Source: Nitrospirota bacterium
Lineage (GTDB): Bacteria > Nitrospirota > Thermodesulfovibrionia > Thermodesulfovibrionales > JdFR-86
Reading direction: 5' to 3'
Assembly: GCA_016207905.1 (NCBI GenBank)
Contig: JACQZC010000075.1
Location: 1 to 36,166, forward strand
Length of the DNA: 36,166 nt
Below, in pieces: positions 1 through 36,166 of this stretch. The translations under genes were made by a program, and so were the position numbers. The notes below the pieces were generated by a model. The model made no database searches. It worked only from the letters and a program-made list of their open reading frames with translations, and was not told the DNA's origin. Numbering within the stretch: position 1 is the stretch's first letter; each line of letters opens with the position of its first letter.

Positions 1-594
1 CGAAAAAGAAAGGTTTTTAGAGGTTAAGGCAGTCTCAGTAACCCGGAGATATACGATTACATAAGGGATTTTGTGGAGATAAAGCTTGTAGAGGGATATA
101 GGACAGAGGTAAATCTAAGAATAAAAAGGTGGCTTAAGGATGTTGCCTGTATCTTATCAGAGGGATTTATTATCACGGTAGACTATGGTTATCCTTCATG
201 GCAGTATTACAGCGAGGAAAGAGGAAGAGGAACGCTGATTTGCTACGAAAGCCATAAGGTCAGTGAGGACTTCTATGAAGGGGTTGGCAGAAAAGATATA
301 ACCGCACATGTGAATTTTTCAGCCCTTAAAAGGTGGGCAGAGGCTCTTGGGTTTAAGACATTGGGGTTTTCAACTCAGGGCAGTTTTCTTGTGTCATTGG
401 GAATAGATGAGGTGATAACAGAGCTTTACGGAGACTCCCCTGAGTATCCATTTGAAGTGACTAAGATAAAAGGGCTTTTGCTTCCAGGCACAATGGGCGA
501 GACACATAAGGTGATGATTCATTACATGGGTAAAGAGGAAGATGTCCCTTGTCTAAGGGGATTTTCTTTAAAGAATCAGATTAAAAACCTCTGA
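1..594 (+). CDS. MidA/NDUFAF7-family SAM-dependent methyltransferase, C-terminal part, frameshifted near the window edge
   Basis: This is the C-terminal part of a COG1565/DUF185 protein, the bacterial relatives of mitochondrial NDUFAF7, a protein arginine methyltransferase for complex I assembly. Family-typical motifs are GYRTEVN, VDYGYP, YYSEERGRGTL, CYESHKV and DITAHVNFSAL. From codon 28 to the stop at 592-594 one frame is open. The same frame has a TAA at 25-27. The next frame (from base 2) reads EKERFLEVKAVS and joins naturally to LSNPEIYDYI of the lower frame if the frame changes at about bases 31-38. The gene is therefore probably continuous with sequence left of the window and carries a 1-base indel, either real or a sequencing error. 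GTG at 73 is an in-frame start, but it would cut the conserved domain. The 3' end overlaps the convergent neighbour by 19 bp. The family is confident; the state of the gene is not. Confidence 0.75.
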
Positions 595-1364
595 GAGTAT
601 TCGTTAAAATGGTTGAGACTTCTTATGACCTCTTCGGAAGTGTGTGTCTCTATGGTGAAAACAGCATTATTATTAACCCTGCTATCTCTAATACAAGAGA
701 AAAGCCTATCGAAATCAAATGTTCCCTCAGTGATGGGTAAGTGTGAATCGAGGTCTTTTAGATTGTCATGAAGGTGAAACTCTATGATATAAGGCATAAG
801 CTCTTTAAGCCACTCATCCAGTGATGTATTGGAGAAAAGATTGAAATGTCCTGTGTCAAAACACAAGCCGAACCTGTCTGTGACAGAAGACATCTCTGCC
901 ATAAGCATCCTCAGGTTTGTAGGCTCATCCTCGAATATGTTTTCTATCGCTATTTTTGTATCCATCTTCGATGTCTTCTCGATAATTTTTTTCCATGTAA
1001 CAAGGCTTCCCTCGAGCCATATGTCAGGGCGATGCGAATATTTCCACTTTTCATAGCCTGAATGAAATACTACTATGGCAGGCTCAAGAGGCTCTGCAAG
1101 GCGGAGTGTCTGCAAAAACCTCTCGATGGTTACTTCCCCTATCTTTGAGTCAACTGCCCCAGGACAAAGGTCCATAAAAGGTCCATGAACAGTTATAAGA
1201 GGATTATGGCTAAACCCTGCTTTAAGCCTCTGTATGTCTGAAATAGTGACTGAATCGAGAGTTTTAGAGCTAAAGTAAATCTCTAAGTTTAGCCTGTAAC
1301 TATTTATAAATGAAAGATAATTATTTATCTTTTCAAATGGTATATGAATCTGAGGGGGTATCAC
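576..1364 (-). CDS. Sugar phosphate isomerase/epimerase-like TIM-barrel protein (AP endonuclease 2 superfamily)
   Basis: A 262-residue protein of the xylose isomerase-like TIM-barrel superfamily (COG1082 type). Candidate metal ligands follow the family order: H60 in TVHGPF, H101 in VVFHSGYE, E141 in AIENIFE, D170 and H173 in CFDTGHFN, H197/H199 in EFHLHDN, and E239 in TIETH. Members isomerise or epimerise sugars or inositols, or act as endonuclease IV. Nothing here fixes the substrate, and the short length argues against a classical xylose isomerase. Its ATG overlaps the stop of the upstream fmdB-like gene by 4 bp (1361-1364), so the two are probably translationally coupled. The 3' end overlaps the convergent MidA-type gene. 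Confidence 0.85.
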
Positions 1365-1618
1365 TTTTTAGAGGAGGCTGGGGTTACAGATTCCTTTTTG
1401 TCCGAGGTTTCAGAGCCTTTGGCTGGGGCATTGACCTTATAGTCAGTATAGTCAGTTTTATACCAGCCTGTTCCTTTTAGGACAAAGGAGGTATTTGATA
1501 TGAGCTTTTTCATTGGGCCTCCACATTCAGGGCATGTATTTAATGGCTTATCCTTAAACCTCCGAATAAATTCATAGGTCTTTCCACAAATTTTACATGA
1601 GTACTCATAAACTGGCAT
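1361..1618 (-). CDS. FmdB-family zinc ribbon protein
   Basis: An 85-residue protein beginning [17 protein letters not shown], the hallmark of the FmdB/CxxC_CXXC_SSSS putative regulatory family. Two CxxC knuckles (C8/C11 and C29/C32) should bind one zinc. The tail (about residue 62 onward) is Ser/Lys/Thr-rich and likely disordered. The name comes from a proposed regulator of formamidase or formylmethanofuran dehydrogenase, but the family function is unproven. The start is supported by GGAGG just upstream of ATG on the minus strand. It is first in a two-gene operon with the TIM-barrel gene. Confidence 0.88.
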
Positions 1619-1645
1619 CTCTTCCTCCGTTCAGGATAACTTTTT

Positions 1646-1675
1646 AATATACAAAAAAGTTTAAGAAGAGTTCAA
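1646..1675 (-). promoter_or_regulatory. Sigma70-type promoter of the fmdB-like operon
   Basis: On the minus strand TTGAAC (1675-1670) is followed after 18 nt by TATATT (1651-1646). The predicted start leaves a leader of about 20 nt containing the GGAGG ribosome site. This is pattern-based only. Confidence 0.5.
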
Positions 1676-1789
1676 GCATGGGGGTAATCCTGTCTTTGCG
1701 TGGGTTCGAGAACCCTTCTGCCTCACTTTAAAATCTTAATGAAAATAATCGTTGCCATCTCCTTTTTTTATAGGTTCAATTTCATTTTC

Positions 1790-2047
1790 CTAAGTGCTTG
1801 AATTATCTTCATTTTTATCGTTTGAGTGTTCAATCTTTTTCATTTTGTTCAAATTGTCGCATTTTTCATCACCCTCGATGAGCCTTGCCTTATCCATAAG
1901 AATTGCAGAGGCAATAACCTTATCTTTTAAAGAAGCATATATGAGGTTTAGCTCACTTATCTTGCTTAGGATATGGTCTGAAAGAAGCCAGTATTTCATG
2001 GCTGCCCTTGCACTTACTCTTTTTTCCTCTGTGATTTTTTTATTCAT
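1790..2047 (-). CDS. Small hypothetical protein, possibly a phage-type DNA-binding protein remnant
   Basis: An 85-residue protein starting MNKKITEEKR. The ATG at 2047 is preceded by a strong AGGAGG at good spacing, which decides this start over one ten codons upstream. No family is recognised with confidence. The segment LKDKVIASAILMDKARLIEG resembles the end of small phage HTH proteins, where a helix with a conserved DK precedes an L-x-x-G turn; this is a weak similarity. The tail is rich in K, N, D and S and looks disordered. Upstream lie repeated operator-like boxes (2087-2185). It is flanked on both sides by non-coding sequence and forms no operon. Confidence 0.6.
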   Translation of the reverse strand: MNKKITEEKRVSARAAMKYWLLSDHILSKISELNLIYASLKDKVIASAILMDKARLIEGDEKCDNLNKMKKIEHSNDKNEDNSST

Positions 2048-2086
2048 AATTTGACCTCCTAATGAAAATATACACACCCAAGATAA

Positions 2087-2185
2087 AAAAGTCCTCTAAC
2101 ACATGTCTAAGACACATGTTATAAAAGCATGTCATATATACAAACAAAAGTCCTCTAAAGTAGTTCTAAGAAATAGTTCTAAGAA
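2087..2185. repeat. Direct repeats and short dyads upstream of the 85-aa gene (operator-like)
   Basis: The 13-mer AAAAGTCCTCTAA occurs at 2087-2099 and 2146-2158, 59 bp apart. Each is followed by a CTAAGA-containing block: ACATGT-N7-ACATGT after the first, and two copies of AGTTCTAAGAA at about 2162-2185 after the second. On the minus strand TTGTTT-18 nt-TATAAC lies between the two 13-mers, so the repeats bracket a candidate promoter for the 85-aa gene. Confidence 0.5.
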
Positions 2186-2210
2186 GTAGTTTCGCCCTGA
2201 CGAGCCTTTG

Positions 2211-2390
2211 TCATTCCGACCCCAAAGGTGTCATTCTGGCTTGTCCAGAATCCATCCGCCTTTCTGTCATTGCGAGGCTTTGCCGAAGCAATCTTTTCCC
2301 CTCTCCCCTTGCGGGAGAGGGGTAGGGTCTGTTCCCCGAACAGACTGAAAATGTTGTCTGTAACAAAACGGCTCGTTCAGGGAACGAGCC
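2211..2390. repeat. Cluster of dispersed palindromic repeats (four to five different hairpins)
   Basis: Most of the gene-free stretch 2190-2400 is filled by short palindromes. ATTCTGG/CCAGAAT lies at 2233-2251. A GTCATTGCGAG...GAAGCAATCT element is at 2266-2294. CCCCTCTCCC/GGGAGAGGGG is at 2298-2322. GTCTGTTC/GAACAGAC is at 2327-2345 (loop of 3). GGCTCGTTC/GAACGAGCC is at 2370-2390 (loop of 3). A partial TCATTCCGA copy starts at 2211. Three of these families recur at 29362, 30055, 30129 and 35651. Confidence 0.8.
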
Positions 2391-2407
2391 CTACTAATAG
2401 AAATCCC

Positions 2408-2437
2408 TTGACAAAAAAAGACTCTGCCTAAGATAAT
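2408..2437 (+). promoter_or_regulatory. Sigma70-type promoter of the ankyrin-repeat gene
   Basis: TTGACA (2408-2413), an 18-nt spacer and GATAAT (2432-2437). The expected leader is about 30 nt and contains AAGGAGGGG just before the ATG at 2475, so this gene is leadered, unlike ilvE downstream. Confidence 0.6.
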
Positions 2438-2474
2438 ATCACAAGTCCCGATTTCCTCAGAAAAGGAGGGGTTT

Positions 2475-2771
2475 ATGAAAAAGGTTTTTTCGCTTATGTC
2501 ATTCCGAGCTTGCCCCGGAATCTCAAATGTCTTATTCCTTGCCCTGCTTATCTCTGTGCTCTTTATTCCCCTTTCGCTTTATGCAGGCATTAATGATGAC
2601 CTGATAATAGCAGCAGCACGAGGTGATATTGCCAAAATTAAAGAACTCCTTGACAAAGGCGCTGATGTTAATGCAAAAACCAATGATGGCATGACTGCTT
2701 TGATGCTGGCGGCAGATAAAGGTCATACAGAGATTGTTCGCCTGCTTGAGAATGCAATGAAAAAGAGGTAG
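2475..2771 (+). CDS. Small secreted ankyrin-repeat protein
   Basis: A 98-residue protein with an N-terminal signal peptide (hydrophobic core about residues 18-34, likely cleavage after SLYA at 37) followed by about two ankyrin repeats (residues 39-95). The repeat motif is visible in ARGDIAKIKELLDKGADVNA and in TALMLAADKGHTEIVRLL. Ankyrin repeats mediate protein binding; the partner is unknown and the product should be periplasmic. AAGGAGGGG upstream supports the ATG. The n-region is unusually long because codons 9-17 (SFRACPGIS) are encoded by a dispersed palindromic repeat inserted in frame at 2498-2524. It is monocistronic, with its own promoter at 2408. Confidence 0.85.
   Translation: MKKVFSLMSFRACPGISNVLFLALLISVLFIPLSLYAGINDDLIIAAARGDIAKIKELLDKGADVNAKTNDGMTALMLAADKGHTEIVRLLENAMKKR
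2498..2524 (+). repeat. Dispersed palindrome inside the signal-peptide coding region
   Basis: A 27-bp element starting GTCATTCCGAGCTTGCC and ending GGAATCTC, with ATTCCG/CGGAAT arms. It belongs to the same family as the elements at 2233-2251 and 35651-35677. Its length is a multiple of three, so the host frame stays open. Confidence 0.75.
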
Positions 2772-2892
2772 AACCCAGACCCCACAACCTTGCCCTCAAC
2801 TGCGATTGGGGGTCATGGGAGATGCACAAAGGGTGATTCTGAAAAAGTAAAAAGACATTATCATTTTGGCGGGACAACAAGTGCATGGGTTA

Positions 2893-2922
2893 TTGACAGA
2901 ACCCTTATCTGCCTGCTATAAA
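2893..2922 (+). promoter_or_regulatory. Promoter of ilvE, predicted leaderless
   Basis: TTGACA (2893-2898), an 18-nt spacer and TATAAA (2917-2922), with only 8 nt to the ATG at 2931. No Shine-Dalgarno sequence fits between them. The remaining bases 2772-2892 show no gene or clear structure. Confidence 0.6.
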
Positions 2923-2930
2923 TATAGCTC

Positions 2931-3845
2931 ATGATTAAAAAGACAGAAAAGATATGGATGGACGGAAAACTCATCCCATGGGATGATGCAAAGGTTCATA
3001 TCCTCACGCACACCCTTCATTACGGGCTTGGGGTTTTTGAGGGCATAAGGTGCTACGAGACATCGAGAGGTCCTGCGGTCTTCAGATTGGATGAGCATAT
3101 CAGGAGACTCATTAAATCAGCACATATATTCCTTTTGGATGTCCCTTATTCGGAGGAAGAGATAAAAGAGGCGGTAGTAAAAACCATCAGGGCAAATAAG
3201 CTCAAGGAATGCTATATAAGGCCACTTGTATATATAGGTTATGGTGCAATGGGGCTTTACCCTAAAGGAAACCCGATTAATCTCTCCATATCAGTCTGGC
3301 CATGGGGCACATATCTTGGAGAGGAGGGCATCAAAAGAGGCATAAGGGTCAAGACCTCGTCTTTTATAAAAAGCCATGTTAATGCGAATATGTCGAGGGC
3401 AAAGGTCTGCGGATATTATGTGAGTAGTCAGCTTGCCAAAAACGAGGCAGTCTCAATGGGCTTTGACGAGGCACTGCTTTTAGATGCAGATGGGTATGTC
3501 TCGGAAGGTCCAGGAGAAAACATCTTTATATTAAGACAAAACTGCCTTAAAACCACCCCTCTTACCACTATACTTGAAGGCATCACAAGGGAATCAATCA
3601 TGACAATTGCAAAGGATGAGGGTCTTACTGTCAGGGAGGAAAGGTTTACGAGGGATGAGGTATACATCTCGGATGAGGCATTCTTTACAGGCACAGCCGC
3701 GGAGCTTACTCCGATAAGGGAATTAGATGGAAGGCAGATAGGCACTGGGATGCCAGGTAAGGTCACAAAAAGACTCCAGAAGATATTCTTTGATACAGTA
3801 AAAGGCAAGAACAGGAAATACAAACACTGGCTTACCTATGTTTAA
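2931..3845 (+). CDS. ilvE: Branched-chain amino acid aminotransferase
   Basis: A 304-residue fold-type IV PLP aminotransferase that interconverts Leu/Ile/Val and their 2-oxo acids with 2-oxoglutarate/glutamate; cytoplasmic. Visible motifs are [33 protein letters not shown], the PLP lysine region [10 protein letters not shown] (K158 as the likely Schiff-base lysine), and [15 protein letters not shown]. The length matches bacterial IlvE. The ATG is favoured because the preceding -10 box ends 8 nt upstream, which predicts a leaderless message, and because family members begin the same way. It is not in an obvious operon. D-amino-acid transaminase or ADC lyase, from the same fold, are less likely given the N-terminal motifs. 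Confidence 0.95.
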
Positions 3846-3859
3846 GGAAACATTTTGAT

Positions 3860-3888
3860 TTGACTATCTCCTCCTAAAGCATCATAAT
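3860..3888 (+). promoter_or_regulatory. Promoter of the binding protein-kinase pair, predicted leaderless
   Basis: TTGACT (3860-3865), a 17-nt spacer and CATAAT (3883-3888), then 7 nt to the ATG at 3896. No ribosome site precedes the ATG. Confidence 0.55.
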
Positions 3889-3895
3889 CTGTTTA

Positions 3896-4726
3896 ATGAG
3901 TCGGTTGCCTTTTATAATTATTTGGCTCTTTAGCCTTTTCAGTATCCCTCTTTTTGCCGAGGATGCTGATATAGTGGCTTTTGGCGACCACTCGCTCTGG
4001 GTTTTAGCAAACGATATTAAAAACACCTTTAAGAAGGACACAGGGATTTCCCTTTACCTCATACCCGAATTTGCCATTGAAGGGAAGGGCTGTGCAAAAG
4101 GTATTCTGCATGCGTCAGGAGGAAGCCCTGACAGAGACATAGGGCTTGTCTGCTGCAAGCTAAATCCAGACATAGTGAAAAAATATGGCATTAAGGTCTA
4201 TCCTGTAGTTAGAGAGCCTCTGGCAATAATAGTCAATAAAGCAAATCCAGTCTCAGGGCTTACCTTAAAACAGGTCAAGGATATTTTTTCGGGCAGGATA
4301 ACGAGATGGTCAAAAGTGGGTGGACCCAATGAGCCTATTGTAGTTATAACAAGGCTTCACTGCACCGAGCATATCCCTAACTGGACAAAGATACTCGGAA
4401 GTCCCCTTGAGTTCACGAAGAGGAGCCTGAATGTTAGCTCAGAGCCTGATATGGCAAAAACAGTTTCGGATTTCAAACAGGCAATAGGACATCTTGAGAT
4501 GACAAGCATCGCTGAGTGGGGAAAAGGCGTAAAGATACTTTCCATCGATGGCTATATGCCTACAAGTAAAGACTTAATAGAAGGGCATTATCCATTCTGG
4601 GCAACGCTTTCTATCGTTACAAAAGGCGAGGCAAAAGGAAAGGCGAAAAGGTTTATAGATTACATCAGGACAAGCACTAATATCAGGGAAATCCTACTTA
4701 AATACGGTATGCATCAAACCCCATAA
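3896..4726 (+). CDS. PstS-like periplasmic substrate-binding protein
   Basis: A 276-residue protein with a signal peptide (hydrophobic residues about 5-20, likely cut after LFA21) and a PBP-like domain of the phosphate-binding type. PstS-family features include the early VAFGDHSLWVLAND, the middle segment REPLAIIVNKANPVSGLTL, then KDIFSGRITRW and a C-terminal TKGEAKGKAKRFIDYI. The usual GSG/GSS phosphate-loop start is not obvious, so phosphate is not assured as ligand; CC occurs at LVCCKL. No lipobox was seen. No pstCAB permease or ATPase genes are nearby. The next gene, a sensor kinase, starts 5 bp after this stop, suggesting that the protein presents a ligand to the kinase. The start lacks a ribosome site and fits the promoter at 3860. 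Confidence 0.8.
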   Translation: MSRLPFIIIWLFSLFSIPLFAEDADIVAFGDHSLWVLANDIKNTFKKDTGISLYLIPEFAIEGKGCAKGILHASGGSPDRDIGLVCCKLNPDIVKKYGIKVYPVVREPLAIIVNKANPVSGLTLKQVKDIFSGRITRWSKVGGPNEPIVVITRLHCTEHIPNWTKILGSPLEFTKRSLNVSSEPDMAKTVSDFKQAIGHLEMTSIAEWGKGVKILSIDGYMPTSKDLIEGHYPFWATLSIVTKGEAKGKAKRFIDYIRTSTNIREILLKYGMHQTP

Positions 4727-4731
4727 AGAAA

Positions 4732-6963
4732 ATGTTTTTAGGCAATCTCAGATATAAAGAAAAGGTCTTTTTCCTTCTCGCACTCATCTTTATCATCATT
4801 TCGACAGGTCTTTTAATCATATACATACTTTCTTCAAGCGGAGTCATAAGAGAACATAGAGAGCATCTTAGAGCAAGCTCTTTTCTTACAGAGGACCTTA
4901 TAAAGCGGAAAAACGATGAGCTGGCGAGGTTTATTAATATTCTCCAGAGTAACAAGACATTTATAGAATACTTTTATATAAGCACAGTTCTTTCCAGGAA
5001 CATGGAGCCTGTTTCCGATATAGTTAAGCCCATATACATCTCTCAAAAGGTTGATGTCTTGATTCTTTATGATATGAACGGAAATCCTGTTTTAAGCTTT
5101 GATACGCTGGGAGAGAAAGGGCAGGTGAGGCTAAACCTTAAAATAAATGGCGATGGGTTCATAAAGACAAATGGGGCTTTAATGATTATGTCCAGAGGGC
5201 CATTAGAGTATACAGGTGGCACTGTGGGATATGTAGTTGTCGGAAAGTATATTGACGAGGAGTTTTTTGCTGATATAAAGGATATTGTCGGCAATGAGCT
5301 TTTTCTGGTCATAGAGGAGGAGATAGCAGTCTCGACTGTTCAGATTAAAGATGTCCCTTACAAGCCTATAAAAGGCAATCTCAACCTAAAACAGGGCACT
5401 TATTCGGTTTTGGAGAAAGATATCAAAGGTCCTGATGGTAATACCATAGGTAAGATAGTGATTGGGCTTTCCGATGAGATGCTTTTAAATTCTCTGCATA
5501 AGCTCAGGGCTTCTATGCTCGTAGTACTTCTCATCTTAGCCGGAATATCATTTGGTTTTGCCCTTCTTTTCATAAAGGCTCTCGTCAGCCCATTAAAGGA
5601 GATGGTTTCGCTTGTGGACAGGGTTGGAAAGGGTGAGTTTAAAACTATGGTTGAGATTAAAGGTAAAGACGAGGTAGCCCGTCTCTCGGAGAGGTTTAAC
5701 GATATGCAAAGACAACTCGGTGCACAAAGGGATGCCCTCGAGCGCTACACCGAAAACCTCGAATACACCGTAGAGGAGCGCACAAAAGAGCTTCGAGGGA
5801 CTCAGGAACAGCTTCTTCAGGTGCAAAAGATGGATAGCTTAGGTGCCCTCGCAGGAGGCATTGCCCATGACTTCAATAACCTGCTTTCCGCAATCTTAGG
5901 TTACGCAAGTTTTATCAAGGAGGAGATAGACGAATCGCACCCTCATTACAAATACTGGAATATCATAGAGCAGGTCGCTTTAAGGGGCTCGGAGCTTACG
6001 AGCCATCTCTTGACCTTCTCGAGAGGCAGGGTCGAGCTTAAGGCAAAAGAGCCTGTAGATATAAACAGACTCATAAAAGAGCTTTTAGGTCTTTTAGGCC
6101 GCACATTCGATATGTCCATAAGCGTTAAGACAGGTCTTTCGGATGAAAGGCTTTATGTCTTTGGAGATTCAAACACCATTTATCAGGCACTTCTTAATAT
6201 ATGCGTTAATGCAGGGGATGCCATGCCTGAAGGCGGAACCCTTACCATAGAGACATCGAGGTTTTATGCAACCGAAGGCTTTCTCGTAGGCCATCTTCAG
6301 GCAAAGTCAGGAGCCTATATACAGATTAATGTTACGGATACAGGCATGGGCATAGAGAAAAAGCATCTGGAGAGAATCTTCGAGCCATTCTTTACGACAA
6401 AGGAATTAGGCAGAGGCACAGGTCTTGGACTTGCAATAGTATATGGCATCGTAAAAGACCATGGAGGTTTTATAGATGTCTACTCAGAGCCCGGAAAAGG
6501 GACTACATTTAAGCTCTATCTGCCTGCCTATGAAGAGGAGGTTACCCTCAAAAAGGAGGATGAGACCTCACGGCTCGAGGCAGATGTCTCGGGAACAACC
6601 ATCCTCGTCGTGGATGACGAGGAGCCCCTTAGAAGGCTTTGTAGGGAGCTCTTAGAGTCCGCTAAATACACTGTCCTTACAGCACAAGACGGGCTTGAGG
6701 CTGTAACTGTATTTCAGGAAAATAAGGATTTAGTTTCTCTCGTTATATTGGACATGATTATGCCAAATCTAAGCGGATATGAGACCCTTAGAAGGCTTAA
6801 GGCAATAAAGCCATCATTAAAAGTAATTCTCACCTCAGGCTTCAGTAAGGAGTTAGATGTTAGATGGTCGGAGGAAAAGGCTGTCAAGGGTTTCATAGAA
6901 AAGCCATATAGGTTACAAAGCCTCCTTAAGAAGGTAAAAGAGGTATTAGCCTCTACTGTTTGA
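4732..6963 (+). CDS. Membrane-bound hybrid sensor histidine kinase with C-terminal receiver
   Basis: A 743-residue kinase. TM1 is about residues 13-34. A periplasmic sensor of about 225 residues (probably Cache-like) follows, then TM2 at about 260-282 and HAMP at about 283-335. A short coiled coil leads to the DHp domain with LAGGIAHDFNN (H379 as phosphoacceptor). The catalytic domain has N493 in CVNAGDAM, DTGMG (536-540), FEPFFTTK (550-557) and GRGTGLGLAIV (560-570). The receiver (about 622-740) has acidic D628/D629, phosphoacceptor D674 in LDMIMP, T701 and K724. The HDFNN H-box places it in the family common in delta-proteobacteria and Nitrospirota. It starts 5 bp after the binding-protein gene and no HPt or separate response regulator is nearby. 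Confidence 0.93.
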   Translation: MFLGNLRYKEKVFFLLALIFIIISTGLLIIYILSSSGVIREHREHLRASSFLTEDLIKRKNDELARFINILQSNKTFIEYFYISTVLSRNMEPVSDIVKPIYISQKVDVLILYDMNGNPVLSFDTLGEKGQVRLNLKINGDGFIKTNGALMIMSRGPLEYTGGTVGYVVVGKYIDEEFFADIKDIVGNELFLVIEEEIAVSTVQIKDVPYKPIKGNLNLKQGTYSVLEKDIKGPDGNTIGKIVIGLSDEMLLNSLHKLRASMLVVLLILAGISFGFALLFIKALVSPLKEMVSLVDRVGKGEFKTMVEIKGKDEVARLSERFNDMQRQLGAQRDALERYTENLEYTVEERTKELRGTQEQLLQVQKMDSLGALAGGIAHDFNNLLSAILGYASFIKEEIDESHPHYKYWNIIEQVALRGSELTSHLLTFSRGRVELKAKEPVDINRLIKELLGLLGRTFDMSISVKTGLSDERLYVFGDSNTIYQALLNICVNAGDAMPEGGTLTIETSRFYATEGFLVGHLQAKSGAYIQINVTDTGMGIEKKHLERIFEPFFTTKELGRGTGLGLAIVYGIVKDHGGFIDVYSEPGKGTTFKLYLPAYEEEVTLKKEDETSRLEADVSGTTILVVDDEEPLRRLCRELLESAKYTVLTAQDGLEAVTVFQENKDLVSLVILDMIMPNLSGYETLRRLKAIKPSLKVILTSGFSKELDVRWSEEKAVKGFIEKPYRLQSLLKKVKEVLASTV

Positions 6964-7029
6964 GATGCCTTACTTGCCGAAAAAGAGCCTTTTAGTGCAA
7001 AATATCAGTTAGTCTTTAAAGGTGGAAAA

Positions 7030-7962
7030 ATGGCAATAAGGGTTGGTGTTATAGGTGTTGGCTATTTAGGCAGACATCATGCAAGGATATACTCTGAGAT
7101 GAACTCTGCTCAGCTTTATGCTGTGATTGACAGCGATAAGGCTAAGGCAGAGGAGATTGCACGACAGTATAACTCAAAGGCATACACTGATTACAGGTCT
7201 GCCCTTGACAGCCTTCAGGCATTAAGCATAGTAACGCCTACGACCTCTCACTATGATATAGCCTTAGAGTGTCTTAAGCAGGGCAAAGACATCCTTATAG
7301 AGAAGCCAATAGCCCATACAGTGAAAAAGGCAGATATGCTCATAGAGGAGGCTGGAAAAAAAGGCTTGCTCCTTCAGGTAGGTCATCTTGAGCGGTATAA
7401 CCCTGCTGTCGTTTCAGCCTCTCGGTTTATCTCCGAACCATTATTTTTTGAGGCAGAAAGGGTCTCACCTTTTTCGGAAAGGGCAAAAGATGTGGATGTT
7501 ACGATTGACCTTATGATACACGATATAGATATAATATTAAGTTTTCTTAAATATCCAAATGTCAAGAAACTAAATGCATCAGGCGGAAGGATTATGACCG
7601 ATAAATTGGATTTTGCTTCTGCATGGCTTGAGTTTCAAGGCGGTGCGTCTGCTTTCATCAGGGCAAGCCGTGTATCTGAGGATACATCGAGAAAACTCAG
7701 GATATACGAAAAAGACTCTTATCTCCTGATAGATTATCAAAGACAGGAAATAAAAAAATTTCTCAAGACTGGAAAGGAAATCTCTGTGGAGCAGACTTCG
7801 CTTCCCCCAAAAGAGCCTCTTAAGGAGGAGCTAAGAGATTTCATCGATTGTGTTTTGAAAAGGACAAAGCCAATGGTCTCTGCAGTTGAGGCAAGGAATG
7901 CCCTTCAGATGGCAATAAAAATAACAAATAAAATCAAAACAAAGGATACGACTAAAATATGA
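7030..7962 (+). CDS. gnnA: Gfo/Idh/MocA oxidoreductase, probable UDP-GlcNAc 3-dehydrogenase for lipid A
   Basis: A 310-residue NAD-dependent sugar oxidoreductase. The Rossmann motif GVIGVGYLG (residues 6-14), the family EKP motif (91-93), GHLERYNP (118-125) and the catalytic-His segment DLMIHDID (160-167, H164) are all present. By context (directly followed by a DegT aminotransferase and lpxB) it matches GnnA. GnnA oxidises the 3-OH of UDP-GlcNAc so that GnnB can aminate it, giving GlcN3N and amide-linked lipid A acyl chains, as known in Acidithiobacillus and Leptospira. GGTGG upstream supports the ATG. It overlaps the next gene by 4 bp (ATGA). The family is certain; the GnnA assignment is inference from context. 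Confidence 0.8.
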   Translation: MAIRVGVIGVGYLGRHHARIYSEMNSAQLYAVIDSDKAKAEEIARQYNSKAYTDYRSALDSLQALSIVTPTTSHYDIALECLKQGKDILIEKPIAHTVKKADMLIEEAGKKGLLLQVGHLERYNPAVVSASRFISEPLFFEAERVSPFSERAKDVDVTIDLMIHDIDIILSFLKYPNVKKLNASGGRIMTDKLDFASAWLEFQGGASAFIRASRVSEDTSRKLRIYEKDSYLLIDYQRQEIKKFLKTGKEISVEQTSLPPKEPLKEELRDFIDCVLKRTKPMVSAVEARNALQMAIKITNKIKTKDTTKI

Positions 7963-9050
7963 TACCAATGGTTGACCTCAAAAGACAGTTCTCTGACATA
8001 AAAGAGGAGATTTTAGATGTCCTCTCGGAAATACTTGAGTCTTCTCAGTTTGTTTTAGGGCCTAAGGTCAGGGAGCTTGAAGAAAAAATAGCCCAATACC
8101 ACGGAGTAGAATCAGCAGTTTCGGTTGCCTCTGGCACAGATGCCCTTCATCTTTCCCTTAAGGCATTTGGCATAGGAAAAGGCGATGAGGTAATAACTAC
8201 TCCATTTACCTTCTTTGCCACAGTAGAGGCAATACTTTATGTAGGTGCAGAGCCTGTTTTTGTAGACATAGAGCCGGAGACATTTAATATTAATGCCTCC
8301 CTTATAGAAAGTAAGATTACTAAAAAGACAAAGGCAATAATCCCTGTTCACATGTTTGGCTATCCAGCAGATATGAAGAGGATTCAGACTATAGCAGAAA
8401 AATACAATCTGTCTGTAATAGAGGACTGTGCACAGGCATTCGGGGCAAGCATCGATGGAAAAAAGGTAGGCAGTTTTGGGGATGCAGGATGTTTCAGTTT
8501 CTATCCGAGCAAAAACTTAGGTGCATATGGAGACGGAGGAATGATAATCCTCGATAACAAAGATATTGCCGATGAGATAAGAAGACTTAGGAATCACGGC
8601 TCTAAGGCTTCATACATCCATAGCACAGTTGGCTTCAACAGCAGGCTCGATGAGCTTCAGGCAGGCATCCTGCTTGTGAAATTCAAGAGGATTGACGAAT
8701 ATAATCTTCTCAGAAGAAAAAAAGCCGGCATTTATACGAAACTTCTGTATTCAGGGAAACTAAGATGTCCTTCCGAGAAGACAGGGTTTTATCATGTTTA
8801 TCACCAATACACAATCGTGACTCCAAATAGGGATGAGATACAGAGAAGGCTAAAGGAAAAGGGAATAGCCTCTACAGTGTATTACCCCCTGCCACTCCAT
8901 CTTCAGGAGCCATTGAAGTATCTTGGACTAAAGGAAGGGGATTTCCCCCATGCAGAGAGGGCATCTAAAGAGGTGCTTTCGCTTCCGATATATCCTGAGA
9001 TAAAGGACTCCGAGGTGGAGCATATAGCAGAGATTGCAGGCAGTGTCTGA
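7959..9050 (+). CDS. gnnB: DegT/DnrJ/EryC1 aminotransferase, probable GnnB (UDP-3-keto-GlcNAc transaminase)
   Basis: A 363-residue PLP sugar aminotransferase. Landmarks are the N-terminal MVDLKRQF, SGTDALHLSL (59-67), VITTPFTFFAT, IEDCAQAFGA, the Schiff-base lysine K185 in FYPSKNLGAYGDGG, and FNSRLDELQAGIL. It should transfer an amino group, usually from glutamate, to the 3-keto sugar made by the preceding oxidoreductase. The two genes overlap by 4 bp (7959-7962), and the lpxB start lies inside its 3' end. DegT enzymes also make other amino sugars (for example the WbpE/WlbC branch for 2,3-diacetamido sugars of O-antigen). Placement directly in front of lpxB favours lipid A. Confidence 0.82.
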   Translation: MIPMVDLKRQFSDIKEEILDVLSEILESSQFVLGPKVRELEEKIAQYHGVESAVSVASGTDALHLSLKAFGIGKGDEVITTPFTFFATVEAILYVGAEPVFVDIEPETFNINASLIESKITKKTKAIIPVHMFGYPADMKRIQTIAEKYNLSVIEDCAQAFGASIDGKKVGSFGDAGCFSFYPSKNLGAYGDGGMIILDNKDIADEIRRLRNHGSKASYIHSTVGFNSRLDELQAGILLVKFKRIDEYNLLRRKKAGIYTKLLYSGKLRCPSEKTGFYHVYHQYTIVTPNRDEIQRRLKEKGIASTVYYPLPLHLQEPLKYLGLKEGDFPHAERASKEVLSLPIYPEIKDSEVEHIAEIAGSV

Positions 9051-10182
9051 GACAGTAATGATAATTGCAGGGGAAAGCTCAGGTGAGCTGTACGGAGCTC
9101 TCCTTACAAAGGCGATAAGGTCTCTATGGCCTCGTGTAAAGGTAATTGGGGTTGGCGGAGAAAGGATGAAAGAGGCAGGGGCACTGGTGTTTGCCGAGGT
9201 CTCAAGTGCATTTGGCTTGCTTGAGGCTGTGTCAGCTTTCAGAAAGGTTAAAATGACTTTTAATAAGACCATAGATATGATGAAAAGAGTCATGCCGGAT
9301 GTGCTTATCCTTATAGACTACCCTGATTTTAACCTCAGGGTCGCAAGGGTTGCAAAAAAATTAGGTATTAAGGTTCTCTACTATGTAAGCCCACAGGTCT
9401 GGGCATGGAGAAAAGGAAGGATAAAGACAATAGGAAAGCTCGTTGACAAGATTGCGGTAATTCTTCCTTTTGAAGAGGCAATATATAAGAGGAGAGGCAT
9501 TCCATGCGAGTTTGTTGGTCATCCGATATATGAAGAGATCGAGTCCTCTTTGCTTTCAACTGCAAGGGAAGAATTGGGTATAAAGGAAGGCACCCCGGTT
9601 CTATCTGTTCTACCAGGCAGTAGACCTAATGAGCTTGACCGCCTCCTGCCTGTCCTCATCTGTTTTGTAAGGATGTTCAAAAAAGAATATCCAAACTACC
9701 ATATCCTTTTGCCATTTGCTCCTAATCTGGATATACAAAGATATAGGACAGACATCAGGGAATTTGAGGCAGAAGGGGTCCAGATATTGTTTGGAGGCTC
9801 AATCTTTGCACTTTCAGCCTCTGATATGGCAGTCATTGCATCAGGGACAGCAACACTACAGGCTTCATTCCTTGAAACCCCTATGGTCGTCATCTATAAG
9901 GTCTCTCCAATTAGTTATCCTTTAGGCAGGCTGATAATAAAGGTAAAACATATCTCACTCGTAAACCTCCTGCTTGAAAGGCTGGTTGTGCCTGAGCTAA
10001 TTCAGAGAAGGGCAAATGCAAAAAATATAATGATTGAGCTAAGAAGGCTCATGTCGGATAAGTCATACAGGGATGGGATGATTTCAGCCTTTAGAGAACT
10101 GAAGAACATATATTCAGAGAAAAAACCATCTCTCAGGGTGGCTGAAATAGTAGGTGAAATAGCAGGCTGGCAGGGGCAATGA
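9034..10182 (+). CDS. lpxB: Lipid-A-disaccharide synthase
   Basis: A 382-residue GT19 glycosyltransferase that joins UDP-diacyl-GlcN and lipid X at the inner membrane to form the lipid A disaccharide. Family motifs are IIAGESSGELYGA, VIGVGGERM, ILIDYPDFNLR, YYVSPQVWAWRKGR, CEFVGHPIYE, LPGSRPNEL and ASGTATLQASF. The TTG at 9034 is one possible start; GTG 9043 or ATG 9058 are alternatives that still keep the first beta strand. All lie in or next to the end of gnnB, so the gene is translationally linked to it. The stop overlaps the msbA start (ATGA, 10179-10182). Confidence 0.96.
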   Translation: MQAVSETVMIIAGESSGELYGALLTKAIRSLWPRVKVIGVGGERMKEAGALVFAEVSSAFGLLEAVSAFRKVKMTFNKTIDMMKRVMPDVLILIDYPDFNLRVARVAKKLGIKVLYYVSPQVWAWRKGRIKTIGKLVDKIAVILPFEEAIYKRRGIPCEFVGHPIYEEIESSLLSTAREELGIKEGTPVLSVLPGSRPNELDRLLPVLICFVRMFKKEYPNYHILLPFAPNLDIQRYRTDIREFEAEGVQILFGGSIFALSASDMAVIASGTATLQASFLETPMVVIYKVSPISYPLGRLIIKVKHISLVNLLLERLVVPELIQRRANAKNIMIELRRLMSDKSYRDGMISAFRELKNIYSEKKPSLRVAEIVGEIAGWQGQ

Positions 10183-11909
10183 AGAGAATCTTTGAGATTG
10201 TAGGGCCTCACTGGCAGAGAATCGCCCTTGCAGGCATATGCAGTCTTGTCGTCTCAGGCACTAACGGCACAATTGCATGGCTTGTAAAGCCTGCTGTGGA
10301 TGACATACTTATTGCAGGAGACAAAAGCAAACTGATTCTCCTTCCATTTGTAATATTTGCAGTGTTTCTTGCGAGAGGCATTTTTACATTCTTTCAGAAC
10401 TATCTTATGCGTTCCACAGGCGCAAAGATTTCAAGGGACCTGAGGGTAGGGCTTTACCAACATATGCTTTATCTTCCAATGAGCCATTATTCGAAGGACT
10501 CAACCGGCACAATGATGTCCAGAGCAATAAATGACACTGCAATAATACAGGAGCTTCTTGCCTATAGGGTCAGGGACCTCTTTGTCGAAAGCGGAACATT
10601 CGTTATCCTCATCTCGGTTGCCATGTACATGAGGTGGGACCTCACATTGATTGCCCTTTTCATTCTTCCGCTTGCATTTTATTCCGTAGGCCGTTTGGGC
10701 AAAAGGCTTAGGAAGGTTTCTCTAAAGGCTCAGGAAAAGATTGCAGACATAACAGAATCCCTTTCAGAAGGACTTTCTGGGGTAAAGATAATCAAATCAT
10801 TCTCTATGGAAGACAAAGAAGGCTCAAGATTCAAAGACGGCAATCAGGCATACTACAGAGAGCTTATGAAAGGCACAAGGATTCTTGAGGCAACCTCCCT
10901 GATAATGGAGTTCACTGCAGGGGTTGGTATTGCATTTGTCCTTTGGTATGGCAGTTCCTTAGTCGTCGGTAAGACCATAACTGCAGGTGAGTTCTTCTCT
11001 TTTCTTGCCGCGATATTAATGATATATACTCCTGCCAAAAGACTTACACAGGTTAATAACGGAATACAACAGGCTAAAGCCTCACTCGAAAGAATAGACA
11101 TGGTTTTAGATGAGCCCGAGGAGCCAAGTGGAACTCAGAAACTCACTGGGATAAATGAGATAGTGTTTGACGATGTATCCTTTAAATACGAGGGCAAGGA
11201 GGAAGATGCCCTTAACAGGATTAGTGTGAGGATAAAAAAAGGTGAGGTAGTGGCATTGGTCGGAAAAAGCGGCTCTGGGAAAACGACCTTTGTTGACCTC
11301 ATAGCAGGCTTTTACTCGCCTACATCAGGCAGTCTCCTTATCGACGGTATGGATATAACCAGCATATCCAAGAAGTCCCTAAGGGCACAGATTGGCATTG
11401 TCAGCCAGGATGTTATACTCTTTAACGACACTGTAAAGGCAAATATAGGCTATGGTAGGCAGGATGCATTGGACGAGGAGATACTGAATGCCTCAAATGC
11501 CGCATATGCCCATGATTTTATAATGGCACTGCCTAATGGATATGACTCTGAGATAGGACAAAAGGGCATCAGGCTTTCAGGTGGCGAAAGACAGAGGCTT
11601 CAAATAGCAAGGGCAATTCTTAAAAACCCGCCTATTCTTATATTGGATGAGGCAACATCTGCATTGGATACACAGTCCGAGATGATTGTTCAAAAGGCAA
11701 TAGACAGCCTCATGGAAGCACAAGGAGCATCGAGGACTATATTAGTCATAGCCCACAGGCTCTCGACAATAAAAAGGGCTAACCGCATAATAGTTCTCGA
11801 TGGGGGATATATCGTTGAATCAGGCAGTCATGAAGAGCTTATGAAGAAAGGTGGCATTTATAAAAAACTCTACGAATTGCAGTTTGCTGAGGGGGCATCG
11901 CCCTCCTGA
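10179..11909 (+). CDS. msbA: Lipid A export ABC transporter (MsbA-type, fused TMD-NBD)
   Basis: A 576-residue half-transporter that flips core lipid A across the inner membrane as a homodimer. About six membrane segments occupy residues 1-300. The nucleotide-binding domain has Walker A GKSGSGKT (362-369), Q-loop Q410 in VSQDVILFNDT, signature LSGGE (466-470), Walker B ILILDEATSALD (486-497) and H-loop H526 in IAHRLST. ABC exporters of this class can also move drugs or other lipids. The position between lpxB and waaA makes MsbA the best reading. Confidence 0.93.
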   Translation: MKRIFEIVGPHWQRIALAGICSLVVSGTNGTIAWLVKPAVDDILIAGDKSKLILLPFVIFAVFLARGIFTFFQNYLMRSTGAKISRDLRVGLYQHMLYLPMSHYSKDSTGTMMSRAINDTAIIQELLAYRVRDLFVESGTFVILISVAMYMRWDLTLIALFILPLAFYSVGRLGKRLRKVSLKAQEKIADITESLSEGLSGVKIIKSFSMEDKEGSRFKDGNQAYYRELMKGTRILEATSLIMEFTAGVGIAFVLWYGSSLVVGKTITAGEFFSFLAAILMIYTPAKRLTQVNNGIQQAKASLERIDMVLDEPEEPSGTQKLTGINEIVFDDVSFKYEGKEEDALNRISVRIKKGEVVALVGKSGSGKTTFVDLIAGFYSPTSGSLLIDGMDITSISKKSLRAQIGIVSQDVILFNDTVKANIGYGRQDALDEEILNASNAAYAHDFIMALPNGYDSEIGQKGIRLSGGERQRLQIARAILKNPPILILDEATSALDTQSEMIVQKAIDSLMEAQGASRTILVIAHRLSTIKRANRIIVLDGGYIVESGSHEELMKKGGIYKKLYELQFAEGASPS

Positions 11910-11911
11910 AT

Positions 11912-13162
11912 ATGTTTCTTTTTTATAGCCTCATATATCTTCTATCGGTAATCATTCTACTGCCTTATGAGTTCCTGAAAAGGCAAAGGTCGTTAAGAAG
12001 AAGATGGCTAAAAGAGAAATTCGGCTTTATCAGGATTAATAAACAGCCTTCATCTATATGGCTTCATGCAGTCTCAGTGGGTGAGGTCATGGCATCCCTG
12101 CCTTTCATAAAAGCCCTCAAGGAGCAGTATCCTCGTCTTTATATAGTAGTTTCCACTGTCACCGATACAGGACAGAAAGTGGCATCGGAAAGGCTGAAGG
12201 GTATAGCTGAGACGATATACATCCCTTTTGATATAAGCTTCTGTTTGAGGCGGGCTTTGCAATCGATAAAACCTATTCTTTTTATCGCAGTAGAGACAGA
12301 GATATGGCCTAATATATTCAGGGTCATGAGAATCAGCGAAGTTCCTGTTGCCATTGTTAATGGAAGGATTTCTTCTGCCTCATTCAGGGGCTATATGAGG
12401 ATAAGGGTTTTTATGAAAAGGGTTCTTGAAAATGTAGACCTTTTCTGTATGCAGGAGCCTGAATATGCTCAAAGGATAATCGCTATCGGCGCAAAAAAGC
12501 ATGCTGTATCGGTTACAGGGAATTTTAAGTTTGACCTGAAGGCATCTTCTCAAAGACCTTTATGGGCTAACTGCATTCAGGGCAATGCCATCATAGCTGG
12601 AAGCACCCACAAAGGAGAGGAGGATTTAGTTCTCTCTGTTTTCATGGCCCTTAAAAAGGACTTTCCTAACCTGAATCTGATTCTTGCACCGAGACACCCT
12701 GAGAGATTTAACGAGGTAGAAGACTTAATCAAGTCAAAAGGGGTGTCTTATTTAAGAAGAAGCAGGCTTTCAGGCTTTGAGGGCTCATCTGCTGTGATTT
12801 TGCTTGATACGATTGGAGAGCTTTTCTCTGCATATAGCATAGCCGATATTGCAATAATAGGTGGGAGCTTTATAAAGCATGGTGGACAAAACCCTCTTGA
12901 GCCTGCATACTGGGGGAAACCCGTTGTTTGCGGGCCTCATATGGAAAACTTCCCTTTTGTAGAGGAATTCCTAAAAGAGGGTGCAATCATAAGGGCAGAT
13001 GAGTTGACCTTGTATCGGATTCTTAAGGAGCTTCTCAGAGACCCAGAGAAACGCAGTGCCATAGGCATCAGGGCAAAGGAGCTATGCATGGAAAAAACCG
13101 GGGCTGTTCAAAACACACTAAAGGCACTTGAAAGGTACCTGGAAAAATATGGGACCATTTGA
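11912..13162 (+). CDS. waaA: 3-deoxy-D-manno-octulosonic acid (Kdo) transferase
   Basis: A 416-residue GT30 enzyme that adds Kdo from CMP-Kdo to the lipid A precursor. The N-terminus (residues 1-20) is a membrane anchor. LHAVSVGEVMAS holds the likely general base E58. Later motifs include VETEIWPN, VNGRISSASFRGY, VTGNFKFD, ILAPRHPERF and GGSFIKHGGQNPLEPA. It starts 2 bp after msbA and overlaps the following lpxK start. Whether it adds one or two Kdo residues cannot be read from sequence. Confidence 0.95.
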   Translation: MFLFYSLIYLLSVIILLPYEFLKRQRSLRRRWLKEKFGFIRINKQPSSIWLHAVSVGEVMASLPFIKALKEQYPRLYIVVSTVTDTGQKVASERLKGIAETIYIPFDISFCLRRALQSIKPILFIAVETEIWPNIFRVMRISEVPVAIVNGRISSASFRGYMRIRVFMKRVLENVDLFCMQEPEYAQRIIAIGAKKHAVSVTGNFKFDLKASSQRPLWANCIQGNAIIAGSTHKGEEDLVLSVFMALKKDFPNLNLILAPRHPERFNEVEDLIKSKGVSYLRRSRLSGFEGSSAVILLDTIGELFSAYSIADIAIIGGSFIKHGGQNPLEPAYWGKPVVCGPHMENFPFVEEFLKEGAIIRADELTLYRILKELLRDPEKRSAIGIRAKELCMEKTGAVQNTLKALERYLEKYGTI

Positions 13163-14162
13163 GCTTATATATTATATAGGCTATAAGGTTAAGAAGCTCT
13201 ATGACAAAGGCAGGCAGAGGAGACTCACCTCAACTGTCATAAGCATTGGCAATATAACAGTTGGCGGCACAGGCAAAACCCCTTTGGTGATGGCAACTGC
13301 CCGTGAGGCTTTCAAAAAGGGGTTAAACCCATGTATCCTTACAAGAGGCTATAAGGGAAGCCTTAATCTGCCCTCTTTTGTCAGCAAAGGTTTTGGAGCT
13401 TTACTTACTGAGAAGGAAGCAGGCGATGAGCCAGTGCTTATGGCTGAAAAATTAAGCATGGTTCCAATAGTTAAGGCTAAGGACAGGTATGAAGGAGGTA
13501 TATTTGCCATAGAGGAGCTAAAGCCAATAGCTCCGTTTCTTTTTATCTTAGACGATGGGTTTCAGCATTTCAGGCTCCATAGGGATAAGGATATCCTTCT
13601 TATAAATGCCCTGAACCCTTTTGGAAATGGAAAACTCCTTCCAATTGGCACCCTGAGGGAGCCATTGAGACAGATTAAAAGGGCAGATGTGCTTGTCATA
13701 ACAAACAGTCCTGATTCACATGGAAAAGAGATGGAAAACCTTGTCTTGGAGATAAGAAAATATAATCCATATTGTCCTTTGTTCTTTGGAAGGCATATAC
13801 CTGCTTATGTAAAGGAAGCCTCTAACAGGGAATTCCCCATAGACATGCTTTACGGTAAGAACATTTACGCTTTCTGCGCAATAGGCGAGCCAGAGTCTTT
13901 CTTAAACACACTTAATTTTATGGGTGTCAACCTAAAGGGGTTTAGGCAATACAGGGACCATTACAGGTTCAAAGGTCGGGATATTAAGGCAATACAAAGA
14001 GAGGCTGAAAGGTGCGGTTCGGAATGGATAATCACAACGGAAAAGGATATAATACGACTGAAGGATATTGGGCTTCCCGATAACCTTGTTACGCTTGGCA
14101 TTGAGTTTAAAATCGACAATGGATTTTATGATGAGGTTTTTAAAGGGCTAATGCCCGTATGA
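13149..14162 (+). CDS. lpxK: Tetraacyldisaccharide 4'-kinase
   Basis: Phosphorylates the 4' position of the lipid A disaccharide at the inner membrane. With the ATG at 13149 it is 337 residues, the usual size. A TTG at 13128 would add seven residues with no family support. The P-loop is in SIGNITVGGTGKTP. FILDDGFQHFRLHRD and the C-terminal TEKDIIRLKD are family motifs. The start lies within the last 14 bases of waaA, so the genes are coupled. It is the last gene of the lipid A run; 18 bp later a new gene starts with its own strong ribosome site. Confidence 0.94.
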   Translation: MGPFELIYYIGYKVKKLYDKGRQRRLTSTVISIGNITVGGTGKTPLVMATAREAFKKGLNPCILTRGYKGSLNLPSFVSKGFGALLTEKEAGDEPVLMAEKLSMVPIVKAKDRYEGGIFAIEELKPIAPFLFILDDGFQHFRLHRDKDILLINALNPFGNGKLLPIGTLREPLRQIKRADVLVITNSPDSHGKEMENLVLEIRKYNPYCPLFFGRHIPAYVKEASNREFPIDMLYGKNIYAFCAIGEPESFLNTLNFMGVNLKGFRQYRDHYRFKGRDIKAIQREAERCGSEWIITTEKDIIRLKDIGLPDNLVTLGIEFKIDNGFYDEVFKGLMPV

Positions 14163-14180
14163 AATATTTATGGAGGTCTT

Positions 14181-14603
14181 ATGGTCTGTTATATAAATGT
14201 TAAAAGCAGGCAGAGAAACGAGTTTATAGACATCACAGAGGATATAGCTAATGTCATAAAAGAGGCAGGAGTAAAAAGCGGAATATGCTTTATATATGTG
14301 CCTCATACAACTGCGGCAGTCACGGTAAACGAGGGAGCAGACCCATCTGTGTATCGCGACATACAACAGACCCTCTCGAGGCTTATTCCATATGAGATGA
14401 ATTATTCCCACCGGGAAGGCAATGCAGATGCCCATATCAAATCCACCTTAGTAGGGGTCTCGCAGTATGTGCCAATAGAGGATGGAAAGCTTGTGCTTGG
14501 GACATGGCAGGCTGTTTATTTCTGCGAATTCGATGGACCAAGACACCGCAGGGTTGCCCTTAAATTCATAGTCAGCGAAAAAGTCACCGAACCAAAGAAA
14601 TGA
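14181..14603 (+). CDS. YjbQ/UPF0047 family protein (secondary thiamine-phosphate synthase fold)
   Basis: A 140-residue protein of the YjbQ family. Conserved motifs are YVPHTTAAVTVNEGADP and the histidine-rich HREGNADAHIKSTL, with a final LGTWQAVYFCEFDGPRHRR. Some members complement thiamine-phosphate synthase mutants, but the physiological role is unsettled. GGAGGT upstream supports the ATG. The stop overlaps the next ATG (ATGA, 14600-14603). The first 18 bases after lpxK contain no terminator, so it may be co-transcribed with the lipid A genes. Confidence 0.9.
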   Translation: MVCYINVKSRQRNEFIDITEDIANVIKEAGVKSGICFIYVPHTTAAVTVNEGADPSVYRDIQQTLSRLIPYEMNYSHREGNADAHIKSTLVGVSQYVPIEDGKLVLGTWQAVYFCEFDGPRHRRVALKFIVSEKVTEPKK

Positions 14604-15982
14604 AAAAATACGATGTGATAATCGTGGGCGCAGGTCCTGCAGGGATATTCTCTGCCATTAAGCTCATAGAGGAAAGACCTAACCTCAAAGTCCTTATCAT
14701 AGAGAAGGGCAAGGACATCGAGAAAAGGTATTGCCCTATGAAGTTAAAAGAGGTCTCATGCACTGCGTGCCCTCAGTGTGCACTTCTTAGCGGATGGGGA
14801 GGCGCAGGTGCATTCAGCGATGGAAAGCTGAATCTCTCGCCCGATGTCGGAGGCTTTCTTTCGAGATATATCGAAAGGGATGAGCTTGACTCTCTCATAC
14901 GGCATGTGGATGACCTTTATGTGAGATTCGGTGCGCCTAAAAAAATCTATGGCGGGGATAAGGAACAGATTAGAGAACTTCAGAGCCTTGCGGCAAAGAA
15001 CGACCTCGTATTCGTACCATCCCGAATAAGGCATATTGGAACGGAAAGATGTGCAAAACTTCTTAAGGCAATGAAAAGGTATCTTAATAAAAATGTGGAG
15101 ACGATTTTCGATTCGGATGCAAAGCAGGTGCTCGTTAGAAATAAAAAAGCAGAAGGGGTCAAATTAAAAAACGGTAAAGAGCTATTCTCGGACTTTGTAA
15201 TCCTTGCACCCGGAAGAGAGGGTGCAAAGTGGCTTGAGGAGGAGACAAAGAGGCTCAAACTTACTGTCCTTCAAAACCCAGTGGACATCGGAGTAAGGGT
15301 CGAGATTCCTGCCTCTGTATTCGAGCACCTGACAGACATTGCATATGAGCCGAAACTCATTTTTTATTCAAAGAGGTTCGATGACAGGGTAAGAACATTC
15401 TGTGTTAATCCATACGGAGAGGTCGTCAAGGAGTACCTTAATGGCATATGGACGGTCAATGGCCATAGCTATGCAAGCAGAAAGACAAACTATACGAACT
15501 TTGCAATCCTTGTGAGCACAACATTTACAGAGCCTTTTAATGAGCCAATCTCTTATGGAAGGTATATAGCAAGGCTTGCTAATTTCCTTGGACAAGGGGT
15601 TATTGTCCAGAGATTGGGAGACCTTGTATCAGGCAGGCGCTCGACACACGAAAGAATCGCAAAAGGAGTTGTTCAGCCAACCCTTAAGGATGCAACCCCA
15701 GGAGATTTGAGCTTTGTAATCCCATACCGCTACCTGTCGGATATACTTGAGATGCTTCAGGCACTGGATAAGATTGCACCAGGTATAAACTCAAGACACA
15801 CACTTCTTTATGGCGTGGAGGTAAAATTTTACTCTATGCAGTTGAAACTAACTAACACCCTTCAGACAGAGATAGAAAACCTTTTTGCAATAGGAGATGG
15901 TGCAGGCGTATCGAGGGGGCTTGTTCAGGCATCAGCCTCAGGAGTTATAGCCGCAAGAGAAATATCGAGAAGACTGTCTTAG
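14600..15982 (+). CDS. FAD-dependent dehydrogenase, COG2509 family
   Basis: A 460-residue flavoprotein with an N-terminal dinucleotide fold, IIVGAGPAGIFSA (residues 7-19), and an acidic/basic strand end LIIEKGKDI. A cysteine set C45, C54, C57 and C60 (CPM...CTACPQC) precedes the family signature GWGGAGAFSDGKL (65-77). A second nucleotide-binding signature near the C-terminus is FAIGDGAGVSRGLVQASASG. COG2509 has no agreed reaction; the cysteines could hold metal or be redox-active. It is translationally coupled to yjbQ. The gene ends 4 bp from the convergent comEC. Confidence 0.88.
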   Translation: MKKYDVIIVGAGPAGIFSAIKLIEERPNLKVLIIEKGKDIEKRYCPMKLKEVSCTACPQCALLSGWGGAGAFSDGKLNLSPDVGGFLSRYIERDELDSLIRHVDDLYVRFGAPKKIYGGDKEQIRELQSLAAKNDLVFVPSRIRHIGTERCAKLLKAMKRYLNKNVETIFDSDAKQVLVRNKKAEGVKLKNGKELFSDFVILAPGREGAKWLEEETKRLKLTVLQNPVDIGVRVEIPASVFEHLTDIAYEPKLIFYSKRFDDRVRTFCVNPYGEVVKEYLNGIWTVNGHSYASRKTNYTNFAILVSTTFTEPFNEPISYGRYIARLANFLGQGVIVQRLGDLVSGRRSTHERIAKGVVQPTLKDATPGDLSFVIPYRYLSDILEMLQALDKIAPGINSRHTLLYGVEVKFYSMQLKLTNTLQTEIENLFAIGDGAGVSRGLVQASASGVIAAREISRRLS

Positions 15983-15986
15983 AGTC

Positions 15987-18257
15987 TCACCACACTACGA
16001 AAAGCCTTTTTATGTTCTTAATCTCCTCATTTAAGCCTTTTGTTTTTTTAAGGTTAAAATCCGTATAGGTCTTTATTAAAAGTCCCTCTGGTTTATCCTC
16101 AATCTTTATTGCACCATCTCTGCCTGTAAGATAGAGCCTTGCAGGGCTTAATGCCAACTGCATTTTTTGATTCAATCTCTTTGAGGTTATAACTGCAATC
16201 TCAGGCGAGACTGCATCGAAAAATCCTTTATGTATGGATTTTACCGAGCCATGATGCGGAACCTTAAGCACCTTGCTTTTAAGCCATTTTCCAAGATGCG
16301 ATATGTCTTCCTCTGTCTCTTCTTCTATGTCTCCTGTAAATAGAAACCCTATTTTGCCTTCGACCCTGATTACGAGGGAATCGTTATTTTCCTCTACAGC
16401 GGTATTATTATGGGAAGTATAAAACTCTTTATAGGGATGAAAGACATAGATGCTATAGCCATCTTTTTTAATATAATCTCCTCTTTTAAGGGTTCTGTGT
16501 TTTATGTGGGAAGGGAGTTTTCCGGGATAAAATATATCTCCATTGTCCCATATCTCTCTGACCCAGAATCTTTTAAGGAGATACCCGATACCGCCTATAT
16601 GGTCTTCGTGTCCATGGCTTAGCACAAGGGCTGAGAGCTCACTTATTGCATGGTATCTCAGGTATCCTACGGTTTCATGTCCGCTTTTCCCTGTATCGAC
16701 TGCTATTGTTCTGCCATCTACAAGCTCTATGACAGAGGCATCGCCCTGAGATGGTGCAAGGAATGTGACTGTCAGATGCCTTTCCGATGTCCCTGCATAA
16801 ACAGAATAAACTACTACAAGGATTAATGGTAAGAAAAGGATATATCTTTTCTTAAACACTGCATACATGAGAAAGCATGCATAATAAAATATGATTATAT
16901 ATATAGGGAATGCAGGTACTCCTACGGATGAAAAAGGTATGCCTGCAAATGACCTCACAAGAAATATGGAAAGATTAGAGACATTGCCAATAAGAGGCGC
17001 AGTAAAAGAACTGCCTGTCATAAGGTATAAGAGGGAATCCAAAAGAGACACAGGAACCAGTATGAAGCCAACTATAGGGGTGACAATAAGGTTTGTAATA
17101 GGCGAGATGAGGGAGAACCTGTGGAAGTAATATAAAACGAATGGTGCCACGCCCAATGTGGCAGTGAGCGTTATGAGCAGGCTGTTCAGGGGATAGCTCT
17201 TGAGCTTTGCCCTCGGAATTCTGTCCCTTAAGAAAAGACCAATGAAAAAAACAGCAGAAAACGACATCAGAAACGAAAGGTCTAAGACAACCTCCGGCTC
17301 CCAGAGGATAAGTATTACGCCTGCAAACAAAAGAAAGTTAAGCCAGTAGCCCTTTTTGCTTATAAGGATGCCAAAAAGGAAAAGGCTTATCATTACAAAT
17401 GACCTTATGGAAGGTATGCTTGCACCAGATATGCCTAAGTAAAAAAGCATAAAGGGTATAGCAAGGATTGAGGATGCCTGTGAAGGACTAACATAGACCG
17501 TAAGCCTCTCAAGAGAGCTGTACGGAAGCAGTCCTATGAGGAGCCTGAATATGGCAAATATGAGCATGGAGAAAAGACCAAAGTGGGTGCCTGAGATGCT
17601 AAGGAGATGTGCAAGCCCTGTTAGGTTGAATGCCTCCTTGAGTTCAGCACTCATCTCTTCCCTTTGTCCTGTTGTGACAGCCATTATGAGGGATGCTGAA
17701 TCCTGTAAAAAATTTTTCTTTATGGATTCGTTAATCTTAGCCCTTGTAGTTTCGAGCAGACTAAGGTCTTTTTCTTCTATCACGGATTGTAAGACTGCAT
17801 ATGGTCTTTCGAAATCACCAGGATTTAGCTTCTCTCCCGGCATATAAATCGTCACCTTTAGCCTGCATCTCCTGCCATGCTCAAACTGCCTGTCAGAGAA
17901 GATATCCAGTTTATGCAGGTTTAAATCCATGGACTGTCTTTTTTGGAAGTTTTCAATGTCCCTGATGGAGCTGACCTTGAATTCCTGTGCAAAACCATCT
18001 TCTGTCCTTAGACCTGCTGAGCTGAATACGCCATTTATCTCAGCCTCGATACGGCTTAGATATGGGCTATGAGGCTGTCTTACGAGGACATACAGTATGC
18101 CAAAGACAATGAGGCCTAAGAGAAAGAAACTTTTCCTTTCCATGGAGCGTAGGATGAGTGCAAGGCTTAATAAAAGAAGGATAACTGTCAGATAGGGAAA
18201 ATACTGAAATGCATAGAAGGCAGTTACCCCTCCTATGAAGGCTAAAAGGAATCTCAT
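15987..18257 (-). CDS. comEC: DNA internalisation-related competence protein ComEC/Rec2
   Basis: A 756-residue membrane protein expected to form the inner-membrane channel for single-stranded DNA uptake. Hydrophobic helices occupy residues 1-60. A soluble DUF4131-like/OB region covers about 65-170, and the Competence domain about 185-480 has many helices and the motif GLAHLLSISGTHFGL (214-228). A C-terminal metallo-beta-lactamase domain has HGHEDH (548-553). All three ComEC parts are present and full length. Its ATG overlaps the glmM stop by 4 bp. It is the last gene of a five-gene overlapping string that also holds the dCMP deaminase (comEB type). Confidence 0.94.
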   Translation of the reverse strand: MRFLLAFIGGVTAFYAFQYFPYLTVILLLLSLALILRSMERKSFFLLGLIVFGILYVLVRQPHSPYLSRIEAEINGVFSSAGLRTEDGFAQEFKVSSIRDIENFQKRQSMDLNLHKLDIFSDRQFEHGRRCRLKVTIYMPGEKLNPGDFERPYAVLQSVIEEKDLSLLETTRAKINESIKKNFLQDSASLIMAVTTGQREEMSAELKEAFNLTGLAHLLSISGTHFGLFSMLIFAIFRLLIGLLPYSSLERLTVYVSPSQASSILAIPFMLFYLGISGASIPSIRSFVMISLFLFGILISKKGYWLNFLLFAGVILILWEPEVVLDLSFLMSFSAVFFIGLFLRDRIPRAKLKSYPLNSLLITLTATLGVAPFVLYYFHRFSLISPITNLIVTPIVGFILVPVSLLDSLLYLMTGSSFTAPLIGNVSNLSIFLVRSFAGIPFSSVGVPAFPIYIIIFYYACFLMYAVFKKRYILFLPLILVVVYSVYAGTSERHLTVTFLAPSQGDASVIELVDGRTIAVDTGKSGHETVGYLRYHAISELSALVLSHGHEDHIGGIGYLLKRFWVREIWDNGDIFYPGKLPSHIKHRTLKRGDYIKKDGYSIYVFHPYKEFYTSHNNTAVEENNDSLVIRVEGKIGFLFTGDIEEETEEDISHLGKWLKSKVLKVPHHGSVKSIHKGFFDAVSPEIAVITSKRLNQKMQLALSPARLYLTGRDGAIKIEDKPEGLLIKTYTDFNLKKTKGLNEEIKNIKRLFVVW

Positions 18258-19600
18258 GACATCTTTTTTCTGATTACATCTGCTATGTCGCCTGAAAGCT
18301 CTCTTATGGTCTTCATATCCCTGCCTTCAAGCATCACCCTTATCTTAGGCTCTGTGCCTGATGCCCGAACCAACACCCTTCCTTTGTCTTTGAGTTTTTC
18401 TTCTGCCTTTAAGATTGCCGATTGTATCTCAGGAACTGTTTTTATATCCTTTGCCGTTTTAACAGGGACATTTACGAGCACCTGCGGGTAAAGCTTAATC
18501 TTGTCTCTGAAATTGGAAAGCAGAAGTCCTTTCTTTTTCATAAGGGTAATGACATGAAGTGCAGTTATCGGACCGTCACCGGTTGTATTGTAATCTAAAA
18601 AGATTATATGACCTGACTGTTCTCCGCCTAAGTTATATCCATCCTTCAGCATTCTTTCCGTTACAAATCTGTCTCCTACCTTTGTCCTTATGAGCGTTAT
18701 TCCATGCCTTTTGAGGTAATGCTCAAGCCCAAGGTTGCTCATGACAGTTGCAACCACAGTGTTTTTCTTGAGCCTTCCTTTGTCCTTCATCTCAACTGCC
18801 CACATGCCTAAGACATGGTCTCCATCAACGGTCCTTCCTTTTTCGTCCAAAAACAGGGTTCTGTCTGCATCTCCATCATGGGCTATCCCGATATGAGCCC
18901 TGTGCTCCTTAACCACTGCCTTGAGCCTGCCAAGATTGAGTGAGCCACAGTCTTTATTAATATTAATGCCGTCTGGCTTATCTGCAATGGTTATAACATC
19001 TGCACCCAATTCCCTGAGAACCCATGGGGTGACTTTGTATGCGGCACCATTTGCACAGTCCACAACAGCCCTGAGCCCCTCGAGGGTCATGCCCTTTGGT
19101 ATGGTGGACTTGATGTATTCTATATATCTTCCTACTGCATCATCGAGCCTGTATGCCTTGCCTATACTTTGACCACTGGGTCTATGGCTGAGTATGCTAT
19201 CGTCGAGCACAAGTCTTTCGATTTCATGCTCTATCTGAGTAGGCAGTTTAAATCCCTCTGAGGAGAAGAACTTTATTCCGTTGTCCTCAAATGGGTTATG
19301 CGAGGCTGATATGACAATCCCTGCATCGAGCCTTAATGCCCTTGTAAGGAATGCCACCCCTGGTGTTGGCATTGGGCCAACTAAAGTTACATTCATGCCC
19401 ATGGAGCATATGCCTGATGTCAGGGCAGACTCTATCATATAGCCTGAAAGCCTCGTGTCTTTACCGATGAGTATTGTATTTCTGCCATGCCCTTTGCCTA
19501 AGAGCCTGCCTGCGGCCATTCCGATTCTAAGAACGCACTCAGGCGTCATTGGATATTTATTAACCTTGCCCCTTATGCCATCTGTCCCAAATAGTCTCAT
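18254..19600 (-). CDS. glmM: Phosphoglucosamine mutase
   Basis: A 448-residue enzyme that converts glucosamine-6-phosphate to glucosamine-1-phosphate for UDP-GlcNAc, the common precursor of peptidoglycan and lipid A. Motifs are MRLFGTDGIRG, the phosphoserine loop ISASHNP with S100, the metal site DGDADR (242-247), GGEQSGHI, and the phosphate-binding RASGTEPKIRV. The ATG overlaps the cdaR stop by 4 bp. Elsewhere GlmM binds and inhibits CdaA, and the cdaA-cdaR-glmM order here is the classical one. Confidence 0.97.
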   Translation of the reverse strand: MRLFGTDGIRGKVNKYPMTPECVLRIGMAAGRLLGKGHGRNTILIGKDTRLSGYMIESALTSGICSMGMNVTLVGPMPTPGVAFLTRALRLDAGIVISASHNPFEDNGIKFFSSEGFKLPTQIEHEIERLVLDDSILSHRPSGQSIGKAYRLDDAVGRYIEYIKSTIPKGMTLEGLRAVVDCANGAAYKVTPWVLRELGADVITIADKPDGININKDCGSLNLGRLKAVVKEHRAHIGIAHDGDADRTLFLDEKGRTVDGDHVLGMWAVEMKDKGRLKKNTVVATVMSNLGLEHYLKRHGITLIRTKVGDRFVTERMLKDGYNLGGEQSGHIIFLDYNTTGDGPITALHVITLMKKKGLLLSNFRDKIKLYPQVLVNVPVKTAKDIKTVPEIQSAILKAEEKLKDKGRVLVRASGTEPKIRVMLEGRDMKTIRELSGDIADVIRKKMS

Positions 19601-19986
19601 GGTGTATTCCTTTTTAGTTGTTTCCTCTCGGAAGTAGTAACACTTATAGAGGAAGGGTTTATTTCTGCCACTTTCAAAAATGCCGGAACCCTTATAGTCT
19701 GACCCCTGATTGTAAAACTCTGCCTGCCTAACTTTGCATTGCTCATATCTACATATATATGGATGCTCGATGGCGTTATGTTTTTAAGAAGCCTTTCTGG
19801 TCCTTTTAAATTGACTGTAATTATAGGTATATTATCACCTATTATCTCAAGTTCTTCGGGAAGGTTTTTGAACTCGACCTGCACATCTATGGTCTGCATC
19901 GTCTGCTCTTTCGAGACAACGAAAAGCCACATGACTATGGCAAAAAGAAGTGCTGAGACCTTAAGCCAGAGGTTCTTTTTCATCAT
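19597..19986 (-). CDS. cdaR: CdaA regulatory protein CdaR (single YbbR domain)
   Basis: A 129-residue protein with an N-terminal membrane anchor (about residues 7-24, LKVSALLFAIVMWLFVV) and one extracytoplasmic YbbR-type domain, recognisable by VQVEFKNLPEELEI and VNLKGPERLLKNI. Firmicutes CdaR carries several YbbR repeats, so this is a short version, as is usual in Gram-negative phyla. It is expected to modulate the membrane diadenylate cyclase. It overlaps both neighbours by 4 bp. Confidence 0.88.
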   Translation of the reverse strand: MMKKNLWLKVSALLFAIVMWLFVVSKEQTMQTIDVQVEFKNLPEELEIIGDNIPIITVNLKGPERLLKNITPSSIHIYVDMSNAKLGRQSFTIRGQTIRVPAFLKVAEINPSSISVTTSERKQLKRNTP

Positions 19987-20750
19987 AGCTCTTTTTTCCT
20001 CTCCGTAAAGATTTCAGTAAGCCTGTTTCTCAGTCCTGTCATATCCAGATGTGCATCGAGCCTGCTTCCGATTGCCATGGATATAGCTCCTGTCTCCTCC
20101 GAGACTATTATAGCAATTGCGTCTGTCTCTTCTGTAATGCCGAGTGCGGCTCTGTGCCTTGTGCCAAGTGCCTTGCTGATTTTAGGAGCAGGCGAGATAG
20201 GCAGAAAACAGCCTGCTGATACGACCCTGTTTCCCTTTATGATTATAGCTCCGTCATGTATAGGAGATGTTGGATGAAATATACTTAAAATCAGTTCTTT
20301 CGAGACCTTTGCATCCAGATTAGTTCCTATCTCTATGAAGTCCTTGAGGTCTGTTTCCCTCGCAAGAATAATTAATGCACCAATCTTTCTGTTTGACATG
20401 GCAACGGATGCCCTTACAATCTCCTCGAGACTTCTCAGCTCCTCGGCTGATGTAAATGCCCCAAGAAGAGATGTCTCGCCTATTTTTGCAAGTGCCCTTC
20501 TTATCTCGGGCTGAAAGATGACTATAAGGGCTATCACTATATATGCCCAGAACCCCTGAAGAAGCCAATCTAAGGTATAAAGTGGCAGATACCTCGACAC
20601 CACGGAAGCTATCAGCAGGATTACGAGCCCTATGAGCATCTGTGCGGCTTTTGTGCCCTTTATTATGAGCAAAAGACGGTAAAGTATCACTGAGACCAGT
20701 GCAATGTCAAGGACATCCCGCCATGTAAGTTGCATGATTAGCTTTATCAT
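19983..20750 (-). CDS. cdaA: Membrane diadenylate cyclase CdaA (DacA)
   Basis: Makes cyclic di-AMP from two ATP. From the ATG at 20750 the protein is 255 residues. Three membrane helices (about 13-30, 36-53 and 62-79) lead into the DAC domain with the catalytic motifs DGAIII (166-171) and GTRHRAALG (196-204). The chosen ATG overlaps the deaminase stop by 4 bp. An upstream in-frame start at 20864 would add 38 residues that are antisense-like and lie wholly inside the deaminase gene, so it is rejected. It lies upstream of cdaR and glmM in the classical order. Confidence 0.95.
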   Translation of the reverse strand: MIKLIMQLTWRDVLDIALVSVILYRLLLIIKGTKAAQMLIGLVILLIASVVSRYLPLYTLDWLLQGFWAYIVIALIVIFQPEIRRALAKIGETSLLGAFTSAEELRSLEEIVRASVAMSNRKIGALIILARETDLKDFIEIGTNLDAKVSKELILSIFHPTSPIHDGAIIIKGNRVVSAGCFLPISPAPKISKALGTRHRAALGITEETDAIAIIVSEETGAISMAIGSRLDAHLDMTGLRNRLTEIFTERKKEL

Positions 20751-21214
20751 ATCCGTTTTCTCAGCCACATTGGCGGCAGGGCGATATGGAATCCGCCATT
20801 GCCATCGGAATAAACAACCTTTGTTATCCCTGCATTCAGAATAATTCTTTTGCACATCATACAAGGCTCCGAGTTACATTCCCTTAGTCCGTTGTCAATG
20901 CCTGATATGTAAATAGTTGCTCCACTAAGCTCCTCTGCCGATGCCCTGATTATGGCGTTTGCCTCTGCATGTACGCTATGGCAGAGCTCGTATCGTTCGC
21001 CATGTGGTATCTTAAGCTCCTTTCTTGTGCATCTGCCGACTGAAAGACAGTCTTTCATGCCACGGGGCGCGCCATTATATCCGGTGCTGATAATCGTATT
21101 ATCCTTTGTCACAATTGCACCATATCTCCGCCTGAGGCATGTAGCCCGCTCGGATACTGCCCTTGCGATATTTATGAAATATTCATCCCAGCCCGGCCTA
21201 TTCTTTTTCTTCAT
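20747..21214 (-). CDS. Deoxycytidylate (dCMP) deaminase, ComEB type
   Basis: A 155-residue zinc deaminase that converts dCMP to dUMP for thymidylate synthesis. The zinc site is HAEAN (H82, E84) with PCMMC (C118, C121). The substrate region STGYNGAPRGM and an extra Cys/His-rich insert (C56, C62, C79) follow the dCMP deaminase pattern rather than cytidine deaminase. The stop overlaps the cdaA ATG. In Bacillus the orthologue comEB lies directly before comEC; here the c-di-AMP genes sit between them. No strong ribosome site is seen before the ATG. The 63 bp to amrS shows no convincing terminator. Confidence 0.92.
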   Translation of the reverse strand: MKKKNRPGWDEYFINIARAVSERATCLRRRYGAIVTKDNTIISTGYNGAPRGMKDCLSVGRCTRKELKIPHGERYELCHSVHAEANAIIRASAEELSGATIYISGIDNGLRECNSEPCMMCKRIILNAGITKVVYSDGNGGFHIALPPMWLRKRI

Positions 21215-21277
21215 AACAGTCTTTCTTTTAAGAAGGTTTTTTAAAAGGCAGAAGCATCACCTATTTTATCACAATCC

Positions 21278-22255
21278 CTATGTGTTCTCCCACACCCCCG
21301 GTATGGAGACGTTACAGAACTTGCACCTGCCTTTAACGATATTGTTTTGTGCCACAAAGTATCCATGCCGCTCTATAAGAAGTCTTTTACAGTTATGGCA
21401 GGATGTGTTCTCTGAAGTGCTCCTTATGTTTCCGATATACACATATCTGAGCCCTACATCCATCGCTGTTTTTCTTGCATTATCGAGGGTCTCGGGTGGG
21501 GTAGGTGGAAGGTCCTTCAGTTTATAGTAGGGGAAAAACCGTGAGAAATGCACTGGAGTATCGGGTCCGACATTTTTAAGAATCCACCTGCTCATCTCCT
21601 TTATCTCATCCATGCTGTCATTAAGGCTTGGTATAATGAGGTTTGTAAGCTCAAGCCATACGCCTTCATCTTTAAGCGTAACTATCGAATCCAAAACAGG
21701 CTTAAGCCTTCCTCCGCATATCCTGCCATAGAAGTCCTCGGTAAATGCCTTAAGGTCCACATCAGAGGCATCGAGATGCCTTGCAAGCTCTCTCAAGGGC
21801 TTTTCCTTTATGTACCCGCATGTATGGATTGTGTTTTTTATACCGTATTTTTTTGCTATCACTGCAATGTCAAGCATATATTCGTAAAACACGGTTGGCT
21901 CCGTATATGTATAGCAGATGCTCTTTGATTTATAGGAAATCGCCTGTCTTACAACCTCCTCTGGCGGGATCTCGTAGAAGTCCGCCTCCTCGGGCTTTGC
22001 CTGAGATATCTGCCAGTTCTGACAGAACTTGCATCCAAGCACACAGCCCACAGTGGCAATGGAGAAAGCAGTTGTTGCAGGCAGAAAATGATAGAAGGGC
22101 TTTTTCTCTATTGGGTCTACATGAACAGCACAGGGCTTTCCGTAAACAAGGCTATAAAGCACACCGCCTTTATTAATCCTTACCCTGCATCCGCCAACCT
22201 CGTATTCGGCAAGAACGCACTCAGTAGGGCATAGCTCGCACCGAACCTTTGCCAT
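21278..22255 (-). CDS. amrS: AmmeMemoRadiSam system radical SAM enzyme (PflA-like)
   Basis: A 325-residue radical SAM protein. The cluster motif is GCVLGCKFCQNW (C71, C75, C78). N-terminal cysteines RCELCPTEC and GGCRVR, and a C-terminal Cys cluster SCHNCK...GRCKFC, are typical of AmrS. The TYTEPTVFYEYM, TCGYI and DVDLKAF motifs match COG1180. The MEMO and AMMECR1 partner genes are not in the window, and the reaction is not established here. The ATG is preceded by TATAAT with 5 nt between and no ribosome site. The gene is divergent from the HEAT-repeat gene and may head the minus-strand operon down to comEC. Confidence 0.9.
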   Translation of the reverse strand: MAKVRCELCPTECVLAEYEVGGCRVRINKGGVLYSLVYGKPCAVHVDPIEKKPFYHFLPATTAFSIATVGCVLGCKFCQNWQISQAKPEEADFYEIPPEEVVRQAISYKSKSICYTYTEPTVFYEYMLDIAVIAKKYGIKNTIHTCGYIKEKPLRELARHLDASDVDLKAFTEDFYGRICGGRLKPVLDSIVTLKDEGVWLELTNLIIPSLNDSMDEIKEMSRWILKNVGPDTPVHFSRFFPYYKLKDLPPTPPETLDNARKTAMDVGLRYVYIGNIRSTSENTSCHNCKRLLIERHGYFVAQNNIVKGRCKFCNVSIPGVWENT

Positions 22256-22260
22256 AAATT

Positions 22261-22314
22261 ATTATAACTGGTTCGGCTATGTTATTGACATATGACTACA
22301 AATAATGATAAAAA
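22261..22314. promoter_or_regulatory. Divergent promoters for amrS (-) and the HEAT-repeat gene (+), both predicted leaderless
   Basis: Only 65 bp separate the two start codons. Minus strand: TATAAT at 22266-22261, 5 nt before the amrS ATG, with a weak TGTCAA -35 at 22290-22285. Plus strand: TTGACA at 22285-22290, an 18-nt spacer and TAAAAA at 22309-22314, 6 nt before the ATG at 22321. The two -35 boxes occupy the same bases. Confidence 0.5.
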
Positions 22315-22320
22315 AGTAAT

Positions 22321-23964
22321 ATGCCCGAGGATATAACTGAAGGCGTAAGCAGTAAGGACCTTGACCTTGTCAAGGATGTTTTGATAACCATTACCAAGAC
22401 TGTCAAGACCTTTAATGTGTATCCAAAGGACAACCCCATATACCAGAGATTTGCAACTGCACTTTCCGAAAAATTCAATACCTACTTTGAAACCCATGAT
22501 GACCTTATCCTCGATATAGATCGCAACTCCTTGCTTTACGAGGAAAATGAGGTTTTCCATAGCGAGGAGTTAACCGATAACATTGCCCTTTTACTTTATG
22601 CAGACGGTATAAGGCAGATAAGTTTTCATAAGGGTATGACATTTGACGAGATAGTGGATTTCATCGATGTCTTAAGGCTTGCACCGAGGGAAAGCCTTCA
22701 TGACGATATAACGACACTCCTCTGGGATAAGAATATCAAACACCTTGAATATATCGTTGCCGAAGAGACTGTGGATGAGGAGCTTGCAGGAGAAGAGGCT
22801 GTCTCCGAAGATGTGGAAGAGGTCACCACTATTTATGGAGCCTCTTATTCGGAGCTAACAATAAAGCCCGTTTTCCTTGAACTGAAGACAGAGCCACTCA
22901 CCGATGAGGAGCTATCATCCATAAAAACAGAGGTGATTGGATTATCAGAGAAATCGCTTCTTTCCTCTGCAACAAATCTCTTCCTTGCAATGCTGACAGT
23001 CGAAAAGGACATGGAAGAGTTTTCAAGACTAACGGAGGGCATTGGAAAGGTAATGGATATGCGGTTGAAAGACAATGACCTTAAAGGTGTGCTCGAGATA
23101 CTCCAGAAGCTAAAGAAGGTGGCAGGTGTTTCATCCATGCCCGAACAAAAAGAGATAATCGACAATATTATTTCAAAGGCAGGTAATATCGAAAACCTGA
23201 GAAGGCTTTTTGGGGAGTCTTTACCTGCAGAGGACATCACCAGTTATCTCATGCTTCTCAAGAAAAGCTCTTTGCCCAATATGATTGAGATTCTGGGAGA
23301 GCTTCAGGATAGAAAACATAGAAAGCTTCTCTGTAGCATCCTCATCGAGCTTGGCAAACAGGACATCGGTGCTTTCTCGGCAGGTATTACCGATAAACGG
23401 TGGTATCTCGTAAGAAACATAGTGATGATTCTTGGCATGATAAAAGAGCCTGCCGCACTTAAGCTTATAGAGAAGGCATTGAAGCACCCAGAGCCAAGGG
23501 TAAGGAGGGAGGCATTAAGGGCACTTGAATGTATTGGCTCCGAGGAGATTAAGAAGCTTCTTTTTTTGGCACTAAAGGATGAGGACTCTGCCGTAAGAAC
23601 TGGTGCACTCAGAGCAATGAGAAGAATCGGTGGTGCAGACCTTTTCCATCTGCTGAAAGGAAGTGTATCGAGGGAGGAGCTTAAGAAAAAATCATTTACG
23701 GAAAAGAAGGAACTGCTTGAAGCCTTAGCCTCTTTAGGAGGACAAGAGGCATTCCCGCTTCTTTTGGAGCTATTTAAAAAGAAAGGGCTGATAGAAAAAG
23801 ACGACACTACAGAGATAAGGGCATGTGCGGCATATGCCCTTGGCATTATTAGAAGCCCAGAGGCTATCTCCCTTCTTCAGAAAGAAACCAGTGCAAAGAA
23901 AAGCCTTTTAAGAGATGCCTGTCTTAGGGCTATTAAGGAGGCAAAAATAGGTGGAGCCACTTAG
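22321..23964 (+). CDS. HEAT-repeat protein paired with an HD-GYP protein
   Basis: A 547-residue soluble protein. Residues about 15-145 form an alpha/beta module with TFNVYPKDNP, a central NSLLYEENEVFH and GIRQISFHKGMTFDEI. An acidic linker follows (about 148-170), then a helical middle region (190-350). PBS-lyase-type HEAT repeats cover about 355-540, for example PEPRVRREALRALECIG and EDSAVRTGALRAMRRIG. There are no membrane segments and no catalytic motif. HEAT repeats suggest a scaffold for protein partners. The stop overlaps the GTG start of the HD-GYP gene by 14 bp, and the N-terminal modules of the two proteins look related. The function is unknown; a signalling scaffold is the best guess. 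Confidence 0.85.
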   Translation: MPEDITEGVSSKDLDLVKDVLITITKTVKTFNVYPKDNPIYQRFATALSEKFNTYFETHDDLILDIDRNSLLYEENEVFHSEELTDNIALLLYADGIRQISFHKGMTFDEIVDFIDVLRLAPRESLHDDITTLLWDKNIKHLEYIVAEETVDEELAGEEAVSEDVEEVTTIYGASYSELTIKPVFLELKTEPLTDEELSSIKTEVIGLSEKSLLSSATNLFLAMLTVEKDMEEFSRLTEGIGKVMDMRLKDNDLKGVLEILQKLKKVAGVSSMPEQKEIIDNIISKAGNIENLRRLFGESLPAEDITSYLMLLKKSSLPNMIEILGELQDRKHRKLLCSILIELGKQDIGAFSAGITDKRWYLVRNIVMILGMIKEPAALKLIEKALKHPEPRVRREALRALECIGSEEIKKLLFLALKDEDSAVRTGALRAMRRIGGADLFHLLKGSVSREELKKKSFTEKKELLEALASLGGQEAFPLLLELFKKKGLIEKDDTTEIRACAAYALGIIRSPEAISLLQKETSAKKSLLRDACLRAIKEAKIGGAT

Positions 23965-25114
23965 AGAAAAGGTTCATAAATACGGAAGAACGATAATATC
24001 CAATTTCTGCGCCCTCGTCAGGATGACAGGACTTTATGATGCAATGAACGAGACGGTTCTCAATGCGGCTAAAAGGCTTATATCGAGTCTTGAGTTTTTC
24101 TTAGGAGACAAAGGAGAGCTTAATATTAAGATGGTCGAGGGCTCCTTTTATATAGAAGGGGTTAGGATAAGGGCAGGGGTTTCTGATATAGAGAATTTTA
24201 CTTATCTTGCAGAGGAGTTTAAAAAAAGGTCGATTGGTGTGCTAAGTTTCAAGGTTCCTTTACAGGCAGACGACCTCATATATCTTGCCTATGCGATTAA
24301 AGGCGGTGCAGAAGCCACTTCTGTGCAGTCAGCCCTTGAAGGCAGGCTAACAAAAGGACTTAGTGTCGGCGGACCTGTGTTTTTACAAAAACAAGGAGGC
24401 ATCGATTTAAAGGACAGCCAGGCTGTCGCAAAGCAGGCTTATCTGAAAGCCGTTTCTGCTATGAAGGAACTGGATACCTCTATTAAGGCAGGACATTCGC
24501 CAAACCTCAAGAAGGTTAAGAAATCCATCCAATCGATAGTTGACCGCATCCTGTCTGATGAGGAATGTATTTTAGGTTTCACCACTATCAAGGATGTCCC
24601 TAACTATAGCCATTACCACTCTGTGAATGTAGCCATACTTTCTACTGCCATAGGCAAAAGAATCGGTCTTAACAGAACATACCTGAGCAAACTGGCAATG
24701 ACTGCATTCTTTCATGACATTGGAAAGGTCAACATACCCCTCAGCATCCTGAATAAGGAAACAGACTTTGTCCCTAAAGAAAAGGAGCTTTTGAGGAGGC
24801 ATCCTATAGAGGGAATAAAAATCCTCTTGAAGCTGTTGGGGCTGGATGAAACCTCTATTTTATCGATATTTGTGTCATTTGAGCACCATATGAAACTTAA
24901 CCTTTCAGGCTATCCACAGACCTCGACAGGAAGAAAACTTAACATCTTTAGTAGAATCATCAGCATAGCAGACGACTACGATAGCTATGTCTCAGGAAAG
25001 GTTTATGAACGGAGGACACTTTCTGTAGAAGAGGCATTAACTACGATGTATAATGCCAGCGGAACACTCTATGACCCATCCCTTATGAAGGCGTTTGTCG
25101 AAATCTTCAGATAG
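23951..25114 (+). CDS. HD-GYP domain protein, putative c-di-GMP phosphodiesterase
   Basis: A 387-residue protein. Residues about 10-118 resemble the N-terminal module of the preceding HEAT protein (SFYIEGVRI, then SIGVLSFKVPLQADDLI). The HD-GYP domain (about 195-385) has H223, HDIGK (255-259), H284 in RRHP, EHH (311-313), GYP (320-322) and D341/D342 in IADDYD. All expected metal ligands appear present. The segment between HH and GYP reads MKLNLS instead of the usual E-x-x-D-G-S/T. The start is GTG at 23951, inside the previous gene, so translation is probably coupled. It ends 3 bp from the convergent DUF4416 gene. Confidence 0.88.
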   Translation: MEPLREKVHKYGRTIISNFCALVRMTGLYDAMNETVLNAAKRLISSLEFFLGDKGELNIKMVEGSFYIEGVRIRAGVSDIENFTYLAEEFKKRSIGVLSFKVPLQADDLIYLAYAIKGGAEATSVQSALEGRLTKGLSVGGPVFLQKQGGIDLKDSQAVAKQAYLKAVSAMKELDTSIKAGHSPNLKKVKKSIQSIVDRILSDEECILGFTTIKDVPNYSHYHSVNVAILSTAIGKRIGLNRTYLSKLAMTAFFHDIGKVNIPLSILNKETDFVPKEKELLRRHPIEGIKILLKLLGLDETSILSIFVSFEHHMKLNLSGYPQTSTGRKLNIFSRIISIADDYDSYVSGKVYERRTLSVEEALTTMYNASGTLYDPSLMKAFVEIFR

Positions 25115-25117
25115 TCC

Positions 25118-25630
25118 TTAGGCACCGACTTTTTTTAACCTGCCCTTCAGGATATTCCGAGCGTCCTCAAAAACTTTTAAGTAGCTTTCATCCTGATAAT
25201 CCCTATAGGTGTTTATGTGTGGGTGGAATCTATTTGTCTTGAATATAAGGGTTACCTCGGCAAATATGCCTTCTCCTAAATAAAGCCTGTGCGAGTAGTC
25301 TTTTGTCGATGCAAGAACAACCTTGGCAGGGGTTAGATACCCCGGGTCGAGATTAACCGTTCTTTTACCTACAACTGAAAGCTCCGTCTCTATGGCATTG
25401 GTTTTTGTCTTTATGTCCTTTAGGGAATCCTGATTTATAAGTCTTTCAAAGAAGATAAATTTTCTCTCTATAGAAGAGCCAAGCTCTCCTCTATAATACT
25501 CCGAGTAGTTCCACTTCATCACAGGGCTTTCTAAGATTATATCTCCAAAACACTCACAGAGTCTTTTCTCTGCCATATGCAGTCGCTCTTCGGAGCCAAA
25601 GAGTATGCCTACAAAGAGCATCGAAAGCAT
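25118..25630 (-). CDS. DUF4416 family protein
   Basis: A 170-residue protein that fits DUF4416: LFVGILFGSEERL at the N-terminus, MKWNYSEYY in the first third, then INQDSLKDIKTKTN, NLDPGYLTPAKVVLASTKD and a final THINTYRDYQ-like FHPHINTYRDYQ. The family has no known function and no catalytic motif is evident. The ATG lies 2 bp after the thioredoxin-like gene's stop, so it is the last gene of the clpC operon. Confidence 0.85.
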   Translation of the reverse strand: MLSMLFVGILFGSEERLHMAEKRLCECFGDIILESPVMKWNYSEYYRGELGSSIERKFIFFERLINQDSLKDIKTKTNAIETELSVVGKRTVNLDPGYLTPAKVVLASTKDYSHRLYLGEGIFAEVTLIFKTNRFHPHINTYRDYQDESYLKVFEDARNILKGRLKKVGA

Positions 25631-25632
25631 CG

Positions 25633-26181
25633 TTATTCCCGAATTAGCTTTGTATAAAAGGCAACTGCCTGTGGGGAGTCGAACTCTACAGGTCCTTTTA
25701 GTATCTCCCTGAGAATGCCGTTTTTATCAACTATAAATGTCTCTGGCACTCCTGTCAGTCCATATGTCAGCGAGACCTCGCCACGAGAGTCTATAAGGAG
25801 AGGCAGGTTGTATTTATTCTGGCTGAGATATCTTATAGCATCTTCGGGATTGTCTTTATAAAGGATTGTTATTATGCGGAGACCTTTTTGAAGGATAGGC
25901 TCCGAGCCTTGTGTCATACTGTAAAGGTTCTGAAGATATGGCATCTCATCCTTGCATGACTGACACCATGATGCCCAGAAATTTATCAACACCACAGAGC
26001 CCAATGTGTCTTTAAGCCTCCAGATTTTCCCCTCAGGGGCTTTTAGCTCGAAATCAGGTGATATAAGACCGACCCCTGCTTTTTCCTTTGACTTTTTTGC
26101 AGGGACAAAAAGCACAACTGCGATAAAGACAACGATTAGAGCTATGATTAGAGCTATGACGAGAGATTTTTTTGTCTTCAA
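25633..26181 (-). CDS. TlpA/ResA-like membrane-anchored thioredoxin
   Basis: A 182-residue protein with one N-terminal membrane anchor (about residues 7-27) and an extracytoplasmic AhpC/TSA-type thioredoxin domain. The redox motif WCQSC (72-76) follows VLINFWAS, and the cis-proline is in TGVPET (P146). Such proteins reduce disulfides in the periplasm, often for cytochrome c maturation; no cytochrome genes are adjacent. The start is TTG at 26181 without a good ribosome site, 12 bp after clpC's stop. The lysine-rich start and membrane anchor support it. Confidence 0.88.
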   Translation of the reverse strand: MKTKKSLVIALIIALIVVFIAVVLFVPAKKSKEKAGVGLISPDFELKAPEGKIWRLKDTLGSVVLINFWASWCQSCKDEMPYLQNLYSMTQGSEPILQKGLRIITILYKDNPEDAIRYLSQNKYNLPLLIDSRGEVSLTYGLTGVPETFIVDKNGILREILKGPVEFDSPQAVAFYTKLIRE

Positions 26182-26193
26182 GGTATAGGGTTG

Positions 26194-28632
26194 TTAATTA
26201 ACTCCTGTTAATATAGGTTTTTCGGTCTCCACAAATGTCGGAGCACCGTTTTCAAGGACAACCCTTATCTTATTTACACCCTTAAATCTTCCTCTCAACA
26301 ATTCCTCTGATAAGGGGTCTTCGATAATCTTCTGAACTGCCCTTCTCATAGGCCTTGCACCATATGCAGGCTGGCAGTATTTGTCTGTTATCCATTCCTT
26401 GACCTCTGTGTCAAGCTCGATAACGAGTTCCTGCTCGAGCAAGAGCTTATTCGTCTCCGAAATCAGAAGGTCTATAATAGAGTGCAGGTGGTTTTTGCTT
26501 AATGGGTGGAATACTACTGTCTCGTCCACCCTGTTTAAGAACTCAGGATTGAAGGTCTTTTTAAGCTCGTTAAGGACACTGTCTTTAATCTGCAGGTAAA
26601 TGTCCTCGGAAGATGTCCTCTGGAAACCAAGTGGAGTTGCCTTTTCGATAATCCTCGCACCTAAATTGGAGGTCATGATTATAACGCAGTTTTTGAAATC
26701 GACCCTTCTTCCAAAGCTATCTGTAAGAACACCTTCGTCAAGAACCTGAAGGAGTATATTGAAGACATCCGGATGAGCCTTTTCTATCTCGTCAAAGAGC
26801 ACGACCGAGTATGGACGTTTTCTGATTTTCTCTGTAAGCTGTCCTCCTTCTTCATAGCCAACATAGCCCGGAGGTGCGCCTGTTAGCCTTGAGACATTGA
26901 ACCTTTCCACATACTCGGACATGTCTATTTTTATAAGTGCGCTGTCGTCGTTAAAAAGGAACTCCGCAAGTGCCTTTGCAAGCTCGGTCTTTCCAACACC
27001 TGTTGGGCCAAGGAAGAAGAACGAGCCAATCGGCTTTTTCCTACTCGTAAGACCTGCCCTTGACCTTCTTATTGCCTTTGAGACTGCCTTTACAGCCTCT
27101 TCCTGTGCAATAAGTCTTTTGTGAAGCTCTTGCTCCATATTGAGAAGCTTATCAGAGTCTTTTTCTTCGAGCTTAAAAAGAGGAATGCCTGTTATCTTTG
27201 AAACCGTATACGAAATATCATCTTCGGTTACGATAGGGATTTCTTTGTTCAGATTATTTTTCCACTGTCTGCGGACCTGCTCATAAAGTCTTTTTGTCTT
27301 TTCCTCTTCGCCTCTGACATTAGCGGCTTTTTCGATGTCATGCAGTTTAACATAAAGGTTCTTCTCTTTCGAAAGTCTGCTTAGCTCGTCTTCCATCTCC
27401 TTCATTTCGGGTGATGGAATATGCCTTTTGAGCTTTATCCTTGAGCCTGTCTCGTCAATGACATCGACTGCCTTGTCAGGAAGGTATCTATCTGCGATGT
27501 ATCTGTCAGACAGTATTACTGCATGGGATATGGCACTTTCGGTGTATTTTACCTTATGGTGTATCTCATATCTGGACTTCAAGCCTCTGAGCATTTTGAC
27601 AGCCTCATCAACAGGAGGAGGCTGAAGATATATCGGCTGAAACCTTCTTTCTAATGCGGCATCCCTTTCGACATATTTTCTATACTCATTAGGGGTGGTT
27701 GCACCTATGCACTGTATCTCGCCTCGGGAAAGTGCAGGCTTGAGCATACTGGATGCATCCACAGAGCCTTCTGCCGCACCTGCTCCAATAAGGGTATGAA
27801 ATTCGTCTATAAAAAGTATTATATTGTCATACTGGATAATCTCCTTCATTACGACCTTAAGCCTTTCTTCGAACTGTCCCCTGTATTTTGTTCCTGCTAT
27901 CAGGGAGCCAAGGTCAAGGGAGACAATGCGTTTGCCCAGCAGGTTTTCAGGCACATCGCCTTCAACTATCTTCTGCGCAAGTCCCTCTACGAGTGCGGTT
28001 TTCCCAACCCCTGCTTCTCCTACTATTGCAGGGTTGTTCTTAATCCTTCTGCCTAAAATCTGCATTATGCGCTCTATCTGGCTTTCCATACCTATAACAG
28101 GGTCGAGCTTTCCTTCTTTTGCCAGTTGTGTGATGTCTCTTCCAAATTCGTCAAGCGCAGGTGTAGGGGACTTTTTCTCTTTGACATGAGGATATGCCTT
28201 AAGAACAAGATTAATCGTAAGCTGTCTTGCTCCAAGGAGATTAGCCCCAAAACTCCTCAAGATTTTCCCTGCAATACCTTCGTCTTCTCTGAGGAGACCG
28301 AGCAGAAGATGCTCACTTCCGATATAGTTGTGTCCAAGAAGCCGTGCCTCCTCTATGGCAAGCTCGAGAACCTTTTTAGCCCTTGGCGTGAATGGAACAT
28401 CTCCGAATGTAAGAATGTTACTGCCTGCAGGAAGGTTTCTTTCTATCTCCATGCGAAGCTCATCCGAGGATATGCCCATTTTTCTGAGAATTGCTATTGG
28501 CAGTGTGTCTTCTTCCCTTAGGATGGCAAGCAGGAGGTGCTCTGTGCCAAGATAATCATTCTGCCTTTTTTCAGCCTCTTCCTTGGCATATATGATTATC
28601 TTTCTTCCCTTTTCCGTAAACTTCTCAAACAT
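26194..28632 (-). CDS. clpC: ClpC-type AAA+ ATPase subunit of Clp protease
   Basis: An 812-residue class I Hsp100 unfoldase that feeds substrates to ClpP. Two N-terminal Clp repeats (about 1-145) are followed by AAA-1 with Walker A GEAGVGKT (205-212). A UVR-type coiled segment lies at about 415-455 ([20 protein letters not shown]). AAA-2 has Walker A GPTGVGKT, Walker [14 protein letters not shown], and a PLGF loop suited to docking on ClpP. The UVR middle region distinguishes ClpC from ClpA and ClpB. Length and start (after an AGGAT ribosome site) are standard. It leads an operon with the thioredoxin and DUF4416 genes. Confidence 0.96.
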
Positions 28633-28649
28633 ATCCTATCCTTAATTAA

Positions 28650-28679
28650 ATAATAATGCTTTCTTAAAATAAATGTCAA
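28650..28679 (-). promoter_or_regulatory. Sigma70-type promoter of clpC
   Basis: Minus strand TTGACA (28679-28674), an 18-nt spacer and TATTAT (28655-28650), leaving a short leader with an AGGAT ribosome site before the ATG at 28632. No CtsR or CIRCE operator was recognised. Confidence 0.65.
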
Positions 28680-28690
28680 CTGAGCCTGCG

Positions 28691-29107
28691 TCATCCATTA
28701 CCCCTTTTAATTCCGAATTCTGTCTCTAATATCTCCTGTGCAACCTCTTTCATCCTTTCAGGGTCTATCCTCTTTGGCATCTTTCTCTGTAGCTCACTCA
28801 CTGCCCTTATCATATTTATATATGCATAAGCCGCCTGTGTATCCACTCCCGAGCAGGCTTCAAGATACCTCTCATATTTCTTTATAAGCCTTAAAAGCCT
28901 TATGACCATCTCCTCATCAAGCCCACGGCCTCTATCTATACGCTCATCCCATCTGCCTTCTTTCTTCCATAAACGAAGTGTCTGGCTTGATATTTTAATG
29001 CCATGCTCTTTTTCAAGCCTTCCGAGTATGTCCCTAACACCTTTTCCACCTGCCTCTCGATAAACCCTGAAGACAAGCTCTCTGTTTTTCTCTGAGCCCT
29101 TTGTCAT
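28691..29107 (-). CDS. Small HTH protein resembling phage small terminase/DUF1804-type proteins
   Basis: A 138-residue protein with an N-terminal helix-turn-helix: VYREAGGKGVRDILGRLEKE, then ISSQTLRLWKKEGRWDER (about residues 14-55), a pattern seen in Mu-like phage small-terminase/DUF1804 and transposase-associated HTH proteins. Residues 60-115 are helical; the rest is charged. No large terminase, capsid or integrase gene is nearby, so it is an orphan or domesticated copy. An AGGAG site supports the ATG. Family assignment is by style only and could be wrong. Confidence 0.6.
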   Translation of the reverse strand: MTKGSEKNRELVFRVYREAGGKGVRDILGRLEKEHGIKISSQTLRLWKKEGRWDERIDRGRGLDEEMVIRLLRLIKKYERYLEACSGVDTQAAYAYINMIRAVSELQRKMPKRIDPERMKEVAQEILETEFGIKRGNG

Positions 29108-29171
29108 CTAAAACTCCTTTCTTTTTTAGGGTAGGGGGTGCCCCATCTAACCCATTGATTTTAAAGTATTT

Positions 29172-29218
29172 CTGCTTTGCTTTTGCTTTGTTTTGCTTTG
29201 CATTTACTTTGCATTTTT
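29172..29218. repeat. Low-complexity CTTTG/TTTTG tract
   Basis: About 47 bp made mostly of imperfect CTTTGC, TTTTGC and TTTG units with strand asymmetry (almost no purines except G). It lies just before a dispersed palindrome in the gene-free stretch 29108-29494. Confidence 0.6.
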
Positions 29219-29245
29219 GTCATGCTGAATTTATTTCAGCATCTC
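29219..29245. repeat. Dispersed palindrome, GTCATGCTGAA family, copy 1
   Basis: Arms ATGCTGAA (29222-29229) and TTCAGCAT (29235-29242) with a 5-nt loop. The near-identical copy is at 35621-35647. Confidence 0.75.
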
Positions 29246-29307
29246 CTCAACCATCGTTTTATAAGCCCAATCTATTAAAACTATAGTTAGAATAATAACC
29301 TTTTAAA

Positions 29308-29341
29308 TCCCATTTGTCAAGTAAAAAGTGAACTATGGTTT
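29308..29341. repeat. 34-bp dispersed direct repeat, copy 1
   Basis: Begins TCCCATTTGTCAAGTAAAAA and ends TGAACTATGGTTT. It matches 35560-35593 with a single G/A difference, in the same orientation. Confidence 0.75.
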
Positions 29342-29361
29342 CCATTGCCCGCCACTCACCC

Positions 29362-29400
29362 GTCATTGCGAGTCCCGAACCTTCGGGACGAAGCAATCTC
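29362..29400. repeat. Dispersed palindrome, GTCATTGCGAG...GAAGCAATCT family
   Basis: Conserved ends GTCATTGCGAG and GAAGCAATCT surround a variable inner hairpin, here GTCCCGAA/TTCGGGAC. Relatives are at 2266-2294 and, degenerate, at 30055-30090. The rest of 29246-29494 shows no gene. Confidence 0.75.
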
Positions 29401-29494
29401 AGTTTATCTTTTACTCTCATTGACAGGGAATAAGCTCAGGGCATAATATAGTCAGCAGAAAGGCTGTATACAGTAAAAAAGGAAGTTTTCAGCT

Positions 29495-30013
29495 ATGCCT
29501 AAAATCTCGCGAGATATTTCAGGAAGGCAACTCCGACCAGCAGGACAGGCGTCTCGCCTGTCAGATATTTCATGGAGACGACATCTTCCTCATTTTCAAT
29601 TATCAGCGGGCTATTATTTGATCACATTTTCTACATACAACAGGCAATCTTTATCACCCTTACATAAAGATTGTGTTTCCAATGCCATTCGTTTCTTGGA
29701 TGGCAAGAAGTATGAACTTTTTGCTTTTGTTATATTAGATGACCATGTTCATCTGCTAATAAATCCTATGGATAGATTACCAAAGATAATGCACAGCATA
29801 AAAAGCTTTACCGCGCATGAGATCAACAGAATATCAAATAGAAAAGGTAGGGTATGGCAAGATGAGAGCAATGACAGGGTTATAAGAAACGAGAGCGAGT
29901 TTTTAAAGAAACTTAACTATATTGCGAACAATCCAATTAAGGCAAATTTATCAAATAGATATGAGGATTATAAATGGCTATACATAAAGGGGTGGATAGA
30001 CGATGATTTATAG
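29495..30013 (+). CDS. REP-associated tyrosine transposase (RAYT, Y1/IS200-like)
   Basis: A 172-residue single-strand DNA transposase of the TnpA-REP group. The HUH motif is in LDDHVHLLIN (H84, H86); the likely nucleophile is Y142 in KLNYIANNPIKANL; WQDESNDRVIRNESEF is the family segment between them. The N-terminal 25 residues (QLRPAGQASRLSDISWRRH) are encoded across a REP hairpin (29543-29562), and the TAG stop overlaps the inverted REP hairpin at 30013-30032. GGAAG about 9 nt upstream supports the ATG. The frame is intact, so it may be active. Confidence 0.88.
   Translation: MPKISRDISGRQLRPAGQASRLSDISWRRHLPHFQLSAGYYLITFSTYNRQSLSPLHKDCVSNAIRFLDGKKYELFAFVILDDHVHLLINPMDRLPKIMHSIKSFTAHEINRISNRKGRVWQDESNDRVIRNESEFLKKLNYIANNPIKANLSNRYEDYKWLYIKGWIDDDL
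29543..29562 (+). repeat. REP hairpin, left copy (inside the RAYT gene)
   Basis: GGACAGGCGTCTCGCCTGTC: an 8-bp stem GACAGGCG/CGCCTGTC with a TCT loop. It is the exact reverse complement of 30013-30032. Confidence 0.85.
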
Positions 30014-30032
30014 ACAGGCGAGACGCCTGTCC
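30013..30032 (+). repeat. REP hairpin, right copy
   Basis: GACAGGCGAGACGCCTGTCC, an 8-bp stem with an AGA loop, starting on the last base of the transposase stop codon. Confidence 0.85.
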
Positions 30033-30054
30033 TACCATAATTGACTATCCCCCT

Positions 30055-30164
30055 GTCATTGCGATGCCGAAGCCTCGGCAGAAGAATATCGTATTTCCCT
30101 CTATTAAGAGGGGTCAGGGGTGTGTAATCCCCTCTCCCCTTGTGGGAGAGGGTTTAGGGTGAGG
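30055..30164. repeat. Two further dispersed palindromes
   Basis: A degenerate GTCATTGCGA element with inner hairpin TGCCGA/TCGGCA lies at 30055-30090. A CCCCTCTCCCC...GGGAGAGGG element with a following TTTAGGGT is at about 30129-30160 and is nearly the same as 2298-2328. The stretch 30033-30240 holds no gene. Confidence 0.7.
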
Positions 30165-30206
30165 GGGATATAACTTGTCTCATATGTGTTGAACCCATAC
30201 TGTTAC

Positions 30207-30235
30207 TTGAAAGAAACCGACTTATTAACTATACT
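30207..30235 (+). promoter_or_regulatory. Promoter of the PilB/GspE-like gene, predicted leaderless
   Basis: TTGAAA (30207-30212), a 17-nt spacer and TATACT (30230-30235), then 5 nt to the ATG at 30241. No ribosome site is present. Confidence 0.6.
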
Positions 30236-30240
30236 ACTAT

Positions 30241-32520
30241 ATGGCTGTTCCAGAGAAAACACCAACCAATATTCAAACACTACAGGCACAGATTCAGTTC
30301 AGCGAGAAGCTTAAATTTGTCTCAAACAAAATCCATTCTGCCAACAATATCAACGAGATATTGATTCAGCTTAAGGATGCAATCCTGAGCCTCTTCGATG
30401 CCGAAAGGATTACTATCTATCTCGTTGACCCTGTAAATAAGGAGCTCGTATCGAAATACCTTGTTGGCACAGGCATAAGAGAGATAAGGGTGCCTATCTC
30501 CAATTCAAGCATTGCCGGCTACACAGCATATAGTGCAAAGGTGTTGAACATTGCCGATGTATATGACACTATGCAGTTGAAAAAAATAGACCCGAATCTG
30601 AATTTCGACAAACACTGGGACCAGAAATCGGGATTCACCTCAAAACAGATGCTTTCAGCTCCGATAATATTCGAGAATAAGATTCTTGGGGTCATTCAGC
30701 TGATAAATAAGAAACACGGACCTGCCTTTACGAGATTAGACCAGACAAGCATTCTTGAGATAGCACGAGTGCTGGGCATTGCATTCAGAAACCAGGCAAA
30801 GATGATACGCACACGATTTGACTACCTCATAAGCCTAAATGTTATTACCGAAGCCGAATTAAGAACAGCTTTGACCATTGCGAGGGAGCAGAAAAAAGAT
30901 GTCGAGACGGTCATTATGGAAAATTATAAGGTGAAAAAATCTGATATAGGCGCATCCTTGAGCCAGTTCTATGGCTGTCGCTTCATCGAATACGACCCGA
31001 AAATAATCATTCAGAAAGACCTGCTGAAGGGTCTTAACATGGCATACCTGAAAAACTCATTCTGGGTTCCTGTGTCTTTGTCAAATGGAAAAGCCACTAT
31101 CCTGATAGATAATCCGAGGGACCCAAAAATCATGGAAATAAAAAGCCTGATTAAGGCAAAGGAGTATGAATTTCAGGTGGCTTTAAAAGAGGATATATTA
31201 AAATTCCTCCATGTCCTCGAAACGGATACAAAGGAAGGTGGTTCCATTACCGATATACTTTCCGAGATGGATGTCAAGGATGAAAAAAGCGAGGTGGAGA
31301 CAGAATCGGTAGTCGACGAAAATGCAGGCACTATAGTTCGTCTCGTCAACCAGATATTTATCGAGGGCTATGAAAAGGGTGTCTCTGACATCCATATAGA
31401 GCCGAGCAAGGCAAAAAAGACAACATATATCCGCTTCAGGGTTGACGGCATATGCCACAAACATCTCGAGGTTCCATTTAGCTATAGTAGCGCCCTTACA
31501 TCGAGAGTCAAGATTATGGCTAATTTAGACATCTCCGAAAGAAGACTTCCTCAGGACGGAAAGATTAAATTCATCTATAAGGACACACCAATAGAGCTTC
31601 GTGTGGCAACACTGCCAACGGTTGGAGGCGAGGATGTCGTAATAAGAATCCTTGCCTCTTCTAAACCAATGACACTGGAGGCACTGAACCTTTCTGACAA
31701 CGATTACAAGCGTTTCAAGGAGATACTCTCCTATCCATATGGAATCGTTCTTGTCGTAGGACCCACGGGCTCTGGAAAAACCACGACCCTTCATTCTGCA
31801 TTGGGTTATATAAACACCCCTGAGAGAAAGATATGGACTGCTGAGGACCCTGTCGAAATAACACAGGAGGGCTTAAGACAGCTTGAGGTTAAACCCAAGA
31901 TAGACCTGAATTTCGCAAGGGCAATGCGTGCATTTCTAAGGGCAGACCCGGATGTCATCATGGTTGGCGAGATGAGAGACCATGAGACAGCCTCGATAGG
32001 CGTCGAGGCATCCCTTACAGGTCATCTTGTCTTCAGCACCCTTCATACAAACAGTGCGCCCGAGACCATTGTCAGGCTCATCGATATGGGAATAGACCCT
32101 TTTAATTTTGCAGATGCCCTTCTTGGAATTCTGGCACAGCGACTGGCAAGAACATTATGCAAGAAATGTAAAGAACCCTATCATCCATCTGCCGATGAGT
32201 TTGAGACCCTCGGCAATGCCTATGGAAAAGAATTCTTTTCCGAATTGGGTATAGCATATGACAATACCCTTACTCTTTACAGAGCAAAGGGCTGTGATGA
32301 ATGCAATCATACGGGCTATAAAGGCAGGATTGGGCTATTTGAGCTTCTCGTTGCAACCAAGGCAATGAAATCCCTTATGCAGAAAAAATCCACTGCAGAG
32401 GAAATCAGAGCCCTTGCTATTAAAGACGGAATGAGAACCCTATTTCATGATGGCATAGCAAAAATCTTCAAAGGATACACTGACTTCAAACAGGTAAGAA
32501 GCGTGTGCATGAGCCAGTAA
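30241..32520 (+). CDS. GAF domain-fused PilB/GspE family secretion ATPase
   Basis: A 759-residue protein. A GAF sensor (about 25-185) is recognisable from LFDAERITIYLVD, the SIAGYTAYSAKVLNI turn and ILGVIQLINK. A GspE/MshE N-terminal-like module (about 195-320) follows. The secretion ATPase (about 355-750) has SDIHIEP, Walker A GPTGSGKT (507-514), the Asp box AEDPVE, Walker B region ADPDVIMVGEMRD (568-580), HLVFSTLHTN (595-604), and a zinc site C640/C643 with C685/C688. It would power type IV pilus or type II secretion pseudopilus assembly. The GAF fusion suggests gating by a small ligand such as a cyclic nucleotide. No pilus partner genes are adjacent. Walker B has M where most have I (GEIRD). 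Confidence 0.92.
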   Translation: MAVPEKTPTNIQTLQAQIQFSEKLKFVSNKIHSANNINEILIQLKDAILSLFDAERITIYLVDPVNKELVSKYLVGTGIREIRVPISNSSIAGYTAYSAKVLNIADVYDTMQLKKIDPNLNFDKHWDQKSGFTSKQMLSAPIIFENKILGVIQLINKKHGPAFTRLDQTSILEIARVLGIAFRNQAKMIRTRFDYLISLNVITEAELRTALTIAREQKKDVETVIMENYKVKKSDIGASLSQFYGCRFIEYDPKIIIQKDLLKGLNMAYLKNSFWVPVSLSNGKATILIDNPRDPKIMEIKSLIKAKEYEFQVALKEDILKFLHVLETDTKEGGSITDILSEMDVKDEKSEVETESVVDENAGTIVRLVNQIFIEGYEKGVSDIHIEPSKAKKTTYIRFRVDGICHKHLEVPFSYSSALTSRVKIMANLDISERRLPQDGKIKFIYKDTPIELRVATLPTVGGEDVVIRILASSKPMTLEALNLSDNDYKRFKEILSYPYGIVLVVGPTGSGKTTTLHSALGYINTPERKIWTAEDPVEITQEGLRQLEVKPKIDLNFARAMRAFLRADPDVIMVGEMRDHETASIGVEASLTGHLVFSTLHTNSAPETIVRLIDMGIDPFNFADALLGILAQRLARTLCKKCKEPYHPSADEFETLGNAYGKEFFSELGIAYDNTLTLYRAKGCDECNHTGYKGRIGLFELLVATKAMKSLMQKKSTAEEIRALAIKDGMRTLFHDGIAKIFKGYTDFKQVRSVCMSQ

Positions 32521-32604
32521 CCCTCTGTCTGCCTCTTATGACATCCATCATAGTAACTGTGAAGGGGATGTGGTAGTCTTTATTAAAAGGGTAAGGAGGT
32601 GTTT

Positions 32605-33021
32605 ATGGATAGATTCGTAAAAAACTTTATAGCCATGAGCATAGTGTATTTTGTTATTGCCTCGCTCTTTGGCATATGGATGCTCTGGATGCCGTCTCTT
32701 GTCAATCTCAGGTTTGTGCACTCCCATCTTATGATGCTCGGTTGGGTCTCGATGATGATATACGGTGTTGGCTATCACATATTGCCGAGGTTTGCAGGAA
32801 AGCTCCTTAAAAGCAGGATGCTTGGCGAGGTGCATTTCTGGCTCTCGAACATCGGTCTTTCGGGAATGGTTGTATCTTATATCCTCATGCAGATGAATCC
32901 TTCTAAAACCCTCTATGGTACTCTTACAGGGACATTCGGAGTAATTCAGGGGTTTTCTATATTCATATTTTTTTATAACATAATGTTTACTGTGTTTGGA
33001 AAGGAGAAGGCTCAGGCTTAA
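32605..33021 (+). CDS. Short cytochrome oxidase subunit I-like membrane protein
   Basis: A 138-residue protein with four predicted membrane helices (about 8-29, 38-58, 72-94 and 103-127). The motif HSHLMMLGWVSMMIYGVGYHILPRF resembles heme-copper oxidase subunit I (CcoN/NorB type) but the protein is much too short to be a full subunit, which has about twelve helices. Candidate heme ligands are the histidines around residues 37-39 and 55, plus H76. AAGGAGGT at 32593-32600 places the start at the ATG at 32605; a GTG at 32599 overlaps that site. It stands alone and ends 3 bp from the convergent tsaD. The 84 bp before it hold no clear terminator. Confidence 0.75.
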   Translation: MDRFVKNFIAMSIVYFVIASLFGIWMLWMPSLVNLRFVHSHLMMLGWVSMMIYGVGYHILPRFAGKLLKSRMLGEVHFWLSNIGLSGMVVSYILMQMNPSKTLYGTLTGTFGVIQGFSIFIFFYNIMFTVFGKEKAQA

Positions 33022-33024
33022 TCT

Positions 33025-34026
33025 TTAAATCGGCAGATATGCCTTTGGGTTTAGGTCAAGCCCTGCTATGTCGCCTGCCATGAGGCGGTGGTATCCTGCA
33101 AAGGCAATCATTACTGCATTGTCGGTGCAAAGCTGAGGGGATGGAAGGTAAAGCTTAATCCCTTTTTTAATTGCCATCTCCTTTATACTATGCCTAAGCT
33201 CGCTGTTTGCGGCAACTCCGCCTGATAGCGAAAGTCTTTGTATACTCTGTTTTTTAATAGCCCACTCGGATTTTCTTACGAGCACATCGACGATTGCGGA
33301 CTGAAACGATGCGGCAATGTCAGCAGGTCTGAGTGTAGGCACGCTTCCATTCGGAGGATTTAAGACGAGCTTAACAGCAGTCTTAAGACCGCTAAAGCTG
33401 AAATCCATACTTCCTGGAAGATAAGGTCTTGGAAACCTTATTGCCTTTGGATTGCCTTCCTTTGCAATTCTATCTATCTCGGGTCCGCCGGGATAACCAA
33501 GCCCAATGAGCTTTGAGACCTTGTCAAATGCCTCTCCTACTGCATCGTCCCTTGTCCTGCCTAATTCTTTGTATCTACAAAACCCATCGACCTTGTAAAG
33601 ACATGTATGGCCTCCTGATACTATGAGGCTGATGAATGGGAATGCTGGTTTTTCTTCCTCGAGGAATACTGAAAGTATATGTCCCTCTAAGTGGTTGACC
33701 GAGATTAAAGGTATGCCCTTTGAATAGCATATTGCCTTTGCAAAGGAACAGCCAACCAGCAAAGAGCCAATAAGCCCCGGTCCTCCGCATACAGCTATGG
33801 CTTTAAGCTCATCGAGTGGGTTACCCTTCATTGCCTCATCTACGACAAGCCATATAAACTCCATGTGCCTTCTTCCTGCAAGCTCAGGAACGATACCACC
33901 GTATTTTTTATGAATCTCTGTCTGGCTCGACACGATGTTTGAGATTATCTGGACATTGTCTTCATCTATATCGAGCAAAGAGCCTGAGGTGTCATCGCAG
34001 GATGTGTCTATGCCTAAAATCAGCAT
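33025..34026 (-). CDS. tsaD: tRNA N6-adenosine threonylcarbamoyltransferase
   Basis: A 333-residue Kae1/TsaD protein that transfers threonylcarbamoyl to A37 of ANN-decoding tRNAs, with TsaB and TsaE. Motifs are LGIDTSCDDTS, KYGGIVPELAGRRHMEF, the metal histidines H112 and H116 in NHLEGH, SGGHTCLY, and the C-terminal PSPQLCTDNAVMIA. Full length. It lies 4 bp after the TPR gene in a lolA-TPR-tsaD operon. TsaB, TsaC and TsaE are not in the window. Confidence 0.97.
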   Translation of the reverse strand: MLILGIDTSCDDTSGSLLDIDEDNVQIISNIVSSQTEIHKKYGGIVPELAGRRHMEFIWLVVDEAMKGNPLDELKAIAVCGGPGLIGSLLVGCSFAKAICYSKGIPLISVNHLEGHILSVFLEEEKPAFPFISLIVSGGHTCLYKVDGFCRYKELGRTRDDAVGEAFDKVSKLIGLGYPGGPEIDRIAKEGNPKAIRFPRPYLPGSMDFSFSGLKTAVKLVLNPPNGSVPTLRPADIAASFQSAIVDVLVRKSEWAIKKQSIQRLSLSGGVAANSELRHSIKEMAIKKGIKLYLPSPQLCTDNAVMIAFAGYHRLMAGDIAGLDLNPKAYLPI

Positions 34027-34030
34027 CCGC

Positions 34031-34741
34031 TTATCTCAGTTTTCTCTGGACAAGCCTTTTCAGTTCTTCGTCTTTTGACAGGACAAGAAAGCTCTGGTAG
34101 TGTGCCTTTGCCTCATCGAGCCTACCTCTAACCTCAAGAAGAAGTCCGTAGTTCAGATGAGCCTCTGCATACGAGGGGTTAATGGAAAGTGCCTTTTTAT
34201 AAAGCTCCTCTGCCTTTTTCCTTTGACCCACTGCCTCTAATGCTACTGCCATGTTGTTCATTGCCTCGAAGTAATCGGGCTTTAGCTTCATTGCTTTTTC
34301 ATATGCCGAAATGGCGTCTCTTAGTTTTCCCTGTCTTCTGAGAGCAAGGCCTAAGTGGTTGTGAAGGGAAGGGTTGTCAGGCTCTATGAGAAGGGCTTCC
34401 TTAAGGAGCTTTTCCGAAACTACATACTTTGATTCCCGAAAATTCTTTATTGCCTCCTCTAAAAGTTGTGAGGTATCTCTTTTTGGAGGCTGTGACTGGA
34501 TAATGGCAGGCTCTGTTTTTACATCTGGCAAAGCGACTGGGGTCTGATGTTTTGGCTGTTCGGTGCTTTTAATAAAATAGAGTATGAAGAAAAATACGAG
34601 TGCCGATGTTGCTAAGACAACAAGCAATGTGCCCCAAAGCCTTTTTCTTCCCTTTACATCTAAGAAAACCCTCATGCGGACTTTTTTTTCTTTTGCCTTT
34701 GATTCCTCTGACCGCTTGAGAGCCTTATGGATTATACTCAT
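34031..34741 (-). CDS. Single-pass membrane TPR protein
   Basis: A 236-residue protein. The N-terminus MSIIHKALKRSEES resembles that of GspA/GspB- and pilus-related proteins in Nitrospirota and delta-proteobacteria. A membrane helix spans about 36-57, followed by a Pro/Lys linker and three to four TPR units (about 88-225), for example NPSLHNHLGLALRRQGKLRD and YFEAMNNMAVALEAVGQRKK. It is presumably an inner-membrane assembly factor with TPRs in the periplasm; partners are unknown. The start lies inside the 3' end of lolA (17-bp overlap), so translation is probably coupled. Confidence 0.85.
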   Translation of the reverse strand: MSIIHKALKRSEESKAKEKKVRMRVFLDVKGRKRLWGTLLVVLATSALVFFFILYFIKSTEQPKHQTPVALPDVKTEPAIIQSQPPKRDTSQLLEEAIKNFRESKYVVSEKLLKEALLIEPDNPSLHNHLGLALRRQGKLRDAISAYEKAMKLKPDYFEAMNNMAVALEAVGQRKKAEELYKKALSINPSYAEAHLNYGLLLEVRGRLDEAKAHYQSFLVLSKDEELKRLVQRKLR

Positions 34742-35357
34742 ATATGCTTATCCCTTCAGGAATCCGTGGCTCGAATATAGAGTCTTTAAGCCCTGTGTTT
34801 AGCCTGACATCACTAAGGATTATCTCTATTGTGTTTGAGTATGAGTCAGTGACCTTAAATGACATTATAGGAAACCCTGTCTCAGATGGCTCAAGTTCTA
34901 TACTGTTTATGCCTCCCATTGGAGACTTTGGCTTTAGATATAGGAGCGTTCCCTTTTTGGTTATCTCAAACTCGCTTTGTATGTCCGCAAAACCATTCAG
35001 AAGCGCAACAGGCGTCTGTCCATAGCTCTGTCTGTCAAATGCGCCCTTGAATGCCTGACTCTTCTCCTTCTGATAGATAAGCATCTCTTTTCCTTTTATA
35101 ATAATCTCCTCTGTAACCTTGCCCTGCTTTTGATATGTCCATCTCATCTTTGAGGGTCGTTTTATAAAAAACTCGCCTTTGTATGTTTTAGTTTTCTCAA
35201 GGTCTTTTATATAGGTTTTCTGAATGAATGTGCCTTTAATATCCGAAATCCCCTCGTATGCCTTCTGAATCCTTAAGACCTCCGAAGGAATGTCGGTTGC
35301 TATGACAGGGGTTACCGTGAGTATGACTATGGGTAGCAAAAAAAATATTTTCCTCAT
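34725..35357 (-). CDS. lolA: Outer-membrane lipoprotein carrier LolA
   Basis: A periplasmic chaperone that takes lipoproteins from LolCDE and carries them to the outer membrane. With the ATG at 35357 it is 210 residues, with a signal peptide MRKIFFLLPIVILTVTPVIA. LolA features are IKGTFIQKTYIKDLEKTKTYKGEF, KRPSKMRWTYQ, TPVALLNGF and the C-terminal FKVTDSYSNTIEIILSD. An in-frame start at 35402 adds 15 residues ahead of the signal peptide and has a badly spaced ribosome site, so it is not preferred. It heads a lolA-TPR-tsaD operon. Confidence 0.9.
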   Translation of the reverse strand: MRKIFFLLPIVILTVTPVIATDIPSEVLRIQKAYEGISDIKGTFIQKTYIKDLEKTKTYKGEFFIKRPSKMRWTYQKQGKVTEEIIIKGKEMLIYQKEKSQAFKGAFDRQSYGQTPVALLNGFADIQSEFEITKKGTLLYLKPKSPMGGINSIELEPSETGFPIMSFKVTDSYSNTIEIILSDVRLNTGLKDSIFEPRIPEGISIYEYNP

Positions 35358-35368
35358 TTTATAAATTA

Positions 35369-35398
35369 AGAATACCACAAATTTCCTGCCTTTATCAA
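35369..35398 (-). promoter_or_regulatory. Candidate lolA promoter
   Basis: Minus strand TTGATA (35398-35393), 18 nt, TATTCT (35374-35369), 11 nt before the ATG at 35357. The leader would be only a few bases. Weaker than the other promoters listed. Confidence 0.35.
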
Positions 35399-35490
35399 AC
35401 ATTCCTCTTTATCCCATTTTCCCCACCAAACTCAAGATATGTCCTCTGAGCTATTCTCTTTGTCTCAGGTGTGATGTCTACTCTTCTCAT
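35395..35490 (-). CDS. Possible 31-residue peptide or gene remnant upstream of lolA
   Basis: A minus-strand frame MRRVDITPETKRIAQRTYLE... (31 residues) is open from ATG 35490 to TGA 35397-35395. GAGG lies 4 nt before the ATG. The composition is protein-like (alternating polar helix), but no family is recognised. It could be the tail of a lost gene. Confidence 0.3.
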   Translation of the reverse strand: MRRVDITPETKRIAQRTYLEFGGENGIKRNV

Positions 35491-35508
35491 TTTGCCTCAT
35501 TGGCTTGT

Positions 35509-35533
35509 CACCCTGAACTTGATTCAGGGTCTA
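35509..35533. repeat. Dispersed palindrome, CACCCTGAAC...GGGTCTA family
   Basis: Arms ACCCTGAA/TTCAGGGT around a CTTGA loop. A single copy in this window, of the same overall shape as the other GTCAT-type palindromes. Confidence 0.65.
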
Positions 35534-35559
35534 ATGTTTTTGCTTTAATTTAATAGGGG

Positions 35560-35593
35560 TCCCATTTGTCAAGTAAAAAATGAACTATGGTTT
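35560..35593. repeat. 34-bp dispersed direct repeat, copy 2
   Basis: Matches 29308-29341 except one A/G change. Followed 27 bp later by the palindrome pair at 35621-35677. Confidence 0.75.
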
Positions 35594-35620
35594 TTGTTGG
35601 TCATTCCCTGACTCCCTCCC

Positions 35621-35677
35621 GTCATGCTGAATTCATTTCAGCATCTCATGGGATTCCGAAACAAGTTCGGAATGACA
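35621..35677. repeat. Two abutting dispersed palindromes
   Basis: A GTCATGCTGAA family copy (35621-35647; arms 35624-35631 and 35637-35644) is followed 3 bp later by an inverted-orientation TCATTCCGA family copy (35651-35677; arms ATTCCGAA 35653-35660 and TTCGGAAT 35665-35672). Confidence 0.75.
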
Positions 35678-35679
35678 GG

Positions 35680-36024
35680 AAAGCTTTACTACTCTACCTT
35701 GCCAGCATTCTTTCAGCCATTTTTGCCATGAAGACAAAGGAAAATGCATTTACACTTCCTCTTGTCATTGCCCTTTATGAATTCTTGTTTTTTAAAGGCT
35801 CTTTAGGCAAGAGAATACTTTATCTTATTCCCTTACTTCTGACCATGCTTATAATTCCCCTTACTCTCATAGGCATTGACAAGCCTGTTGGAGAAATCAT
35901 CTCAGGAGTAGAGCCTGCAACACGAGGCTATGGGGAAATATCGAGAGGGGACTATCTTTTAACCCAGTTTAGGGTAATTGTTACATATATAAGGCTCTTA
36001 TTTTTACCTATAAATCAGAATATT
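35680..36024 (+). pseudogene. Internal fragment of a multi-spanning membrane TPR/mannosyltransferase-like gene
   Basis: About 115 codons in one open frame encode membrane-protein sequence: LASILSAIFAMKTKENAFTL, ALYEFLFFKG, two strongly hydrophobic stretches around LIPLLLTMLIIPLTLIG, then LLTQFRVIVTYIRLLFLPINQN. This is the middle of the large TMTC-like proteins (several membrane helices plus TPRs) common in Nitrospirota. The 5' part is missing: the frame runs into a dispersed palindrome ending 2 bp before. The 3' part is cut after PINQN by an IS30-type element. The ATG at 35587 is only an accidental extension through repeat sequence. Confidence 0.7.
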
Positions 36025-36166
36025 GGTTCCTACATTCAATCTCGAAGTGCAACAGATGCGACTTCAAGGGGCGTCTTGTAGCCCAGACATTTTCTGGGCC
36101 TTGTGTTAATTAATGATGCTACCATTGCCACCTGCTCATTGGTTATTTTACCGAAGTCCGTGCCTT
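36025..36166 (-). mobile_element. End of an IS30-family insertion sequence, running off the window
   Basis: Homology to the membrane-protein fragment stops at about 36024 and the C-terminal end of an IS30-type transposase begins within about 15 bp. The terminal sequence TTGCACTTCGAGATTGAAT (minus strand) sits where IS30-family terminal repeats lie, overlapping the stop. The exact end is not fixed. Confidence 0.65.
36036..36166 (-). CDS. IS30-family transposase, C-terminal 42 residues (partial)
   Basis: Minus-strand frame, open at the window edge, ending at TGA 36038-36036. The residues KITNEQVAMVASLINTRPRK, then CLGYKTPLEV and ALRD, are the classic C-terminus of IS30 DDE transposases (N/T-RPRKCLGY-TP). 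The N-terminal part lies to the right of the window. Confidence 0.85.
   Translation of the reverse strand, partial: GTDFGKITNEQVAMVASLINTRPRKCLGYKTPLEVASVALRD

Follow-up and report, generated by a model that had tools for sequence, protein, structure and literature searches.

Do ilvE and its neighbor in this Nitrospirota genome begin their messages on the start codon itself, and does such an arrangement reach beyond a single locus? The stretch of DNA analyzed here (the window) is 36,166 nt long and is one contig of a draft genome of 2.03 Mb in 98 contigs. The two genes that raise the question, with the promoter elements ahead of them, are the following.

2893..2898, plus strand: -35 element of ilvE, TTGACA, read directly and kept in orthologues
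2914-2915, plus strand: TG extension of the ilvE -10 element, present in 59 of 65 promoter-type orthologues
2917..2922, plus strand: -10 element of ilvE, TATAAA, read directly, 8 nt to the ATG
2931..3845, plus strand: ilvE, branched-chain aminotransferase (TIGR01122; NCBIfam 1.8e-129)
3860..3865, plus strand: -35 element of the binding-protein gene, TTGACT, read directly
3883..3888, plus strand: -10 element of the binding-protein gene, CATAAT, read directly, 7 nt to the ATG
3896..4726, plus strand: periplasmic binding protein (PBP_like_2 / PstS-like; Pfam 9.9e-22; NCBIfam TIGR02136 under the cut-off)

The first-pass annotation had described the spacing as TTGACA-18 nt-TATAAA-8 nt-ATG (2931) for ilvE and as TTGACT-17 nt-CATAAT-7 nt-ATG (3896) for the binding-protein gene, neither having a Shine-Dalgarno (SD) sequence. 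Direct reading bears out both layouts, and at most three contiguous bases match AAGGAGGTGA ahead of either gene. An ilvE start upstream of 2931 is ruled out by an in-frame stop codon (TAG) at 2925-2927, and the ilvE protein sequence is nearest to those of the Thermodesulfovibrionales (Nitrospirota). RNA polymerase starts 6-10 nt past the -10 element and prefers a purine that follows a pyrimidine; at ilvE in this genome, the A of the ATG is the sole purine in that interval. The A of the ATG is therefore the natural start when the gap is 5-8 nt, so that the message would begin with AUG. From this arrangement we infer where transcription starts and that ribosomes initiate on a 5'-terminal AUG: ilvE would have an extended sigma-70-type promoter with its start at the A of the ATG or a few nucleotides from it, and a start point there would make the message leaderless or nearly so, with translation starting without an SD helix. 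In the view given in PMC10783764, leaderless messages are initiated by ribosomes that carry initiator tRNA, with IF2 favoring the process, and ribosomes of this kind would probably start these Nitrospirota messages too. In our reading ilvE and about three in ten genes at the head of a transcription unit are very probably leaderless and start on a 5'-terminal AUG, beside SD-led genes, the mode being inherited with the gene. The binding-protein gene is predicted from its sequence alone to be of the leaderless type; a close orthologue was sought across the family and none was found.

The ilvE arrangement is conserved well beyond this genome. A close promoter stands at ilvE in this genome and in the other five of the family, and the typing of 85 ilvE genes gave 71 of promoter type (65 clear, 6 weak), 12 of SD type, and 2 unclear. 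Among the promoter-type genes, 70 have sufficient sequence ahead of the ATG, and 60 of these match TTGACA/TATAAT at a minimum of 10 of 12 positions with a gap of 5-11 nt, against 0-1 of 70 at displaced gaps and 0.26% in shuffles. As the arrangement is kept across much of the phylum, we take it to be a real, inherited trait. On the ilvE protein tree two changes of mode suffice, compared with about 13 when the labels are shuffled. Three ilvE genes that form one SD clade (L075:2920-3010, L076:2920-3010, and L077:1960-2060) have TTGACA-18-TATTAT followed by a leader of about 30-35 nt with AAGGAG; it looks as if a leaderless gene had become SD-led here through the gain of a leader.

To place the locus in its genome, we sampled 976 kb of this genome and 1.2 Mb of G005, a member of another genus of the same family, calling genes with a codon-usage gene finder and always taking the 5'-most ATG, so that start choice was independent of promoters. 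A close -10 box was defined as a TATAAT-like hexamer (5/6 match, A at position 2) ending 5-9 nt before the ATG, and the null was obtained by permuting each alignment column among genes in 100 runs, which keeps local AT-richness. The 419 leading genes have 78 such boxes, compared with 28.6 +/- 4.7 expected (maximum 40 in 100 runs), and the leading genes of G005 have 77 against 30 +/- 5. Operon-internal genes show far less of an excess (23 vs. 15 +/- 4), and 400 kb of Escherichia coli MG1655 taken through the identical pipeline gave no close -10 peak (6 vs. 5.5). The tabulation of -10-to-start distances that the annotation had proposed yields a sharp genome-wide excess in both genera, with matching -35s and the commonest gaps at 5-7 nt, while E. 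coli has none; the outcome that the annotation had named as a refutation, no such excess, did not occur.

Unsupervised expectation maximization (EM) recovered the same element. Applied to the 222 non-SD leading genes, it returned TATAAT at a gap of 4-9 nt (peak 6) with a weight of 0.55, and in the G005 set TATAAT had a weight of 0.56 of 278 genes; no comparable motif emerged from operon-internal genes or from E. coli. The motif appears when non-SD genes are analyzed alone, while a run with two free motifs returned only the SD and a flat motif. The leaderless-type share of leading genes is about 29%, a value that rests on the EM weight (0.55 of 222 non-SD genes), the strict hexamer counts giving an excess of merely about 50 of the 419. 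SD sites are present in 41% of leading genes by EM weight and in 47% when four contiguous bases are required, close to the value of 45 listed for the class Thermodesulfovibrionia (PMC10783764); about 40-47% of leading genes thus use AGGAGG Shine-Dalgarno sites. A search of the draft genome for the 16S tail (anti-SD) pattern did not find it.

Start codons differ in this respect. Close -10 boxes number 69 against 27.6 expected at ATG, 12 against 7.9 at GTG, and 7 against 9.5 at TTG; in essence only ATG starts show the signal, with little at GTG and none at TTG. Mycobacterial leaderless transcripts, in contrast, also use GTG.

The most serious alternative is an ultra-short leader of 1-5 nt, from which ribosomes would start in a non-SD, 5'-end-dependent manner on an AUG that is not exactly terminal. 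The ilvE gap of 8 nt (7-9 nt in most relatives) is 1-3 nt longer than the genome peak, and a leader of 1-4 nt is therefore possible at this gene; several relatives have purines 3-5 nt before the ATG that are candidate start points, and in some with a gap of 9 nt transcription may start 3-4 nt before the ATG. Against this, transcription that begins on the A of the ATG requires just the gap at which the genome peaks, 5-7 nt, and 62 of 65 promoter-type ilvE orthologues have a pyrimidine at -1 of the ATG, consistent with a YR initiator there. We regard such a leader as possible, though the less likely reading.

A second explanation would place the true transcription starts upstream, the close -10 boxes being no more than AT-rich sequence that keeps structure low near start codons or binds S1. 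Predictions of leaderless genes are known to be misled by AT-rich sequence ahead of non-SD genes (PMC5397173), yet the permuted null, with AT-richness kept, gives 28.6 boxes and not the 78 seen. Given a close -10 box, TTGACA-like hexamers lie at a spacer of 17 in 20 cases and of 18 in 9, other spacers having about 3-4 each; this peak is an independent sign that the boxes are promoter parts. Since, in addition, internal non-SD genes lack such a motif and ilvE retains the full -35/-10 pair, we consider this explanation very improbable. Smaller still is the chance that translation really begins at a later codon and that an ATG at the transcription start is coincidence. There is a conserved internal ATG at ilvE codon 10, but codons 2-9 are conserved as protein, the SD-type orthologues have GGAGG directly before the equivalent first ATG, which confirms the ilvE start codon, and coincidence gives neither a peak at a fixed gap nor a restriction to ATG. 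Least credible of all is chance alone, by which consensus matches can be noticed anywhere: in the window by itself a consensus promoter scan does find matches at shuffle level (43 vs. 39.7; 47 vs. 38.5), for which reason the evidence is positional and comparative (genome peak, E. coli control, phylogenetic footprint), and the signal is position-specific, conserved, and absent from E. coli with the same pipeline.

Initiation on a 5'-terminal AUG, as we read these genes, also appears to be a property of the individual gene. Of the orthologue pairs whose starts agree, 51 have a leading gene in each genus; of these, 9 are leaderless in both, 4+3 are discordant, and 35 are leaderless in neither (P = 3.9e-5), and the -10 scores of orthologue pairs have a rank correlation of 0.77 between the two genera. 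The shared leaderless set comprises dnaE, holB, uvrA, secA, selB, pheT, an exopolyphosphatase, an AcsV-like protein, and an ArsR-type regulator. The two initiation modes split by gene, as first suggested from the window, are upheld both by this agreement between genera and by the two mode changes placed on the ilvE tree. It is conceivable, and we offer it tentatively, that the choice between leaderless and SD-led in Nitrospirota is a gene-specific trait under selection, a housekeeping core (ilvE, secA, uvrA, dnaE, holB, pheT, and selB) having been leaderless for a very long time, with switches rare and made through gain of a leader and an SD. If so, the mode would be a regulatory label, and the condition of the translation machinery would affect the two gene sets in different ways.

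Across 27 genomes of the order, the promoter-plus-ATG pattern occurs 747 times at 5-8 nt and 430 times at 25-28 nt, and across 91 other genomes of the phylum 994 and 626 times. These counts fit the presence of leaderless genes, but they include AT-rich genomes with many chance matches and are used as support only. The pattern is nearly absent, near or far, from the 400 kb E. coli sample, which sets no ratio. A small sample (400 kb) of G006, a relative with an SD-type ilvE and a GC content of 53%, gave no peak (11 vs. a background of 11.0). Genes neighboring ilvE, pooled from 80 Nitrospirota genomes, gave at most a weak signal, the gene calls being poor on mixed composition. A separate observation from genome G000 (contig C3, 114-342) is a run of four tandem, identical, perfect promoters (TTGACA-16-TATAAT) about 67 nt apart.

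Leaderless messages as such are well known in many phyla. Deinococcus-Thermus has a "-10 motif adjacent to the ORF" at about 30% of ORFs (PMC12340547), and resembles the present case in a -10 element a few nucleotides before the ATG, the lack of an SD, and SD-led genes in the same genome; there, however, the -10 alone is often enough (PMC12340547), whereas this genome shows a clear enrichment of the -35, and its ilvE promoter is complete and extended. Mycobacteria are alike in that a sizeable share of transcripts starts at the start codon, beside SD-led ones (PMC4633059, PMC3898074). Expression was measured in Deinococcus-Thermus (PMC12340547), and RNA ends and ribosome profiling are available for mycobacteria (PMC4633059, PMC3898074), while the Nitrospirota case is predicted from sequence and conservation. 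The text of the survey by Zheng et al. 2011 (PMC3160421) reports leaderless genes in Actinobacteria, Aquificae, delta-Proteobacteria, Acidobacteria, and others with the same signature, TANNNT just before the start; that text does not mention Nitrospirae, although 8 of its 20 "Other Bacteria" have leaderless genes and could include them. According to the figure cited in PMC9581028, leaderless transcription is predicted in 21.6% of bacterial species (a GeneMarkS-2 class), and this genome would fit that class, with one promoter-type and one RBS-type start model. Our literature search, which covered running text, met no statement that names Nitrospirota as a leaderless group, and hence we claim no priority.

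Of most specialist interest are two points: mode is conserved gene by gene, and the switches in ilvE can be placed on a tree. They provide a clean comparative case, in a phylum with few cultured members, of two modes in one genome inherited per gene, and make selection versus drift of initiation mode testable. In practical terms, a gene finder that expects an SD will put the start in the wrong place for about one in three leading genes of this genome. The leaderless set also supplies targets for mapping RNA ends in an isolate.

Within the window, the annotation had pointed to the same arrangement at three further start codons, 22255, 22321, and 30241.

21278..22255, minus strand: AmmeMemoRadiSam-type radical SAM enzyme, leaderless type (TIGR04337, 3.2e-109)
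22261..22266, minus strand: -10 element of the radical SAM gene, TATAAT, 5 nt to the ATG at 22255, with the same box in the G005 orthologue
22285..22290, plus strand: -35 element of the HEAT-repeat gene, TTGACA, read directly
22307..22312, plus strand: -10 element of the HEAT-repeat gene, GATAAA, 8 nt to the ATG, with a similar box in the G004 orthologue
22321..23964, plus strand: HEAT-repeat protein (Pfam), leaderless type
30207..30212, plus strand: -35 element of the pilB-like gene, TTGAAA, read directly
30230..30235, plus strand: -10 element of the pilB-like gene, TATACT, 5 nt to the ATG
30241..32520, plus strand: GAF-MshEN-T2SSE (PilB-like) ATPase (Pfam), leaderless type here only

A -10 box does lie 5-8 nt before each of these ATGs. 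The HEAT-repeat gene reads TTGACA-16-GATAAA with a gap of 8 nt to 22321, and the pilB-like gene TTGAAA-17-TATACT with a gap of 5 nt to 30241; the recurrence is incomplete at 22255 (minus strand), where a clear -35 was sought upstream and none is recognizable. The 65-nt gap between these divergent radical SAM and HEAT-repeat genes (22256-22320) holds two close promoters face to face, the HEAT-repeat TTGACA covering the spot where a -35 for the radical SAM gene would lie. The mode of the pilB-like gene differs in its G004 orthologue (78% identical), which has a leader with GAGGAG and is SD-led. The PilB/GspE-type ATPase at 30241-32520 carries an additional N-terminal GAF domain.

Three genes had been set against these as having normal leaders.

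2475..2771, plus strand: ankyrin protein, leadered contrast gene, with the Shine-Dalgarno AAAGGAGG
ATG at 1618, minus strand: fmdB-type zinc ribbon, contrast gene, with a GGAGG SD
ATG at 28632, minus strand: clpC, contrast gene, with TTGACA..TATTAT 17 nt upstream and a weak AAGGA

The description holds for the ankyrin and fmdB genes, both with a strong SD, and fails for clpC, whose leader is short (about 10 nt) and not an ordinary one, as its TTGACA..TATTAT lies only 17 nt upstream. Elsewhere in the window, a short protein encoded at 32605-33021 has a partial match to COX1 (cytochrome oxidase subunit I; 1.3e-8, just under the cut-off), and its gene has a very strong SD.
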